From: Sulfurovum sp. TSL1
GTDB taxonomy: Bacteria > Campylobacterota > Campylobacteria > Campylobacterales > Sulfurovaceae
Direction: 5' to 3'
NCBI RefSeq assembly: GCF_019972135.1
Contig: NZ_BPFI01000001.1
Span: forward strand, 293,106-357,105
DNA length: 64,000 nucleotides
In this document: piece after piece, positions 1 through 64,000 of the stretch
Position numbering within the stretch: the first letter of the stretch is position 1
Layout of the letters: each line of letters starts with the position of its first letter
Notes under the pieces: generated by a model
Told to the model about the DNA's origin: nothing
Databases searched by the model: none
What the model saw: the letters and a program-made list of their open reading frames with translations, nothing else
Position numbers and translations under genes: made by a program

Positions 1-792
1 GGCTCTGGATTTAGAACAGGTTTCCTGGGCATGTTGCACATGGAAGTAGTGAAAGAGCGTTTAGAACGTGAATTTAATTTGGAACTCATTGCTACTGCAC
101 CTACTGTTGTTTATAAAGTAAAGCTAACAAATGGAGATGAAATAGAGATACAAAATCCAAGTGAGCTTCCTGAACCACAGAAGATAGATACGATCTATGA
201 ACCATATGTAAAAGCGACTATACTGACACCTCAAGAGTATGTTGGTAACCTTATCAAGCTACTTAACGATCGTCGTGGTATTCAGATCAAGATGGATTAC
301 CTTAATGAAACGCGTGTACTCATGGAATATGACATCCCTATGAATGAGATAGTGATGGATTTTTACGATAAACTGAAGTCTATGACGAAGGGATATGCGA
401 GTTTTGATTATGAACCTGTGGGCTTTAGAGAGGGTAACCTTGTAAAACTTGACATTAAAGTGGCTGGAGAGGTTGTAGATTCCTTGTCTATTATTGTTCC
501 TGAAGAGAAAGCTAGAACACGTGGACTTGCTTTTGTTGCGCAACTAAAAGAGCTTATCCCGAGACAACTTTTTGAAGTGGCTATTCAAGCGAGTATCGGA
601 AACAATGTCATCGCCCGTTCTAACGTGAAATCTATGGGTAAAAACGTGACGGCAAAATGTTACGGTGGAGATATCACACGTAAAAGAAAGCTTTTAGAGA
701 AGCAGAAAGCAGGGAAAAAACGTATGAAATCCATAGGTTCTGTGGAAGTACCGCAAGAGGCATTTATGGCTGTATTGAAGTTAGACACTTAA
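1..792 (+). CDS. lepA: Elongation factor 4 (LepA), C-terminal part
   Basis: The open frame runs in from the left edge, so only about the last 263 residues are present. LepA is a ribosome-associated GTPase that acts on stalled or mistranslocated ribosomes. The visible part starts at the conserved [14 protein letters not shown] segment (EF-G domain III/V-like region) and ends with the LepA-specific C-terminal domain, including [20 protein letters not shown] and a lysine/arginine-rich stretch ([20 protein letters not shown]). The GTPase domain lies outside the window. The stop overlaps the next ATG by one base, suggesting translational coupling. Confidence 0.95.
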
Positions 793-1148
793 TGACACTC
801 ATTCCTGTAGAAGAAGATAAAAAGACCATCTCAGAACGTTTTAGAAAAGCACACTCCTTTGCTTTTCTTGATGAGGGACAGATCTTTGTACAGGAAAACC
901 CTCATAAAACGTCAAAATCGCCAGAATTTTTTGAATATTTTAAAACATTGAACATAGATAGGATCTATATCAAAGAGTTGGGGTACAAAACGTTCCTGAA
1001 ACTTCTGGAACTGGATGTAGAGGTCTATCTGGTACAAGAGGCAGACAGATGGAACCGTATCAAGCCTGACACATTGCTTTTATTAACTATGGATAATGCA
1101 AAAGAATATTGTTCGTTAGGCCATCATAACAAAAGGGAAGGAAAGTAG
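792..1148 (+). CDS. Small NifX/NifB-like (dinitrogenase cofactor family) protein
   Basis: A 118-residue protein overlapping lepA by one base (TAATG) and the next gene by one base. The middle segment (NIDRIYIKELGYKTFLKLLE, then VEVYLV) has the alternating strand-helix pattern and conserved G of the NifX/NifB C-terminal fold, which binds iron-molybdenum cofactor precursors in nitrogen fixers and occurs as stand-alone proteins of unknown role in many others. There is no nif gene nearby, so a role in nitrogen fixation is not implied. Family assignment is from pattern recognition only. Confidence 0.6.
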   Translation: MTLIPVEEDKKTISERFRKAHSFAFLDEGQIFVQENPHKTSKSPEFFEYFKTLNIDRIYIKELGYKTFLKLLELDVEVYLVQEADRWNRIKPDTLLLLTMDNAKEYCSLGHHNKREGK

Positions 1149-1594
1149 TGGGCTGGTCATTACACTTACACCTTGTGGCAGCTATCGCATGGATCGGTGG
1201 TGCATTTTTTATGTTCATACTGGGTGTGAGTCTTAGAAAAAAAGAGGACCAGGATGCAGTATATCCGCGTATAGGTCCTATCTATGGGTATTTTGAAACA
1301 GCGGCACTCATCATCCTGCTTACCACAGGGTATCTCATGATATCAGGGAATGGTTTACTGGATATACTTTTTTCAAACCTCTCCAATGAAGTGATCGATG
1401 CATTGCGTATGAAACTCTATATTGTAGCCGTCATAGTAGTACTTACAGTGATACATATGACGATCGCCTTGAAAACCCTGCATACTGTAAAAACACCTTT
1501 ACAGCGTCTTTTCTCCAAAGGGTCATCTATGGGCATTTTTCTTTTAAACCTTATTGTCCTGCACTACGCCATGGTACTCAGAGACATACTTTAA
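1148..1594 (+). CDS. Four-helix integral membrane protein, CopD/DUF2269-like
   Basis: GTG start at 1148 overlapping the previous stop. The 148 residues form about four hydrophobic helices (HLHLVAAIAWIGGAFFMF; ETAALIILLTTGYLMI; LYIVAVIVVLTVIHMTI; SSMGIFLLNLIVLHYAM). An H-x(7)-GG pattern in helix 1 and later HM and HY positions resemble CopD-like or hypothetical heme-binding four-helix proteins. Its place behind lepA and the NifX-like gene gives no functional clue; the three appear co-transcribed. Confidence 0.7.
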   Translation: MGWSLHLHLVAAIAWIGGAFFMFILGVSLRKKEDQDAVYPRIGPIYGYFETAALIILLTTGYLMISGNGLLDILFSNLSNEVIDALRMKLYIVAVIVVLTVIHMTIALKTLHTVKTPLQRLFSKGSSMGIFLLNLIVLHYAMVLRDIL

Positions 1595-1703
1595 TCTCCA
1601 AATTCACTTTATATTTTCATTTATTTCATTGAACTGACATTTTTACACTACTAAATGTATCGTATATTTCATATACTCCTAAAATATCAATCAAGGAGTG
1701 ATC

Positions 1704-2492
1704 ATGAAAGTTGTATTGAGTATTGCCGGTTCTGACAGTAGTGGTGGTGCAGGTATTCAGGCCGACCTAAAGACCTTTGAAGCATTTGATGTTTTCGGTA
1801 CTACAGCCATTACAGCACTGACAGCACAGAACACTACAGGTGTGGAACAGATCGTCGGTATGGATGCAGCATTTGTCAAAAAACAAATTGAAATGGTTCT
1901 TAAAGATTTTGATGTTGCAGCCATAAAAATCGGTATGCTTTTCAATAAAAAGATCATAGATGCTGTGTGTGAGATGATCAAGGACCTTAGTATGCCTATC
2001 GTACTTGATCCGGTCTCTATATCGAAAGCAGGTTCCGCCTTGCTTGAGGATGATGCCTTAAGTGCAATGCAATCTCTTTTTGAGCATGTGACACTTATTA
2101 CACCCAATCATCATGAAGCCTATGAATTCTTTGGATATACAGATGGAGATCCTAAATCTCTTGAAATGATCCAAAGTCTCAACACGCCCGTACTTGTCAA
2201 ACATCATGTCGTTGAATTTTCTGAGGGTAGCTTCAGTGTGGATCAGCTTTATTTTCAGTGCCAAAAACGTCTGTTTCAATCACCGCTGATAGAAACCTCA
2301 AACTTGCATGGTACAGGATGCTCTTTTTCAAGTGCAATCACAGCAAATCTTGCATTGGGACATTCTCTTGAAGAATCTATCGCCATTGCAAAGAAGTTCA
2401 TTACTTATGGACTGAGAGAAGCCCCGGGCATTGGAAATGGTCCAGGGCCTATACATCATAAAAAAGGAGGAGAGTATGCCGCGATCGCTTAA
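1704..2492 (+). CDS. thiD: Hydroxymethylpyrimidine/phosphomethylpyrimidine kinase
   Basis: ThiD phosphorylates HMP to HMP-P and HMP-PP in thiamine biosynthesis. The N-terminus carries the ribokinase-type pattern SIAGSDSSGGAGIQADLKTF and the end carries the anion-hole motif LHGTGCSFSSAI. Length (262 aa) is normal. I chose ATG 1704 rather than GTG 1698 because AAGGAG lies at 1694-1699, overlapping that GTG, with ideal spacing to 1704. It overlaps thiE by 17 bases. No TPP riboswitch is visible in the 110-base upstream gap. Confidence 0.95.
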   Translation: MKVVLSIAGSDSSGGAGIQADLKTFEAFDVFGTTAITALTAQNTTGVEQIVGMDAAFVKKQIEMVLKDFDVAAIKIGMLFNKKIIDAVCEMIKDLSMPIVLDPVSISKAGSALLEDDALSAMQSLFEHVTLITPNHHEAYEFFGYTDGDPKSLEMIQSLNTPVLVKHHVVEFSEGSFSVDQLYFQCQKRLFQSPLIETSNLHGTGCSFSSAITANLALGHSLEESIAIAKKFITYGLREAPGIGNGPGPIHHKKGGEYAAIA

Positions 2493-3096
2493 TGGTCTGT
2501 ATGTGATCACAGATGAATATCTTACACCAGATGCAACTGTACATAGTTATGTTGAAGATGCCCTAAAGGCAGGTGCATCCATCATACAATACAGAAATAA
2601 AACAAAATCAGATGAAGAGGTAGAAGAGGTATGTCGAATACTTCAATCACTCTGCCGTAGCCATAGTGTACCTTTTATTATAGATGATCGTCCTCACTTG
2701 GCCGCTAAAATTCAAGCTGATGGCCTGCATATCGGTAAAGATGATATGCCCATTGAAGAAGCTAGGAAAATTTTCCCAAAAGGTATCATAGGGGTATCAT
2801 GTTACGGAAGTATCCGTAAAGCCAGAGAAGCACAGGAGGAGGGTGCAGACTATGTAGCATTCGGCTCATTTTTTGCTTCACCAACGAAACCTCACTCGGG
2901 TGTTATTTCTCTAAATGTACTGCATAAGGCAAAAGAAGCATTGGATATACCTATCTGTGCCATTGGAGGTATTTCCCAAACAAACATAGGGCAAATCGCA
3001 GCCACACAAACAGACATGATCTCTGTAGTAAGTGCAGCGTTTAAAGGTAATACAAAAGAAAATGTGTCAAATTTAATAAAAGGAATGAAACTATGA
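2476..3096 (+). CDS. thiE: Thiamine-phosphate synthase
   Basis: ThiE condenses HMP-PP with hydroxyethylthiazole phosphate to thiamine phosphate. The protein is a 206-residue TIM barrel with LNGLYVITDEY, AGASIIQYRNK, PFIIDDRPHLAAKIQADGLH, IGKDDMPIEEAR, GVSCYGS and PICAIGGIS, all typical of the family. The start at ATG 2476 is supported by GGAGGAG just upstream, inside the thiD coding end. The stop overlaps the next gene, so thiD, thiE and the THI5-like gene form one unit. Confidence 0.95.
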   Translation: MPRSLNGLYVITDEYLTPDATVHSYVEDALKAGASIIQYRNKTKSDEEVEEVCRILQSLCRSHSVPFIIDDRPHLAAKIQADGLHIGKDDMPIEEARKIFPKGIIGVSCYGSIRKAREAQEEGADYVAFGSFFASPTKPHSGVISLNVLHKAKEALDIPICAIGGISQTNIGQIAATQTDMISVVSAAFKGNTKENVSNLIKGMKL

Positions 3097-3971
3097 AACT
3101 TAAGCTTGCTTTTGAATGGTTCTTAAACCCAGATCATTTGCCGTTTTTGGTAGGTTTGCACAAAGGTTACTTTGAAAACTATGGTTTGGAGCTTGAACTC
3201 ATTGTACCTGATGAGCATTATGACGGGTTGGATGAGTTAATTGCAGGGAATATCCAATTTGCCACCAACGAGCCTTTACATCTTATAGAACAATTCAATG
3301 AAAACTTTCTTTCTTTAGGGACCTACTTTGAAACCAAAGGGGGTGTACTACTCAAAAAAGAAACGTATGAAAAAGTCAAAAACGGTGCAATCATCACCAT
3401 CACCACACCCGTATCAAATGATGTGACCAATACCATAGGGTATGAGATCATACGTCGTTACTTTGAAAAAGAGGGGATTGCTGTGTCCAAAGGGCAGGTA
3501 CATTTTGAGCCTAACGGCTTTGAGCATATCAAGTATATGAAAGAAGGTGCCGATGGCGGATGGCTCTACTTCTATAATTTTGAAGGCATAGAGGCACAAC
3601 ATGAAGGCATGGATCTACTTTATCTTGATGCAAAAACTTCAGGCTTTGCAAACTTCAGTGCACTGGATCTGTTTGTCAATAAAGAGTTTTATCATGATAA
3701 TGAAGAAGTATGTAAAGATTTTGATGCTGCAGTGAAAGAGTCCATCAGGTTTATGAACGAAAATCCGGAAGAGGCGATGGCTATCTATTACGATCACACA
3801 AAAGAAGCTAAATCTGCACTGATGGATGATATACTAAGAGCGACATTGGAATGTTTTGATGAAAATTACAGTTCAAACTATGCACAGTCTTTACCAATTT
3901 TAGAATTTTTTAGAGAGATAAGCATCACATCATTAGATGCTAAAAGATTTAAAACTGCATTTTTACAGTAA
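3093..3971 (+). CDS. NMT1/THI5-like protein without a signal peptide
   Basis: A 292-residue periplasmic-binding-protein fold of the NMT1/THI5 family. It starts directly with the mature-type sequence (LKLAFEWFLNPDHLPFLVGL, then HKGYFENYGLELELIV) and has no signal peptide or lipobox. It overlaps thiE by 4 bases. Family members are either substrate-binding subunits for thiamine pyrimidine precursors (ThiY-type) or THI5-type HMP-P synthases (yeast, Legionella). Lack of export and of ABC partners, plus fusion into a thiD-thiE operon, argue for a cytosolic role in HMP supply. The CCCFC motif of fungal THI5 is absent; only two cysteines are present. Function is inference. Confidence 0.85.
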   Translation: MKLKLAFEWFLNPDHLPFLVGLHKGYFENYGLELELIVPDEHYDGLDELIAGNIQFATNEPLHLIEQFNENFLSLGTYFETKGGVLLKKETYEKVKNGAIITITTPVSNDVTNTIGYEIIRRYFEKEGIAVSKGQVHFEPNGFEHIKYMKEGADGGWLYFYNFEGIEAQHEGMDLLYLDAKTSGFANFSALDLFVNKEFYHDNEEVCKDFDAAVKESIRFMNENPEEAMAIYYDHTKEAKSALMDDILRATLECFDENYSSNYAQSLPILEFFREISITSLDAKRFKTAFLQ

Positions 3972-3981
3972 AGGGTGACTT

Positions 3982-4932
3982 ATGAAAATAGCCGTATCAG
4001 GATGCTTACTAGGGGAAGAAATACGTTTTAACGGCGGACACAGCCATGATCGCTTTGTGACACAAAGTTTAGGAAAATATGCCCAGTTTGTTTCATTTTG
4101 TCCCGAAAATCTGGCATTCGGTACGCCCAGACCAACCATAAGACTTGTAGAAGATGAGAATGACAGCTGTTATGTACAAAGCAGTGATGGAGAGGTAGAT
4201 GTTACTGAGAAACTCTTAGAGACAAATAACATTGAACTTCAAAAGATACAAAATGAACCTATACGGGGTATCATATTCAAGGCCAAATCCCCTAGTTGCG
4301 GATTCGGAAGTGCTATGATCTATAGAACAAACGGCTACTCCAAAGAGAAAGGTGACGGTCTCTTTGTAAAGATGTGCAAAGAGCATTTTCCTTTACTGCC
4401 CATGGAAGAAGAAGCAAGACTGAATGACCCTTGGTTGCGTGAGAACTTCATCATGCAGCTTTTTGCCTATGATGATTTCGAAAATTTCAAGGCTTCAAAT
4501 CCTACGATGAAAGCGTTGGTATCTTTTCATCAGAGTTATAAGTTCATGCTCCAGGCAAAAAACGAAATGATGTATCGAGAACTAGGACAAATTGTAGGTA
4601 ATCATGAGGGATTACCATTTGATGAAATACTAAGACAGTATGAAATACTCTTCAAAACAGCAATTGCTCAAAAGAGCTCTATAGGCAAGAATAGAAATGT
4701 CCTGGAACATATGGCAGGTTTTGTGAAGGATAAAATAAATGAAGTAGAGAAAGAGATGCTTCATGAACAGATACAGGACTATGCAAATAAAATAGTACCG
4801 CTTATCGCACCCTTAAGTAGACTTCATATGTTTGCAAAAGCCTATAATGTTGAGTATCTTTTGAATCAAAAATTTTTAGATCCATACCCTAAAGAGCTGG
4901 CACTACGTTCAGATATAAAGAGTGGAAAATGA
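3982..4932 (+). CDS. RudS-like tRNA 4-thiouridine desulfidase (DUF523 + DUF1722)
   Basis: A 316-residue two-domain protein. Residues 1-150 match DUF523/TudS: SGCLLGEEIRFNGGH with C8, FCPENLAFGTPRP with C40, and SPSCGFG with C106. These are the three cysteines expected to hold a [4Fe-4S] cluster. Residues 180-300 are DUF1722 (YbgA-like; SFHQSYKFMLQAKN). Proteins of this architecture (RudS) remove sulfur from s4U in tRNA. A photolyase lies one gene downstream, as with ybgA-phrB in E. coli, which fits s4U being a near-UV target. Its stop overlaps the next start (ATGA). Confidence 0.85.
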   Translation: MKIAVSGCLLGEEIRFNGGHSHDRFVTQSLGKYAQFVSFCPENLAFGTPRPTIRLVEDENDSCYVQSSDGEVDVTEKLLETNNIELQKIQNEPIRGIIFKAKSPSCGFGSAMIYRTNGYSKEKGDGLFVKMCKEHFPLLPMEEEARLNDPWLRENFIMQLFAYDDFENFKASNPTMKALVSFHQSYKFMLQAKNEMMYRELGQIVGNHEGLPFDEILRQYEILFKTAIAQKSSIGKNRNVLEHMAGFVKDKINEVEKEMLHEQIQDYANKIVPLIAPLSRLHMFAKAYNVEYLLNQKFLDPYPKELALRSDIKSGK

Positions 4933-5798
4933 AAAAAACCACACTATGTTTATGCGTGTTTGGATCAACTCTCTTTGCCCAAGAGCAAAAGCTTTCAATA
5001 CTTGAGCAAATTACACAACCCAAGGTAAGTTTTCAAAGTGATTTTTTATCTGATGCGAAATTTGAGGGCTATGAGGGCAGTGTAAAAACCTACAAGCAGA
5101 TGCTTCAGGTCAATAATGAGATTGTGGGGCTTAGCTACAGTCGCTGGGATTTTGACTGGGAAAAGGAAAACGATCTTCCCTTTTACCGGGGCAAAACACC
5201 CATAGATTACATGCACCGTATCAAACTTTATGCGAACTGGCCTTTACATATCAATGATACATGGTTCATGCTTAACTCCGTCAATATGAATGCAACCTAT
5301 GAAAAAGAGATGAGCCATTCTTTGGGTGCAGGTATCACAAGTTTTTTTTCATATAAAGTTGATGATAAACATACGATTCAGCTTGGTGCTTTTGCAAATT
5401 ATCACTCGGTGAAAACACTTGTGTTACCAGTGCTGGGGTATTCTTATCGTGCGAGAGCAACAGATGGTTTAAAAATGGTCATCGGATTTCCAAGAGCCTA
5501 TATTGGCTATCAGATCACTCCGGAAGTTTTACTGAATGCAGGTATGATCTACTCTCAAGCAGTGATACGTCTTGCAGACGACAGTGGTATTGAGCCAGAG
5601 GGCTACAGCGAAGCAAAAGATTTTCAGGCAAACTTAGGATTTCGGTATGAAATCAATCAACACTTTGAACTAAGTACCGATCTACTCTATGCATTTAAGC
5701 GTGATTTTACGATTTACAACCGCAATGCTGATGAAGTAGATAGTTATAGCATTGAACCCTCTTTGGGTGGTATCATCAAATTAAAATATCTTTTTTAA
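4929..5798 (+). CDS. Predicted outer-membrane beta-barrel protein
   Basis: A 289-residue protein with a Sec signal peptide (MKKTTLCLCVFGSTLFAQEQ; cleavage near residue 17-18), many alternating aromatic/polar strands and a terminal phenylalanine (IIKLKYLF), a typical barrel-assembly signal. It overlaps the desulfidase gene by 4 bases and precedes the photolyase. I recognise no specific family. Its place between two UV-linked genes is unexplained. Confidence 0.75.
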   Translation: MKKTTLCLCVFGSTLFAQEQKLSILEQITQPKVSFQSDFLSDAKFEGYEGSVKTYKQMLQVNNEIVGLSYSRWDFDWEKENDLPFYRGKTPIDYMHRIKLYANWPLHINDTWFMLNSVNMNATYEKEMSHSLGAGITSFFSYKVDDKHTIQLGAFANYHSVKTLVLPVLGYSYRARATDGLKMVIGFPRAYIGYQITPEVLLNAGMIYSQAVIRLADDSGIEPEGYSEAKDFQANLGFRYEINQHFELSTDLLYAFKRDFTIYNRNADEVDSYSIEPSLGGIIKLKYLF

Positions 5799-5825
5799 AG
5801 CAGGTATGGTGAGAGTAGGTAATAG

Positions 5826-7184
5826 ATGAAAAGGATTCTCTGGTTCAGGCGTGATCTTAGAGTGGAAGACAACCCTATACTCTCTTTGAGTGGGGAAGTA
5901 CTGCCTATGTTTATCTTTGATAGTCAGATACTTAACTCACTTGTTCCAGATGATAAACGTGTCAGCTTTATTTTTGACGGGGTGGTCAAACTTAAACACT
6001 CACTACGATCCAAAGGGTTGGACCTTAAAATATACTGGGGTGATCCTGTTGAGATTTTTGCAGTATTAGAGTCACAAGGTTTTGATGAGGTGGTTGCCAG
6101 CGGAGATTATGATGCCTATGCCAAAGAAAGGGATATAAGAGTTTCTCATATTCTTCATTTTAGATACCTACATGATACCTATATCTTTAACCCTGCAGAG
6201 ATACTCAAAGATGATGGTACCCCTTATCTGGTCTTTACCCCTTTTTACAACAAGGCCAAAGCACTTTTTTCTAAAGAACATCTGCATGAGTATACCTTTG
6301 GAGAACATACCCTTTATTTGACATCATATGAGGGGATCACCAAAATGAATGATAATAAAGAGGAGATCCTGCCTTTAGATATGGGATCGATCGGGTTTAC
6401 AGAAAATCTTCCCAAGATCGATGAGGTAGAAACGAAACTAAAAGCCCTGAAAAAGAATCTTCCCATCTATACTCAGCAGAGGGATTTCCTTGACAAAGAG
6501 GCCACGTCTCATCTCAGTATCGATCTTCGTTTTGGTACGATCTCTATACGATCTCTTTTACGCTTTTTGGTGGAACAGAAAAAAGAAGGTGTGGATACGG
6601 AACCTTTCTTCAGACAGCTTATTTTTCGTGACTTTTATGCGTATCTGCTCTTTCACTTTCCCACCCTTGCCACACATAATTATAAATATAGATTTAACGG
6701 CATAGAGGACGAAGAGAAATACAGGGCATTTTGTGAAGCCAGAACAGGGGTACCCATAGTGGATGCAGGTATAAGAGAACTGCTACAGACCGGTTTGATG
6801 CATAACCGTGTACGGATGATCTGTGCTTCATTTTTTACGAAGGATCTGCTCTTGCCATGGCAGTGGGGTGAAAAGTTTTTTGCAAAGTATTTGTTGGATT
6901 ATGATGCGGCATCCAACATACTCTCTTGGCAATGGAGTGCAGGGACAGGGATCGACCCTCAGCCTTATTTTCGTATCTTCAATCCCTATCTGCAGAGTAA
7001 AAAATTTGATAAAGAGGCAGGCTATATCAAAAAGTGGATACCCGAACTCAGATCGATAGATGCAAAAAAGCTTCATGATGAGAACTATTTGTTAAACTAT
7101 ACCATTGAAGCGTATCCCAAACCCATAGTAGTACATAAAGAGGCTTCACAAAATGCTTTGGCATATTTTAAACAGAGACTTTAG
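5826..7184 (+). CDS. phr: Deoxyribodipyrimidine photolyase (class I type)
   Basis: A 452-residue flavoprotein that repairs pyrimidine dimers using light. The N-terminal Rossmann antenna domain begins ILWFRRDLRVEDNPIL. The helical FAD domain contains FRQLIFRDFYAYLLFHFP, ARTGVPIVDAGIRELLQTG, MHNRVRMICASFFTKDLLLP, WQWSAGTGIDPQPYFRIFNP. The sequence looks intact and full length. It is 27 bases after the barrel gene and is followed at once by pdxH, so the cluster is probably one transcript. Confidence 0.93.
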   Translation: MKRILWFRRDLRVEDNPILSLSGEVLPMFIFDSQILNSLVPDDKRVSFIFDGVVKLKHSLRSKGLDLKIYWGDPVEIFAVLESQGFDEVVASGDYDAYAKERDIRVSHILHFRYLHDTYIFNPAEILKDDGTPYLVFTPFYNKAKALFSKEHLHEYTFGEHTLYLTSYEGITKMNDNKEEILPLDMGSIGFTENLPKIDEVETKLKALKKNLPIYTQQRDFLDKEATSHLSIDLRFGTISIRSLLRFLVEQKKEGVDTEPFFRQLIFRDFYAYLLFHFPTLATHNYKYRFNGIEDEEKYRAFCEARTGVPIVDAGIRELLQTGLMHNRVRMICASFFTKDLLLPWQWGEKFFAKYLLDYDAASNILSWQWSAGTGIDPQPYFRIFNPYLQSKKFDKEAGYIKKWIPELRSIDAKKLHDENYLLNYTIEAYPKPIVVHKEASQNALAYFKQRL

Positions 7185-7193
7185 GAGATGATC

Positions 7194-7832
7194 ATGTTGG
7201 ATTTGCAAGAGATGCGTACAGAATATATACAGGCGACACTTGATGAAAGTTCGGTACCCATAGATCCTTTTACACTCTTTGAAATCTGGTTCGCACAAGC
7301 GGTCAAGACAGAGGTGAAAGATCCAAATAGTATGATATTGGCTACAAGTTCGAAAGATAATATTCCAAATATACGTACCGTACTTTTAAAGATATTTGAC
7401 GAAAAGGGCTTTGTTTTTTTTACGAACTATAATAGTGTCAAGGCCAAAGAGATAGAAGAAAATCCTCATGTGGCACTGGAATTCTTATGGTTGGACCTCG
7501 AACGACAGGTACGTGTGATAGGCACCTGTGAGAAGGTCAGTACATCAGAGTCCATGTCATACTTTATGAAGCGTTCACGCGGGAGTCAGATAGGTGCATG
7601 GGTGAGCGAACAAAGTTCAGTGATCTCTTCACGGAAGATGCTTCAAATGCAAATAGAAAAAATGAAACAGAAGTTTGCGAATGGTTCGATCCCTCTACCT
7701 GATTTTTGGGGAGGTTACAGGGTCATACCCTCACAGATAGAATTCTGGCAGGGCAGAGAGAACAGACTGCATGACCGTATTCTTTATACGAGAGACAATG
7801 GCGGATGGAGCATCCAAAGGCTTGCGCCCTAG
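7194..7832 (+). CDS. pdxH: Pyridoxamine 5'-phosphate oxidase
   Basis: A 212-residue FMN enzyme oxidising PNP/PMP to pyridoxal phosphate. It has DPFTLFEIWFAQAV, NIRTVLLKIFDEKGFVFFTN, LEFLWLDLERQVRVIGTCEK, the SRGSQIGAWVSEQSS segment and the C-terminal EFWQGRENRLHDRILY / WSIQRLAP ending that defines true PdxH. ATG 7194 is preferred over ATG 7188 because AGGAG at 7183-7187 abuts 7188 but is six bases from 7194. Confidence 0.94.
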   Translation: MLDLQEMRTEYIQATLDESSVPIDPFTLFEIWFAQAVKTEVKDPNSMILATSSKDNIPNIRTVLLKIFDEKGFVFFTNYNSVKAKEIEENPHVALEFLWLDLERQVRVIGTCEKVSTSESMSYFMKRSRGSQIGAWVSEQSSVISSRKMLQMQIEKMKQKFANGSIPLPDFWGGYRVIPSQIEFWQGRENRLHDRILYTRDNGGWSIQRLAP

Positions 7833-7970
7833 GGCACTGTTTTTTTATAGGTTGGTATCTGGTAAAAATAAGAAAGAAAAAGATCTTTAATTTCTTAAAA
7901 AAATTGTTGAAATTTTGATGCAAATCCGAAAAAAAGGAGTAAAATTCAAGAAAATACTTCGGAGAAAAAT

Positions 7971-8954
7971 GTGTCAACCTTGACCGTGAGCAACTATACC
8001 CTGAAACACTTCGACCTAAGAGCAAAAGAACACATGGATAGATACCTAAAAGTGGTCAATGCAGATATCAGTGACTATACCTTTGCAGGCAATTACATCT
8101 GGCTCTCTACTGCTACCGGATTTTATGCCATTGTGAATGATACCTTTTGTCTTTTTATACTGAATTCCGGCGAACTTTCCATGCTTCTTCCTCCCTTGGG
8201 AAAACAGGAAAATACCTATGAAGCGATGCTGCAATGTTTTGAGATCATGAATGCACATAACAGTAACAGACAGTATTCAAAAATAGAATATATCCATGAA
8301 AATATGCTTGAAGGCTTTGTGGATTACCTTGAAGAGGGAACCGTGATCTTTGATATGCTCAAAGACTTTATCATCGAAAAGAAGTTGGTGGACTATATCT
8401 ATAAAGTGGATAACCTTATTGAACTCAAAGGTGACCAGTATAAATCAAAAAGAAACGAGATCAACAAGTTTCAGAAGGTTTACACCAATCACAGGGTTGA
8501 GATCATAGATATCGATAAACACCGGGACGGGATCACACATCTTTTTAACAAATGGGTCAAAGACAGGACAACTTATATGCCAAAAGAAGAAGTGGAAAGC
8601 TTTTTAGACGGTATTTATTTTGAGAGATTTGCTATCAAACGTCTGTTGAATGATTATCAAAACCTTGATGTGGTAGGAATGGTACTTTATATCGATGATG
8701 AGATCAAGGGATTTACGGTAGGAGAGAGGATCAATGAACAAACCTCCAGTGTGATCATCGAAAAGACCGATTTTGAGGTGTTGGGATGTGCCCAGTTCAT
8801 TTTTAGGGAGTTTACCAAATACCTTAAAGAGATCTATCATAGCGAGTATATCAACGTGGGCGATGATATGGGATTTGAAAATTTGAAAAAAGTTAAAATG
8901 TCCTATCGTCCGGATAAGCTCATTCCTAAATATACGATCTACCAAAAACAATGA
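7971..8954 (+). CDS. DUF2156 / LPG-synthase C-terminal-like protein
   Basis: A 327-residue soluble protein with the doubled GNAT-like fold of DUF2156, related to the catalytic domain of MprF lysyl-phosphatidylglycerol synthase but without the membrane flippase. Recognisable parts are the KRNEINKFQKVY segment, the FNKWVKDR region and the ending YINVGDDMGFENLKKVKMSY with YRPDKLIPKY. Start is GTG 7971, preceded by GGAG at 7961. Its stop overlaps a GNAT gene by 4 bases. Substrate unknown; aminoacyl transfer or peptide modification is only a family-level guess. Confidence 0.8.
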   Translation: MSTLTVSNYTLKHFDLRAKEHMDRYLKVVNADISDYTFAGNYIWLSTATGFYAIVNDTFCLFILNSGELSMLLPPLGKQENTYEAMLQCFEIMNAHNSNRQYSKIEYIHENMLEGFVDYLEEGTVIFDMLKDFIIEKKLVDYIYKVDNLIELKGDQYKSKRNEINKFQKVYTNHRVEIIDIDKHRDGITHLFNKWVKDRTTYMPKEEVESFLDGIYFERFAIKRLLNDYQNLDVVGMVLYIDDEIKGFTVGERINEQTSSVIIEKTDFEVLGCAQFIFREFTKYLKEIYHSEYINVGDDMGFENLKKVKMSYRPDKLIPKYTIYQKQ

Positions 8955-9394
8955 TCACGCACGCTACCCAAGACCATCTGAAGGCATTGGTTGCATTGGA
9001 AAACAGCCTTTTTTCCAATGATGATTTTCCTTTGAGCAGGGGTTCGTTTTCCTATCATATCAAAAAGAATGATCTATTCGTATTTATCCACGAGGGAGAA
9101 GTAGCAGGATATATTCTTTGGCTTAAAAGAAAAAGGTACTATCGTCTTTATTCTTTGGGTGTATCTGTAGAGTGTAGGGGGAGAGGTATGGCTCAAGAGT
9201 TACTTTCGTATTCATTTACACTTTTAAAAGCGCAGAGCTATACGCTTGAGGTCAAAACAACGAACCTAAGTGCCATATCACTTTACGAGAAGTTCGGTTT
9301 TGCAAAGCAAAAAATTCTAAAGGGGTATTATCCGAATAACCGTGACGGATATCTCATGAGAAGGCAGGACAACGATGAAACTCAAAAATTATAA
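8951..9394 (+). CDS. GNAT-family N-acetyltransferase (RimI-like)
   Basis: A 147-residue GNAT protein. The acetyl-CoA loop is at GVSVECRGRGMAQELLSY (R-G-x-G-x-A), followed by LEVKTTNLSAISLYEKFGF, the usual N-x-x-A-x-x-x-Y-x-x-x-G-F signature. The end YPNNRDGYLMRR is RimI-like. It overlaps the upstream DUF2156 gene by 4 bases and the downstream membrane gene by 20, so the three are tightly coupled. Protein N-terminal acetylation is a possibility, not shown. Confidence 0.88.
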   Translation: MITHATQDHLKALVALENSLFSNDDFPLSRGSFSYHIKKNDLFVFIHEGEVAGYILWLKRKRYYRLYSLGVSVECRGRGMAQELLSYSFTLLKAQSYTLEVKTTNLSAISLYEKFGFAKQKILKGYYPNNRDGYLMRRQDNDETQKL

Positions 9395-10025
9395 GTTTAT
9401 ACTTCAAGAGATTAATCAAAGCACTTTTTTATATCTGCAGTCATTGGCTCTATTGCTTATCACCTATATTGATTGGACACTCATGCCCTATGTAACAAAA
9501 CTTGAAGGTACCTATCTTCCCGTATATATGATCAGTTTTTTCATGCTGATCGGTGCACTGGATGGCATTGTACAACCTCTGTTCAAGCATATCAGGATAT
9601 ACAAGATCTATCTATTCTCCATCGTACTTGATTTGATTCAGATAGCAAGCTATTTTTTGTACCTTGTTTCTATCGAGCTCTTTACCTATGTGATCCTGGC
9701 TATATTTACCATTCAGGGTATTACCTTTGAAGTTGCCAGAGTGCATACGGTTGATTTCATGAAAGATGAATCCATTGAGCTTAGAGAATATTTGATGATA
9801 CGATCGTTCATTATTTCCCTTGCGATTATATTGGGAGGGGTGAGCGCTATGCTGTTTGATTATCTTGATGTTCCTTTACTCTATATCCTTAGTTATTTGA
9901 CACTGTTGGCTCTGTTCGGTATCTATCTGCAGTATAAATTGTACAAGATCTTTAAAAAAAGAATTTTTTTGTCGGATATAGAACTGGAGCAGGACAAAAA
10001 AGAACTTTTTGAAAAGTTCAGATGA
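9375..10025 (+). CDS. Six-helix membrane protein, half-MFS-like
   Basis: 216 residues with about six transmembrane helices (for example LQSLALLLITYIDW, VYMISFFMLIGALDG, YIILAIFT-like segments, LMIRSFIISLAIILGGVSAM, LLYILSYLTLLALFGIY) and a charged cytoplasmic tail. The MFS-like loop pattern is present but the protein is only half the usual MFS length, and no second half follows. It is the last gene of the DUF2156-GNAT set. No specific substrate can be read from the sequence. Confidence 0.7.
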   Translation: MKLKNYKFILQEINQSTFLYLQSLALLLITYIDWTLMPYVTKLEGTYLPVYMISFFMLIGALDGIVQPLFKHIRIYKIYLFSIVLDLIQIASYFLYLVSIELFTYVILAIFTIQGITFEVARVHTVDFMKDESIELREYLMIRSFIISLAIILGGVSAMLFDYLDVPLLYILSYLTLLALFGIYLQYKLYKIFKKRIFLSDIELEQDKKELFEKFR

Positions 10026-10108
10026 TCCGGATGCATAGGTAGCTCGAAAATATTGAAAACCTTTGATGAATAGTCAAAAGAACGCTATGAAAAATGGTAT
10101 GAATATAC

Positions 10109-10114
10109 TATACT
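10109..10114 (+). promoter_or_regulatory. Candidate -10 box (TATACT) upstream of the DUF2867 gene
   Basis: TATACT lies 62 bases before the start at 10176 in the 150-base gap after the previous operon. There is no clear -35 box, as is common in Campylobacterota. No other feature is seen in this gap. Confidence 0.4.
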
Positions 10115-10175
10115 TAGGATAGAGAAGTAAAAGGCACTTCAACTGGTACCTGAATACCCTGGGAAAGGAGAGATC

Positions 10176-11606
10176 ATGAAGGTTCTGCTCACCGGTGCAA
10201 ACGGCTACATAGGCAGACGTCTGAAGCAAACGCTATTAAATGAGGATGTTTCTCTACGTCTGCTTGTACGCAACCCCAAAAGTCTGGATCCTGATCTAAA
10301 CGCTGAAATAGTACAAGGTGATACCTTTGATATGGATTCTTTGGAGCGTGCTCTTGAGGGTATCGATGTTGCGTACTATCTCATACACTCTTTGCAACAG
10401 AAAAACTATAAAGAGCTTGACAAACAAAGTGCACAGAATTTTCTGGATGCAGCCATTAAAAAAGGTGTAAAACGCATTATCTATCTAGGGGGACTTGGGA
10501 TTAAAGAACATGCAAGTGAGCATCTTTTAAGTCGTATAGAAACGGGGGAAATACTCTCAAGCAGGCCGGATAAAATAGAGACTATCTGGATACGTGCAGG
10601 TGTGATCATAGGCTCGGGAAGTGCCAGTTTTGAGATCATCCGGCACCTTACAGAAAAACTGCCTGTGATGGTGACACCCAAATGGGTCAGTACATTAGCA
10701 CAGCCGATCGGGGTAGATGATGTCATTGCTTACCTGAATGCCGCAAAAGATCTTAATATCAATAAGAATCTCGTGGTGGATATAGGCAGTGAGAAGATGA
10801 CCTACAAAGAGATGATGCTTGGCTGTGCCCATGCACTTGGCCTTCGTCGCTGGATCATCCCACTCCCTGTACTGAGTATCAATCTTTCATCATATTGGTT
10901 AAATCTTTTCACTCCTGTACCCTACACAGTCGCACGTTCTCTTATAGAGGGTCTCTCTTCTGAGGTTGTGGTACAAAATGAAAATGCCAAAAAGTATTTC
11001 AGTCAGATCCAGCCCATCAGATTTGACGAAGCAGTCAAAAAAGCCATTAAAGAGATGGAAGAAAATCAGGTCTATAGCCGATGGAGTGATGCAGGGGGAG
11101 TAGGTGACAGGTGGGAGATGCAGCATAAAGGTGACCCCTCATCGGCAGTTTTAATGGACCGTCAGGTAGTTGATCTTAACGGTATTCCCAAAGAGACCAT
11201 TTACCGTACTTTTTGTGCTATCGGTGGTAAAGAGGGGTGGCTTGGCTATCATTGGCTTTGGGAGATCAGAGGCTGGATAGATAAAATGATCGGTGGTGCA
11301 GGACTCAACAGAGGAAGAAGAGACAGTTGTCATCTCAGAATAGGAGAGAGTGTGGATTTTTGGAGAGTTGAAGATCTCATTCCCAATGAAAGACTGCTGC
11401 TCTATGCACAAATGAAAGTCCCCGGCAAAGCTTGGCTGGAATTTAAGATAAAAGGCGATGAACTGGTGCAAACAGCTTATTTTTATCCACGCGGGTTGTT
11501 TGGCAGGCTCTATTGGTATGTGCTTACTCCTGTGCATTATCTGGTATTTCGTACTATGATAAGATCTATACTGAAAAAAGCACAAAACGATGAACAGACA
11601 AAATAA
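10176..11606 (+). CDS. NAD(P)-binding SDR/epimerase with C-terminal DUF2867
   Basis: 476 residues. Residues 1-300 are an atypical short-chain dehydrogenase (VLLTGANGYIGRRL nucleotide loop; DVAYYLIHSLQ; IIYLGGLGI). Residues 310-470 are DUF2867 (WRVEDLIPNERLLLYAQMKV, KAWLEFKIKGDELVQTAYF, PRGLFGRLYWYVLTPVHYLV). This two-part layout is widespread (YbjT-like), with unknown substrate. AAAGGAG stands well placed before ATG 10176. The gene stands alone with its own promoter candidate. Confidence 0.88.
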   Translation: MKVLLTGANGYIGRRLKQTLLNEDVSLRLLVRNPKSLDPDLNAEIVQGDTFDMDSLERALEGIDVAYYLIHSLQQKNYKELDKQSAQNFLDAAIKKGVKRIIYLGGLGIKEHASEHLLSRIETGEILSSRPDKIETIWIRAGVIIGSGSASFEIIRHLTEKLPVMVTPKWVSTLAQPIGVDDVIAYLNAAKDLNINKNLVVDIGSEKMTYKEMMLGCAHALGLRRWIIPLPVLSINLSSYWLNLFTPVPYTVARSLIEGLSSEVVVQNENAKKYFSQIQPIRFDEAVKKAIKEMEENQVYSRWSDAGGVGDRWEMQHKGDPSSAVLMDRQVVDLNGIPKETIYRTFCAIGGKEGWLGYHWLWEIRGWIDKMIGGAGLNRGRRDSCHLRIGESVDFWRVEDLIPNERLLLYAQMKVPGKAWLEFKIKGDELVQTAYFYPRGLFGRLYWYVLTPVHYLVFRTMIRSILKKAQNDEQTK

Positions 11607-11710
11607 TACTATGAACACATCAAAAGAAAGAGTAGAATAAAGAAAACAGAGAGACTCATATTTTAGGTTGCAGGAATACTGCATTTCACTCATTATAGTA
11701 AAGGAAAAAC

Positions 11711-12259
11711 ATGAAAAAATTACTATTACCAATCGCACTCTCATTTGCGTTATTATTGACAGGGTGTGAAGACAAAAAACCGGAAAAAGTTACACCTGTT
11801 GAAAATTTTAATCTCAATGATTATCTTGGAACATGGTATGAGATAGTTAGGTTGGAACACAGGTTTGAAGAAGGTATGGAAGCTATATCGGCAACCTACA
11901 GTATGAGAGAAGACGGCGGTGTTAAAGTACTCAATAAAGGGTATAAAACCGAAGAGAAAGAGTGGAGCGAGGCCGAAGGTAAAGCCTATTTTGTCAAAAG
12001 TCCAAACGAGGGCTTCTTGAAAGTATCCTTTTTCGGACCGTTCTATGGTTCTTACATCGTGATGGATACAGACTATGAGACCTATACGATGATCAGCGGC
12101 CCTGATCTGAGTTATTTCTGGATACTCTCCAGAAAACCGACACTCGATGAGAAGATACTGGACAGACTTTTAGCGCAAGCAAAAGAAGCAGGGTTTGACA
12201 CGAGCAAGCTTATCTATCCGGACCAAAGTATGAATGCAAGTATGAATAATGACAAATAA
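11711..12259 (+). CDS. blc: Outer-membrane lipocalin (Blc-like lipoprotein)
   Basis: A 182-residue lipoprotein: the signal peptide ends in the lipobox LLTGC (C19). The lipocalin signature YLGTWYEIVRLEHRFEEG follows, with the later strands YIVMDTDYETYTMISGPD and FWILSRKP. Bacterial lipocalins bind fatty acids or lysophospholipids in envelope maintenance. It overlaps the next gene by 11 bases. Confidence 0.93.
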   Translation: MKKLLLPIALSFALLLTGCEDKKPEKVTPVENFNLNDYLGTWYEIVRLEHRFEEGMEAISATYSMREDGGVKVLNKGYKTEEKEWSEAEGKAYFVKSPNEGFLKVSFFGPFYGSYIVMDTDYETYTMISGPDLSYFWILSRKPTLDEKILDRLLAQAKEAGFDTSKLIYPDQSMNASMNNDK

Positions 12260-12632
12260 AGCACTCATCATCGTAGCGCATGGCAGCCGAAAAGACTCCT
12301 CCAATGAAGAGGTCAAGGCACTAGGAGAGAAAGTAAAAATCTTGCAGGATAAATACTATGCGTTTGTGATGACGGCATTTTTGGAGTTTGCTGTTCCTTC
12401 TTTGGAAGAGAGTATACTCTCCTGTATAGACAAGGGTATAAGTGAGATAGTCATCTTGCCTTATTTCCTGGCTTCGGGTAACCATGTTACCCGAGATATC
12501 CCTGAAGTGGTTGAAAAGATACAGGCATCATACCCGAAAGTAAAGATAACACTCAAAGAGCATTTAGGCAGTGCACCTGGTATGGTGAATCTTCTTAGCG
12601 ATATGGCTGTCAGTTCGAACAAAAAACTCTAA
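12249..12632 (+). CDS. CbiX/SirB-type small chelatase
   Basis: A 127-residue single-domain protein of the CbiX family, which insert Co2+ or Fe2+ into sirohydrochlorin. The two metal/active-site histidines are in IIVAHGSRKDSSNEEV and LASGNHVTRDIPEV. Length fits the short homodimeric CbiXS/SirB-like form. No siroheme or cobalamin gene adjoins; it is translationally linked to the lipocalin. The metal cannot be told from sequence. Confidence 0.88.
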   Translation: MTNKALIIVAHGSRKDSSNEEVKALGEKVKILQDKYYAFVMTAFLEFAVPSLEESILSCIDKGISEIVILPYFLASGNHVTRDIPEVVEKIQASYPKVKITLKEHLGSAPGMVNLLSDMAVSSNKKL

Positions 12633-12688
12633 AACTCAATCAATACACTACAAACTTTATTTTTTGTATGAGAATAAGCAAATCATGT

Positions 12689-12694
12689 TATGAT
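12689..12694 (+). promoter_or_regulatory. Candidate -10 box (TATGAT) for the cysteine-rich small protein
   Basis: CATGTTATGATG gives an extended-type -10 about 39 bases before ATG 12733, with an AT-rich tract upstream. Prediction from sequence pattern only. Confidence 0.4.
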
Positions 12695-12732
12695 GCCAAA
12701 AAAGATTATCTCCTATCTAAAAGGATACCCCC

Positions 12733-13035
12733 ATGTATACAGTACAAATGGAAAAAGAGTGTGGATGTTTTAAAAAAAGTGAATACACCAATAATGTGAC
12801 CTTTGAAATACAACAAGATGCCTACAAGTATGCAGCCACAGTCGCTGAACTTATGAATGAAGAGTTTTGTGGTACACATAACTTTACTGCACATAAAGGG
12901 GATGGTGACTACTTTCTCATAAGAGTGGCTATCAATCCTGAGGCTGTAGGCATTAAGCCTCATGTGAGTTGTGATGTTGGCTGTAGTGCTACTGATAAAT
13001 GGTCTTTAGAGTCTAACACCAAATCTGATAAATAA
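12733..13035 (+). CDS. Conserved cysteine-rich small protein, unknown function
   Basis: 100 residues, with no signal peptide or transmembrane segment. Cysteines occur as ECGCFKK near the start, FCGTHN in the middle and SCDVGCSAT near the end, a layout that could bind metal. I recognise no named family. It has its own promoter candidate. A palindrome interrupted by an insertion sequence lies just downstream and may once have been its terminator. Confidence 0.75.
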   Translation: MYTVQMEKECGCFKKSEYTNNVTFEIQQDAYKYAATVAELMNEEFCGTHNFTAHKGDGDYFLIRVAINPEAVGIKPHVSCDVGCSATDKWSLESNTKSDK

Positions 13036-13092
13036 CATTTATGTTGATTTGAATAAATGTTGGATCATAAGAATCAAATTTACTACGATAAA

Positions 13093-13106
13093 AAACCTTA
13101 TAAAAT
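13093..13106 (+). repeat. Left arm of a hairpin split by the insertion sequence
   Basis: AAACCTTATAAAAT here is the exact reverse complement of ATTTTATAAGGTTT at 14590-14603. Removing the element and one copy of the TATT duplication rejoins them into a hairpin with a short AT loop. The same stem occurs again at 20923-20969. Confidence 0.8.
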
Positions 13107-13114
13107 TATATATT

Positions 13115-14588
13115 GAGCCACTTGCAGATTCAATATCACAAAGTGGTTAATTTCTAATAGTCTGTAATTAGCTATTTAAAAAAGCTGTTTATTAAAATTA
13201 TTTAGAACTAAACATCTAAAAACTGTTAAAAAACCTATTTTTAGGGCGTGCTTTATGGTTTAGATTTGAGGACATGGTGTTTTTGACTTTAATATTTAAA
13301 TAAAGCTAGGTAACAAGTTTTAAAGACTGCGTGATGCAGACAGACAACACAGCAAAGGCTAACACAGAAGCTACCTTTTGAGCTCCCTGGTAATAGATCT
13401 TACTACATCCATAGTTGTCTTTCAAATAGGCATTAACCCTCTCAACACTGGTTGGTTGATTATAGTGCAGATCATCAGAGTTATTATAGAGTTTGAGTGG
13501 CTGCAATATCTTTTTTTCACTTTTAGCTAAAGCGATCTGTGCTTTGAGTTTTTTTGAATTCTTTGGATTAATATCAATAATGGGTCTGTGATTTTGTTTC
13601 TGAGAATAACTCTTTATAATTTTGTTGTCATAGGCTGCATCAGCCAGATCATACAGATAGTTTATTTTCTGACTACTCTGACAGATGAGCGGTAATGCTA
13701 ATGAACTATCATGCACAGAGGCAGACGAATAGATAGCAGTGATAGGAATATCCCCATCTACCACACTCATATGAAGTTTGCCACCTGTCCATCTATATCG
13801 GTTTCCTTTTGAATTCTGTTTGATACTGGTATTACTCTCGGTGCTTATGAGAGATAACATCTCCTCAGTACTTTGCATATTCTCCTGTTGTTGTAAGATA
13901 CTTGGCTTTTTAGGTGGAAGCTCTTCTCCTTTCTTTGGACGCCCCTGTCTGCGTTTAGGTTTGATCTCCTTTTCCTGCTTTACCGCTTTTTCTCTCAGTT
14001 CAATCGCGGTGGAATCGATACTGCTATAAAAGAAAAGTGTCTCACTTAAATACTTCTCTATAAAAACATCATGGGCTTTGGTTGCAATAGATTGTTGACT
14101 GAACTCTTTAAAGACACGGCTGAATTTTGATTCACTGGGGATTTCATTGTAATGTCTCCATCCACATATGACTCTTAATGTTCTATCTATTTTTAATCTG
14201 TCTATTAATGCACTTGTGGTTTGAAAGTTATAGACCTGTTTGGCTACAAAGGCACGCGCCATCTCTTCTCTGTCTTTGGGTGGATTGGTGATCTGTACAG
14301 TAGAGACAAATCTTTCTATCTCTGCAAAGTCAAGGATCTTTATCAGCTTTTCTTCTTTGGGACTTAATGCTCCTATAGATGCTTCTAGTTTGGGGAAAAG
14401 ACTCTGCTCTAAATTAATGACTTTAAGCCACATTTTTGAAAGTGAAGGTATAATTTTTCTCATAAGCTGACTCTTTTTTCTGTTAGATTTTTGTGGTAAA
14501 AAATTATAACTTTTTGAAGTCAGAATCAGCTTTTTTCTTCATTTTAACTCTTAATAACCCCTCTTTTTTGATAATCTGCAAGTGGCTC
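13115..14588 (-). mobile_element. Insertion sequence with 16-bp perfect terminal inverted repeats
   Basis: The ends are GAGCCACTTGCAGATT (13115-13130) and AATCTGCAAGTGGCTC (14573-14588), an exact inverted pair. TATT is found immediately outside both ends (13111-13114 and 14589-14592), a likely 4-bp target duplication. One transposase gene fills most of the 1474 bases. Intact ends and an open reading frame suggest a recent or active copy. The element sits in the loop of a palindrome. Confidence 0.92.
13306..14463 (-). CDS. IS4/IS5-superfamily DDE transposase
   Basis: A 385-residue transposase. The N-terminal DUF772-like region has GWRHYNEIPSESKFSRVFKE. The catalytic part has SSIDSTAIELREK (first D), a basic insert (KPKRRQGRPKKG), KLHMSVVDGDIPI, LADAAYDNKIIKSY (second D) and TSVERVNAYLKDNYG (E). 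Length and motifs fit a full-length enzyme. Exact subfamily (IS5 or IS1182-like) cannot be fixed without ISfinder. Confidence 0.92.
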   Translation of the reverse strand: MRKIIPSLSKMWLKVINLEQSLFPKLEASIGALSPKEEKLIKILDFAEIERFVSTVQITNPPKDREEMARAFVAKQVYNFQTTSALIDRLKIDRTLRVICGWRHYNEIPSESKFSRVFKEFSQQSIATKAHDVFIEKYLSETLFFYSSIDSTAIELREKAVKQEKEIKPKRRQGRPKKGEELPPKKPSILQQQENMQSTEEMLSLISTESNTSIKQNSKGNRYRWTGGKLHMSVVDGDIPITAIYSSASVHDSSLALPLICQSSQKINYLYDLADAAYDNKIIKSYSQKQNHRPIIDINPKNSKKLKAQIALAKSEKKILQPLKLYNNSDDLHYNQPTSVERVNAYLKDNYGCSKIYYQGAQKVASVLAFAVLSVCITQSLKLVT

Positions 14589-14589
14589 T

Positions 14590-14603
14590 ATTTTATAAGG
14601 TTT
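14590..14603 (+). repeat. Right arm of the IS-split hairpin
   Basis: ATTTTATAAGGTTT, reverse complement of the left arm at 13093-13106. The stretch 14604-14789 holds only a promoter candidate for the next gene. Confidence 0.8.
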
Positions 14604-14674
14604 CCATTTCATATACTAATAGTCGGCTTTAAACTGTAAAGTCATTGTCCTCATTTCCTTCACAGTAACTATGT

Positions 14675-14680
14675 TATACT
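14675..14680 (+). promoter_or_regulatory. Candidate -10 box (TATACT) upstream of CPBP protease/serine hydrolase pair
   Basis: ATGTTATACT forms a good -10 about 110 bases before ATG 14790. No -35 is obvious. Confidence 0.35.
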
Positions 14681-14789
14681 CCAACAATAACTTATAGACC
14701 TCATGGATGTGCAATATGAGTTTGATCATTGATGTATTGGCTTGCGTGGCAAGTACGTCAAAAAACACAAAAGAAGAGGGATTAAAATT

Positions 14790-15590
14790 ATGAAAATTCG
14801 ATCCTTGTTACCGTATCTGGCCATCACATTCGGATTAGCCTGGGGTCTTATAGCCTTACTTATGCTATTTCCACAACAAATCACAGCAGTATTCGGTGAA
14901 TTAAGTGCGAAAAATCCGCTATTTATACTTGCGGTTTATGCCCCTGCGATAGCGGCCTTTATTTTGGTGTTTCGTCACAGAGGATTGCAAGGATTACGGC
15001 GCTACCTCTCAAGATTATTGCTATGGAGGGTGCATTGGGGTTGGTATATATATTTATTCATTGGTATTCCATTATTGTTCTATGCAGGTGCTTCTATAAA
15101 AGGAAATCTATTTACAGACCCATTTCCATTTTCAACCTGGAATGAAGTGTTTTGGGCTATGGCATTTATGCTCATTTTGGGACCTATAGAGGAATTTGGT
15201 TGGCGTGGAGTTGCGTTGCCGTTACTTCAGCAGCATTTTGCTCCAATATGGGCAGGTATTATCCTGGGGTTTGTCTGGGGGATGTGGCACCTTCCGGCAT
15301 TTTACCTAAGTGGATCGCTACAGAGTACATGGTCTTTCTTTCCCTTTTTCATTGGTACCATAGCGCTCAGTATCATTGTCACACCACTGTTTAATGCCTC
15401 AGGCGGCAGCATTTTACTACCCATGCTATTTCATTGGCAGGTTATTAACCCTGTTTTTCCCGATGCTGCTCCATACGACACGATTATGTTTGTGGCTTCG
15501 GCCATCATTGTTGTCATCATCAATCGAAAGAAAATGTTCAGCAGGGATGGTGCAGTGATAGAGGTGGTCCCCGGAGAAACGATGAAATGA
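14790..15590 (+). CDS. CPBP-family intramembrane metalloprotease
   Basis: 266 residues with seven or eight hydrophobic helices and the CPBP (Rce1/Abi) motifs LGPIEEFGWRGVALPLL (E-E-x3-R), GFVWGMWHLPAFYL (F/W-x3-H) and a late helix with LLPMLFHWQV (H). Such enzymes cleave prenylated or other peptides, or act in bacteriocin self-immunity. ATG 14790 is chosen over 14742 since the extra 16 residues are basic and unlike the family, and AGAGGG precedes 14790. It is translationally coupled (ATGA) to a serine hydrolase. Confidence 0.88.
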   Translation: MKIRSLLPYLAITFGLAWGLIALLMLFPQQITAVFGELSAKNPLFILAVYAPAIAAFILVFRHRGLQGLRRYLSRLLLWRVHWGWYIYLFIGIPLLFYAGASIKGNLFTDPFPFSTWNEVFWAMAFMLILGPIEEFGWRGVALPLLQQHFAPIWAGIILGFVWGMWHLPAFYLSGSLQSTWSFFPFFIGTIALSIIVTPLFNASGGSILLPMLFHWQVINPVFPDAAPYDTIMFVASAIIVVIINRKKMFSRDGAVIEVVPGETMK

Positions 15591-16846
15591 GTACCTGGAG
15601 TAATCAAAGGCTGTATGGTTGGACTGGAATGCTCATGGTAGTAGCGTGTGTTATTTATTTTCTTTCTGGAATAGATTTTGATGAACACAATCTTTCTAAT
15701 GACGCGTTTGGAAAGCTTGAGAAAGATGTTCAAAACGTATTGGATGCACGGTATAAAGCAGCCCAGATCACAGATGAACTTTTTCCTGGGGCAACGGTAG
15801 CTTTTGTGCTGAGAGACGGACGTATGGCAGGGTTTGCAACAGGTTTTTCAGACATTGAAGAAAAGACTTCCATGTCGACTGAGTCACGCATGCCAGCGGG
15901 AAGCATTGGCAAGACATTTGTTGCTGCAGTTGCACTGAGCATGGTCTCGGATGGTATGCTGGATCTGGACGGTAAGATCATTAAGTGGCTTGGCGACGAG
16001 CCGTGGTTCAATCGCCTTCCAAACCATGAGATGATTACATTGCGGCATCTGTTGAATCATAGCAGCGGTCTCATTGATCATGTATTTGATGCAGGTTCAG
16101 GATTTCAGGATTATATGAAGAAGCAAGTGACTCTCGGCAATACAGAGCGCACTATTGACCCAAGGGAATTGGTACAGTTTATCCTAGACAAAAAGCCGTT
16201 ATTCCCAGTTGGTGAAGGTTTTCACTATACTGATACAGGTTACATTTTGGTGGGACTCATCATCGAAAAAGCCAGCGGTTCGAGCTATTATAAAGAACTC
16301 TCCAATCGCTTTCTGAAGCCTTTGAATCTTAGGCTTACCTCGCCGTTGAGTCAAGGAAAAGTAGTGGGGTTGGCACAAGGGTATGCTCCCAAAAGCCAAC
16401 AGCTTTTCGGACTTCCATACAAGGTTGTGGATGCAGGTACTTTTGTATTTAATACCTCTCTCGAATGGACGGGCGGTGGTGTGACAAGTAATTCACAAGA
16501 TCTAGTACTGTGGGCAAAGAAGCTCTATGAAGGTAAAGTTATAGCCCAACCGTATCTTGACGAGATGTTGAACTCAGTAGCCAATCCTAAACAGGGTCGA
16601 GACAATTCGGGTCGAATATACGGATATGGACTCGGGGTAAGTATAGCGAAGACGAAATACGGTACGACATTCAGGCACGGTGGTTTTTTCCCTGGATATA
16701 ATTCCATACTGGCCTATTTCCCCGAGTACAGAATAGCTATCGCCATGCAGATGAATAGCGATAGCTCAAAAATTGAAGAGCACTTCGAGGCCATTGTAAA
16801 AATCATTATTGAAGCCATTGATCCAGACCTTATCAAAATAGAGTAA
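15587..16846 (+). CDS. Beta-lactamase-class-C-like serine hydrolase, membrane-anchored
   Basis: 419 residues with an N-terminal signal anchor (WTGMLMVVACVIYFLSGI). It then has the penicillin-binding-protein fold: nucleophile motif PAGSIGKTFVA (S-x-x-K), YTDTGYILVG in the Y-x-N position, and FRHGGFFPGYNS (H-x-G) as third motif. YTD/HGG variants are typical of esterase or peptidase members rather than true beta-lactamases. Overlaps the CPBP gene by 4 bases; the pair may process or hydrolyse peptides at the membrane. Confidence 0.87.
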   Translation: MSTWSNQRLYGWTGMLMVVACVIYFLSGIDFDEHNLSNDAFGKLEKDVQNVLDARYKAAQITDELFPGATVAFVLRDGRMAGFATGFSDIEEKTSMSTESRMPAGSIGKTFVAAVALSMVSDGMLDLDGKIIKWLGDEPWFNRLPNHEMITLRHLLNHSSGLIDHVFDAGSGFQDYMKKQVTLGNTERTIDPRELVQFILDKKPLFPVGEGFHYTDTGYILVGLIIEKASGSSYYKELSNRFLKPLNLRLTSPLSQGKVVGLAQGYAPKSQQLFGLPYKVVDAGTFVFNTSLEWTGGGVTSNSQDLVLWAKKLYEGKVIAQPYLDEMLNSVANPKQGRDNSGRIYGYGLGVSIAKTKYGTTFRHGGFFPGYNSILAYFPEYRIAIAMQMNSDSSKIEEHFEAIVKIIIEAIDPDLIKIE

Positions 16847-16955
16847 GTCAAGAGTAATAATATCTCTTATCTACACAATGTTCTTTCTAAAGAGTCCGAT
16901 GAATGGTTGTTAACTTACTGAACTTTTTCACCTGACACCCATACTTTGTTCCCCT

Positions 16956-17480
16956 TTAATTATCAGTCACTCTAAGCCTGTCATTACGCACTAGGAAACG
17001 TCCGTTGATGGTCAATGCGAGGGACTCTCCGCCAAGTGGCGCGTCTTCAGGCAATCCTCGCTGGGCATGAATATGCAGATGCGGTTCGGAGCTGTTCCCG
17101 GAATTGCCCAGTTCACCCAGCACATCACCAACCACCACGGCCTGCCCCTCGCGAACACCAATAGTGCCCTGACGAAAATGAGCCATCACCACATAGTACT
17201 CACCGCAGTCGATGGCAAGGTAATTGCCAGCCATCTGTTCCCGGTTCATGACAGGCACCCGATTATCAGGCACGCCATCAACGACTTTGGCAACGTGGCC
17301 ACTACAGGGTGCCAATAGCGAGGTTCCGAAACTCACATATCGATTAGGATCCTCTGGCCGAAGACCTCGCACATGAAGCCCCCATGACGTGATTCGAAAA
17401 ATATCGAGTGCGCGGCTCTGGCCATGATAATTATTAAACCGTTCAACATCGGGATTCAGAGTTTTCAGGTGGATGTTCAC
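16956..17480 (-). CDS. M23-family metallopeptidase, C-terminal half of a split gene
   Basis: 174 residues from the first in-frame GTG. It has peptidase M23 (LytM/DD-endopeptidase) features: HGQSRALDIF (H-x(n)-D), CSGHVAKVVDG, VMAHFRQGTI, LGNSGNSSEPHLHIHAQRG (H-x-H zinc ligand). Family-like sequence (FPSGDYLIAHGGSTATVNIH) continues upstream of this GTG in the same frame, back to an amber codon at 17550-17552 that ends the membrane half. The true gene is therefore probably 16956-17912 with a nonsense mutation. GC-rich compared with neighbours. Confidence 0.75.
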   Translation of the reverse strand: MNIHLKTLNPDVERFNNYHGQSRALDIFRITSWGLHVRGLRPEDPNRYVSFGTSLLAPCSGHVAKVVDGVPDNRVPVMNREQMAGNYLAIDCGEYYVVMAHFRQGTIGVREGQAVVVGDVLGELGNSGNSSEPHLHIHAQRGLPEDAPLGGESLALTINGRFLVRNDRLRVTDN

Positions 17481-17549
17481 TGTTGCCGTGGATCCACCGT
17501 GGGCAATCAGATAGTCACCAGAAGGAAACGGTGCGGCGATATCTACAAC

Positions 17550-17912
17550 CTACTCCTCTGGAAGCTGTCTTCCCTGCAGGGCAGTAATTCCCAGATAACA
17601 CCCTAGTAGACCAATCGCGAAGAGTATCAGCAGGATAATACTGTGCAGAACACCGGCGCTCAAAAGTACAGAGCCATCAACAACACCGCGCCACAACTGA
17701 GAACCCACGATAGAAACAAGCAACAGCCAGTAAAGATACGGAGTCCAGTAGAGTGGCATCGCCCAGAGCATCGCGAGTGTCATGCCGAACAGTACCGAGG
17801 CAATCGCCAATACCTGAAGACTCCAGGCTAACCAACCTACTGCGGGCAGGAACGCCAGCCAGGCCAAAAAAAGTAACGGCAATAGAACTTGTACTAAAAG
17901 AGTCAGTATCAT
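17550..17912 (-). CDS. Membrane-spanning N-terminal half of the split M23 peptidase gene
   Basis: 120 residues with about four transmembrane helices (LTLLVQVLLPLLFLAWLAFL; LQVLAIASVLFGMTLAML; PYLYWLLLVSIVGSQLW; SIILLILFAIGLLGCYLGI). It ends LQGRQLPEE followed by TAG, after which the frame stays open into the M23 domain. A single C-to-T change (CAG to TAG) would explain the split. It overlaps the CPBP protease gene by 4 bases, so the two were co-expressed. Confidence 0.65.
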   Translation of the reverse strand: MILTLLVQVLLPLLFLAWLAFLPAVGWLAWSLQVLAIASVLFGMTLAMLWAMPLYWTPYLYWLLLVSIVGSQLWRGVVDGSVLLSAGVLHSIILLILFAIGLLGCYLGITALQGRQLPEE

Positions 17913-18748
17913 GATTGGTCAGGCACACGGTTTTTTGACCAAAAAACAAGCAATAGTAGCGCTAAGACTGCATATCCAGATAGAAGAAATGGATACATGT
18001 CTGACGAAATGCCGAGCATCTCACCGGTAAAGTTCATCATTCCATGGAACACCAAAACCGCAATTATACTTCCTCCGGTGCTGTTATATACGTGAGTAAT
18101 CAACACTGTCGTACAGACTATCATTGGTAGCCACCAATAAAGCTCTGGATTAAAGGTCGTGTTTGCATAGTAACCGGGAAACCAGACGAACGGCGCGTGC
18201 CAGATAGCCCAGACCGTACCGTTGATCAATCCTGCCGTAGTCGGGCCGAGGCGCTGCAGTAGTGTATCCAAGTAGTATCCGCGCAAACCGATCTCTTCGA
18301 TGGCTGGAAAAACAAAGGAAAGGAGCACAAGAAACAAAAGCATGCCCGGATTTGAAAAAAGTGACCAATTCACATCGAGTGGCAAATTGGTGACACCTAT
18401 CAACACTGCGAGACCAGCCATCGCCAGATCGAACGCCAGCCAGAACAAAAGGATTACCAGCCACCAGGAGGTGGGAATGCGCCGCCAATCGATCAGCCGT
18501 TGAGTCAGATCGAGGAGTTGCGCCTTGCCTCCCGTAAACACCGCCAAGCCAAGTCCAGCAATAAGCGGACTGGCGCCGCCGATCAGGAACCACAGAATGT
18601 TCGGAAAGGACCACACCGAAGACTCCGAGAGCAGCAAGGGTGTCCAGAACAGGTAAGCCCAGCCGAGATAGATCAGTGGAAAGGTGAGGATCGGGTGTGC
18701 GAGCACCCATTGACGCAATCCGGGGAATCGTTCGCGCGTATCACTCAT
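17909..18748 (-). CDS. CPBP-family intramembrane metalloprotease
   Basis: 279 residues with several helices and the motifs FPAIEEIGLRGYYLDTLL (E-E-x3-R), NGTVWAIWHAPFVWFPG (W-x3-H) and VLVFHGMMNF. Gene and flanks are clearly richer in G+C than the core genes, and the gene sits in a minus-strand block of apparently acquired genes. Coupled by ATGA to the membrane half of the split M23 gene. Not closely similar to the CPBP protein at 14790. Confidence 0.88.
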   Translation of the reverse strand: MSDTRERFPGLRQWVLAHPILTFPLIYLGWAYLFWTPLLLSESSVWSFPNILWFLIGGASPLIAGLGLAVFTGGKAQLLDLTQRLIDWRRIPTSWWLVILLFWLAFDLAMAGLAVLIGVTNLPLDVNWSLFSNPGMLLFLVLLSFVFPAIEEIGLRGYYLDTLLQRLGPTTAGLINGTVWAIWHAPFVWFPGYYANTTFNPELYWWLPMIVCTTVLITHVYNSTGGSIIAVLVFHGMMNFTGEMLGISSDMYPFLLSGYAVLALLLLVFWSKNRVPDQS

Positions 18749-18899
18749 GGGGAAACTCCACAGCCATTACATCAGCCACAAAAAACAGAAAATAGTGATC
18801 CATGTCAAAGTGGCTACCCACTCCGACGTGCGTGGGCAAGCGGAATCCGCTGAATGACCAAAACTCGGAGGGTATCTCTCCAAACGGTTGCAACTGGTG

Positions 18900-19106
18900 C
18901 TACTTCTCATAATTAGTGTTGCTCCATCGTTCAAAGCGGACCTGTGTTGACTGGCCATCCGGTGCCACCATGACATTGACAGACTGTGACAAATCCTGAT
19001 GTCTTACGGTAAGCCTGGTGCAGTCCGTATCCACCCAGTACCGTGTCCAGCATTTGCTGTTCAAGTGGATTTGCCTTCTTAGGTAGATATTCATCTCTAT
19101 TCTCAC
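18900..19106 (-). CDS. Small hypothetical protein
   Basis: 68 residues from GTG 19106, overlapping the nitroreductase stop by 4 bases; ATG 19094 is an alternative start. No motif recognised (TRYWVDTDCTRLTVRHQDLS, then SVNVMVAPDGQ). It could be the remaining C-terminus of a larger gene. Between 18749 and 18899 I see no convincing gene. Confidence 0.4.
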   Translation of the reverse strand: MRIEMNIYLRRQIHLNSKCWTRYWVDTDCTRLTVRHQDLSQSVNVMVAPDGQSTQVRFERWSNTNYEK

Positions 19107-20074
19107 TCCATCACTTCATCGAGATGGCGACGTGGCGCTGCGTCAATTTCATCTTTCGGAAAACCTAGCCTTAGCAAGATTTGCGGAAACCCCTGTTGGC
19201 TCAATAGGTTTTGAAGTTTGGGGCGTAATGATGCAACTTGGATAGGTTGATTTAAATAAGACGCTTGCAGCCCCTGAGAGTGTGCAGATAGCAATATCTT
19301 TTCCAACGCTTGACCAGCTGCTAACCAATCCGCAACGTTGTCACCAGCGGTGCCTAGAACAGCAAGTATAGGGGATTCATCGGCTAGTTGCTTATCCTTT
19401 GCCCCCACTACTTTGCCTATGTCGAAAGTTCGAACAATGACTTGCGCGATGGGCGCAACGATTCCAGGTACAGTCAGACCGTCACCTCGACGGCGTGGGT
19501 GCATCCATGCAGCGAGCTCTCTTCGCCAACTGGGGTTTGACCACTGAATGGAATCGCCCTCTGCGACAAGCTCTGCCACCTTCTGACGATCGTCTTCCGA
19601 ATCGATGACTTCGAGCCAGGAAGCTTCTTCCGATGCATTCTCACTCAATGAATCTAGAACCTCAGTCGGTATATCTCTCGATGCAAAACGTCTTCGATAG
19701 GTTCGACGCCACTCGATAGATTTAAATAGTCCAGATTCGTCCGTGGATAACGAATTTTCTTTGTTAAATGAGATTACGGCTAGCAGGTCATCATTACCAG
19801 AATCTGGTGTAATGTCGCAAGTCACACCAATCCCTCCATGAGCAGCCGCCACACGCAAATTCATCAGAGCACAGCCACAGCTTATAGTGAGTTCTCTATC
19901 ATCTGGATCGTTAGCAGGAAGGGCTCGCGTCCTATCGGCAAATATGGAGACTGCGCCATCAGTAATCTCAAATCGCCATGGCTGCGTGTTGTGACTCGAG
20001 GGAGCGAGGACGGCATAGCTCAGCAATGATTTTATCTGTTCCGAAGTAACAGACGTTTTCCTTGAATTTATCAT
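19103..20074 (-). CDS. Acg-family nitroreductase-like FMN protein
   Basis: 323 residues of the Acg type (mycobacterial Rv2032-like tandem nitroreductase fold): LLSYAVLAPSSHNTQPWRFE is the FMN-binding start, followed by ISCGCALMNLRVAAAHGG, WRRTYRRRF and WLAAGQALEKILLSAHSQGL. These proteins bind FMN but often lack classical nitroreductase activity and relate to stress or dormancy. GC-rich, foreign-looking codon use. Strong AAAGGAG precedes ATG 20074. Confidence 0.88.
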   Translation of the reverse strand: MINSRKTSVTSEQIKSLLSYAVLAPSSHNTQPWRFEITDGAVSIFADRTRALPANDPDDRELTISCGCALMNLRVAAAHGGIGVTCDITPDSGNDDLLAVISFNKENSLSTDESGLFKSIEWRRTYRRRFASRDIPTEVLDSLSENASEEASWLEVIDSEDDRQKVAELVAEGDSIQWSNPSWRRELAAWMHPRRRGDGLTVPGIVAPIAQVIVRTFDIGKVVGAKDKQLADESPILAVLGTAGDNVADWLAAGQALEKILLSAHSQGLQASYLNQPIQVASLRPKLQNLLSQQGFPQILLRLGFPKDEIDAAPRRHLDEVME

Positions 20075-20201
20075 GGTTTCTCCTTTTAGCTAAAACACCT
20101 AGCGTCTGAGTTCACTGGTGTTTAATACGATGGCCGTTTTTGAGATAGCAAAAATGGGCAGCGGCTCAAACGTCCTGTACAACGATTTCTTAGCCTTTTG
20201 C

Positions 20202-20588
20202 TCATTGCTGCATCCAAAAGACAATACTAGGACTCAAAAAAAGTAACAGCATACCTACACCAAGTAAATTACCCTTAAGGGGATTAAAATCTTCGATGAT
20301 TTTACTCCACTTAAATTTGAATACGTACCTCCCAAAATAGATGTCTAGGCCTAACATAATCACTAACCAAACAAAGCCTATTTTATAACAGTCAAAATAA
20401 TTGACGGGAGAAACCCATGGCAAAGTCAGCCAAGAAATAGCGTATATTATTGTTATGCCTGAAAAAAAACTGATCTTTTTCGCGCGTTTTTTACCATATA
20501 AACGATGCAAAACTCGTACTCTGATATTGCCATTTATAACTTCACCAAAGGCAAGTAGCACGCCAACTACAAGAATTTTCAATAACAC
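20202..20588 (-). CDS. Small four-helix membrane protein, unknown
   Basis: 128 residues from GTG 20588 with four hydrophobic helices (LKILVVGVLLAFGEVI; FFSGITIIYAISWLTLP; YKIGFVWLVIMLGLDIYF; LLGVGMLLLFLSPSIVFW). No family recognised. The start lies 17 bases after a GTTAGGC half-site on the same strand, like cassette genes further on. Confidence 0.6.
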   Translation of the reverse strand: MLLKILVVGVLLAFGEVINGNIRVRVLHRLYGKKRAKKISFFSGITIIYAISWLTLPWVSPVNYFDCYKIGFVWLVIMLGLDIYFGRYVFKFKWSKIIEDFNPLKGNLLGVGMLLLFLSPSIVFWMQQ

Positions 20589-20604
20589 TATGATTGCCTC
20601 ATCA

Positions 20605-20638
20605 GCCTAACTATTTATTAGGGGAACAAAGTGTCCCC
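20605..20638 (-). repeat. attC-like half-site (GTTAGGC) with adjoining palindrome
   Basis: On the minus strand TAATAAATAGTTAGGC ends 17 bases before the 20588 start. The same 16 bases occur at 42173-42188 before another short ORF. The adjoining 18 bases (20621-20638) are a near-palindrome, GGGGAACAAAGTGTCCCC. GTTAGGC fits the integron R' consensus GTTRRRY, but no matching partner half-site is evident. Confidence 0.4.
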
Positions 20639-20769
20639 TCTGCACAGATACATCGTATTAGTAGTATACAACAAATATCTAGCTATTTTAAACATTTCAT
20701 TAAAAATGTGAAAAATTGATATATTTTATGATTTTCACATCACTATTAATAAAATGATAACTGTCGCTA

Positions 20770-20880
20770 ATGACCTTTTAGTCCGAAATACACAAATAGT
20801 CGGACAAAGTGTTCCCCTATTTATCCATATCAGGCAATAGAGAACATATTGTCCTCTATTTTTTTGGGAGGCATCAGTGT
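20770..20880 (+). repeat. About 110-bp repeated leader element, copy 1
   Basis: CCTTTTAGTCCGA, GGACAAAGTGTTC, GGCAATAGAGAACATATTG, TCCTCTATTTTTTT and a GGGAGG box occur in the same order as in 45810-45922. It contains two partial palindromes resembling operators and ends in a ribosome-binding-like sequence, but no long ORF follows; the nearest plus-strand gene starts at 21131. The 20589-21130 gap otherwise holds only the half-site and hairpin listed separately. Confidence 0.55.
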
Positions 20881-20922
20881 CAAGATGAGTTGTACATCTG
20901 CTTATGTAATTACTTAAAAAAT

Positions 20923-20969
20923 GAAAACCTTATAAAACCAGCCATATTGGAATATTTTATAAGGTTTTC
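20923..20969 (+). repeat. Hairpin with the same stem as the IS target site
   Basis: Arms 20923-20937 and 20955-20969 are exact reverse complements; the stem AAAACCTTATAAAA equals the hairpin at 13092-14603. It could be a bidirectional terminator or a small dispersed palindrome. With the 13.1-kb copy it brackets the accessory genes. Confidence 0.7.
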
Positions 20970-21130
20970 TATTATGTCTTGAGTCTTTAAAATATGCAAC
21001 GTATTGTATTGGATTTTAGCGTTTTCCTTGGAACAGATAATGTCATGGTAGATATCTACCATGAATCAACAAAAATCCCCTACGAAATATTTCTGTATCC
21101 GTATAAAATATGAGAAAAAATGAGGAACCA

Positions 21131-21652
21131 ATGTTTAAAACCTATGATACTTTAGAAGAAGCAACACATACACAGCCAAGAGTCACGGCTTTGCTCGCCT
21201 GCCAGCACAACCTGATGCCGGCTTCATGGCATATGCCTGTCTCTAAGTCGCCTTTTCGCTATGCTGTGGCGGTACGTGAAGAGAACTACACCCATGCACT
21301 ACTGGAAAAACATCGAAGCTTTACACTCAATTTCTTACCATTTGATCATTATGAAACTGTCAGCATGATGGGAAAAATACATGGTGACATCGAAGACAAA
21401 TTGTCTAAAAGTGGCTTAGTGGTAGAGGGTATAGATAGCAATGAAAATGTATTACTCAGTGCTTCAGACTTTATCTATGAATGTAGGGTATGTGATACCT
21501 ATAAAAATGGTGATCATACCATTTTTATCGCAGATGTTAGTAACATACATGTCAATGAAAAACAGAGTCACAAGCCTATGCTGTTTTCCGGTCGTGGGAA
21601 GTATGCGACAGTAGAAGAGACATTTACAGTACCAAAAAGGAGTATTGTATGA
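21131..21652 (+). CDS. Flavin reductase-like FMN-binding protein
   Basis: 173 residues of the flavin-reductase (NADH:FMN oxidoreductase/DIM6) split-barrel fold: ALLACQHNLMPASWHMPVSK, PFRYAVAVREENYTHALLEK, SFTLNFLPFDH, FIYECRVCDTYKNGDHTIFI. ATG 21131 follows TGAGGAACC and is preferred to 21110. The stop overlaps a small broken gene (ATGA). Confidence 0.87.
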   Translation: MFKTYDTLEEATHTQPRVTALLACQHNLMPASWHMPVSKSPFRYAVAVREENYTHALLEKHRSFTLNFLPFDHYETVSMMGKIHGDIEDKLSKSGLVVEGIDSNENVLLSASDFIYECRVCDTYKNGDHTIFIADVSNIHVNEKQSHKPMLFSGRGKYATVEETFTVPKRSIV

Positions 21653-21858
21653 CTTTAGAAGAAATCGAGTTTGAGTTTGAGCTGGCAGGATTGAGTAGAG
21701 AACAGCAAGTCAAATGATTATCATCTATTAAAAGAAATGGTTTTGATGCAAAAGCAGTGGATAAAAAATTACAACTTATGGGATTTGAACCGATCTTCAC
21801 TATTTATGATGATGACTTGGACGATACCTATATAAAAAACGTTAAAGAGCAACAGTAA
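21649..21858 (+). pseudogene. Small conserved gene interrupted by an in-frame TGA
   Basis: Starts by ATGA overlap with the flavin reductase gene and reads MTLEEIEFEFELAGLSREQ, then QVK, TGA (21715-21717), then LSSIKRNGFDAKAVDKKLQL and on to a TAA at 21856 in the same frame (69 codons before it). The amphipathic, charged sequence keeps its character across the stop, so a TGG-to-TGA change is the simplest reading. A sequencing error or recoding is possible. Function unknown. Confidence 0.6.
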
Positions 21859-21943
21859 AAAAGTCGGTAAATCTCTTTAACCGACATAAACCAACTACAA
21901 AAACTTCTTTAAACACGATAATATATGAGATAAAGGAGTTTTC

Positions 21944-23152
21944 ATGAAACCGTATATACCAAAAGCATTTAGTTTCGACCCGGATGAGAGAGGCCACTTT
22001 GGGAAGTTTGGAGGCAGATACGTCCCAGAGACACTGATGCCCATACTCATTGAACTAGATGAAGTCTACAAACAATACCGTTTTGACAAAACCTTTTGGA
22101 ATGAGGTCAATGCACTCTACAAAGACTATGTAGGACGTCCATCACCTCTGTATAAAGCACAGAATATAAGTAGTGAAATAGGTGCAGAAGTCTATCTTAA
22201 ACGTGAAGATCTCAACCATACAGGTGCACACAAGGTGAACAATACGATTGCCCAAGGTCTTTTGGCTAAACGTATGGGAAAAACGAAGATCATTGCTGAG
22301 ACGGGCGCAGGACAGCATGGCGTGGCTACTGCAACTGTCGCAGCACTTATGGGGCTTGAGTGTGAGGTTTTTATGGGTGCAAAAGACGTAGAGCGCCAAC
22401 AACTCAATGTCTTTCGCATGAAATTGCTAGGTGCAAAAGTACACGCAGTGGAGTCTGGCAGTAGAACACTTAAAGATGCCATGAATGATGCCATAAGACA
22501 CTGGGTCACTCATGCCAGAGATACCTTCTATATCATAGGTACTGCGGCAGGGCCACATCCTTACCCTTTGATGGTACGTGATTTCCAGGCTATCATCAGT
22601 TATGAAGCCAAAGCGCAACTCTTAGAACAAGCGAATACGCTACCTGATTTTGTCATCGCTTGTATAGGCGGAGGGTCAAATGCCTTAGGTATGTTTGCCC
22701 ACTTTATAGAAGAAGAAAAAACAGAGTGTATCGGCATAGAAGCAGGAGGTAAAGGACTGCAAAGTGGAGAACATGGCGCCTCATTGGCTTTGGGAAGACC
22801 GGGTGTACTGCATGGACAATTGAGTTATCTGTTACAAACTGACGAAGGCCAGATCAATGAAGCTTACTCTATATCAGCAGGGCTTGACTACCCCGGAATA
22901 GGGCCTGAACACTCATTTCTTATGGAGCAGGGTAAAGTGATCTATGACTCTGTAACAGATGATGAGGCTATGGATGCCTTTGTATGGCTCAGCCGAAGCG
23001 AAGGGATCGTCCCTGCGTTTGAAAGCGCGCATGCGATCGCCTATCTTAAAAAAATGCCTCAAGAGAAGATCAAAGGTAAAACGATCATCATCAGCCTTTC
23101 GGGCAGAGGGGATAAAGATATGATACAGGCTATGGAGATCTTGAAGCTGTGA
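21944..23152 (+). CDS. trpB: Tryptophan synthase beta chain
   Basis: 402 residues of the TrpB1 type, which makes tryptophan from indole and serine with PLP. The PLP lysine motif is [20 protein letters not shown]. Others are [35 protein letters not shown] and SLSGRGDKD. Full length, start after AAAGGAG. No trpA adjoins. A diverged piece of a second trpB copy lies 0.8 kb downstream. Confidence 0.96.
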
Positions 23153-23411
23153 TCTTATGGGTATCGTGTGATACGTGATTGTGAAAAGGATGCATAAATC
23201 AAGTACGATTATTTTCATCTGGCCTATATATTGTATATGCCGGTAGTATATATTGGAAGTACAATGAGTGGCAATTTAGACCAATATATACAAATAATAT
23301 GCCAACCTAGAGTGTTTAGGATCAATATTTTCTAAATGATATCAATTATTAATATTATATTAAGCTCACTTTCTATAATATTTGATAATTAATATCAAAT
23401 AGGAGCAGATA

Positions 23412-23831
23412 ATGACAGCATGTATGCCAAGAAAACAGGGCAAAGAAATCAATCAGGTTATAGATTTTATGCAAACGGTTCAACACAATTATAAGTTAAA
23501 TTCCATTGTTATGAACCATATAGATATACACCAAAAAGACAGGTTCGGATATACGGCACTGTATTGGGCCATTTACCATCACAATATACATAATGTAAAG
23601 CTTTTACTGTATTATGGATGTACACTTGATGTTACAAACAACTCTAAAAAAGCACCTTTTTGTGCAGTTGATGCGAATGACCTTGAAGTTCTTACATACT
23701 TGGTGGACAATGGCATTGATATTTTTATGGAATATCAAGGAGAAAGTCTGTTTGAGTATGTTGAACGTTTGGGAAGTAAAGAGATGAAAGAGTATTGTAA
23801 AAAGATAGGTTTGATGAGGTCCGGAGGATAA
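23412..23831 (+). CDS. Ankyrin-repeat protein
   Basis: 139 residues with about three ankyrin-like units: DRFGYTALYWAIYHHNIHNV, KKAPFCAVDANDLEVLTYLV and GESLFEYVERLGSKEMKEYC. The repeats suggest protein-protein binding. No signal peptide. AGGAG lies just before ATG 23412. The 259 bases between trpB and this gene are AT-rich without visible features. Confidence 0.75.
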   Translation: MTACMPRKQGKEINQVIDFMQTVQHNYKLNSIVMNHIDIHQKDRFGYTALYWAIYHHNIHNVKLLLYYGCTLDVTNNSKKAPFCAVDANDLEVLTYLVDNGIDIFMEYQGESLFEYVERLGSKEMKEYCKKIGLMRSGG

Positions 23832-23928
23832 CTCCGCTATATAGTCCCCCCCCTTATATTCTGTCCCATCTTTATGGGTCAAGATGCTCCCGGTGCAGGT
23901 GTAGAATAGATATTTTTAATAGAGTAGG

Positions 23929-24000
23929 GGGAAAGTGATCTATGACTCACTTACCGATGATGAAGCGATGAATGCCTTTGTCTGGGTATGCCGAAAGGCA
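23929..24000 (+). pseudogene. Internal fragment of a second trpB
   Basis: Reads GKVIYDSLTDDEAMNAFVW, matching [19 protein letters not shown] in intact trpB (codons near 22930-22990), then diverges. The nucleotide match is imperfect, so this is an older or imported copy, not a recent duplication. No flanking trpB sequence remains. On the other strand this piece supplies the C-terminus of the SRPBCC gene. Confidence 0.6.
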
Positions 24001-24407
24001 AACATTTTCTTCATTTCACGTTTCACAAAGTACACTGCGGGCATACTCAGAGGCCAAAACGGAAGTGAAAATATGATCTTATCACGCAAGAAAGAATGTG
24101 TTCCATCTATTGTTATAAAATGATGTTCGTGCCTGAAACTTTTAAAGGGCGAACGTGTAGCGACATCGACAATGAGATCAGGATAGCGGACTTCTTGAAA
24201 TCTTAACTCCCAGACGAAGGAGAGCAATCCTTTCTTGATCCTTAAAATTGCTTCATTCCCTTCTTTTAGAGGTGTTTCAAGCTTCAAGATCTCTACACTC
24301 GTATTTTTCGGTGTGATAAGCGGGAGGTTCTTGGTATCCGCATGAAAATCAAACAGGGTTTTGACACTGCAAGGCATAGGCATTTCGAATATTAGTGTAT
24401 GTTCCAT
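23940..24407 (-). CDS. SRPBCC-family (COQ10/polyketide cyclase-like) protein, altered C-terminus
   Basis: 155 residues from ATG 24407 (a longer frame starts at 24524 but the added 39 residues look non-coding and overlap the opposite gene). START/SRPBCC-like sequence: HTLIFEMPMPCSVKTLFDFH, LPLITPKNTSVEILKL, FVWELRFQEVRYPDLIV. The last 18 or so residues (AFIASSSVSES end) are antisense to the trpB fragment, so the original end has been replaced. Probably a hydrophobic-ligand or cyclase-like protein. Confidence 0.65.
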   Translation of the reverse strand: MEHTLIFEMPMPCSVKTLFDFHADTKNLPLITPKNTSVEILKLETPLKEGNEAILRIKKGLLSFVWELRFQEVRYPDLIVDVATRSPFKSFRHEHHFITIDGTHSFLRDKIIFSLPFWPLSMPAVYFVKREMKKMFAFRHTQTKAFIASSSVSES

Positions 24408-24429
24408 AATATATATTATGACATAACCT

Positions 24430-24717
24430 ATGGACATTTCGTATCGTATTCGTGTCGATTTATCATCTATTACAGGTACAGCAGGAGATATCGTCGGGGA
24501 AGCAGAGATGGTTGCAAAAGGCAATACGGTTATGATAGACTATACGATGCGTGTTCCATATAACGATTCAACGATCGATATCAGCGTACGCGACAGGTTA
24601 CATCTTCAGGAAGATGGCGTGATACTGAACCACTCAAAAATGAAAAAATTCGGATTTGAGGTCCGAGAGCTTGTGATCATGATCATCAAGGATTTCCCTG
24701 CGGATAAAAAAGAGTAA
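24430..24717 (+). CDS. DUF3833-like protein, apparently 5'-truncated
   Basis: 95 residues whose end ([20 protein letters not shown], then [11 protein letters not shown]) fits the C-terminal half of DUF3833 lipoproteins, which are usually about twice as long and begin with a lipobox. Here the N-terminal half is missing and the frame begins 23 bases from a divergent gene. Assignment is from memory of the family pattern, so moderate. Ends 10 bases before gpx. Confidence 0.5.
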
Positions 24718-24727
24718 AGGAGACAGC

Positions 24728-25276
24728 GTGCTAAAAGGTATCTTGTCGTTAGTGTTTATTTTGAGTGTACATATGTCAGCAAAGGAGGTACAGATGGAAA
24801 CGGTCTATGATTTCAAGGTCAAAACCATAGAGGGGAAAGAGACGACGCTTGAACCCTATAAAGGCAAGGTGATGCTCATCGTAAATGTTGCCAGTAAATG
24901 CGGGTATACCCCTCAGTATGATGGGCTTGAAGCACTCTATAAAAAATATAAGGATCAGGGATTGGTCGTACTCGGATTTCCCTGTAACCAGTTTGGCTCC
25001 CAGGAACCAGGTTCGGAAGCAGAGATACAGAATTTTTGTCGTGTGAACTTTGGTGTGACCTTCCCCATGTTCTCCAAGATCAATGTCAACGGCGAAGAGG
25101 CACATCCGCTTTACCGGTATCTGAAGTCTGAACAACCAGGTATTTTAGGTACGGAAGCGATCAAGTGGAATTTTACTAAATTTCTTGTAGATAAAGAGGG
25201 TAAGGTAGTGGAGCGTTTTGGTTCATCGACCAAACCTGTCGAACTGGAAGAGAAGATAGAAGCACTACTCAAATAA
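24728..25276 (+). CDS. Glutathione peroxidase-family protein, exported
   Basis: 182 residues. An N-terminal signal sequence ([20 protein letters not shown]) points to the periplasm. The thioredoxin-fold peroxidase domain has [18 protein letters not shown] (peroxidatic Cys), [14 protein letters not shown] and the tryptophan motif [14 protein letters not shown], completing the Cys-Gln-Trp-Asn set. Bacterial members usually use thioredoxin-like donors. GTG start at 24728 after AAAGGAGAC. Confidence 0.9.
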
Positions 25277-25296
25277 TAGTGAATCTGTGTGATCCT

Positions 25297-25583
25297 TATA
25301 TTCATACCAACCCGGTGAAGCGCGGGTATGTAGATGTTGCCACTGACTGGAGATAAGTTGAGAAAGGAACTATGAGGGGCTGGATGGCTTACTGGATACC
25401 ATGAATAAAAACAAGATACAATAATAGAATGGGAAGCAGTCGCTACATAAAAGAGGCTATGTGGATGAGGCAAAACTTTGGAGATACTCCAGTGCGAGAA
25501 ATTATGAAGGCATTGAAGGGTTGGTAGAGATCGAACATTTTCAGTATACGACGAGAAAAGTGAAAAAAGGGATGATCAGATGA
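25297..25583 (+). pseudogene. Two decayed fragments of REP-associated tyrosine transposase (RAYT)
   Basis: 25297-25356 reads YIHTNPVKRGYVDVATDWR then stop, with NYEGLDGLLDT resuming in another frame to about 25400. 25449-25583 reads KRGYVDEAKLWRYSSARNYE and runs on to EHFQ and a stop overlapping the nirK start. Both match the C-terminal region of the intact RAYT at 45217-45750 (IHDNPVKRGYVDEAKHWRYS). These are scars of two separate copies in tandem. Confidence 0.85.
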
Positions 25584-26668
25584 AACGAACATTGAGAGTT
25601 TTTGGAGTTGCAAGTGTTCTCTTTTACTCGGCTATTGCTCTTGGGGCAAAAGAGTATTCGGCTGATTCACTCAAGCGTGTTACAGAAACATTGGTCGCGC
25701 CACCGGCTGTCCCAAAACACGAGCAAGTGGCCAAGGGTGCGCCAAAGATTGTGCAGGTTCGTCTGGTGATCGAAGAGAAACTGATACAAGTATCGCCTGA
25801 TGGAGCTAGTATTTGGGCGATGACATACAACGGGAGCGTGCCAGGTCCACTTATTGTCGCCCATCAAGATGACTATCTAGAAGTTACACTTGTGAATCCA
25901 AGCACAAATACACTTGAGCACAACATAGACTTTCATGCAGCGACCGGTGCTCTAGGTGGTGGCGATCTTACACATATTGATCCAGGTCAAGAGGCTGTAC
26001 TCCGCTTGAAGCTTACCAAAGCGGGCGTATTTGTTTATCACTGTGCACCAGGTGGGAAAATGACCCCTTTTCATGTTGCTTCTGGAATGAATGGAGCGAT
26101 TATGGTGCTGCCGCGCGATGGTCTTCGTGATACGCAAGGTGATCTTGTTCACTACGATCGCGCCTATTACATCGGCGAGCAGGACTTTTATATTCCAAAA
26201 GACAAGAAAGGTCACTATAAAAAGTACAAAACACCTGCAGAGGGCTTGGATGACATGCTTACTGTCATGCGTACACTTACGCCGACATTTGAAGTATTTA
26301 ATGGCAAAGTGGGTGCGCTCACTGGAGAGAATGCACTCAAAGCGCAGGTTGGAGAGACGGTTCTTTTTATCCATTCACAAGCAAACAAAGATACCCGTAT
26401 TCACCTCATAGGCGGTCACGGCGATCTTGTATGGAGAGACGGTTCCTTTACTGATACTCCTGCAAGCAATTTGGAGACTTGGGCTATACCCGCAGGAACA
26501 GCTGCCGCGATGCTCTACGAATTTCGTCAACCGGGAACCTACGTGTATCTCAATCATAACTTGATTGAGAGTATATTGCTTGGTGCTATGGCTGAGATAA
26601 AGGTGGAAGGCACATGGGATGACGACCTTATGAAGCAGATCGAAAAGCCTAGAGCCATCAAAAAATAA
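25580..26668 (+). CDS. nirK: Copper-containing nitrite reductase
   Basis: A 362-residue two-cupredoxin enzyme reducing nitrite to NO in the periplasm (signal peptide about residues 1-22). Type-1 copper ligands H114, C155, H165, M170 and type-2 ligands H119, H154, H326 are all visible in [31 protein letters not shown] and VYLNHNLIE. Catalytic Asp (D117) and the HLIGGHGD histidines are present, so it looks functional. Campylobacterota more often use cytochrome cd1 NirS. No maturation or nor genes adjoin, and RAYT scars lie directly upstream. Confidence 0.94.
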
Positions 26669-26780
26669 TAAAGACAGTGGACTTTATATCATGAAAAACT
26701 CTCAGGAGAGAACGAGAAAATATGAATCTCATAGTTTGACACGCCTAACTCGTTACATATATGGAGAGGTTTTAATGATA

Positions 26781-26812
26781 ATGCATCCCGCAAGCCGGGG
26801 CTTGGGGACGAG
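26781..26812 (+). repeat. REP-like palindrome
   Basis: ATGCATCCCGCAAGCC and GGGGCTTGGGGACGAG form a stem with the same border bases (ATGCAT-CCC ... GGG-ACGAG) as the REP elements around the RAYT gene at 45 kb. The core stem differs, so this is a diverged relative. It lies in the nirK-rpiB gap. Confidence 0.55.
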
Positions 26813-26842
26813 GGAAAATATAATTAGGCTAGGAACTAATCA

Positions 26843-27283
26843 TTGAAAATGAAGATAAGTATTGCAAGCGATCATGCTGGTTTTAAATATAAAACAGAAA
26901 TCAAAAAACATCTTATATCAAAAGGGTATGAAGTAACTGATTGTGGGACTCATTCAAATGAACCGGTTGATTATCCCGACTTCATTAAACCAGCAGCAAA
27001 ATTGGTTTCTTTGGGAAAGACCGAAGTCGGTATCGTTTTGGGTGGCAGTGGAAATGGTGAGGCTATGGCCGCTAATAAAATATCAGGAATCAGATGTGCT
27101 GTTTGTTGGAACAACGAATCAGCGAAGCTGGCAAAAGCGCATAACAATGCGAACATAATATCGATCGGTCAAAAGATGGTTACCCTGGAAAAAGCCATAC
27201 AAATTGTGGATACATGGCTAAACACTAAATTTGAGGGGGGCCGACACATCCCCAGAATAGATAAAATCGAGAAGGAATACTAA
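26843..27283 (+). CDS. rpiB: Ribose-5-phosphate isomerase B
   Basis: 146 residues of RpiB/LacAB fold that interconverts ribose-5-P and ribulose-5-P: SIASDHAGFKYKTEIKKHL, DCGTHSNEPVDYPDF, GIVLGGSGNGEAMAANKI (active-site loop; Ser rather than Cys), GIRCAVCWNNESAKLAKAHN, GGRHIPRIDKIE. The TTG at 26843 has AGGA eight bases upstream; ATG 26849 is two codons in and is the alternative start. Confidence 0.93.
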   Translation: MKMKISIASDHAGFKYKTEIKKHLISKGYEVTDCGTHSNEPVDYPDFIKPAAKLVSLGKTEVGIVLGGSGNGEAMAANKISGIRCAVCWNNESAKLAKAHNNANIISIGQKMVTLEKAIQIVDTWLNTKFEGGRHIPRIDKIEKEY

Positions 27284-27365
27284 ACATCTACAGATAAAAA
27301 TCCAATGGTGTGTGATTACACAGGAAGTCCATACAGGTATACTATAGTAAGCAAAAAGGGATAGT

Positions 27366-28184
27366 ATGAAAGTAGCACTTACCGGAGCAAGTGGGTTTGT
27401 AGGCTCAGCACTGCAAAGTCATTTTAAAGAGTGTGTTGTCATAGACAGGCAAGACGATATACCTGTGATAGTAAAAAAACTGGAAGAGGTTGATGTTGTG
27501 ATCAATCTTGCCGGTGCCCCCATCATCAAACGCTGGAGCGACCCTTATAAAAAAATACTGATGCAAAGCCGTATAGAGAGTACGGAGCGTCTGGTGAAAG
27601 CGATCAACCAAAGCAATGTGAAACATTTCATTTCTACTTCAGCCATCGGCATCTATCCTGATAACAAAAAATGTGATGAACGCTGTACCCAGATCGCCGA
27701 TGATTTTTTGGGTGAGCTTGCCCATAAGTGGGAAGAAGAAGCGATTTTGTGTGAAAAACCCACCACTATACTGCGTTTTGGTGTGATACTTGGCAAAGAG
27801 GGGGGTGCGCTGGCACAGATGCTTACGCCGTTCAAATGGGGTGTGGGAGGCATTATCGGTAATGGAAAGATGATGACCAGCTGGATAGCTATGGAAGATC
27901 TGATGCGTATCTATCAATTTATCATCGATAAGCAGTTGACGGGTGTTTATAATGCTGTTTCACCCAATCCTGTTACAAATTATGTATTGACCAAAGCCTT
28001 GGGAAAGGTTTTACATCGTCCTACCATTCTTCCTATTCCTGAATTTGCGTTGCGTATCATGTATGGTGAAGCCAGTTCTGTTCTGACAGGTTCAAAAGAA
28101 GTCTATCCCACTGCACTTCAGGAAAAAGGTTTTGTCTTTGAATATACAGACATAGAAAAAGCGCTAAAACACCAGTTAACCTAG
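27366..28184 (+). CDS. TIGR01777-family NAD(P)-binding epimerase (YfcH-like)
   Basis: 272 residues: ALTGASGFVGSALQSHF nucleotide loop, INLAGAPIIKRWSDPYKK (the family hallmark AG-x-P-I-x-x-x-RW), ISTSAIGIYPDNKKC, ILRFGVILGKEGGALAQMLT, GNGKMMTSWIAMEDLMRI. The biochemical role of the family is not settled. A likely -10 (TATACT) lies about 30 bases upstream. Confidence 0.9.
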   Translation: MKVALTGASGFVGSALQSHFKECVVIDRQDDIPVIVKKLEEVDVVINLAGAPIIKRWSDPYKKILMQSRIESTERLVKAINQSNVKHFISTSAIGIYPDNKKCDERCTQIADDFLGELAHKWEEEAILCEKPTTILRFGVILGKEGGALAQMLTPFKWGVGGIIGNGKMMTSWIAMEDLMRIYQFIIDKQLTGVYNAVSPNPVTNYVLTKALGKVLHRPTILPIPEFALRIMYGEASSVLTGSKEVYPTALQEKGFVFEYTDIEKALKHQLT

Positions 28185-28262
28185 GTTTTACAATGAATTG
28201 ACATTATGAGGCTACGAACAGAAACCCTTTCTTTGTAAAATAAACAAAAAAGTGAGGTTCTC

Positions 28263-29201
28263 GTGAAAAGAGCTGTTGTATTAATGAACATGGGCGGTCC
28301 GAACAACTTGGATGAAGTAGAAGTTTTTTTGAACAATATGTTCAATGATAAACGTATTATTTCTGCGCCTAAACCGATTCGAATGATGATTGCCAAACTC
28401 ATTACATGGCAAAGAAAAAAAGAAGCTAAAAGTAACTATGAAGCCTTAGGTGGAAAATCTCCTTTGGTAGGGTATACAAAACAACTCATTTCAAAACTTG
28501 AAGAGGGTATCGATGCGACTGTCCATATGGCAATGCGTTACACACCTCCTTATTCAAGTGATACACTCCAGGGACTTAAAGATGTAGATGAGATCTATGC
28601 GATTCCTCTCTATCCTCATTATTCTAGTACCACTACACTTTCAAGTATCGAGGACTTGGAAGAAAACATTAAAAAACAGGGTATTAATGCAAAGGTAAAG
28701 ACACTGAATAGTTATTATCAACATCCAGATTATATTGCTGCAATGGTAGAACGTATTAGAGAAACACTTGCAAATGATGATCCACAAGCATTTGAATTGG
28801 TTTTTTCTGCCCATGGTTTACCACAAAAGATCATAGACAAAGGTGATGACTATCAGCGTCACATCAGATACAATGTATATCATGCCCGAAAAACATTACT
28901 GGAAGCAGGCATTCAGTTTCATAAGACCCATCTTGCCTATCAGTCACGTCTGGGACCACTGGAGTGGATACGTCCCTATCTTGTGGATAAACTCAAAAAT
29001 CTGAAGATGAAAAAGGTTATTATCTACCCTATAGCCTTTACGATCGATAATTCTGAGACAGAATATGAATTGGATGTAGAATACAGAGAGGTCGCTGAAG
29101 AGATCGGGTTTGAGGAGTATCGTGTGGCAAAAGCACCTAATGACCATCCTTTATTTGTAAAGTGTATCGCAAATATCTATGAGAATATGAAAGCTTCCTG
29201 A
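28263..29201 (+). CDS. hemH: Ferrochelatase
   Basis: 312 residues inserting Fe2+ into protoporphyrin IX: VVLMNMGGPNNLDEVEVFLN, RYTPPYSSDTL, PLYPHYSSTTTLS, VFSAHGLPQKIIDKGDDY (catalytic His), YQSRLGPLEWIRPYL, PIAFTIDNSETEYELDVEY. GTG start after AAGTGAGGT. Its last base overlaps the following flavoprotein gene (TGATG), giving tight coupling. Confidence 0.95.
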   Translation: MKRAVVLMNMGGPNNLDEVEVFLNNMFNDKRIISAPKPIRMMIAKLITWQRKKEAKSNYEALGGKSPLVGYTKQLISKLEEGIDATVHMAMRYTPPYSSDTLQGLKDVDEIYAIPLYPHYSSTTTLSSIEDLEENIKKQGINAKVKTLNSYYQHPDYIAAMVERIRETLANDDPQAFELVFSAHGLPQKIIDKGDDYQRHIRYNVYHARKTLLEAGIQFHKTHLAYQSRLGPLEWIRPYLVDKLKNLKMKKVIIYPIAFTIDNSETEYELDVEYREVAEEIGFEEYRVAKAPNDHPLFVKCIANIYENMKAS

Positions 29202-30622
29202 TGATCGAGTATGCAGTAGTTGGTTCGGGTATCGGTGGCAGTAGTATAGCCGCATATCTGGATGCCAAAGGGTATGAGACCGTTTTATTTGAAAAAGAAC
29301 CCTACCTCGGTGGATGCAGTTCGACATTTAAGCACAGAGGCTATTTGTATAATACCGGTGCCACAACGCTTGCAGGCTATCAAGAGGGACATATTGTCAA
29401 ATCAATGTTTGATAAAATAGGCTTTACGCCTGAGCTGATAGTTACGGATCCTTCCATCATCATTATACAAAATGGAAAGATCACACCTCGTTTTTCCGAT
29501 CTGGAAGATTTTTTAGAGGTACTTGAACAAAACTATCCTCATCCTAAAAACCGTGAATTTTGGACACTGGTGTATAGACTTGGAAAAGAGTTTTATGCTT
29601 TGCATGGGCACTACTACTCTAATCGTTCATTATGGCGTAAACTTATTTCATTGACAAGTTTTTTCCCTTTATTGGTCAAATTTCAACGTTATTTACGGAG
29701 GAATGCCTATGATTTTATCAACGATTTTTATGGAGATATTTCTGAGGAGTATCAAAAATTTTTAGAAGCACAGATATTTATCGTTGCACAGGCTCATTCA
29801 AAAGAGATCAATTTTTTTACTGCAGCACTCTCTTTGGGATATTCGTTTAATGAAACACATTATGTGCCTGGAGGATTAGGGAGATTGTTTGAGCAGATGA
29901 CAGCAAAAATGAAGCATGTCAAGCGTCGTACACAAATAGAAAGTATTGAACGACACAGTGATCATTTCACTCTTCATACTAAAAATGAGTCTCTAAAAGC
30001 CAAAAAAGTGATACTGAACAGTACCGTTTATGACAGTGGAAAACTTTTTAATGATGAAAAAATAAAGCACTATTATCAAAAGTATGAGACACTCAACAAT
30101 CATCAAAGTTCCTTTATGCTCTATATGACAATACAAAGTACGAAGAAGTATGAACATCATTACCAACTGATACAGGAGGAACAATATACACACAGTATAT
30201 CCAATGCAGTTTTTGTTTCTTTCTCGGATGTGACTGATAACATACTTGCACCTGAAGGGCACTATAGTGTGACCGCATCTATACATACGGACAGTAGATG
30301 GTGGGAAGACAAGAAAACCTACAAGAGCAAAAAAGAAGAACTTCAACGCCAAATGCTAAAGAGTATCTGTGATATACTTGATATCAATGAAAGCGAAATA
30401 GTACATCAGTTTGCAGCAACACCCAGAAGCTTTAAACGTTACATCAACCGTGCACAACTTGGAGGAAATGCTATCACTATGAAAAACTTCCTGCCAAGAC
30501 TTCCTTCAAATGACACTACTATAGAAGGCTTATACCACGTAGGAGATACCGTGTACGCTGCACAGGGATGGCCTGGAGTAATGTTGGGTGTGGAAAACCT
30601 TAGAGGATTGTTGGATGTATAA
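29201..30622 (+). CDS. FAD-dependent oxidoreductase, phytoene dehydrogenase/CrtISO-like
   Basis: 473 residues: dinucleotide motif AVVGSGIGGSSIAAYLDAKG, FEKEPYLGGCSSTFKHRGYL, and the C-terminal FAD-binding LYHVGDTVYAAQGWPGVMLG. This is the CrtI/CrtD/CrtISO-like and RetSat-type family. No carotenoid genes adjoin; the direct fusion of transcripts with hemH suggests a porphyrin or quinone-linked substrate, but that is inference. It overlaps hemH by 1 base and the kinase gene by 8. Confidence 0.88.
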   Translation: MIEYAVVGSGIGGSSIAAYLDAKGYETVLFEKEPYLGGCSSTFKHRGYLYNTGATTLAGYQEGHIVKSMFDKIGFTPELIVTDPSIIIIQNGKITPRFSDLEDFLEVLEQNYPHPKNREFWTLVYRLGKEFYALHGHYYSNRSLWRKLISLTSFFPLLVKFQRYLRRNAYDFINDFYGDISEEYQKFLEAQIFIVAQAHSKEINFFTAALSLGYSFNETHYVPGGLGRLFEQMTAKMKHVKRRTQIESIERHSDHFTLHTKNESLKAKKVILNSTVYDSGKLFNDEKIKHYYQKYETLNNHQSSFMLYMTIQSTKKYEHHYQLIQEEQYTHSISNAVFVSFSDVTDNILAPEGHYSVTASIHTDSRWWEDKKTYKSKKEELQRQMLKSICDILDINESEIVHQFAATPRSFKRYINRAQLGGNAITMKNFLPRLPSNDTTIEGLYHVGDTVYAAQGWPGVMLGVENLRGLLDV

Positions 30623-31622
30623 TATCGCTTTACGTATCAAGATACTTGACTGGCTTTACATTTTACTCATCGGCATTGTTTTTGCGATGTTGCTCTCTTC
30701 TTTGGGATACGTGCTTTTGGGACTTGAGTGGATCCACGGTGCGTATTTTGGTGCTATACTTGGTTTTTCTATCACATTTTTCTCTCTTTTGTTCATTACT
30801 TTTATGAATCAAACTATTTTACCAAAGATCTCAAAAATATTTTGGCTTCCATTAGCGATATTTTTCTCGTTTCTTTCTGGTTTTTTAGGTACCTTGTTAA
30901 GTACGAAAATTGCAGAACTATGGGATATAAATCTTATACCTCTCTTTCATACACATCCTGTACAAATAGCTGTTGCCATAGGTGTTCTGACGTATATTGT
31001 AGGTGCTTTACTGTATCGTTTTGTAAAGATGCGTAATGAAAAAGAAGAGGTTGACCATCATTATGTGCAAAGCCGTCTTCGCTCGCTCGAAACTCAGCTC
31101 AATCCTCACTTTTTGTTCAATGCTTTGAATTCTATAGCTGAACTTGTGCATCAAGACCCTAACAAGGCTGAGACCGCTATCTTGAAAGTATCTACTTTTT
31201 TACGCAATACGATGGATGAAAAAGCACTCATACTATTGAGTGATGAACTCAGAAATGTACGTGATTATGTGGCACTTGAGAATATACGTTTTTCGGGTAA
31301 GATCCATATGCAGATTGATGATCCTATGCCTAAGATAAAAGTACCGAAATTTTCTGTTCAGTTACTTGTGGAGAATGCTATCAAGCATGGTTTTATAGAC
31401 AAAAAAATATTGGAAATATTTCTATCCTATGATAAGAGTCAAAATAGACTTATATTGAAAAATAATGGTAAAGCGATGAAAAGTACAAAATTCGGAACCG
31501 GTTTAACGAATTTAGCCCAGCGTCTCAAGCTTCTCTGTAAAGGAAAGATAGAGATTGCTGACAAAGAAAATCCCACATTTATGATTTATTTAGGAGACTG
31601 TTGTGAAAATACTCATTGTTGA
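30615..31622 (+). CDS. LytS-like sensor histidine kinase
   Basis: 335 residues. Four hydrophobic helices lie in the first 140 residues, then the His_kinase (LytS/YpdA) motif SLETQLNPHFLFNALNSIAE with H165 as phosphoacceptor, VPKFSVQLLVENAIKHGF as N-box, and GTGLTNLAQRL as G-box. ATG 30615 is preferred (AGAGGATTG upstream) over an earlier in-frame ATG. It overlaps the response-regulator gene by 20 bases. Confidence 0.92.
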   Translation: MYNIALRIKILDWLYILLIGIVFAMLLSSLGYVLLGLEWIHGAYFGAILGFSITFFSLLFITFMNQTILPKISKIFWLPLAIFFSFLSGFLGTLLSTKIAELWDINLIPLFHTHPVQIAVAIGVLTYIVGALLYRFVKMRNEKEEVDHHYVQSRLRSLETQLNPHFLFNALNSIAELVHQDPNKAETAILKVSTFLRNTMDEKALILLSDELRNVRDYVALENIRFSGKIHMQIDDPMPKIKVPKFSVQLLVENAIKHGFIDKKILEIFLSYDKSQNRLILKNNGKAMKSTKFGTGLTNLAQRLKLLCKGKIEIADKENPTFMIYLGDCCENTHC

Positions 31623-32298
31623 TGACGAAGCATTGGCGCTTGCCAGACTGAAGAGAATGCTCAATACATTAGGATATGAAGATGTCACAGAAGCAGACAA
31701 TGCAGTAAGTGCACTCGAAGCGATCAAAGAGAATCATTTTGATCTGGCACTCTTGGATATTAACATGCCTGGAAGTAATGGACTGGAATTAGGGTATGAA
31801 CTGCGTTATCATCAGGAGGACATAGCGATCATCTTTCAGACAGCCTATGATGAACATGCCCTTAAAGCCTTTGATATCGGTGCGGTAGGGTATTTGGTCA
31901 AACCTTTCAGTATAGAACAGTTAGAACAGTGTATAGCACGTGTTAAAGCGGAAAGTAAAAGCAGTCATGGTCTTCGTTTAATGAGTAAGGCGGGTGAGAG
32001 CTATTATCTGCTCAAACCAGAGGAGATCTACTATGTCAAAGCTGACCTAAGTGAAGTGATGTTGCGCTCTTCGAAGGGATTTTCATACTATGCACAGAAG
32101 ATCTCAGATCTTGAAAAAAGATTACTGGTTTATGATTTTGTACGTATCCATAGATCCTATCTGATCAATATAAACAAGATCAAAGAGATAGAGACCATCG
32201 AACAGAGTAAACTGCGATTTTCATTTCAGGATATCTCTGATCAGATAGAATCCAGTAAAGATGGTGCAAAAGCATTTAGAAACCAGTTTTCTGTCTGA
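31603..32298 (+). CDS. LytTR-family response regulator
   Basis: 231 residues: receiver domain with ILIVDDEALALARLKRML, phosphoacceptor D52 in LLDINMPGSNGLEL and LVKPFS (Lys). A LytTR DNA-binding domain follows from about residue 130 (YYLLKPEEIYYVKADLSEVM; FVRIHRSYLININKIKEIE). It is the partner of the upstream LytS-like kinase. GTG start at 31603. Targets unknown; proximity to hemH suggests heme or envelope regulation, unproven. Confidence 0.94.
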   Translation: MKILIVDDEALALARLKRMLNTLGYEDVTEADNAVSALEAIKENHFDLALLDINMPGSNGLELGYELRYHQEDIAIIFQTAYDEHALKAFDIGAVGYLVKPFSIEQLEQCIARVKAESKSSHGLRLMSKAGESYYLLKPEEIYYVKADLSEVMLRSSKGFSYYAQKISDLEKRLLVYDFVRIHRSYLININKIKEIETIEQSKLRFSFQDISDQIESSKDGAKAFRNQFSV

Positions 32299-32370
32299 AA
32301 TACTTTCACCCATGCTTCATGGATCAAATCATAGTGCTTGATGAAATCTATAACTTTAAAGTTATTTTGC

Positions 32371-32376
32371 TATGAT
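32371..32376 (+). promoter_or_regulatory. Candidate -10 box (TATGAT) for proB
   Basis: TTTTGCTATGAT gives an extended -10 (TGC before TATGAT) 33 bases before ATG 32409, preceded by an AT-rich tract. Confidence 0.45.
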
Positions 32377-32408
32377 CGTTCGCTATATCCAAAGGAATTA
32401 AGATCAAT

Positions 32409-33182
32409 ATGAATCCATATAACAGAGTTGTTATAAAAGTGGGAAGTTCTGTGTTAACAGAGAAGGGTGAGATCGCAAAAGAGCGTATGGTTAACCTTGT
32501 TTCTTTTATCGTAGAGGTTCGCAAAAAATATGAGGTTATATTTGTAAGTTCTGGTGCAGCTGCAGCAGGGTATACGGCTTTAAAACTAGATAAAAGAGAA
32601 CATATCAGTAAGAAGGTCCTGGCTGCAATTGGACAGCCTATACTCATGAGCTCTTATAAAAGAAAGTTTGATATCTATGATACGGATATTGCTCAAATTC
32701 TTTTGACAGAAGATGATTTTGACTCTAGAAAACGTACAGAGATATTTAGGCAGATCATTCAAACATCATTTAAAGAAGATATTATTCCTATTATCAATGA
32801 GAATGATATCTCAAGTACACCTGATCAGATTTTTGGAGATAATGATCAGCTTGCAGCCAAAGTAACCCATTATACAAACTCGGATCTGTTAGTGGTTTTG
32901 ACTGATAGAGACGGCTACTATGACAGCGATCCAAATGAAAACCCCAATGCACAAATTCTAAAAGAAGTGAATAGCATTTCTGAAGATGAACTTACTGCAG
33001 TATATAGACCCCATCATGAATTTACATCAGGTGGCCTATACACTAAGTTGGTTGCTGCAGATTTCCTGATCAATAAAAAACGAGAGATGTTTTTATGCAG
33101 CGGATTTGACCTTTCTACTGCCTATGAATATCTCATGGATGGCAAATATACGAAAGGAACACTTTTTAGAGCAAAGCACTAG
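32409..33182 (+). CDS. proB: Glutamate 5-kinase (ProB), short form without PUA domain
   Basis: 257 residues of amino-acid kinase fold: VVIKVGSSVLTEKGEIAKER, VIFVSSGAAAAGYTALKL, IIPIINENDISSTPDQIFGD, NDQLAAKVTHYTNSDLLVVL, TSGGLYTKLVAADFL. It performs the first step of proline synthesis. The PUA domain of longer ProB proteins is absent, as usual in this phylum. No proA adjoins. Confidence 0.93.
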   Translation: MNPYNRVVIKVGSSVLTEKGEIAKERMVNLVSFIVEVRKKYEVIFVSSGAAAAGYTALKLDKREHISKKVLAAIGQPILMSSYKRKFDIYDTDIAQILLTEDDFDSRKRTEIFRQIIQTSFKEDIIPIINENDISSTPDQIFGDNDQLAAKVTHYTNSDLLVVLTDRDGYYDSDPNENPNAQILKEVNSISEDELTAVYRPHHEFTSGGLYTKLVAADFLINKKREMFLCSGFDLSTAYEYLMDGKYTKGTLFRAKH

Positions 33183-33357
33183 TGTATCTTGATGACATAG
33201 ACTTGTGAAGATCCAACTCACGCTTCTCATACTTCTTCACATCATCCTTTCATTTGAGTACACCTCAATAGTTACTCTTATAAACTATGTTTGTAGCTTA
33301 TCTCTTGAACTATAAGCAATTATCTATGGTATCAATGTGATTATTGAATTATCTATG

Positions 33358-33363
33358 TATAAT
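33358..33363 (+). promoter_or_regulatory. Candidate -10 box (TATAAT)
   Basis: CTATGTATAATAGAC provides a consensus -10 about 42 bases before ATG 33405. The rest of the 33183-33404 gap shows no gene. Confidence 0.5.
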
Positions 33364-33404
33364 AGACTTCACATATAGAGTTTGAATCATAAAAAGGGTT
33401 ATGA

Positions 33405-33986
33405 ATGAATGATAAGATCAGAGAGCTTATAGAAGAGATAGATGCCATGAAGTTAAAGCTTGCAAAAGAGATCGACAAGCAAGAGAGTCATATCTCTTAT
33501 GAGATCAAAAATGGCTATGTGACATTTGAACAAGAGGTTTTGGCCAAACAAAAAGAGAATATGAAAAATCTTTTAACCTGGTTTAGGGAAGTGCCTTTTT
33601 TGCATCTGCTGAGTTCACCTCTGATCTATGCGATGATCATACCCGCTGTACTTTTGGATATCATCCTTTTTGTATTTCAACATGTGATCTTCAGGATCTA
33701 CAAATTTGAGTTCATCAAGCGAAGTGACTATATGCATTTCGACCATCGTTATCTCGGATATTTAAATCCGATCGAAAAGCTCAACTGCCTCTATTGCTCC
33801 TATTTTAACGGTCTCATGCTCTATGCTTCAGCTGTTGCGGGGAGAACGGAACTTTTTTTCTGTCCTATCAAACATGCAAAGAAGATCGTAGCGCAGCATC
33901 AGTATTATGATGAATTTCTCTTGTATGGTGATGAAGAAAATTATCAGAAAAAGTTAAAGGATCTTCGGGAAACCTCTCAAGAATAG
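33405..33986 (+). CDS. Conserved membrane-associated protein, unknown function
   Basis: 193 residues: an N-terminal charged helix (coiled-coil-like, residues 1-50), two hydrophobic stretches (LLSSPLIYAMIIPAVLLDII; FVFQHVIFRIYKF), and then LNCLYCSYFNGLMLYASAVA with a C-x2-C pair and FFCPIKHAKKI. The cysteines might bind metal. I know it only as a conserved hypothetical type. It converges on the next gene; a short palindrome (33989-34003) lies between. Confidence 0.75.
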   Translation: MNDKIRELIEEIDAMKLKLAKEIDKQESHISYEIKNGYVTFEQEVLAKQKENMKNLLTWFREVPFLHLLSSPLIYAMIIPAVLLDIILFVFQHVIFRIYKFEFIKRSDYMHFDHRYLGYLNPIEKLNCLYCSYFNGLMLYASAVAGRTELFFCPIKHAKKIVAQHQYYDEFLLYGDEENYQKKLKDLRETSQE

Positions 33987-34001
33987 TAAAATGGTGACCA
34001 T

Positions 34002-34409
34002 TTAGATCACTAAAGGACGTTTTTTTGCTTTTGAACGTAATTTATTGATAGAATTTAGAAGAAAAGTGTGCTTGATGATCCAGATCTCAAATTTATATTT
34101 GTAGGGAAAATCCATGATAAGCAAGCCTATCAGGATGGTCAGTATTCCCTGTCCCGGTAAAAAAAGCAGGGCGATACCACCTAGTACAAGCATCACTCCA
34201 ATGATATTTTTAAGTAATATAAATATAAACCGTACGATTTTCGGCTGGTCACCCCATAGAAGCTTTTGACGTTTTGGGTGGGTAAAATAATCTGCAGGTA
34301 TTTTAGTCACTATCCAGGGGATCAGTAGTATCGAGGCGATAACGCTAATGATCGACACTAGCGTTGACCAAAACAATAGATTTTCATGATTATCAATAAA
34401 CTCCATCAT
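34002..34409 (-). CDS. PGPGW-motif small membrane protein
   Basis: 135 residues with three transmembrane helices. The segment GGIALLFLPGQGILTILIGL matches the PGPGW family motif (here PGQGI), and the tail is basic. Function of the family is unknown. Followed on the same strand after a short gap upstream by the nifJ partner genes. Confidence 0.75.
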   Translation of the reverse strand: MMEFIDNHENLLFWSTLVSIISVIASILLIPWIVTKIPADYFTHPKRQKLLWGDQPKIVRFIFILLKNIIGVMLVLGGIALLFLPGQGILTILIGLLIMDFPYKYKFEIWIIKHTFLLNSINKLRSKAKKRPLVI

Positions 34410-34438
34410 TGCATTTTTTCTGTTTCTCTATTGTCGCA

Positions 34439-35434
34439 TCAGCGCCGGTACTGCTGTAAAGCGTACATATAGGAGTTGCGTTCATAGGCAGCCGGGTTAT
34501 CGGTATGGGCCAGAGAGATACTTCCTTTCATCTGTGAGATGGAGTCGTATTCATTCGCTTGCATCCACTGGATGAGCTCATTGAGTATGATTGCTGCCTG
34601 GGCTTCCCCTTTGGTAAGAAGTACAGAAGCCAGCGCCACTGCATCTGCTCCGCTCATGATGGCTTTGAGCACATCTTCCCCGCTGTGTATCCCGGTGCCC
34701 GCACACATTGAGCAGGAAAGCTTGTTATGTAGGATCGCACACCATCTTAAGGTTTCACTGATATTTGCAGAGCGGGTGATATTGGCACACTGTAAGGGAG
34801 TAAGAAGTTCAAGGTCCACATCCACGCGTGTAGGATTGTCAAAAATGGTCAGACCGTTGGCTCCGGCTTCCACAATGCGTTTTGCCATATTGGCAGGGCT
34901 GGAAAAATAGGCGTTCATCTTGACATTGAGGGGGATGGATATGTGTTCTTTTACCTGCGCTACCGTATCGACATACATCTGCTCTACGATATGTCCCTCC
35001 ATATCAATAGATGTGGGAATATAGGTGATGTTCAGTTCCAAAGCATCTGCACCGGCTTCTTGCAGTTTTTTGGCGTATTTCACCCATCCTCCAGCCGAGA
35101 CACCGTTCAGACTCGCGATAACCGGGATATGAACAGATTCTTTGATCTTTCTGATCTCTTCAAGATAGTGTTCAGAGTGAAGATTCTCAAAATCCACTTC
35201 ATTGGGCAGATACGTGGTCGCCTCTGGATTTGAATTGTTGTGAATGTGTAAAAAGTGGTCGATCTGACGGATCTCATGGTTGATCTCTTCTTCGAAGAGT
35301 GAATGCATGATCACAGCGGCTATACCGCTCTCTTCAAGCTTTTTGATACTCTCCAGAGAGGCCGTTAACGGCGAAGCGCTGGCAATAAGGGGATTTTTCA
35401 ATGTCAATCCCAAATGTGTCGTAGTTAGATCCAT
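34439..35434 (-). CDS. Dihydroorotate dehydrogenase-like FMN protein next to nifJ
   Basis: 331 residues, TIM barrel with LKNPLIASASPLTASLESIK, IPVIASLNGVSAGGWVKYAK, GADALELNITYIP, IPLNVKMNAYFSSPANMAKR and CSMCAGTGIHSGEDVLKAIM. These DHOD-like proteins recur beside nifJ in many genomes and are distinct from PyrD. ATG 35434 is preferred over GTG 35440 because AGGAGG (35442-35447) spaces correctly to it. The physiological substrate is unknown; electron transfer with the oxidoreductase is plausible. Confidence 0.88.
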   Translation of the reverse strand: MDLTTTHLGLTLKNPLIASASPLTASLESIKKLEESGIAAVIMHSLFEEEINHEIRQIDHFLHIHNNSNPEATTYLPNEVDFENLHSEHYLEEIRKIKESVHIPVIASLNGVSAGGWVKYAKKLQEAGADALELNITYIPTSIDMEGHIVEQMYVDTVAQVKEHISIPLNVKMNAYFSSPANMAKRIVEAGANGLTIFDNPTRVDVDLELLTPLQCANITRSANISETLRWCAILHNKLSCSMCAGTGIHSGEDVLKAIMSGADAVALASVLLTKGEAQAAIILNELIQWMQANEYDSISQMKGSISLAHTDNPAAYERNSYMYALQQYRR

Positions 35435-35436
35435 GG

Positions 35437-38400
35437 TCACACCTCCTTTTGTCTTGGCTGGTAATATTCATACAGGTTTTGGTACCGTTTGTAGAGACTC
35501 TGGGCCGTATGTGCCGCAGTTTCCAGGTAGGATTCTGCAGATTCAGCATTCATCTTCTCAACCATTTTAAATCGTGTTTCGCGATACATAAAGTCCTTGA
35601 CATCTATTTTAGGTCCTTTGTAATCAAGTGTCATCGGGTTTTCCCCTTCTTTGATCTTATCGGGATCAAAGCGGAAGATCGGCCATAAACCACTGTCAAC
35701 CGCGCGTTTTTGCTGATCAAAACCGTATTTGAGATCATAGCCGTGTGCGATACATTGTGAATAGGCGATGATGATGGAAGGGCCGTCATAGCGTTCTGCT
35801 TCAACAAAGGCTTTGACCGTGGCTTTGTCATTCGCACCCAATGCGACTTTTGCCACATAGACATTTTCGTAATTGATGGCCATTGCAGCGAGATCTTTCG
35901 GTACGCCTGCCTTTCCTTCTGCTGCAAACTTCGCCACAGCACCGGTCAAAGTAGCCTTGGACTGCTGGCCACCGGTGTTGGAGTAGACCTGGGTATCGAG
36001 TACCAGAATATTGACATTTTTTCCGCTGGCAAGTACATGGTCCAGGCCGCCATAGTCGATATCATAAGCCCAGCCGTCTCCACCGATGATCCAAACGGAT
36101 TTTTTCACAAGATAATCTGCGATCTCATGTAGTTTTTTTGCTTCATTGTCTTCACGTTCAGCAAGAGCAGATTTAAGCAGTACAATCCGTTCTCTTTGCT
36201 GGTTGATCTCTGTTTCATTGTTCTGAGAAGCACCGAGTATCGTTTCAACAAGTGTTTTGTCCAGACCGTCCTGAAGTCCTTGAAGCAGGCTTCGGGCATG
36301 ATCTACATGGTTATCGATGGCAAGGCGGAAGCCAAGCCCGAACTCTGCATTGTCTTCAAAGAGTGAATTGGACCATGCCGGTCCGCGTCCTTCATCATTT
36401 TTTCTCCATGGGGTCGTAGGAAGATTCCCTCCGTAAATGGAGCTGCATCCAGTGGCGTTGGCAACGACCATCCTGTCACCGAAAAGCTGTGTAGCAAGTT
36501 TAATGTACGGAGTCTCTCCGCACCCCGCACATGCACCGCTGAATTCAAAGAGAGGTTCAAGGAACTGTGACTCTTTCAGGTCATCATGGTCAAGTTGTGA
36601 ACGTTCGATCTTCGGTAGTGAAGCAAAATAGTCCCACTGTGTGATCTTTTGCTCTTTTATGGCATCAAGCGGTGTCATATTGATGGCTTTGAGATTGGTC
36701 TGTGATTTGTTTTTGGCCGGACAGACTTCAGTACAGAGCGAACATCCTGTACAGTCCTCGACCGCTACTGAGATATTGAAAAGATCATTTTCACCGAATT
36801 TCTTCCCCTTTGCCAGTTTGGAGAGAAACCCTTCAGGCGCTTCTTGCATAAAGGAAACATCAAAGACATTAGAGCGTATGACCGAGTGGGGGCAGGCAGA
36901 GACACATTTATTGCACTGAATGCAGGTATCATGGTCCCAGACAGGCACTTCATGGGCGATGTTACGTTTTTCGTACTGTGTCGTCCCTGTGGGCCACGTT
37001 CCGTCAGCCGGAATCTTGGATACTGGAAGTTCATCTCCCATGTAGGCGCTCATTTTTCCGATCACTTCAGAAATGAACGGTGTCAATACACCTTTGAGCA
37101 CAGGCCGAAGTTCTTGGGTACTCTCTGCCTGTGTGGGAATATCGACTTCATAGAGATGAGCAAGGGCATTGTCCACGGCGGCAAAATTCATCTCTACGAT
37201 CACATCACCTTTTTTCCCGTAACTTTTTTGTATCGAGTGTTTTATTTTTTCAATGGCTTCATCTCTGGGAAGAATGCCGCTGATGGCAAAGAAACAGGTC
37301 TGCATTACAGTATTGATCCGTGACCCCATGTTGCTTTCTTTGGCCACACTGTAGGCATCAATGACATAAAATTTCAGCCCTTTGTCGATGATACGCTTCA
37401 AGGTCACACGGGGAAGATGCTGCCATACTTCCTCTTTGTTGTGAGGGGTGTTCAGCAGAAAAACGGCACCTGGTTTAGCATACTTCAGCAGATCGAGTTT
37501 TTCAAGAAATACTGACTGGTGTACGGCGATAAAGTCCGCTTCTTGTATCAGGTAACTGGAGTGGATCGGATCGGGACCGAAACGCAGATGAGAGATGGTC
37601 ATGGAACCCGATTTTTTGGAGTCATAGACAAAATATCCCTGGGCATAATAGTCTGTCTCTTCACCGATGATCTTGATGGTATTTTTGTTCGCACCTACCG
37701 TACCATCCGAGCCCAGTCCGTAAAAAAGGGCTTGAAACTGGGTAGGGTTTTTTAAGATGAAATCATGATCATAATCAAGTGATGTATGGGTGACATCATC
37801 GTCAATGCCTATGGTGAAATGATTTTTCGGAGACGCTTTGGAAAGTTCCTTGTAGATCGCAAGGATCATGGCGGGTGTGAACTCTTTGGAAGAAAGGCCG
37901 TAGCGGCCTCCGATGATAGTCGGCAGCCCTGTAGAGAGTTGTGTACGCTGTTCAAACAGTGCACTTACTACATCATGATAGAGCGGTTCGCCCAGGCTTC
38001 CTGACTCTTTGGTACGGTCCAGTACTGCAATTGACTTCACTGATCTTGGCAGTGCATCCATGAATGCATCGATGGCAAAAGGCAATGCCAACCGTACCTT
38101 TATCATGCCTACTTTTTCACCTTGAGCGTTCAGATAGTGCACGCTCTCTTCTACGGCTTGGGTACCTGACCCCATCAATACGATCACTCTTTCAGCATCT
38201 TCAACACCGACATAATCAAAAAGCCGGTAGGATCTTCCTGTGAGACCGGCAAAGGCATCCATCTGCTCCTGCAAGATTTTCGGCAGAGCCTGATAATACT
38301 TATTGACACTTTCACGTCCTTGAAAATAGACATCGGGATTTTGTGAGGTACCTCGTAGTACAGGCGTATCAGGTGTCAGGCCCCGTTTCCGGTGTGCCGC

Positions 38401-39006
38401 AACCAGATCTGGGTTGATCATTGCTTTAAGTACGTCATCAGGGAGTTTTTCGATACGACTTACCTCATGTGAGGTTCGAAAACCGTCAAAAAAATGTAAA
38501 AAAGGAATACGTGCATGCAAGGTCGCCGCTTGTGAGATAAGCGCAAAATCATGGGCTTCCTGTACAGAACTTGATGCAAGCAGGGCAAATCCGGTCTGTC
38601 TTACCCCCATGACATCCTGATGATCACCAAAGATGGAAAGTGCCTGGGCTGCAAGAGATCTGGAGGCAACATGGAATACCGTTGAAGTGAGTTCCCCTGC
38701 GATCTTGTACATATTGGGTATCATCAGCAGCAGCCCCTGAGAAGCGGTAAAGGTTGTGGTCAGTGCACCTGCTTGCAATGCGCCGTGAACGGCACCGCTT
38801 GCACCTCCCTCACTTTGCATTTCATAGACTTGGGGGATGGTACCAAAAATGTTTTTCTGTTTTTTTGAACTGTAAATGTCACTGAATTCACCCATGGCAG
38901 AAGCAGGGGTGATAGGGTATATGGCAATGACTTCATTGATCTTGTGGGCGACCATGGCAACGGCTTCATTGCCGTCAACCATCATAGTGGAACGTTCTTT
39001 CATCAT
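35437..39006 (-). CDS. nifJ: Pyruvate:ferredoxin (flavodoxin) oxidoreductase, single-chain
   Basis: 1189 residues combining all domains: alpha (YPITPASAMGEFSDIYSSK), CoA-binding region, gamma (GLGSDGTVGANKNTIKIIGE), a two-cluster ferredoxin domain (CIQCNKCVSACPHSVI and CTGCSLCTEVCPA) and the TPP-binding beta part (FSGACAGCGETPYIKL; IGGDGWAYDIDYGGLDHVLA; DTQVYSNTGGQQSKATLTGA). It oxidises pyruvate to acetyl-CoA or runs in reverse for CO2 fixation. Start 39006 or 39003; AAAGGAAT precedes both. Confidence 0.97.
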   Translation of the reverse strand: MMKERSTMMVDGNEAVAMVAHKINEVIAIYPITPASAMGEFSDIYSSKKQKNIFGTIPQVYEMQSEGGASGAVHGALQAGALTTTFTASQGLLLMIPNMYKIAGELTSTVFHVASRSLAAQALSIFGDHQDVMGVRQTGFALLASSSVQEAHDFALISQAATLHARIPFLHFFDGFRTSHEVSRIEKLPDDVLKAMINPDLVAAHRKRGLTPDTPVLRGTSQNPDVYFQGRESVNKYYQALPKILQEQMDAFAGLTGRSYRLFDYVGVEDAERVIVLMGSGTQAVEESVHYLNAQGEKVGMIKVRLALPFAIDAFMDALPRSVKSIAVLDRTKESGSLGEPLYHDVVSALFEQRTQLSTGLPTIIGGRYGLSSKEFTPAMILAIYKELSKASPKNHFTIGIDDDVTHTSLDYDHDFILKNPTQFQALFYGLGSDGTVGANKNTIKIIGEETDYYAQGYFVYDSKKSGSMTISHLRFGPDPIHSSYLIQEADFIAVHQSVFLEKLDLLKYAKPGAVFLLNTPHNKEEVWQHLPRVTLKRIIDKGLKFYVIDAYSVAKESNMGSRINTVMQTCFFAISGILPRDEAIEKIKHSIQKSYGKKGDVIVEMNFAAVDNALAHLYEVDIPTQAESTQELRPVLKGVLTPFISEVIGKMSAYMGDELPVSKIPADGTWPTGTTQYEKRNIAHEVPVWDHDTCIQCNKCVSACPHSVIRSNVFDVSFMQEAPEGFLSKLAKGKKFGENDLFNISVAVEDCTGCSLCTEVCPAKNKSQTNLKAINMTPLDAIKEQKITQWDYFASLPKIERSQLDHDDLKESQFLEPLFEFSGACAGCGETPYIKLATQLFGDRMVVANATGCSSIYGGNLPTTPWRKNDEGRGPAWSNSLFEDNAEFGLGFRLAIDNHVDHARSLLQGLQDGLDKTLVETILGASQNNETEINQQRERIVLLKSALAEREDNEAKKLHEIADYLVKKSVWIIGGDGWAYDIDYGGLDHVLASGKNVNILVLDTQVYSNTGGQQSKATLTGAVAKFAAEGKAGVPKDLAAMAINYENVYVAKVALGANDKATVKAFVEAERYDGPSIIIAYSQCIAHGYDLKYGFDQQKRAVDSGLWPIFRFDPDKIKEGENPMTLDYKGPKIDVKDFMYRETRFKMVEKMNAESAESYLETAAHTAQSLYKRYQNLYEYYQPRQKEV

Positions 39007-39404
39007 TATATTCCTTTATTTATCGTCAAAAAAATTCATATAATATATTGTAGAGTGAAAGGGTACAATATAAACGCATTAAATACTATTTTAAAAATGA
39101 CTTGTATGGGTCCTTTTTATATTGTAGCATTTCTCCCTAAAATATCTGTATGCAATGATGGTCAAGATTTTGGGGAAGGGGTACAGTCGTCTCTTTTATA
39201 AAACTTCTACAAAATGATTCATACGTTGTTTTGTGATTTAGCACTTATTTGTAAGCATATATTTTAATTTTTACACTAATTTTACATATTTATTGTAGAG
39301 TATTATCGTCAAAATATTTTAAAAATTATTTTATTATATTCAAATAAATAATGAATTAATAATTTTATCTTCAAGTATTTTATCAAATAAGGTTTGCAGT
39401 TGGA
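39007..39404. other. AT-rich divergent intergenic region
   Basis: 398 bases between divergent nifJ and the GGDEF/EAL gene. It must hold both promoters; TATTATA near 39036-39050 (minus strand) is a -10 candidate for nifJ. I find no ORF, RNA or strong hairpin. Confidence 0.5.
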
Positions 39405-41108
39405 ATGAAAAATGAAAATTCTAAAAAAATAAAATTGCTAGAGTATAACGTACAACACTCTATGGATATTAGAGAAAAACCTCATATAGATATTGAACAG
39501 ACTCAACTGCTTAACGAGTACAAAAAAGCGGTCGATCAGAGTACTATCGTATCAAAGACTGACAAGAATGGCGTTATTATATATGTTAATGATGCATTTG
39601 AGACCGTATCAGGGTATTCAAAAGATGAACTTATAGGTGCTTCACAGAGTATCATTAGACATACAGATACCCCTTTAGAGACTTTTAAAGCTATGTGGGA
39701 GACGATACTCAACAAACAGCCTTGGCATGGTATTCTAAAAAACCGTGCAAAAGATGGTAGCGCTTATTATGTGGATACGACCATCTCACCGATTTTGGGA
39801 ACCAATGGTGAAATAGAAGAATTTATTGCTATGCGTCATGACATCACAAAGATATTTGAACAAGAACAGCTTATCAATAGACAGTTTACCGATGTTCTTA
39901 CAGGTTTACCGAACCGTCTCAAACTCCTTCAAGAGCTTGAAAAAGAAGATTATAAGGAATTAATTCTCTTTGATCTTGATGCCTTTCAGGATGTTAACAA
40001 ACTTTATGGGCAGGCTATAGGAGATGAGATACTCAAAAGAGTTGCTCTTTATATCACAGAAGTCTTCAGCAAAAAGAAGAAGCAGGTTTACAAATTGCCT
40101 GGAGATGTATTTGCTATTCTCTGTTTTGATGCATGTGTTGAAGACGCTTGCAAAGAAATCATCAGCACTTTCATTCAAGAGTTTTCCGAGAATCTTTTTC
40201 AGATCGGCGAACATGAGATCTATTTGAGCATAGCAGCCGGAGTAGGCTACGGAAAGAATAGTGACATACTTATCAATGCAAATATCGCACTTAATAATGC
40301 CAAGAAGCTTAAACTACCGTTTTCCTTTTACAATCTAACAGAAGAAGAAGAAGCGTACTATGTTCATAGCCATAAGATGATTAAAACACTTAAATATGCA
40401 ATCTTAAACGATCTCGTCATCCCCTATTTTCATCCTATTTATAACAGCCAAACATGTAAAATAGAGAAATACGAAGTATTGATGCGTATCATAAATGAAA
40501 ATGGAGAAGTTGTTGATCCCTTGTCATTTTTAGATATCTCCCGCAAAATAAAAATTTACCCTGAATTAACGAAAATCATTATTCGTAAAGCATTTGAAAT
40601 GTTTCAGGACAAAGATATGATTTTTACCATTAACATTTCCATAGATGATATTCGAAACACGCAAACACAAACCTATATCATAGATATGATCAGTAGATTC
40701 AATAGACCACATAATATTGTTTTTGAGATTATTGAATCTGAAGAAATAGAGGACTACGGTCAAGTGAAAGCATTCGTTAAAGAATTAAAAAAATACGGAG
40801 TAAAGATTGCTATAGACGACTTTGGCTCAGGATATTCAAACTTTATGCATCTGCTGGAGCTGGATATAAACTTCATTAAAATAGATGGCTCTATTATCAA
40901 AAATATCCTTCATGATCAGAATTCGCAGATACTTATCGAGAGCATTGTGTTCATGGCAAATAAGCTCAACATAAAAATTATTGCCGAATTTGTTACTTCA
41001 AAAAAAATATTTGATGTAGTTACCTCTCTAGGTGTTGATTATACACAAGGAGATTATATTGGCAAACCAAACCCGGACTTGCCGAATTTGATGAGAAAGA
41101 TAAGTTGA
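39405..41108 (+). CDS. PAS-GGDEF-EAL protein (probable c-di-GMP phosphodiesterase)
   Basis: 567 residues, cytoplasmic. PAS is at about 40-150 (GVIIYVNDAFETVSGYSKDE). GGDEF is at about 160-315 with signature PGDVF (232-236) in place of GGDEF, so cyclase activity is doubtful. EAL is at about 325-560 with EVL (357-359), NISIDD, IDDFGSGYSNFMHL and IKIDGSIIK, and the catalytic acids look retained. Likely a redox- or ligand-sensing phosphodiesterase. Confidence 0.93.
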   Translation: MKNENSKKIKLLEYNVQHSMDIREKPHIDIEQTQLLNEYKKAVDQSTIVSKTDKNGVIIYVNDAFETVSGYSKDELIGASQSIIRHTDTPLETFKAMWETILNKQPWHGILKNRAKDGSAYYVDTTISPILGTNGEIEEFIAMRHDITKIFEQEQLINRQFTDVLTGLPNRLKLLQELEKEDYKELILFDLDAFQDVNKLYGQAIGDEILKRVALYITEVFSKKKKQVYKLPGDVFAILCFDACVEDACKEIISTFIQEFSENLFQIGEHEIYLSIAAGVGYGKNSDILINANIALNNAKKLKLPFSFYNLTEEEEAYYVHSHKMIKTLKYAILNDLVIPYFHPIYNSQTCKIEKYEVLMRIINENGEVVDPLSFLDISRKIKIYPELTKIIIRKAFEMFQDKDMIFTINISIDDIRNTQTQTYIIDMISRFNRPHNIVFEIIESEEIEDYGQVKAFVKELKKYGVKIAIDDFGSGYSNFMHLLELDINFIKIDGSIIKNILHDQNSQILIESIVFMANKLNIKIIAEFVTSKKIFDVVTSLGVDYTQGDYIGKPNPDLPNLMRKIS

Positions 41109-41194
41109 TATCTAGGCAGCTACTGTTTTAGATTTCAAAGAACTATAGAAGCTTTTTGAGGTATAACGTTTTTTCTCATTCCTGTCCCACAACT

Positions 41195-41404
41195 CTAAGA
41201 GATCTGTTCTACTAGATCATTATCCGTAGGATAGCCTGGAACTTCATAACCATCCTCATCAAAAAAATGTTTTCTGCCTGTGTCCATACTAATGCATACC
41301 AGAGCGTACTCTTCGTCCTCGCGGATCTCTTTGATGATAAATCTCTTGCCCATCCGGGTCTTCCATCTCTGACCTGCTTTGAATTCTATAAACTCATATT
41401 CCAT
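41195..41404 (-). CDS. Small conserved acidic protein
   Basis: 69 residues (FKAGQRWKTRMGKRFIIKEI, then DEEYALVCISMDTGR, DEDGYEVPGYPTDNDLVEQI). No known motif; looks like a small beta-rich protein. Upstream 41109-41194 is empty. Confidence 0.6.
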   Translation of the reverse strand: MEYEFIEFKAGQRWKTRMGKRFIIKEIREDEEYALVCISMDTGRKHFFDEDGYEVPGYPTDNDLVEQIS

Positions 41405-41425
41405 TGTTTACTTACCTTACTTAAC

Positions 41426-42034
41426 TTACTTGGCTTGCCACATTTGAGAAAGTATCACTTCTTCATCACTATAAAGTTCAATATAAAAAGTATCCTCTCT
41501 TTTATAATTGGCTACCCCTTTAGGTGTACCCGACATAATAACATCCCCATCCTCTAAGCTCATAAAAGACCGGATCTCTTCTAACATCTCTAAAGGTTTA
41601 TACATCATCAGTTCATAAGTTGCATGTTGCTGAAGTCTGTCATTGACGAAGAGCTTCATCGATAAGCTTTCTAAAGGTGTATCTAAAGCTATGAAGTCAC
41701 TCAATACGGCTGAACCATCAAAAGCCTTAGCACGTTCCCACGGCAAGCCTTTCTCTTTCATCTTGTTTTGAATTGTTGCCTTTGTCAGATCAAGTCCAAC
41801 GCCAACACCCGACAGTTTATTTTGCTCCACTAAAAAACAGATCTCTGCTTCAAAACGCGTCGTCTCATCTATAAAGTATAAGGTGTCCGTGATAGCTGAA
41901 TTAGGTTTGTTAAATACTACCATGTTTTCCGGAATTTCATTACCCAACTCTTTGATATGTTCTACATAGTTTCGTCCTATACAGACGACTTTTGAAGGAG
42001 TGATAGTTTGCTGTTTAAATTGTAAAGTTTTCAT
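41426..42034 (-). CDS. Fumarylacetoacetate hydrolase-family protein (YcgM-like)
   Basis: 202 residues of FAH fold: VVCIGRNYVEHIKELGNEIP, MVVFNKPNSAI, RFEAEICFLVEQ (metal-binding E-x-E), KGLPWERAKAFDGSAVLSDF, DGDVIMSGTPKGVANYKRED. Members hydrolyse acylpyruvates or decarboxylate oxaloacetate. ATG 42034 lies directly downstream of the cassette-like region. Confidence 0.9.
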   Translation of the reverse strand: MKTLQFKQQTITPSKVVCIGRNYVEHIKELGNEIPENMVVFNKPNSAITDTLYFIDETTRFEAEICFLVEQNKLSGVGVGLDLTKATIQNKMKEKGLPWERAKAFDGSAVLSDFIALDTPLESLSMKLFVNDRLQQHATYELMMYKPLEMLEEIRSFMSLEDGDVIMSGTPKGVANYKREDTFYIELYSDEEVILSQMWQAK

Positions 42035-42080
42035 GAAGTTATTCTATCTAAATTAAATAAGGGATAAAAAGTAATAGTTG

Positions 42081-42167
42081 TTAGCGGACACTTATTGGAA
42101 TGCCAACAATACCTAGATACTTTATCCAGTCTGGATAGAAAACATCAATATATTCTTTATCTTCCAT
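42081..42167 (-). CDS. 28-residue ORF in a cassette-like position
   Basis: ATG 42167 follows the GTTAGGC half-site by six bases. The ORF reads MEDKEYIDVFYPDWIKYLGI plus eight residues, and its TAA sits in CGCTAACAA, which looks like the start of an attC site. Short, so coding status is uncertain; it could be a remnant of a longer cassette gene. Confidence 0.35.
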   Translation of the reverse strand: MEDKEYIDVFYPDWIKYLGIVGIPISVR

Positions 42168-42172
42168 ATGTT

Positions 42173-42188
42173 GCCTAACTATTTATTA
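42173..42188 (-). repeat. attC-like R' half-site (GTTAGGC)
   Basis: Minus-strand TAATAAATAGTTAGGC fits GTTRRRY and is identical over 16 bases to 20605-20620. It overlaps the stop codon of the upstream GNAT gene, as attC sites often do. Confidence 0.5.
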
Positions 42189-42651
42189 GAGGAATATGCT
42201 TTTCCATTGAGAAATTCACTAATGATACACCTTTTCTTTGTACCTCATTTTTCTTAACCACAGAGAATCCACGGTGTTTGAAGAATGGTTTGGCAATGAG
42301 CGATGCTTCAACGTATAAACGCTTGAGATCTCTGGTTCTTGCTTCCGTAAGCAAATGCTCATACAGGGTAGATGCGACACCCTTTCCCTGAAAATCCGGA
42401 TGCGTATAAGTACAGTCAATATGACCATCCGTATCCAGCTCCATAAAACCGACAACTTGATCATCAATAATCGCTATAAACGGTCTTTTCTCATGTAAGC
42501 GTTTAGCCCACTGTTTATAATTAGGCGGTGTTGGTGCCCATGCTTCTTTTTGTTCTGCTGTATATACCGAAGGATCAATCGCATGAACAGACTGATGAAA
42601 CAAGTCCGCAATCTCCCTAGCCCTTTCTGCAGAATATATTTGTATATCCAT
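42175..42651 (-). CDS. GNAT-family N-acetyltransferase
   Basis: 158 residues: IIDDQVVGFMELDTDGHIDC, TYTHPDFQGKGVASTLYEHL (acetyl-CoA loop Q-G-K-G-V-A), LYVEASLIAKPFFKHRGFSV. It resembles the YafP/ElaA-like group. Starts six bases after a GTTAGGA half-site and ends in another half-site, so it occupies a full cassette position. Confidence 0.88.
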   Translation of the reverse strand: MDIQIYSAERAREIADLFHQSVHAIDPSVYTAEQKEAWAPTPPNYKQWAKRLHEKRPFIAIIDDQVVGFMELDTDGHIDCTYTHPDFQGKGVASTLYEHLLTEARTRDLKRLYVEASLIAKPFFKHRGFSVVKKNEVQRKGVSLVNFSMEKHIPLINS

Positions 42652-42656
42652 AGTAA

Positions 42657-42690
42657 TCCTAACGTTTAAAATGACCTGTGGTTTTTAGAC
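42657..42690 (-). repeat. Short attC-like site before the GNAT gene
   Basis: On the minus strand it runs from GTCTAA (holding the stop of the GNAT fragment) to TTAAACGTTAGGA, which is nearly the same end as the clearer site at 43660 (TTAAACGTTAGAT). Only about 34 bases, so a shrunken or degenerate copy. Confidence 0.45.
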
Positions 42691-42786
42691 ATTTTCAAAC
42701 TTCTTCTGAAAATGCAGGGCAATGACTTCATAGCCCTCTTTTTCCCAAAATCTGTGAGCTTCTTTATTGTTTATATAGCAGTTTTC
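42685..42786 (-). pseudogene. C-terminal fragment of a GNAT acetyltransferase
   Basis: Reads ENCYINNKEAHRFWEKEGYE then VIALHFQKKFENV, the usual N-x-x-A-x-x-F-x-x-x-x-G-F/Y ending of GNAT proteins. Upstream coding is cut exactly at a REP palindrome (42786), so the mobile REP unit has replaced or displaced the 5' part. Confidence 0.7.
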
Positions 42787-42979
42787 TCGTTCCCATGTTG
42801 TACGTGGGAACGCATACTGACAGTTATTGTAGCGGTTTTCAACTTGCTGGTTTATTGACGGTTTGATATGCGTTCCATATCGGGAGGTATGGAACGAGTT
42901 AAAGTTGGTCATTTAGATATTGAGTGGTTTTGGTAGTTTATGCTCTCGTATGCATTCCCACGGAAACCGTGGGAACGAG
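42786..42979 (+). mobile_element. Non-autonomous REP/RAYT remnant
   Basis: Contains three REP palindromes: 42786-42817, 42868-42898 and 42949-42979. Between the last two is TTAGATATTGAGTGGTTTTG with GTAGTTTATGCTCTCG, matching the 3' end of the RAYT gene and its downstream REP (45728-45793). It therefore looks like an internally deleted copy of the 45101-45793 unit. Confidence 0.8.
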
Positions 42980-43002
42980 TTAAATAGTTTGATAATAGTA
43001 CA

Positions 43003-43647
43003 TTAGTTTCCTACTTTTGGAATATAAACTTGAGACATTATTTTAATATCTTGCTCTTCATCAGAGTCAACTTGAACATCTAGGATTTCTTTCATAAAAG
43101 ATATACAAAGTTTAATACCTTCTTTTTCAGAAACTATATCTTTTAAAAATATTTTATTGTCATGGTATTCTTCAGGAAAATTAATAGATATATGAGTCAT
43201 TAGTTTTTTACTTTCTTCCCATATTCTATACTTTATAGTTCCTTTATCATCAATTTTGATTTTACTACTTTTTTCCAAAAATTTATGAATTGTTCCTGCT
43301 TTATTCCATGTAGCTAAATCCTTAGTAATATATACATCATTCCAATTATCAAATACTGGAAAATGTAAAAGTAAATTTCTTATAAAACTAAAAAGATCAC
43401 TAATAATTATTCCTTCAATCGGCGGTTTAGTCTTTTTTATTAGTTCAATATGATATTTAATTGGTTCATATCCTAAAAGTTCTTTATATATTGAAAAAAT
43501 TTCTCGTATTTTATAAAATCTATATGCTGATTTGTTTAAAAAAAAATCATTAATAGATAATTCTTCATATAAATCATAAAACCTATTATAAAATAAGTCT
43601 AAAGCAATTCTTTCTTTTTCATTTGGTTTAATATTTTGATGTTTCAT
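43003..43647 (-). CDS. Hypothetical cassette-borne protein
   Basis: 214 residues, AT-rich, charged, mostly alpha-helical in appearance (NEKERIALDLFYNRFYDLYE; IIISDLFSFIRNLLLHFPVF; KDIVSEKEGIKLCISFMKEI). No motif recognised, no signal peptide. The start lies 13 bases after a well-formed attC-like site, and the REP remnant abuts its 3' side where the next attC would be expected. Confidence 0.65.
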   Translation of the reverse strand: MKHQNIKPNEKERIALDLFYNRFYDLYEELSINDFFLNKSAYRFYKIREIFSIYKELLGYEPIKYHIELIKKTKPPIEGIIISDLFSFIRNLLLHFPVFDNWNDVYITKDLATWNKAGTIHKFLEKSSKIKIDDKGTIKYRIWEESKKLMTHISINFPEEYHDNKIFLKDIVSEKEGIKLCISFMKEILDVQVDSDEEQDIKIMSQVYIPKVGN

Positions 43648-43659
43648 GTTTGCCTAGTA

Positions 43660-43728
43660 ATCTAACGTTTAACTTGAGGAATATTTGAGCCATAGCGTCA
43701 AATATTCCTCTCCAATGTGTTGTTATAC
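43660..43728 (-). repeat. attC-like recombination site
   Basis: 69 bases read on the minus strand: GTATAAC start (includes the TAA stop of the GIY-YIG gene), a 13-bp stem GAGGAATATTTGA/TCAAATATTCCTC around a 9-base loop, flanking partly paired segments, and GTTAGAT end matching GTTRRRY. Length, outer half-sites, internal imperfect palindrome and position at a gene 3' end all fit an integron attC. Confidence 0.7.
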
Positions 43729-44151
43729 ACTTTTCACCCAAAAATATTGAGTCCCTTTTAGCAATCTTGTTGTTGGTTTATTTATTAGTGTTTTTCTCCA
43801 CCTTAAAATCAAATATTCTTCAATTTCTGAACGTCCTAAATCTATTGAGATGTATGACAATTTATAGTTAGTATTCATATATCTTCTTAGTTCTTCTAAG
43901 CTTGTTGCTTCTATTTTTTTATCTATTTTTTTTGTAAATGCATGATTTATTGGTCTCATTAAATCAGACATTCTACTTTTTAATCCAGATGTTTCACCAA
44001 CATATATAGGCTTTTCATTCTCCCATATAACGTATACTCCACTGTAATCTGGAAATATATTTTTCCAATTATTTTGAAACAATACATATCTTTGTGATGA
44101 ACTTAATCTTTTTTCATAATCAAATAATATATTTTGTATGTTTGTATTCAA
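43723..44151 (-). CDS. GIY-YIG domain protein
   Basis: 142 residues with SGVYVIWENEKPIYVGETSG (GIY-YIG core as G-V-Y and Y-V-G) followed by LKSRMSDLMR with the conserved Arg, and a late Glu in RSEIEEYLILRWRKTLINKP. Could be a small nuclease. It is bounded by attC-like sites on both sides, making it one cassette. Confidence 0.8.
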   Translation of the reverse strand: MNTNIQNILFDYEKRLSSSQRYVLFQNNWKNIFPDYSGVYVIWENEKPIYVGETSGLKSRMSDLMRPINHAFTKKIDKKIEATSLEELRRYMNTNYKLSYISIDLGRSEIEEYLILRWRKTLINKPTTRLLKGTQYFWVKSV

Positions 44152-44172
44152 TTGTATCCTTGGTGTATAAGG

Positions 44173-44233
44173 TTCTAATCAAGAAATAGTTTCGCCGTAG
44201 GGGAAACTATTTCTCTTCGATGTTTTGTTATAC
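44173..44233 (-). repeat. attC-like recombination site
   Basis: 61 bases, minus strand: GTATAAC start with the stop of the upstream gene inside it, stem GAAATAGTTTC/GAAACTATTTC, end ATTAGAA. The first 7 bases equal those of the site at 43660; the last half-site has G replaced by A, so it may be inactive as a recombination point. Confidence 0.6.
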
Positions 44234-45190
44234 ATTTTTAAATTCTCTTAATATTGTTTCTGTTTTTTCTTGATTAACATTGAAAAAGTCATAGGTACCG
44301 TCGATTATGCTCTTAAAACAGACATTTAATGAAAATATTAATTTTGTGTTTTCATCGAATGTAAATGATATTTTTTCTCCTTGACGAAATATTTTTGTTT
44401 CATCAATGAAATTAATATTTGTAGTTTGTCTTCCCTTTATATATGAAGATGGTGTTATTTCACCATTAGGCGAGTCAATTCTTGGATATCTAAATTTAAT
44501 AGACATATAATTTTTTGACGGCTCACAATCTCTTTTAGATACTATTCCCGCTCTATGCTCTAAACAATTACGTACTTTATTAATTTGAGAAAGAGTATCT
44601 AGTGATGCAGATAAGCTCAAATCATCTGTAATTATGTTTAGTTTCTCAGGAAATTTCTTACTATGGAATTTTGAACATAAAGTTTCAATATGTTTCTCGA
44701 ACTCTAATATTGTATCTCCTTTTTTACATTCTTTTAAAGAGATATATATCTTATATGCTAATTCAATATGTTCGTGTATTATTTTGACCAATTGATGATA
44801 ATTCAATAAATCAACTTCCATTTTAACGTCTGAATATATTTCTGAAAATTTTCTCAACTCAAGAGTTCTTAGGGAATAAATATATTCCAATTGTAGAGCT
44901 TTAGAATAATCACTTTCTGCTAATTGATTGATGGCTAGATATGTAAATTTATAATTTTGAAACCATTGTTCCATTTTTGAATTTAAGGTATTGGCCAACA
45001 AAAGTGGAGTAGCTCTAACTTGACCATATGAGTCAGTGGAAACTTGATAACTTATGGGAACATGATTAATCGTATATCCTTTGTATAACGGTTGAGTTTT
45101 CTCGTTCCCACGTTTTACGTGGGAATGCATACCGACATCAGAGATTCTATGACAATTTGACATATTTTTAAACTCACCTATGTTGATCAA
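44228..45190 (-). CDS. Hypothetical cassette-borne protein; N-terminal part crosses a REP
   Basis: Up to 320 residues. A REP palindrome (45101-45132) lies inside the first 30 codons (VGMHSHVKRGNEKTQPL), so the native start is likely lost or lies further in, for example the Met before EQWFQNYKFTYLAINQL. The remainder is helical, rich in Leu, Lys and Glu (LEYIYSLRTLELRKFSEIYS; DTLSQINKVRNCLEHRAGIV). NKVRNCLEHR resembles HEPN/RiboL-PSP-type R-x4-6-H motifs, a weak hint only. Confidence 0.55.
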   Translation of the reverse strand: MINIGEFKNMSNCHRISDVGMHSHVKRGNEKTQPLYKGYTINHVPISYQVSTDSYGQVRATPLLLANTLNSKMEQWFQNYKFTYLAINQLAESDYSKALQLEYIYSLRTLELRKFSEIYSDVKMEVDLLNYHQLVKIIHEHIELAYKIYISLKECKKGDTILEFEKHIETLCSKFHSKKFPEKLNIITDDLSLSASLDTLSQINKVRNCLEHRAGIVSKRDCEPSKNYMSIKFRYPRIDSPNGEITPSSYIKGRQTTNINFIDETKIFRQGEKISFTFDENTKLIFSLNVCFKSIIDGTYDFFNVNQEKTETILREFKNV

Positions 45191-45793
45191 ATATAATACA
45201 GAAAAAAGATAAAAATATGGGAAGAAGTAGATATAAAATATATGAACCTACACATCCACATTTTATTACTTGTACGGTATTGAACTGGATACCTTTGTTT
45301 ACAAGAAAAGATAGTGTTGAAATACTTCTTGAAAGCTTTAGATACCTTCAGGAAAAAGATAATTTCAAACTCTACGCTTATGTCATACTTGAAAATCATA
45401 TCCATATCTTAGCCCAAAGTGATGACATAGGTAAAAGTATGGCAAAATTTAAAACACATACTGCAAAATCTCTTATAAGATTACTTCAAAATGAAAATGT
45501 TAAAACCATACTGGAACAATTAATATTTTACAAAAAAGCACATAAATCAGATCGAGAATATCAATTATGGCAAGAAGGTATCCAGCCTAAACTTATGCAA
45601 AGTGATGCGATGATGATCTCTAAAATTAAATACATTCATGACAATCCTGTCAAAAGAGGATATGTAGATGAAGCCAAACATTGGCGATATAGTTCTGCCA
45701 GAGATTATGAAGGGGAAGTTGGTCTTTTAGATATTGAGCGGTTTTGGTAGTTTAAGCTCTCGTATGCATTCCCACGGAAACCGTGGGAACGAG
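45101..45793 (+). mobile_element. RAYT unit bounded by inverted REP palindromes
   Basis: REP at 45101-45132 (CTCGTTCCCACG-CGTGGGAATGCATAC) and inverted REP at 45763-45793 (TATGCATTCCCACGG-CCGTGGGAACGAG) flank the transposase gene, the classic REP-RAYT arrangement. It is inserted at the 5' end of the minus-strand gene at 44228. Confidence 0.85.
45217..45750 (+). CDS. REP-associated tyrosine transposase (RAYT)
   Basis: 177 residues, Y1/HUH transposase of the IS200-like family: PTHPHFITCTVLNWIPLF, YAYVILENHIHILAQ (H-x-H metal site, HIH), KYIHDNPVKRGYVDEAKHWR and YSSARDYEG. The catalytic Tyr is expected in the EYQLWQEG or IHDNP region, not assigned. RAYTs mobilise or copy REP palindromes. Looks complete. 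Confidence 0.92.
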   Translation: MGRSRYKIYEPTHPHFITCTVLNWIPLFTRKDSVEILLESFRYLQEKDNFKLYAYVILENHIHILAQSDDIGKSMAKFKTHTAKSLIRLLQNENVKTILEQLIFYKKAHKSDREYQLWQEGIQPKLMQSDAMMISKIKYIHDNPVKRGYVDEAKHWRYSSARDYEGEVGLLDIERFW

Positions 45794-45809
45794 GAATGAT
45801 AAGAATTTC

Positions 45810-45922
45810 TTATGTCCTTTAGTAGGATATAGGTCGATATTTGGACAAAGTGTTCTTCTATTTGTTAATTTCTGGCAATAAAGGACATTATGTCCTGCTA
45901 TTTTTTAGGAGATACATATGGA
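45810..45922 (+). repeat. About 110-bp repeated leader element, copy 2
   Basis: GTCCTTTAGTAGGATATA, GGACAAAGTGTTC, GGCAATAAAGGACATTATG, TCCTGCTATTTTTT and AGGAG align with 20770-20880. Here the ribosome-binding-like AGGAG is followed by an ATG (45918) but the frame closes after nine codons. The element has palindromic blocks (AGGACATTATGTCCT) suggestive of an operator. Confidence 0.55.
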
Positions 45923-45979
45923 AATCAAAACTGGTATCCACAACTAGATATCATTCTTAGAAAAGACGTGTTAAACAAT

Positions 45980-46855
45980 TCATTTTATATCTAAGACAGG
46001 CTTTTCACGATACGGGTGATTCTTTAAACGTGTGTCTGACCTGACAAACGGTTTTGCAATGCTTTTTGTGTTATCTACCCAGTCGTCCCAGTTGAAATCT
46101 TCAATGACTTTGGCTTGGTAGCTTTCATGTAATGGATGATTCAGAATGTCGTTCACATGTGTCCATTGGTAGAAACGTAAGAGATCGACCTGATAGGGGG
46201 TGGGGGTGCCTTTTGCATTTTTTACTTCTTTCTTCAATGCAACGACATCCTGCATGTTCACTTTGGTTGTCCAATTGATCTTTTCAGGCAGTACGACGGG
46301 TTCACCCGGAATATTATTGATACCTTTTTTCCATGTCGCTAAAACAGCAACCTTAGTGTCTGTCCGGTACAGCAGAATGGAATGGTTATACTCTTTGTTC
46401 TTGAAGAAGCCAAGATTGCCATATTGAAGTCGGGCACCGGTCAGGAAGGCAACAGCATCTGACCAGCAGGGACCGGTTCCTGAAATACCCTTGATGACAC
46501 TTCTATCTATAATGCCGTCAGGAAAAAGTATTTCGAATGCGACTTTCATACTGTTTGCAGCATGGGTGGTTCCTTCACAATCATGGCCATGCCACTTGAT
46601 CATATCCTTTATCGTTAAAGCATATGTGTACTGGTAATACCTGCCTTGCGTTCCTTTTGTAGCGAGAATTTCGAAAACAGGCGCATAGGGCTTAGCCACC
46701 ATCGGTGCATACCATGTAGGGATATTATCTGGCTGGGTTACACCGGTTTCTATGAATATGTTCACCCCTTGCTTATAAGTCGGTTCCTGTGCATGTATAG
46801 TATGATCGAATAACATCACGATCAATATTTGTGGAAAAAATAATCGTAGTTTCAT
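45980..46855 (-). CDS. Exported FmdE-domain protein
   Basis: 291 residues with a Sec signal peptide (LRLFFPQILIVMLFDHTIHA). FmdE-like core: DMIKWHGHDCEGTTHAANSM (H-x-H-x-C), FEILFPDGIIDRSVIKGISG, GTGPCWSDAVAFLTGARLQY. FmdE domains occur in formylmethanofuran dehydrogenase and in many metal/molybdopterin-linked proteins; the exported form has no assigned role. No related partner gene is adjacent. Confidence 0.82.
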   Translation of the reverse strand: MKLRLFFPQILIVMLFDHTIHAQEPTYKQGVNIFIETGVTQPDNIPTWYAPMVAKPYAPVFEILATKGTQGRYYQYTYALTIKDMIKWHGHDCEGTTHAANSMKVAFEILFPDGIIDRSVIKGISGTGPCWSDAVAFLTGARLQYGNLGFFKNKEYNHSILLYRTDTKVAVLATWKKGINNIPGEPVVLPEKINWTTKVNMQDVVALKKEVKNAKGTPTPYQVDLLRFYQWTHVNDILNHPLHESYQAKVIEDFNWDDWVDNTKSIAKPFVRSDTRLKNHPYREKPVLDIK

Positions 46856-46901
46856 GTCGAATCCTTTTTATGTTCATAAGAACTATGAGTGATATACCTT
46901 C

Positions 46902-47453
46902 TTAGTCATTTTTATCCATAATATGGGTTGCAATACCATCAAGGCTGTATTGATTATTTTTATCCCAATATTTTTTTATGCCTTCTTCACCTTTCTTCTT
47001 AGCCCACTCATTGAGCTGTTCTCTTTCGTCAATATAATCAAAAAATGGTATCGACATACCACAAGAAGACTGTACAAGCTCTATTTGTAAATCAAATATC
47101 TGTCTTGATCCCGGCAATGGGTTAAATAACGAAAACAATGATTCCCACTCCTTGTCTTTTTTATGGATAACTTTTGCAGTTCCATAAATACGCAATATCA
47201 TAGGATCACCTTGAAAAGCAGTAAACATAATGGTCATTCGAGGGTTCTCTTGAATATGTGCTGACGTTTCGTTACCGCTACCCGTTACGTTAAGCCATAC
47301 AATTCGATCTGCATCCAATACTTTTAAGGAATCCATACCTTTTGGAGATATATTTATTCTACTCTCAGCGGTTGCTGTACCAACAAAATATATTTTTTGT
47401 TCTTCGATAAACTGTATGAGTTTATCGGACAATTCAGAATATTGTTGTCCCAT
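46902..47453 (-). CDS. Pyridoxamine-phosphate-oxidase-fold FMN/heme-binding family protein
   Basis: 183 residues: KIYFVGTATAESRINISPKG, ADRIVWLNVTGSGNETSAHI, RMTIMFTAFQGDPMILRIYG, SCGMSIPFFDYIDEREQLNE. This is the general stress/pyridox_oxidase-like family found in many bacteria, not PdxH itself. A single gene; 47454-47666 upstream shows no ORF. Confidence 0.87.
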   Translation of the reverse strand: MGQQYSELSDKLIQFIEEQKIYFVGTATAESRINISPKGMDSLKVLDADRIVWLNVTGSGNETSAHIQENPRMTIMFTAFQGDPMILRIYGTAKVIHKKDKEWESLFSLFNPLPGSRQIFDLQIELVQSSCGMSIPFFDYIDEREQLNEWAKKKGEEGIKKYWDKNNQYSLDGIATHIMDKND

Positions 47454-47666
47454 TTGTTTTTTCCTTTGTATCTAAAGTTTAAACCGACCGACCAAAAAGT
47501 GCTTGAGAGTATTGATCAGTTTATTTTATTGAAGTATGAATAGTATACAAGAAATAGCTGGCCATTACAAGAAATGTCATCTAGATATTTAAGGTATTTA
47601 GATACGAAAAGAGGTGTGTTTTAATCTATGAATGTAATAGTAAAGTGAGAGAAGAGGAGGGTAGTA

Positions 47667-49163
47667 CTACCCTCTGTTGCTGCCTTGTCCGCCATTACGG
47701 CTGTCACGGCCACCACCGCTACGACTACCGCTTGAACGTCCGTTACGACCATGTCTACTGCGACCACCGCCGCCACTTCTGTTACCGCCACGATAACCAC
47801 CACGGTTACGGCCACCACCGCCACCGCCTCTGTTCTGCATTGCTCTTTCGATGAGAAGTTCTATCTCTTCAAGACCAAGACCGATGTTGTCTTTACCTTT
47901 AACAAAATTTTCTTCCTGAACTAAAGAAGCTAAAAGATGTGCGATCGTCACAATGTCTAGATCATGTTGAAGCGTTTTAACAAGATTGATAGCACTTTCA
48001 GTGACTTTGGTTTCAGAGATCTTAGCAATGAGCGCATCTGCACGATTGTTTTGTACTTCCATACGTGTAGGTATCACTTGTGTCGTCATCTTCGTACCCA
48101 CATCTTTTTCTATACGTTTGATGGTTCTGAGTTCGTTAGGGCTTACCAAAGTGATCGCTTCACCTGTTTTACCTCCACGACCTGTACGACCGATACGGTG
48201 TACATAGGACTCAGAGTCAAAAGGGATATGATAGTTGAAAACATGTGTCACATCATTGACATCAAGCCCACGTGCCGCTACATCCGTTGCAACAAAGATA
48301 TCGATACCGCCCTGTTTAAAGGCACGGATCGTTACTTCTCTTTGTTTTTGCTCCATATCTCCGTGAAGACCTGATACTTTAAATCCTTGTGCAGTCAGGT
48401 GCGCAACCAGTCTGTCCACCTCTTTTTTCATACGACAGAAGATGATACATTTGTTAGGGTTCTTGTAGTCAATAAGTCTTACAAGCGCATCGTCTCTCTC
48501 TTTGTCTTGTACAACATAGTAAAGTTGTGTGATAGAAGTATTTGTACTCTCAGCCTTCGTAATAGAAACTGTTTTAGGGTTTTTTAAGATCTGTTCAGCA
48601 AGTTTTCTGATACTCCCTGGCATCGTTGCTGAGAACATAAGTGTCTGACGCTCTTTTGGAAGGTAAGTAAAGATGTTCTTGATCTCATCCAGGAATCCCA
48701 TGTCAAGCATTTCATCTGCTTCATCAAGTACAACGAACTGAGGGTTCATTTTGATCTTGCCGCTCTCAAGCAGATCTTGGAGTCTACCCGGTGTTGCTAC
48801 GACGATAGAAGCCTGTTTGATACGTTCTATCTGTTTAGCATACGGTGTACCACCATAGACTGTAGCCGTTTTAAGTCCACTCATTTGACCGAAACGGTAC
48901 AGTTCATCACTCACCTGCATTGCAAGCTCACGGGTAGGAACGATCACAAGTCCCTCAACAGAACCGTCACCTTTCATCATACTCATGATAGGAAGACCAA
49001 ATGCAGCAGTCTTACCTGTACCTGTCTGTGCCTGTGCGATCATATCGTGACCTTCCAATACTAAAGGAATCGCGTCTTTTTGAACCGGGCTCGGTTCCGT
49101 AAATCCAGCTTCTGCTATAGCAGCCTGAATAGTCTCTTTTAAATTAAAATCTGTAAATTTCAT
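47667..49163 (-). CDS. DEAD-box ATP-dependent RNA helicase
   Basis: 498 residues: Q-motif (FTEPSPVQKDAIPLVLEGHD), AQTGTGKTAAFGLP, PTRELAMQ, VLDEADEMLDMGF, SATMPGS, HRIGRTGRGGK. The C-terminus after about residue 455 is a Gly/Arg/Ser-rich RGG tail (RGGYRGGNRSGGGGRSRHGR). CsdA/RhlE-like helicases remodel rRNA and mRNA, often in the cold. The transcript seems to carry a long leader. Confidence 0.95.
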   Translation of the reverse strand: MKFTDFNLKETIQAAIAEAGFTEPSPVQKDAIPLVLEGHDMIAQAQTGTGKTAAFGLPIMSMMKGDGSVEGLVIVPTRELAMQVSDELYRFGQMSGLKTATVYGGTPYAKQIERIKQASIVVATPGRLQDLLESGKIKMNPQFVVLDEADEMLDMGFLDEIKNIFTYLPKERQTLMFSATMPGSIRKLAEQILKNPKTVSITKAESTNTSITQLYYVVQDKERDDALVRLIDYKNPNKCIIFCRMKKEVDRLVAHLTAQGFKVSGLHGDMEQKQREVTIRAFKQGGIDIFVATDVAARGLDVNDVTHVFNYHIPFDSESYVHRIGRTGRGGKTGEAITLVSPNELRTIKRIEKDVGTKMTTQVIPTRMEVQNNRADALIAKISETKVTESAINLVKTLQHDLDIVTIAHLLASLVQEENFVKGKDNIGLGLEEIELLIERAMQNRGGGGGGRNRGGYRGGNRSGGGGRSRHGRNGRSSGSRSGGGRDSRNGGQGSNRG

Positions 49164-49409
49164 GTAATGTTTTCTTTATGTTGATATTGTGTGGGGTGGT
49201 AAAGTCTTGGCGATAGAACGGTTCTAAAGTTACAAGCATGTTATCTGGCACTCATTGCCGATACCCCCGCCGCTCTATGCAAGTGGGGTGCACCCTGTTT
49301 TATGCAACTTGATACCAAACTATCACACGCCAATGCGCGGCAAAAAGGAGATACGATTTGAATGTATCTAAATAAGGAGTTTGATACTCTCTTGCAGTAA
49401 AAGTTCGGA
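49164..49409 (-). promoter_or_regulatory. Long GC-rich 5' leader of the helicase gene
   Basis: If transcription starts just after the TATAAT at 49410-49415, the untranslated leader is about 240 bases. It is unusually G+C-rich for an intergenic stretch here and has palindromic blocks (GGGTGCACCC) and repeated TTGCATA. Cold-induced helicase mRNAs such as E. coli csdA have similar long leaders. A separate small RNA is an alternative. Confidence 0.4.
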
Positions 49410-49415
49410 ATTATA
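49410..49415 (-). promoter_or_regulatory. Consensus extended -10 (TGCTATAAT) for the helicase
   Basis: On the minus strand TTTTGCTATAATTCC. The gap 49416-49543 has no gene; a plus-strand TATAAT at 49478-49483 faces the smsB 3' end and may be chance. Confidence 0.5.
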
Positions 49416-49543
49416 GCAAAATAAATACAATAATGCTAGGGATATTTATATTTCTTATGGTTTCTTAAACTATTTGTTATAATTTTGATACACTGTAATG
49501 CATTGAATCACTATTTGAAACACTAAAAGCAGGTCGATACTTT

Positions 49544-50641
49544 TTACATAGTTTCAAAGTCTTTTGTCTCTTTGATGACGGCATTGATCTGTTCTTGCAG
49601 TGCATCAGGCAGTGAGGGGATCTTCAGGTCCAAAAATCCTTCAATGATCAGAGATTTTGCTTTCTCCTCTTCGATACCCGATGCCATCAGGTAGGCAAGT
49701 TCATCTTTGGAGATCATACCCACACTTGCCTCGTGGGAGAGTTCAAGATGCGGATCCTCGCCCAGCAATTCAGGGATGGCATGAATGAAGCCTTTTTTAC
49801 TCAGAAGCAATCCGTTGCATGACATCGAACCTCTGCCATTGGGGTGTTTACCTATGATCTTCCCGCGAGTGATCACTTTACCGCCATTGGAAACCACACG
49901 GCTGATGATCTCGGATGAAGCATTATCACCATTTAAGACCACCGTCGAACCTATATCAAACTCGGAGTTTTCGGGTGCATATATGACCGAGTAGAACTCT
50001 CCCAGAGCAGAATCTTCGAGTACTGCAAGCGGATCCATCTGGAGTTTTTTGACAGATCCCAATGCGACATAATTTGAAATGAACTTTGCATGTTTCCCGA
50101 CATGGGCAGCACTCCTGGGATAGACTTCTACCTCTTTCCCCCAGCTGTGTATCATGGTACTGGTGACAGTAGCCCCATCTTTGATAAAATACTCTGTGAC
50201 ACCCAGATGCTGTCCGGATACAATATGTACATTGGCCGCACAGCCGTTGATAAGATGAAGTTCGGAATTCTCTTCAGCGATCACAATATTATGTGTGCAT
50301 TGCGTGAATTTCTCGGTATTGATCATATAACAGGTATGTACAGGTAGAGTAATTTTAACACCAGCTTTGATACGGATGAAATAGCCCAGCAGCACATCAC
50401 TTGAAGCGACCTGCTTGACATAATCGTCTTTGTCTTTATCCACAAGCGTAAAGAATAGTTCTTTGAGCCATGCATATTTTTCCAATGCTTTTTCGATGGG
50501 GAGTATCTCAAGCCCCTCCGCGGCAGAGTGGGTATCTAAAATATCCCAGTCCTTTGCCAAAAAGCTTGCGGATCTCTCCACATCTTCATCAAATGCAACT
50601 TTTTTCAGGGTTGATTTCGTAGCTTCATCCAGTTGATTCAT
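49544..50641 (-). CDS. smsB: SmsB-like Fe-S scaffold (SufB/SufD family)
   Basis: 365 residues of SufB/D core fold with the typical beta-helix region (VHIVSGQHLGVTEYFIKDGA; GEFYSVIYAPENSEFDIGST) and the C-terminal helix set (LSHEASVGMISKDELAYLMA). It is shorter than SufB (479 aa here) and pairs only with one ATPase gene, as in the two-gene SMS system. It overlaps smsC by 4 bases. Its role as scaffold is inferred from family. Confidence 0.82.
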   Translation of the reverse strand: MNQLDEATKSTLKKVAFDEDVERSASFLAKDWDILDTHSAAEGLEILPIEKALEKYAWLKELFFTLVDKDKDDYVKQVASSDVLLGYFIRIKAGVKITLPVHTCYMINTEKFTQCTHNIVIAEENSELHLINGCAANVHIVSGQHLGVTEYFIKDGATVTSTMIHSWGKEVEVYPRSAAHVGKHAKFISNYVALGSVKKLQMDPLAVLEDSALGEFYSVIYAPENSEFDIGSTVVLNGDNASSEIISRVVSNGGKVITRGKIIGKHPNGRGSMSCNGLLLSKKGFIHAIPELLGEDPHLELSHEASVGMISKDELAYLMASGIEEEKAKSLIIEGFLDLKIPSLPDALQEQINAVIKETKDFETM

Positions 50642-51390
50642 CTGTGATCCTTTGATTCATTACTACATGCGACAGATCGTGAAAATCCCAATTTTTTGAT
50701 ATCTTCCATAAGTGTTTTAGGATCGCCGGTGCAAACGATATCTCCATCCATAAATATATGCCCCACATCCGCATCAATATAGTTAAGAATATGTCCGGTA
50801 TGGGTGATAATAATAGCAGAGCGTTCACGCTTTGTTTTGGGCATCTCTTTTTGAAGGATCTTGTTGATCGCTTTGGAGATCACCGCAATATTTTCGATAT
50901 CGACCCCGGATTCGGGTTCATCTATCAAAAGCAGGTCAGGGCTTTGTGCATAGAGTTTCAGTACTTCCGCTCTTTTGAGCTCTCCGCCGGAAAAACCGAC
51001 ATTGAGCTCTCTTTCTAAAAAGTTTTCCATACTGAGCGCCTGAATTTCATCCTCAAGATCCTCGGAGCGGTTGATCGCATGCAGAAAGTTTTGGAGTGTG
51101 ACCCCTTTGATCTTTGGCGGATGCTGAAAAGACATGCCTATACCCAGATTGGCGATCTCATCTGTGGTCAATGCTTGTATGTTTGTAGATTTTACGTGAA
51201 TCTCTCCACTGTCAATGCTATAGCCGGGAAGTTTCAAAATCGTATTGAGGAAGGTGGATTTTCCGGAACCGTTGGGACCGAAAATCACATGAACTTCACC
51301 TTTGCCCACGCTAAGGTTCATCCCTTTGATGATCTGTTTGTTCTCTACAGAGACATAGAGATCGGTAATTTCTAATAGGGGTCCATCCAT
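50638..51390 (-). CDS. smsC: SmsC-like ABC ATPase (SufC family)
   Basis: 250 residues: Walker A FGPNGSGKSTFLNTIL, Q-loop SFQHPPKIKGV, signature GFSGGELKRAEVLKL, Walker B PDLLLIDEPESGVDIENI, switch His in IIITHTGHIL. Clearly distinct from SufC at 53618 but of the same family. It has its own promoter and is separated from sufT by a terminator-like hairpin. Confidence 0.88.
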   Translation of the reverse strand: MDGPLLEITDLYVSVENKQIIKGMNLSVGKGEVHVIFGPNGSGKSTFLNTILKLPGYSIDSGEIHVKSTNIQALTTDEIANLGIGMSFQHPPKIKGVTLQNFLHAINRSEDLEDEIQALSMENFLERELNVGFSGGELKRAEVLKLYAQSPDLLLIDEPESGVDIENIAVISKAINKILQKEMPKTKRERSAIIITHTGHILNYIDADVGHIFMDGDIVCTGDPKTLMEDIKKLGFSRSVACSNESKDHR

Positions 51391-51452
51391 TTTAAACCCT
51401 TTCTTTCTTACAGACAGTTTAATATACCAATAAGTATATAGCTCTAAAACTG

Positions 51453-51458
51453 ATTATA
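51453..51458 (-). promoter_or_regulatory. Consensus -10 (TATAAT) for smsCB
   Basis: Minus strand TATGATATAATCAG, 63 bases before the smsC start. No clear -35. Confidence 0.45.
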
Positions 51459-51537
51459 TCATAAAATATCTCTATTCGTTTTTTGCACTCAAATATGTAT
51501 TTTAGCCTGTGGATTTGGATTGGAAAAAAAGAGAAAT

Positions 51538-51570
51538 AACGTGTACTAAAAAAGGTGTTTAATACACGTT
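51538..51570 (-). terminator. Likely intrinsic terminator of the suf operon
   Basis: AACGTGTA (51538-51545) pairs exactly with TACACGTT (51563-51570), with further TAAA/TTTA pairing inside. On the minus strand a T-run (CTCTTTTTTTCC) follows within about ten bases. It lies 39 bases after the sufT stop. Confidence 0.6.
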
Positions 51571-51608
51571 TGCTGGGTAGATTCAGATGGATAGGGTCAG
51601 TATGGTTT

Positions 51609-52004
51609 TTAGAGTAATCCCATAGCCAACTTTGCTTCATCGGTCATACTGTCTTGACCCCATGGCGGGTCAAAGACTATCTCTACCTCTACGTCTTCAA
51701 GACCCTCTTGACGCGTAGCGATACTTTTGACCAGGTCGATGATCACTTGTGAAAATGAACAGGTTGCTGAAGTCAGCGTCATCGTGATCTTGGCTTTTTT
51801 CATCATAGAGACTTCATCTGTCCATGTGTCTATATTGTAGATGAGTCCCAGGTCATAAATATTTACCGGAAGTTCAGGATCATAGATCTCTTTAAGGTGA
51901 GCGATGATCTTTTCTTTCATCTCTTCATCTGTTGGCTGAGAATCTATAAATTTCTGTTTCTCTTCAGCCATTTTGTCATTGATGTTTTTCTCTTCATTAC
52001 TCAT
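51609..52004 (-). CDS. sufT: SufT/MIP18-family (DUF59) protein
   Basis: 131 residues with the DUF59 core EIYDPELPVNIYDLGLIYNI, ITMTLTSATCSFSQVIIDLV (conserved Cys) and VEIVFDPPWGQDSMTDEAKL. Such proteins help Fe-S transfer or maturation. Last gene of the suf operon, 4 bases after sufE. Confidence 0.9.
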   Translation of the reverse strand: MSNEEKNINDKMAEEKQKFIDSQPTDEEMKEKIIAHLKEIYDPELPVNIYDLGLIYNIDTWTDEVSMMKKAKITMTLTSATCSFSQVIIDLVKSIATRQEGLEDVEVEIVFDPPWGQDSMTDEAKLAMGLL

Positions 52005-52008
52005 CAGA

Positions 52009-52428
52009 TCATCCTTGTTCTTTACATTTCTGTGCGTAGCCGTAGACCATATTTAAAAATGCTTCCAAACTTTGCTGGCGCACAGGAGAGAGGAGCTCTA
52101 CTACACCCATGTCATGGAGTTTGGCAGGATCAAAGTTGAGTATCTCATCTGCCGGGCGGTTGGAAAATATGTCTAAAAGAAGAGTCAGCATACCTTTTGC
52201 CATTTCAGAAGTACCTTCACCGCGAAGTTCGAGTATACCATTTTTACATTCGCCTACAAGCCATGCGTCAGAAGCACATCCTTTGACATAAGTATCTTCA
52301 TTTTTCTCTTCTTCAGAGAGTGTTGTATGGCGTTTCCCCAGATCAAAGATGTACTCTAACTTATCATTGTCCGTAGGAAAAAGTTCAAAATCTTCTTTAT
52401 ACCTTGCTACTGTCTCTTCCATATTCAT
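52009..52428 (-). CDS. sufE: SufE sulfur-transfer protein
   Basis: 139 residues: KLEYIFDLGKRHTTLSEEEK, VKGCASDAWLVGECKNG with acceptor C51, PADEILNFDPAKLHDMGVVE. SufE accepts sulfur from a cysteine desulfurase and hands it to SufBCD. No sufS is in this operon, so the desulfurase must be encoded elsewhere. Its start overlaps the sufD stop by one base. Confidence 0.92.
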   Translation of the reverse strand: MNMEETVARYKEDFELFPTDNDKLEYIFDLGKRHTTLSEEEKNEDTYVKGCASDAWLVGECKNGILELRGEGTSEMAKGMLTLLLDIFSNRPADEILNFDPAKLHDMGVVELLSPVRQQSLEAFLNMVYGYAQKCKEQG

Positions 52429-53618
52429 TAGTTATCCTTTTTATGTACTAGATAAAAGACTTCTTCAAAAGCTTTTTTAATGCGCTCTTGATGTCTGCTG
52501 TCTTTTACTGTCTCGATCAGTGTATTTGCAAAAGCGATCACCAACATTTTTCTTGCTTCAATGCGTGAGATACCACGGCTTTGTAGATAGAAAAGCTGTT
52601 TTTCACTGAGTTGTCCTGTCGTTGCACCATGGCTTGCTTCCAGTTCATCAATGTAGATCTCAAGTTGTGGCTTTGCAATCATATACGCCTTATCATGAAG
52701 TAAGATCGCTTTAGAATTCTGCTCAGCTTTGGTATATTTACCACTCTTTTCTACACGGATGAGCGCATCAAAGATACCTCTGGATGCACCGTCCAAAATG
52801 TTTTTGGCTTCCTGTTTGGAGGTAGAATGTTCACCACGATGTACGATCTGTGAGACGGTACCGCGTTTTGCTTCACTATTGAGATAGAGGAGGTGACCTG
52901 CATCTACATGGGCACGCTCAGCTAATTCTATTTTGAGAAGTTGCAGTGCATTGTCTCCACCCAGATCAAAACTTTTAAAGACGGCATGTGCATTTCTGTC
53001 AACATTGATCTTATGTGAAGCCACCATACTATAGCCGCTGTCTTGCATACGCTGCATTTTGACCACGCGCAGTGAAGAGTCCTGTGCAATATGCATATCA
53101 TACCCATAAAGCACCAGTGAATTCTCAATACCTTCTTCTACAAAGTTCTCATAGACAGTGGCATGACGGTTCGCCTGTGTGTAGAGTACGATACGGTAGT
53201 TGATCAGTGCATTGCTTTGGGTAAACTTATGCTCTATCTCAACCTCTGTATCTCCATCCAGTTCTATTTTGATCGCTTGGGGAGAGAGCAGGTGCCCAAG
53301 ATAATAGAGCGGATCAAAATGATCCATATCGATCTGTCCGCACGGTTCATTGTAGATACGCAGACCTTGTGGAGCAGCTACTACTACACCATCAACGATC
53401 TCTATCTTATCAGAGACCCTAAGCGTTTTTGGAACGTATGTAAGTGTTTTGTACTCTTTTTCCAGGAGTTTTTCTACATCAAAGTAACGATACTCTTCTG
53501 ACTTTTTACTCGGAAGTCCCAGTGATACAAAACGCTCTACCAAGATATCTCTATCTTTTATATCCAACAAGCCGTTGACCTCTTGCAGGTTTTTGTTTTT
53601 AAGCGTTGAAAGGTTCAT
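52428..53618 (-). CDS. sufD: Fe-S cluster assembly protein SufD
   Basis: 396 residues: LPSKKSEEYRYFDVEKLLEK near the start, repeated beta-helix strands, HVDAGHLLYLNSEAKRGTVS (H near the SufB interface), EASHGATTGQLSEKQLFYLQ and SRGISRIEARKMLVIAFANT at the end. SufD partners SufB and SufC in the scaffold complex. Overlaps sufC by one base. Confidence 0.94.
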   Translation of the reverse strand: MNLSTLKNKNLQEVNGLLDIKDRDILVERFVSLGLPSKKSEEYRYFDVEKLLEKEYKTLTYVPKTLRVSDKIEIVDGVVVAAPQGLRIYNEPCGQIDMDHFDPLYYLGHLLSPQAIKIELDGDTEVEIEHKFTQSNALINYRIVLYTQANRHATVYENFVEEGIENSLVLYGYDMHIAQDSSLRVVKMQRMQDSGYSMVASHKINVDRNAHAVFKSFDLGGDNALQLLKIELAERAHVDAGHLLYLNSEAKRGTVSQIVHRGEHSTSKQEAKNILDGASRGIFDALIRVEKSGKYTKAEQNSKAILLHDKAYMIAKPQLEIYIDELEASHGATTGQLSEKQLFYLQSRGISRIEARKMLVIAFANTLIETVKDSRHQERIKKAFEEVFYLVHKKDN

Positions 53619-54367
53619 TATTCTTCCTCTATCGCATCATATCCGGTATCTTCAAGCTGTGATACAAGCTCTGGTCCTGCTGTTTTGATCACTTTTCCGT
53701 CTTTCAGTACATGGATATAATCCGGTTCGATATAGTCAAGAATACGGCTGTAGTGTGTGATAACGAGGAATGAACGTTTACCGTCTTTCATCTTGTTGAT
53801 TCCTTCAGATACAGCTCTCAGTGCATCGATATCCAGCCCGGAGTCGATCTCATCAAGAATGATGACATCCGGCTCAAGGATAAGCATTTGAAGAATTTCA
53901 TTACGCTTCTTCTCACCACCTGAGAAACCTTCATTAAGTGAACGGCTGATCATATCTGATTTCATACCGAGCATTTCCAAATGGTCTCTCATGAGACGTA
54001 GGAACTCAGCCGAGTTCAGTTCTTCTTTACCTTCGTGTTTACGTTTCGCATTGAGTGCCGTCCTTAGGAAATAGGCATTGTTCACACCAGGGATCTCTAC
54101 CGGGTGTTGAAATGAAAGGAAAATTCCCTCTAAGGCTCTCTCTTCAGGTTCCATCTCATTGATGTTCTTACCTTTGTAGATGATATTTCCACCAAGTAAT
54201 TCAATGTCGTAGTGTCCTACAAGCGCTTTAGAAAGGGTAGATTTACCGGCACCGTTGGGTCCCATGATAGCATGGACCTTCCCTGGTTCCAGTTCTAGGT
54301 TTAGACCTTTTAAAATCTTTTTGTCACCTATTTTCGCTTCTAAATTCTCAATTTTCATAATACTCAT
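53618..54367 (-). CDS. sufC: Fe-S cluster assembly ATPase SufC
   Basis: 249 residues: Walker [31 protein letters not shown], signature [16 protein letters not shown], Walker [36 protein letters not shown]. Typical SufC length. Overlaps sufB by 4 bases. Confidence 0.96.
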
Positions 54368-55803
54368 CCTACACTTCCTTCTAATGTTAATTCTAATAAT
54401 GCTTTTGCTTCCACCGCATACTCCATAGGGAGTTGGCTGAAGACTTGTTTACAGAAACCGTGAACAATCATACTCACGGCATCTTCTTCATTGATACCTC
54501 TTTGACGCAGGTAAAAGAGTTGTTCGTCACTGATCTTTGAGGTGGTTGCCTCGTGTTCTATCTGTCCTTGGGTATCTTTTGATTCAAGGTAAGGGAACGT
54601 ATGTGCCCCACAGTTAGGACCGATGAGCAATGAATCACACTCAGAGTAGTTTCTTGCACCTGTAGCATTGGCACCGATCTTTACCAGTCCTCTATAGGTA
54701 TTTTGACCCTTCATGGCAGAGATACCTTTAGAGATGATGGTCGAAGAGGTGTTTTTACCGATATGTATCATCTTTGTACCTGTATCAGCCTGCTGTGCCA
54801 GAGTGGTGACTGCCACTGAATAGAATTCACCCACAGAGTTATCACCCTTCAAGATACATGACGGATACTTCCATGTAATGGCTGAACCGGTCTCTACCTG
54901 TGTCCAAGAGATCTTGGAATTGTCTCCTTCACATATACCTCTTTTGGTCACGAAGTTGTAGATCCCGCCTTTCCCGTTTTCATCTCCCGGGAACCAGTTT
55001 TGGATCGTAGAGTACTTGATCTCCGCATCCTTCATTGCAACGAGTTCAACCACTGCGGCATGAAGCTGGTGCTCATCACGTGTTGGCGCAGAACACCCTT
55101 CATTGTAACTTACATAGGATCCTTCATCTGCTACGATCAGTGTACGTTCAAATTGCCCTGTGTTCATGGCATTGATCCTGAAGTAGGTACTAAGCTCCAT
55201 AGGACAGCGTACGCCTTTAGGAATGTAAACAAAGGTTCCGTCTGTAAAGACTGCAGAGTTCAGTGCGGCAAAATAGTTATCAGCCATGGGTACGACAGAG
55301 AACATATATTTTTTAATGAGCTCCGGGTGACGTTCTATCGCTTCTGAGATCGAGCAGAAGATGACACCATGCTCAGCAAGCTCTTCAGCATAGGTGGTCT
55401 TGACCGAAACTGAGTCAACTACGGCATCCACAGCCACTTTGACACCGGCAAGCTGCTTTTGCTCTTCTAAAGAGATACCCAGCTTCTTGTAGGCCTCCAG
55501 AATTTTGGGGTCTACTTCATCCAGACTGTCAATACCTTCTTTCGGTGCTGAATAGTATGAGATAGACTGGTAGTCTATTGGTTCATAGTTTAGTTTTGCC
55601 CAGTGCGGTTCAGTCATGGTTTGCCATTTTCTAAATGCTTTGATACGAAGTTCAAGCATCCAGTCAGGTTCACCTTTCTTTTTCGAGATGAATGCAATCG
55701 TCTCTTCTGAAAGTCCCGGTGGTGCGGTTTCGGTTTCGATATCTATCTCAAAGCCGAGTGCATACTCACCTGAGACAGCTTTATCTAATCCTTTGTTTGC
55801 CAT
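54364..55803 (-). CDS. sufB: Fe-S cluster assembly scaffold SufB
   Basis: 479 residues: [25 protein letters not shown]-type region as [59 protein letters not shown], the ENFPG-like [32 protein letters not shown] (Cys ligand region), [19 protein letters not shown]. First gene of the operon. Confidence 0.97.
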
Positions 55804-55837
55804 TTAAAATCCTTATATAGATCGTTATTCTTTACAC

Positions 55838-55843
55838 GTTATA
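55838..55843 (-). promoter_or_regulatory. Extended -10 (GCTATAAC) for the suf operon
   Basis: Minus strand TTGTGCTATAACGTG, 35 bases before the sufB start. The flanking GCACAC/GTGTGC bases form a weak palindrome that could be an operator. No Fur- or IscR-box can be called with confidence. Confidence 0.45.
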
Positions 55844-55914
55844 GCACAATTAAAGTGTGCCGTCAAGTATTTTTTTTAATAAAGGAGTAATTTTATCCTA
55901 TTTACCTTGTACTT

Positions 55915-56760
55915 TCAATAGGAATCAAATAATTCCTGTAATTTTTTTATATCATGGGTAAGCGTTGCAAGCGGATCCTGTTCCTCTCCCCTGATATTCT
56001 CTTCAAATGTGGCATGCGTATGCTGGTAAAAAACGCCTATAGGTATGGGATCATTTTCAAGTGCTTTTTTCATGGCTGAGGAGAGATCGTTCTTTTCATA
56101 GCTGCTATCGAGTTCATAGGTATTTTCATTGAACCATTTATAGGTGTTGATCTTGTTAAAGACCACACAGGGCTGAAAGACATCTACCAGGGCATACCCT
56201 TTGTGTAAAAATGCCTCTTTGAGCACTGTTTTGGCATGGGCTTGATTACCTATATTGACCCGTGATACAAAACCGGCCCTGAGTGCCAGTGCAACCGAGA
56301 TGGGATTGAACGGTTCATTACTGACGCCTTTCACCTGTACAGAGCTTTTAAAACCTATTTGGCTTGTGGGTGAGGCCTGACCTTTGGTAAGACCATAAAC
56401 CATATTGTTGTGTACGATATGTACGATATCAGGATTCCGCCTGATGGTATGTATAAAATGGTTTCCCCCTTCACCATACATATCTCCATCTCCGCCTTCT
56501 GCAATGACATTGAGTGCAGGGTTGGAAGCTTTGAGCGCTGTAGATACAGGCAGTGCACGCCCGTGAAGTCCACAGAACATATGCGTATCGATATAGTAAG
56601 GTGTTTTGGCGGCTTGCCCGATACCAGAGACGATGACTGTATGTTTAGGATCACATTCCAGTTCGGTCAATACTTCTTCCAGAAGTTTCAGTATCCCGAA
56701 ATTCCCGCACCCGGGGCACCATGCATTGTCTATATCTGTTCTGTCAAGAGGATGTTTCAT
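55915..56760 (-). CDS. 2-oxoacid:ferredoxin oxidoreductase, beta subunit
   Basis: 281 residues with [4Fe-4S] ligands C15 and C18 (WCPGCGNFG), C63 (FCGLHGRALPV) and C198 (PCVVFNK), and the TPP/Mg motif AEGGDGDMYGEGGNHFIHTI with NNMVYGLTKGQASPTS. It forms the catalytic half of the enzyme whose gamma-alpha chain is encoded immediately upstream (4-base overlap). Substrate (2-oxoglutarate, pyruvate or other) is not decided by sequence. Confidence 0.93.
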   Translation of the reverse strand: MKHPLDRTDIDNAWCPGCGNFGILKLLEEVLTELECDPKHTVIVSGIGQAAKTPYYIDTHMFCGLHGRALPVSTALKASNPALNVIAEGGDGDMYGEGGNHFIHTIRRNPDIVHIVHNNMVYGLTKGQASPTSQIGFKSSVQVKGVSNEPFNPISVALALRAGFVSRVNIGNQAHAKTVLKEAFLHKGYALVDVFQPCVVFNKINTYKWFNENTYELDSSYEKNDLSSAMKKALENDPIPIGVFYQHTHATFEENIRGEEQDPLATLTHDIKKLQELFDSY

Positions 56761-59297
56761 TTTAACTCCTTTAGTACTTTTTCTAAGGATTCTTTCAACC
56801 GGTCTGTAAAAAAGCTGAAACCATTGGACTGGAGTATACGATGATCGATCCTGATATCATGGCTTTTCAACAACTCTGCAAACTGACCTGTGACATTGTT
56901 TTCTATGACAATATTGACCTTCGTGTGTTTGAGAAATGTAAGCTGCTCCGGGTTGAGGGGATGTACCCAGAAAAAATGTACATGAAAGAGTCTGGGATCA
57001 TCTAACGCGTTCACTGCTTCCATGATGGCCCCTTTGGTAGAACCCCATCCTATGAGAGCGATATCTCCTTCTCCATAGACCTTAGGCCCAAGTGCTTCAG
57101 AAATGCTCAACTCTATCTTTTTTTGCCGCTTCTCTACCATCTTATCACGCACTTGGTAGCTCTCAGTGATCTGCCCACGCTCATCATGTTCATCACTGGT
57201 AGTGACGATTATTCCATCTCCAAGACCCGGGACTCCCCGTGCTGAAATACCTGTATCATTGAGTGTATAGCGGTCATATGATGCATCCGTTGTGTCAATA
57301 TAGCGTCGTTGTTCATAGGTTTCAAAATCAATCGTTTTTATGAGACTGATAGTGTCCGCAAGGTATTGGTCACTCAGATAGATCACGGGCATCTGGTACC
57401 TGTCTGCGATTTCAAAAGCAAGATAGCCGTAGTCGATGCATTCCTGAAGATCACCCGGTGCTAAGACAATACGACCAAAATACCCGTGGCCACTGTGTAT
57501 GGCCAGGTTCAGGTCTCCCTGTTCTGTTCTTGTAGGCAAGCCTGTGGCCGGCCCCGGACGTTGTGCCAGGTAGACCACGGCGGGTGTTTCACTCATCCCT
57601 GAAAGACTGAGCGCTTCACTCATGAGTGCAAATCCGCCGCCCGAAGTGGAAGTCATGGCTCTTGCACCGCCATACCATCCGCCCAGTGCCATATTCAGTG
57701 ATGCGATCTCATCTTCACTCTGTTCAACTACTAGGGTAAACTCATTGGACATCGAAGCCATAAAGTTCAGTACACCCGTGGAGGGAGACATCGGATAGGC
57801 AGTGATCATATTGCATCCTCCAGCCAAAAAACCGAATCCTGATGCGGAAGAGCCATCCATAAGATGCATGGAATCCGCAGAATCCAATAGCCTTTCAGGT
57901 AGTGTAAGAGATGGAGGTGACTCCAGCTTTCTACCATAGGTCAATCCTTCTTCCATCGCTTTTTCATTTCCTTGACGATCCTTTTCATCAAAGAGTCTGG
58001 TGATACTTTTTGACAAAGTGTCAGATTCAAGGTTAAACATCCCAAAGAGTACACCGGCGGCATAAGAATTTGCATAATTTTTGCTTCCAAGCTCTTTGGC
58101 TGTATGACTCATAGGTATGCCTGTGGTCTGTATCTGTTCATGTTCAACATTCTCATCTGCCAAAACAACAGTATTTTCCGTCAACCGTTCCTGTACATGA
58201 GAGAGGGCATCGGTATCCAGGGCGATAAAAAGGTCCACATACCAGCATGGAGCACTCACAGGTTTATCTGAGATACGAAGCAGGGTAGTGTTGCTGCCGC
58301 CTCGTACCCTTGACATATACTCTTTGGTAGAGAAGACAAAATAACCGCTGCTTTTAAATGCTGCAGATAATATATTTTCCAGTGTCTTGATCCCTGTTCC
58401 TGCTGCACCTCCGATGAGTATGGAGATACTATGCCCCTCACCATGTACGTTTACGTCTTCCTCTTTAGGCAGAGATACGGGCGGATCGGAAATCGCTGAC
58501 TGAAACGGTATGGTCAGCTCTTTCATGGTAACATGCATCGTCTCTTTCCCGCTCTCTCCTTCATTCTCGTCTTTGGCATCTTTTCTGATATCTTCATTCG
58601 TATCCGGCCATGTAAGTTTCCCTCCGTAATATCCCAGCACGATCACTGTGATCCCTGTTAGCAATATAGTACCGTGGTAGACGATACCCGGAAAAGCAGT
58701 TGAATAGGCCACATCAGGATAATTCAGGTAGATCACAATACCGATAATACCAAGTATGAGAGTAATCACAGAGAATGTCAGTTTCATACGTAAAATATGG
58801 GTCAATGCCAGTCGATAGTTGATCCACCAGCTTAACATTCCCGAAAGTATCGTAAATACACCCAATACAGTGGAGACAAAAAATGTGTAAAACACTGCTG
58901 CAGCAAAAGAAGCTTTAGGTTGAAACAAAAAAATAAGATCCATTCCGGCAGCGAAGAGGTGTAGGGCAATAGGAAAATGAACCAGCATCGGATGCGGGTG
59001 GTATTTGCGATACCATCGAACCCAATCTCTTCTATTCTCATTCTCATCTTCACCGTTTTGAACCTTTTCAGCATAGTTGTCAAGCGTATCTACGATCTCA
59101 AACTTGCTAAAGACCTCTTCAGCATGCGGTGCATTGGCCAGTGCATCCGTGAGATCAACACCCGCTTCATGTAGACCTTCATGCATTCCATTTTCCCATA
59201 GAGGACTGTCGGTTACATCATAGACATTCCCTTTATAGGCAAAATATGCTTTTTGATCGTTTTTTCCATTAAACTGCTTCAATTGTTCCAAGGTCAT
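56757..59297 (-). CDS. Cytochrome b5-like + DUF2231 + 2-oxoacid:ferredoxin oxidoreductase gamma-alpha fusion
   Basis: 846 residues, one uninterrupted frame. Residues 1-75 are a bacterial cytochrome b5-like heme domain (VYDVTDSPLW, H39/H43 in GMHEGLHEAGVDLTDAL, H58 in NAPHAEEVF). Residues 98-227 are DUF2231 (YHPHPMLVHFPIALHLF and three more helices). 228-287 is a charged linker. 289-460 is the gamma domain (ISILIGGAAGTGIKTLENIL; SRVRGGSNTTL). 478-846 is the alpha domain (GFGFLAGGCNMITAYPMSPS). There is no signal peptide; with four helices both ends face the cytoplasm. The usual gamma-alpha chain lacks the first two domains. A membrane-bound, heme-linked oxidoreductase is inferred; the heme ligands are predicted. 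Confidence 0.9.
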   Translation of the reverse strand: MTLEQLKQFNGKNDQKAYFAYKGNVYDVTDSPLWENGMHEGLHEAGVDLTDALANAPHAEEVFSKFEIVDTLDNYAEKVQNGEDENENRRDWVRWYRKYHPHPMLVHFPIALHLFAAGMDLIFLFQPKASFAAAVFYTFFVSTVLGVFTILSGMLSWWINYRLALTHILRMKLTFSVITLILGIIGIVIYLNYPDVAYSTAFPGIVYHGTILLTGITVIVLGYYGGKLTWPDTNEDIRKDAKDENEGESGKETMHVTMKELTIPFQSAISDPPVSLPKEEDVNVHGEGHSISILIGGAAGTGIKTLENILSAAFKSSGYFVFSTKEYMSRVRGGSNTTLLRISDKPVSAPCWYVDLFIALDTDALSHVQERLTENTVVLADENVEHEQIQTTGIPMSHTAKELGSKNYANSYAAGVLFGMFNLESDTLSKSITRLFDEKDRQGNEKAMEEGLTYGRKLESPPSLTLPERLLDSADSMHLMDGSSASGFGFLAGGCNMITAYPMSPSTGVLNFMASMSNEFTLVVEQSEDEIASLNMALGGWYGGARAMTSTSGGGFALMSEALSLSGMSETPAVVYLAQRPGPATGLPTRTEQGDLNLAIHSGHGYFGRIVLAPGDLQECIDYGYLAFEIADRYQMPVIYLSDQYLADTISLIKTIDFETYEQRRYIDTTDASYDRYTLNDTGISARGVPGLGDGIIVTTSDEHDERGQITESYQVRDKMVEKRQKKIELSISEALGPKVYGEGDIALIGWGSTKGAIMEAVNALDDPRLFHVHFFWVHPLNPEQLTFLKHTKVNIVIENNVTGQFAELLKSHDIRIDHRILQSNGFSFFTDRLKESLEKVLKELK

Positions 59298-59346
59298 AAT
59301 ATAAGCTCCTGATCAGAAAAGCAGTGACTTTGCACATAATACGAGA

Positions 59347-59646
59347 TCAAGTTGCATTATCGGTATCATTGGTCTGATTATCATCTTCTGCTTTTACTTC
59401 TTTATATTGAGGATCTCTGGAGTAAATGTTACACCAGCCATTGGGGTCAACACTTCCTTCCACAGTTTTACACTCATTGGTCTCAGGGATAAAGTGTATA
59501 CATGTCTTACATGAATCCCCATCTTTTGGTGTTGATTGATATTTGACGATATTTTTAGCTGTCTTAGCATTGAGGGGTGTAGTGAAAAAACTCACCAACC
59601 CGAGTGCAGACATAAATCTGAAAAAATCTCTTCTTGATGTTTTCAT
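59347..59646 (-). CDS. High-potential iron-sulfur protein (HiPIP), copy 1
   Basis: 99 residues. Twin-arginine signal (TSRRDFFRFMSALGLVSFF) for Tat export of the folded protein. HiPIP cysteines C46, C49, C59 and C72 (C-x2-C-x9-C-x12-C; DSCKTCIHF, NECKTVEG, NGWCNIY). Such proteins are small periplasmic one-electron carriers. Acidic Asn/Asp/Thr-rich tail. Lies 49 bases from the fusion gene and is likely co-transcribed. Confidence 0.9.
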   Translation of the reverse strand: MKTSRRDFFRFMSALGLVSFFTTPLNAKTAKNIVKYQSTPKDGDSCKTCIHFIPETNECKTVEGSVDPNGWCNIYSRDPQYKEVKAEDDNQTNDTDNAT

Positions 59647-59779
59647 GATGGCTCCTTTATGTGTTAGAATGATTGGGATGCCCTACACTGTCACTTTATA
59701 GGACATCATTTTCAATTGTTCCAAGGTCATAATTTAAGCTCCTGATCAGAAAAGCAGTGACTTTACACATAATACAAGA

Positions 59780-60103
59780 TCAAGTTGCATTATCGGTATC
59801 ACTGGTCTGATTATCATCGGTATCACTGGTCTGATTATCATCTTCTGCTTTTACTTCTTTATATTGAGGATCTCTGAAGTAAATGTTACACCAGCCATTG
59901 GGGTCAATACTTCCTTCCACTGTTTTACACTCATTGGTCTCAGGGATAAAGTGTATACATGTCTTACATGAATCCCCATCTTTTGGTGTTGATTGATATT
60001 TGACGATATTTTTAGCTGTCTTAGCATTGAGGGGTGTAGTGAAAAAACTCACCAACCCGAGTGTAGACATAAATCTGAAAAAATCTCTTCTTGATGTTTT
60101 CAT
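59780..60103 (-). CDS. High-potential iron-sulfur protein (HiPIP), copy 2
   Basis: 107 residues, nearly identical to copy 1 and with the same Tat signal and four cysteines. Differences are few substitutions and an 8-residue tail insertion (repeat of DDNQTSDT). Both copies look intact, so gene dosage or early divergence are both possible. Confidence 0.9.
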   Translation of the reverse strand: MKTSRRDFFRFMSTLGLVSFFTTPLNAKTAKNIVKYQSTPKDGDSCKTCIHFIPETNECKTVEGSIDPNGWCNIYFRDPQYKEVKAEDDNQTSDTDDNQTSDTDNAT

Positions 60104-60162
60104 GATGGCTCCTTTACGTGTTAGAATGATTGGGATGTCCTACTCTGTCACTTCATAGGACA

Positions 60163-60750
60163 TCATTTTGTACATGCTGCCAGATTTTCCGATACAAAGT
60201 CCCAGTTCACAAGCTCCCACCATTTTTCAAGATAATCCGCTCTGGCATTTCTATAGTCTATATAGTAAGCATGCTCCCATACATCACAGGTAAGTAGCGG
60301 TGTATGATCTAAAAGAAGTGGATTACCGGCATTTGAAAATGATTCTATGACCAAAGTGCCTGATTCATTTATACTCAGCCATACCCAGCCCGAACCGAAC
60401 AAACCTGCGGCCATTTCTAAAAATTTCTTTTTAAATGACTCCAGAGAAGTAAAATCACGTTCAATTAAATCCAAGAGTTCTTTAGAGGGTGAGGTTTCTT
60501 TCTCGCTCATGCTATTCCAATAAAAATTATGGTTAAAGACCTGTGCACCATTGTTAAATATACCGCCATCTGCTTTTTTGACGATCTCTTCAAGCTCCAT
60601 GTCCGCATAGACCGTACCTTCAATCAATGTATTCAGTTTTTCGACATATCCGTGATGATGTTTGCAATGATGATACGTTAGTGTTTCTTTAGAAATATGT
60701 GGCTCCAACGCATCCATCTTAAACGGTAACTTCATTAAATTGTGTGTCAT
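60163..60750 (-). CDS. sodB: Iron superoxide dismutase
   Basis: 195 residues: TYHHCKHHHGYVEKLNTLIE, NNGAQVFNHNFYWNSM (Gln position of Fe-type), AAGLFGSGWVWLSINESG, DVWEHAYYIDYRNARADYLE (Asp and His ligands). Removes superoxide in the cytoplasm. Upstream of the HiPIP pair on the same strand; the 60751-60864 gap holds a probable promoter (minus-strand TATATAAG). Confidence 0.95.
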   Translation of the reverse strand: MTHNLMKLPFKMDALEPHISKETLTYHHCKHHHGYVEKLNTLIEGTVYADMELEEIVKKADGGIFNNGAQVFNHNFYWNSMSEKETSPSKELLDLIERDFTSLESFKKKFLEMAAGLFGSGWVWLSINESGTLVIESFSNAGNPLLLDHTPLLTCDVWEHAYYIDYRNARADYLEKWWELVNWDFVSENLAACTK

Positions 60751-60864
60751 TCCTGATCCTTTTAAATACTCACTTATTGAGTTGTTTTATTACTCTTATA
60801 TAGTAGTCCAGAGTGTGTGCAGTCTGCGTGTAATTTTGTGTTATAGATAAAAAAAGTCGTATAT

Positions 60865-63189
60865 TTAGAGTTTCTTATTTTTTAATCTTAATGCATTCAT
60901 GATCACCGATACCGAAGAGAAACTCATTGCAACAGCTGCGATCATGGGAGAGAGCAAAATGCCAAAGAAAGGGTAGAGCACGCCTGCGGCGACAGGCACA
61001 CCTAAAGTATTGTAAATAAAGGCAAAAAAGAGATTTTGTCTGATATTCTTCATGGTTGCCCGGCTAAGATGCACTGCCTTGACGATACCTCTTAAATCAC
61101 CCTTAACAAGCGTGATCCCCGCACTCTCCATAGCAACATCGGTACCTGTTCCCATAGCGATACCTACATGGGACTGCGCCAGTGCAGGGGCATCATTGAT
61201 CCCGTCTCCTGCCATGGCGACGATCTCGCCCTGGTCTTGCAGTGTTTTGATGATGTCTGCTTTGCCTTCGGGGAGTACATCCGCATGCACTTCATCAATA
61301 CCGAGTTTTCTGGCAACAGCATTGGCTGTGGTCAGGTTGTCTCCTGTCATCATTACCACTTTCAGTCCATCTTTGTGCAGTGCATTGATGGCATCTTTTG
61401 TCGTCTCTTTTATAGGGTCTGCCACGGCAATGAGGCCGGCGATCTCATCATCTATGGCGACCAGTACCACAGTTGCACCGTCATCTCTTAAAGATTCAGC
61501 CTTCTCTTTCAAACTGCTTGTATCGATCTCCAAAGATTCAAACAGATGTATGTTACCTATCACCATTGCATGTCCATTGACAACCCCCTTGATACCCTGA
61601 CCGGTGATGGAGTCAAACTCTTTCACCTCAAGCAATGGTATCTTTTGATCGTCTACTTCTTCCATAATGGATAGAGCGATAGGGTGTTCACTTGCATGTT
61701 CAAGAGAAGCACTCAACTGAAGCAGATCATTTTTCTCTATATCTCCGGCTGTTTCTATGGTAATCAGTTTAGGTTTACCCTCTGTCAATGTCCCTGTCTT
61801 GTCGACGATCAGAGTAGTTACTTTTTCCATGATCTCCAACGCTTCGGCATTTTTGATCAGTACCCCGTTAGTGGCTCCTTTCCCCGTACCCACCATGATC
61901 GAAATAGGTGTTGCCAAACCCAAGGCACAGGGGCAGGCTATGATCAGAACAGCTACAGCAGATACCAGTGCGTATGCCAATCTGGGCTCTGGTCCGACAA
62001 AATACCATACAATAAAGGTCAGAATAGATATAAGCACTACGGTCGGTACAAAATAAAAGGAGACAAGGTCTGCGAGTTTCTGTATAGGTGCTCGTGAACG
62101 TTGTGCTTTGGCGACCATATCGATGATCTGTGAGAGCAGGGTATCTGCACCGATCTTTTCTGCCTCCATCACAAGTGTACCGTTGCCATTGATCGTGGCA
62201 CCTATTAGTTTCATGCCTGATGCTTTATTGACAGGGATGGGCTCACCCGTTACCATAGACTCATCCACATGGCTCGCTCCTTCCAGTACGATACCGTCCA
62301 CAGGTATCTTTTCTCCGGGACGGATACGCAGTTTGTCACCTACTTTAACCTCTTGTGTAGAGACCCTCGTTTCCGATCCGTCAGGATGAATGAGCGTGGC
62401 AGTGTTGGGTGCAAGACTGAGAAGCATTTTAATGGCTTCATTGGTTCTTGAACGTGCCCGAAGCTCCAGTACCTGCCCCATCAGCACCAAGGCAGTGATC
62501 ACCGCTGCTGCTTCAAAGTAGACATGTACCGTACCCTCCGTTGAGCGCATCTGTGGCGGGAAAATGGTGGGGAAAAGCAAGGCCACTACACTATAGGTCC
62601 ATGCGACGGAGACACCGAGCGCGATGAGCGTGAACATATTGGGGTTCCAACTTTTTACAGAGTGCCAAGCCCTGACAAAAAAAGGCCAGCCTCCCCAAAG
62701 CACTACAGGGGTCGCCAAAGCAAACTCTATCCAGTATAATGTTTTTGTTGAGAGTTCTTGCGGCAGCAGTGAAGGCATCATATCTGCTACCATCGCCAAG
62801 ACAAAAAGAGGAAGCGCCAGGAACGCAGAGAACCAAAAACGCTGTGTCATTGACGTGAGTTCAATGTTCTCTTCTTCTTGGGCAGCCATCACAGGCTCCA
62901 GTGACATACCGCATATAGGACAGTTTCCCGGTCCATCCTTGATGATCTCCGGATGCATGGGGCAGGTGTATTGTGTCACACCCGGGCTTATGTCACAGCT
63001 GCCCTCAGGGCAGGTCACTGCATCATCTGTCTCTTTTGGATGAATATAGGTCTCTGGCGAGGCGTCAAACTTGCTTTTGCACTGCTCACTGCAGAAGTAG
63101 TAGGTCTCATGATGATAGGCACTTTGATATTTGGAATCCTCTGAAACATCCATACCACACACCACATCTTTGTGAGTCTCTTTCATCAT
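60865..63189 (-). CDS. copA: Copper-translocating P-type ATPase with YHS domain
   Basis: 774 residues. N-terminus: YHS domain ([38 protein letters not shown]). Then a heavy-metal-binding motif ([20 protein letters not shown]). Eight helices, TGE loop ([13 protein letters not shown]), CPC in [47 protein letters not shown], and a final [18 protein letters not shown]. No classical HMA CxxC repeat. Exports Cu(I). Start 63189 or 63186. Confidence 0.94.
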
Positions 63190-63352
63190 TTTCCTTTTTG
63201 ATTACTATCTTTACAGTCATTTTGTCTATGCTATCATATAAGTGTGTATTGTACGTGCAGATGTGAGTTGGCTGATTTCAAGGAAATAGGAGAGGGGAAA
63301 GTATCTATTTATCAACGATCGTCCTTTTTATCGTATGTTTTGGTATGCTTTG

Positions 63353-64000
63353 TCAGGACCGAAGATGTTTTTTCTTTGCACCTACAAGCCAGTAAGCAAT
63401 GGCCAGTCCGACTATCACTCCGCCTATAATGAGCAGCTCTTCCCCTTTTTCAGAAGAGAGAGAGTATATCAGTACTTTTCTGATGAGGGCTGCCATAGCC
63501 AGCATGATAAACGCACCTATGGCAAAACCTTTGCCCTGAAGGTGGTTTATCTCTTCATGGATAAGCTCGATCGTTGCCCATAGGACAAGCAGGCTTCCAA
63601 GCACTGTCAAGATACCTTCTTCTATCTTCACATCCGTAAACAGTAAGAGATAAATGTCATATAAAAAAAGGCCTATAGAAAAAAAAGCAACGATGGCCAA
63701 CGCAGCCGCCAAAAAATAATTGATATATGAGTTGAACTCTTTCAGTCCGGTTAAGATCTTTTTTTCGATCTTGGACAAAGAGAGAAATCTTCCCAGTTCT
63801 TCTTCTCTGTAGGAACTTGTTAAAGAGTCAAGGTTCATATCTATGATCTTTTCAACAGCATTGATCACTTTAATGTGTTCTTCTTTATTGTCGTAGTCTT
63901 CTTCGATGTGCTTGAGTACAAAGGTTCTGACAAAGGTAAAAGCAGAATTGACATAATGCGTGGGTAGACCGATCTTCATATGTACTTCACCGATCTTATA
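63353..64000 (-). CDS. Protoglobin-like domain fused to PsiE-like membrane domain (5' end outside window)
   Basis: The frame remains open to the right edge (YKIGEVH precedes the first Met at 63979), so the gene is partial. Residues before about 75 match the C-terminal half of a globin-sensor/protoglobin (IGEVHMKIGLPTHYVNSAF with proximal His, then AVEKIIDMNLDSLTSSYREE). The rest has four helices of the PsiE type (YFLAAALAIVAFFSIGLFLY; GILTVLGSLLVLWATIELIH; GFAIGAFIMLAMAALIRKVL; LLIIGGVIVGLAIAYWLVG). A heme-based O2/redox sensor with a membrane output is inferred. Confidence 0.78.
   Translation of the reverse strand, partial: YKIGEVHMKIGLPTHYVNSAFTFVRTFVLKHIEEDYDNKEEHIKVINAVEKIIDMNLDSLTSSYREEELGRFLSLSKIEKKILTGLKEFNSYINYFLAAALAIVAFFSIGLFLYDIYLLLFTDVKIEEGILTVLGSLLVLWATIELIHEEINHLQGKGFAIGAFIMLAMAALIRKVLIYSLSSEKGEELLIIGGVIVGLAIAYWLVGAKKKHLRS

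Follow-up and report, generated by a model that had tools for sequence, protein, structure and literature searches.

Campylobacterota are listed among the integron-bearing phyla, and three origins have been proposed for CALINs, namely off-target insertion, loss of the integrase and rearrangement (PMC8618304). CALINs have been tabulated for Sulfurovum sp. NBC37-1, and an In0 together with a CALIN for Sulfurimonas autotrophica (PMC10295459); IntegronFinder 2 calls CALINs from two attC sites upward (PMC9024848). Cassettes of the delta-attI type, cassettes with a truncated attC and cassettes whose attC is interrupted by insertion sequences are described classes of unusual cassettes (PMC12901181).

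The array described here lies in the window, the 64-kb stretch of the Sulfurovum sp. TSL1 genome that was analysed, at C1:293106-357105 (Table 1). Like a CALIN, it has at least two co-oriented attC sites and cassettes with no intI gene nearby; unlike one, it retains an intI leader, an intI stub and half of an attI, in which an origin by integrase loss is readable. The first-pass annotation had called it a CALIN-type array. The working definition indeed applies, but the array appears to be the relic of a complete integron. It shares the leader, the attI core, the 67-69 nt attC family and cassettes on the strand opposite to intI with the sedentary chromosomal integron of a genome of the same genus (G045, locus L035). 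It differs from that integron in that only ~60 nt of intI are left, attI and Pc are displaced by a REP transposase, and attC sites are truncated or interrupted. Like the unusual cassettes of mobile integrons (PMC12901181), it has a GNAT gene with part of an attI, one truncated attC and one attC replaced by an insertion. Unlike them, it is chromosomal, belongs to a non-clinical bacterium and was invaded by REP transposases. We put the probability that the array is a decayed sedentary chromosomal integron at about 0.9, because it combines two attC sites, a cassette shared with another array from the crossover onward, a leader and stub, half of an attI and two REP elements, and because a sister genome has no array. 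The leader and stub (45797-45978), both REP-transposase elements and the second platform at 20600-20880 (platform A) were not in the first-pass annotation.

Table 1. Positions of the integron-related features in the window
Feature	Position	Strand	Support or remark
attI core of platform A (second attI core)	20609-20628	-	exact match; promoter-like region upstream, 128-aa ORF (20202-20588, -) downstream
intI leader of platform A	20776-20877	+	79% over 73 nt to the other leader, E 7.6e-11; alignment
5' end of truncated cassette (TTAGGC..ATG, 28-aa ORF)	42098-42174	-	joins chromosome at ~42097; comparison with G028
GNAT acetyltransferase cassette	42175-42651	-	PF13673, E 4e-21; last residues PLINS, from the attI core
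Left half of attI core, TATTCCTCTAATAAATAG|TT, at GNAT 3' end (putative delta-attI)	42177-42196	-	one mismatch to core
Putative truncated attC (R''-like GTCTAAA, L' TTTAAAC, R' GTTAGGA)	42657-42690	-	central stem missing; by sequence
3' fragment of cassette gene	42685-42779	-	reading of the translation
Internally deleted copy of REP element	about 42780-42980		repeats D1, D2; alignment
214-aa cassette gene, no assigned family	43003-43647	-	93% identity to L025 relative
attC site 2, complete	43660-43728	-	R2 44.3 bits
GIY-YIG cassette gene	43723-44151	-	PF01541, E 2.6e-6
attC site 1	44165-44233	-	R2 43.9 bits; crossover G replaced by C
First remaining cassette gene	44228-45088	-	formal ORF start at 45190, within the REP element
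Putative R'/L' remnant of attC or attI, CTCAACCGTTATAC	45083-45096	-	beside transposase element; by sequence
REP-associated tyrosine transposase element	45095-45796		transposase 45217-45750 (+); REP palindromes at both ends
intI leader / promoter region	45797-45917	+	84% over 109 nt to intact integron of G045; alignment
intI stub, first ~60 nt of integron-integrase gene, in-frame stop	45918-45978 (end approximate)	+	alignment with intI starts of G045, G020, G050 and G024

attC sites and the cassettes between them

The 44165 site escaped scans by regular expressions and folding, and attC sites were then searched for with covariance models instead. Model R1 was built from six attC sites of G045 and G071, and model R2 from 43 attC sites found in the genus outside the TSL1 genome; alignment A2 was left out because sites in it were duplicated on opposite strands. 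The 43 training sites are taken as true attC because they are positioned behind intI and attI in the G045 integron. That integron is intact and served as the template: intI (-) and its leader are followed by the attI core TTCCTCTAATAAATAG|TTGTATAC and then by cassettes split by four attC sites of 67-68 nt. Applied to the 2.35 Mb TSL1 genome (6 contigs), R2 returned exactly two matches at E<=1, 43660-43728 (E 6.1e-7) and 44165-44233 (E 7.5e-7; both E-values per whole genome), which R1 scored at 30.8 and 34.2 bits. R2 found zero attC matches in the sister species G028, and an Rfam scan of the window gave nothing above gathering scores. The two matches lie 505 nt apart on the same strand, co-oriented with the cassette genes, and in both the model recognises the R''...L''...stem...L'...R' architecture. 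The R' box of the 43660 site, GTTAGAT, has the crossover core G|TT, and that of the 44165 site, CTTATAC, carries a C at the crossover position where a G is expected. Compensatory change in the 43-site family affected 68 cells, with both sides altered; shuffles gave 29.6 and slid controls no more than 22. This is supporting evidence only, since the family was aligned to its own model and this favours the structure. At the level of sequence, 43660-43728 and 44165-44233 are confirmed as attC sites.

The first-pass annotation had listed four half-sites and two complete sites, and had made its case depend on a covariance match at 43660-43728. That match was found, with a model from sites of the same genus. 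Both complete sites are real, although the second runs from 44165 rather than from 44173. The half-sites at 43660 and 44173 belong to these attC sites by both models, whereas those at 42657 and 42173 had no covariance-model match: the latter is an attI core, and the former is probably a truncated attC (42657-42690), which lacks the stem and shares repeat D10 with the 43660 site. The common orientation of genes and attC sites and the GNAT and GIY-YIG assignments were borne out. That two of the four claimed half-sites are not attC, that G+C falls to 25-27% at 43-45 kb and that real REP palindromes occur in the region would all agree with hairpins that are terminators or REP-type palindromes and GTTRRRY boxes that arose by chance in AT-rich DNA. 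We find this reading hardly credible: the two sites are the sole matches of an independent attC model in the whole genome, the sister genome has none, and the identity of a shared cassette begins at the crossover.

The shared cassette is the 214-aa gene, whose relative is a cassette in a Campylobacterales MAG (locus L025). Identity between the two starts at CG|TTAGATTACTAGG (CG|TTAGATT, with the crossover at G|TT), upstream of which the sequences differ. It stops ~30 nt past the 214-aa stop, where an attC follows in L025 and a REP element in the window. Mobility of cassettes between arrays is shown for this one cassette only, and the viral contigs searched held nothing similar to it. Together with the absence of the array from G028, the shared cassette bears out the gain or loss of cassettes at the borders that the first-pass annotation had expected. 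L025 itself (700-1834) is an array with long attC sites of ~134 nt, some of which are separated by little coding sequence. Among the other genomes of the genus, the GIY-YIG gene is without a homologue and the GNAT gene without a close one. The product of the first remaining cassette gene had no match in Pfam, NCBIfam or PADLOC, and PADLOC recognised none of the cassette proteins as a defence protein. The fragment at 42685-42779 matches no family and ends in residues that resemble a GNAT C-terminus.

Remains of the integrase and the attI site

A TIGR02249 search of the genome found no intI over the cut-off. The best match reached 61 bits at most, and sub-cut-off matches of the same sort occur in all control genomes. 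The absence of an integrase, claimed for the window, extends to the whole genome: the only intI sequence at the array is the stub with its in-frame stop, and there is no functional gene elsewhere. Leader and stub together align with the leader and intI start of G020 (blastn, 75% over 189 nt, E 2e-26), and the end of the stub is the start of the 3' flank of FmdE. Since a leader and ~60 nt of intI stand beside the array, it appears to be integrase-less by loss and not by nature. A CALIN could also form off-target, if an IntI acting in trans put cassettes at a secondary attG site and a full integron never existed here. Insertion at attG is a known IntI reaction (PMC12901181), and the genome has no intI over the cut-off. 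However, off-target insertion brings neither an intI leader and start beside the array nor half of an attI inside it, and we judge such an origin very improbable.

Within the leader (window 45797-45917; L035 9435-9560), GGACAAAGTGTTCCTCTA and a copy in inverted orientation resemble parts of attI and are possibly integrase-binding repeats. An rpiB-like gene adjoins intI in G045 (L035 8004-8423) and in G020 (locus L029, 4486-4905), a possible conserved location for the integron.

The attI core TGTTCCYCTAATAAATAG|TT is conserved beside intI across the genus. In the TSL1 genome it occurs exactly at 20609-20628, with one mismatch at 42177-42196 and with two mismatches at C1:358794, outside the window; with three mismatches, matches are no commoner than in the control, and a first-order Markov simulation expects none by chance in 64 kb. 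An attI next to intI with an outward-facing Pc is not present at the array; only half of an attI is, displaced to the far end. There, the core lies directly 3' of the GNAT gene. Homology of the GNAT to known acetyltransferases stops at residue 153 of 158, so the last five residues come from attI. Where an attC would stand, the gene has 18-20 nt of the attI core, as in cassettes of the delta-attI type, and we assign it to that type; its excision by IntI is predicted. The array thereby appears to hold all three unusual kinds of cassettes, with delta-attI, truncated attC and insertion-interrupted attC; direct support from sequence, over and above reading by eye, exists only for the first.

The position of this attI half, at the far end of the array and away from the leader, speaks against the decayed integron in its simplest form; among the matches listed, no other of the 67 orphan attI cores in the genus has an attC upstream. 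The delta-attI reading explains it. It would also be explained if two platforms had been fused by a deletion, the attI half coming from a second integron behind the first array and the GNAT being joined to it by ordinary deletion and not by IntI. Within a span of 45 kb, the TSL1 genome contains three attI-like cores and no fewer than two intI leaders, and several genomes of the genus carry multiple attI sites. The junction falls right at the end of the GNAT frame, however, and just the attI core is kept, as in delta-attI cassettes. A fusion is an alternative worth keeping in mind, though we think it less likely than not.

Insertions have further altered the array. The REP-associated transposase (NF047646, 100.4 bits; cut-off 80), with inverted repeats I1 and I2, belongs to an element that fills the space between the intI leader and the first cassette. 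Beside it, 45083-45096 has the same form as the R' of the L025 sites and may be what is left of an attC or attI. The internally deleted copy lies between the 214-aa gene and the fragment of another gene, where it replaces the attC of the 214-aa cassette.

The surroundings of the array are conserved in G028, at 87-93% identity on either side, and 42098-45978 is wholly missing. The array does not begin at 42081, the edge originally given: this is ordinary chromosome, and the view of it as an R'' remnant was rejected since homologous sequence is present in G028 without an array. The genes for the FAA hydrolase, a 69-aa protein and FmdE stand in another order in G028, so there was a rearrangement beyond simple insertion, which also speaks against the decayed integron as the full account.

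For a decayed integron, we propose the following course. An IntI once encoded here would have placed promoterless genes at attI through recombination of attI with attC, the latter as a folded bottom strand. Later, a deletion on the FmdE side would have removed intI beyond about codon 20. The attI/Pc region and the attC that followed the 214-aa gene may have been lost through the insertion of a REP transposase and of a second, internally deleted one. An irregular attI/attC crossover may have given the GNAT its delta-attI tail in place of an attC. The array would now be immobile by its own means, and an IntI provided in trans could still use the intact attC.

Platform A and orphan attI cores in the genus

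Platform A (20600-20880; region 20200-20900) keeps its attI and leader, has no intI and is better preserved than the half at 42177. The 128-aa ORF is its first cassette-like gene, and the candidate attC after it (20088-20200) had no model match. Beyond this ORF, the stretch at ~17000-20100 has about 50% G+C compared with ~40% around it, carries genes for a nitroreductase and an Rce1-like membrane protease (-), and was probably acquired. At the third attI-like core (C1:358794 onward; locus L081, 6794-7269), ~30 nt of promoter-like similarity are present, and a DUF2202 gene (PF09968) follows the core directly.

A scan of 78 genomes of the genus with TRTTCCYYKAATAAATAGTT, one mismatch allowed, returned 86 attI cores in 43 genomes, and none with the reversed pattern as control. 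An intI above the curated cut-off was found in 20 of the 78 genomes; many of the 78 are fragmented MAGs, in which an intI may be missed. With integrons and CALINs already published from Campylobacterota and intI this common in the genus, the array was overstated as notable for the phylum. An intI hit stands no more than 1.5 kb from 18 of the cores; of the others, one sits at the edge of a contig and 67 are orphans. Nineteen genomes have an attI without an intI-specific hit. When the short attC type is counted among the attC matches listed, at least 23 of the 67 orphans are followed on the same strand, within 7 kb, by a model attC; for one, that of the window, the attC lies upstream. This asymmetry supports the view that the orphans are true attI sites. 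Some have a full leader and others consist of just ~70-80 nt, a promoter-like sequence plus attI; several of the latter end at the crossover, in front of a cassette-like gene. G008 has nine attI cores, and G001 has three orphans within 7 kb (locus L130). Linked and orphan cores often differ in subtype (e.g. in G012, G045 and G074).

Integron devices are widespread in the genus and often decayed. The excess of attI over intI is the less expected result, and we found no description of orphan attI modules in the open-licence literature. The platforms might persist mainly as integrase-less Pc-attI modules that are not mere debris, either kept as a promoter and a landing site for an IntI that acts in trans or spreading themselves, an idea that we regard as doubtful.

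Our study describes a system of a known kind, with unusually legible traces of integrase loss. The intI stub and the attI half point to integrase loss as the origin of this CALIN, with rearrangement on top. A genus of Campylobacterota, a phylum whose integrons are listed but hardly described in the literature we found, now has its own attC model and attI motif. Because the attI core is very specific, the same test is possible genus-wide, and the origin of CALINs becomes countable.
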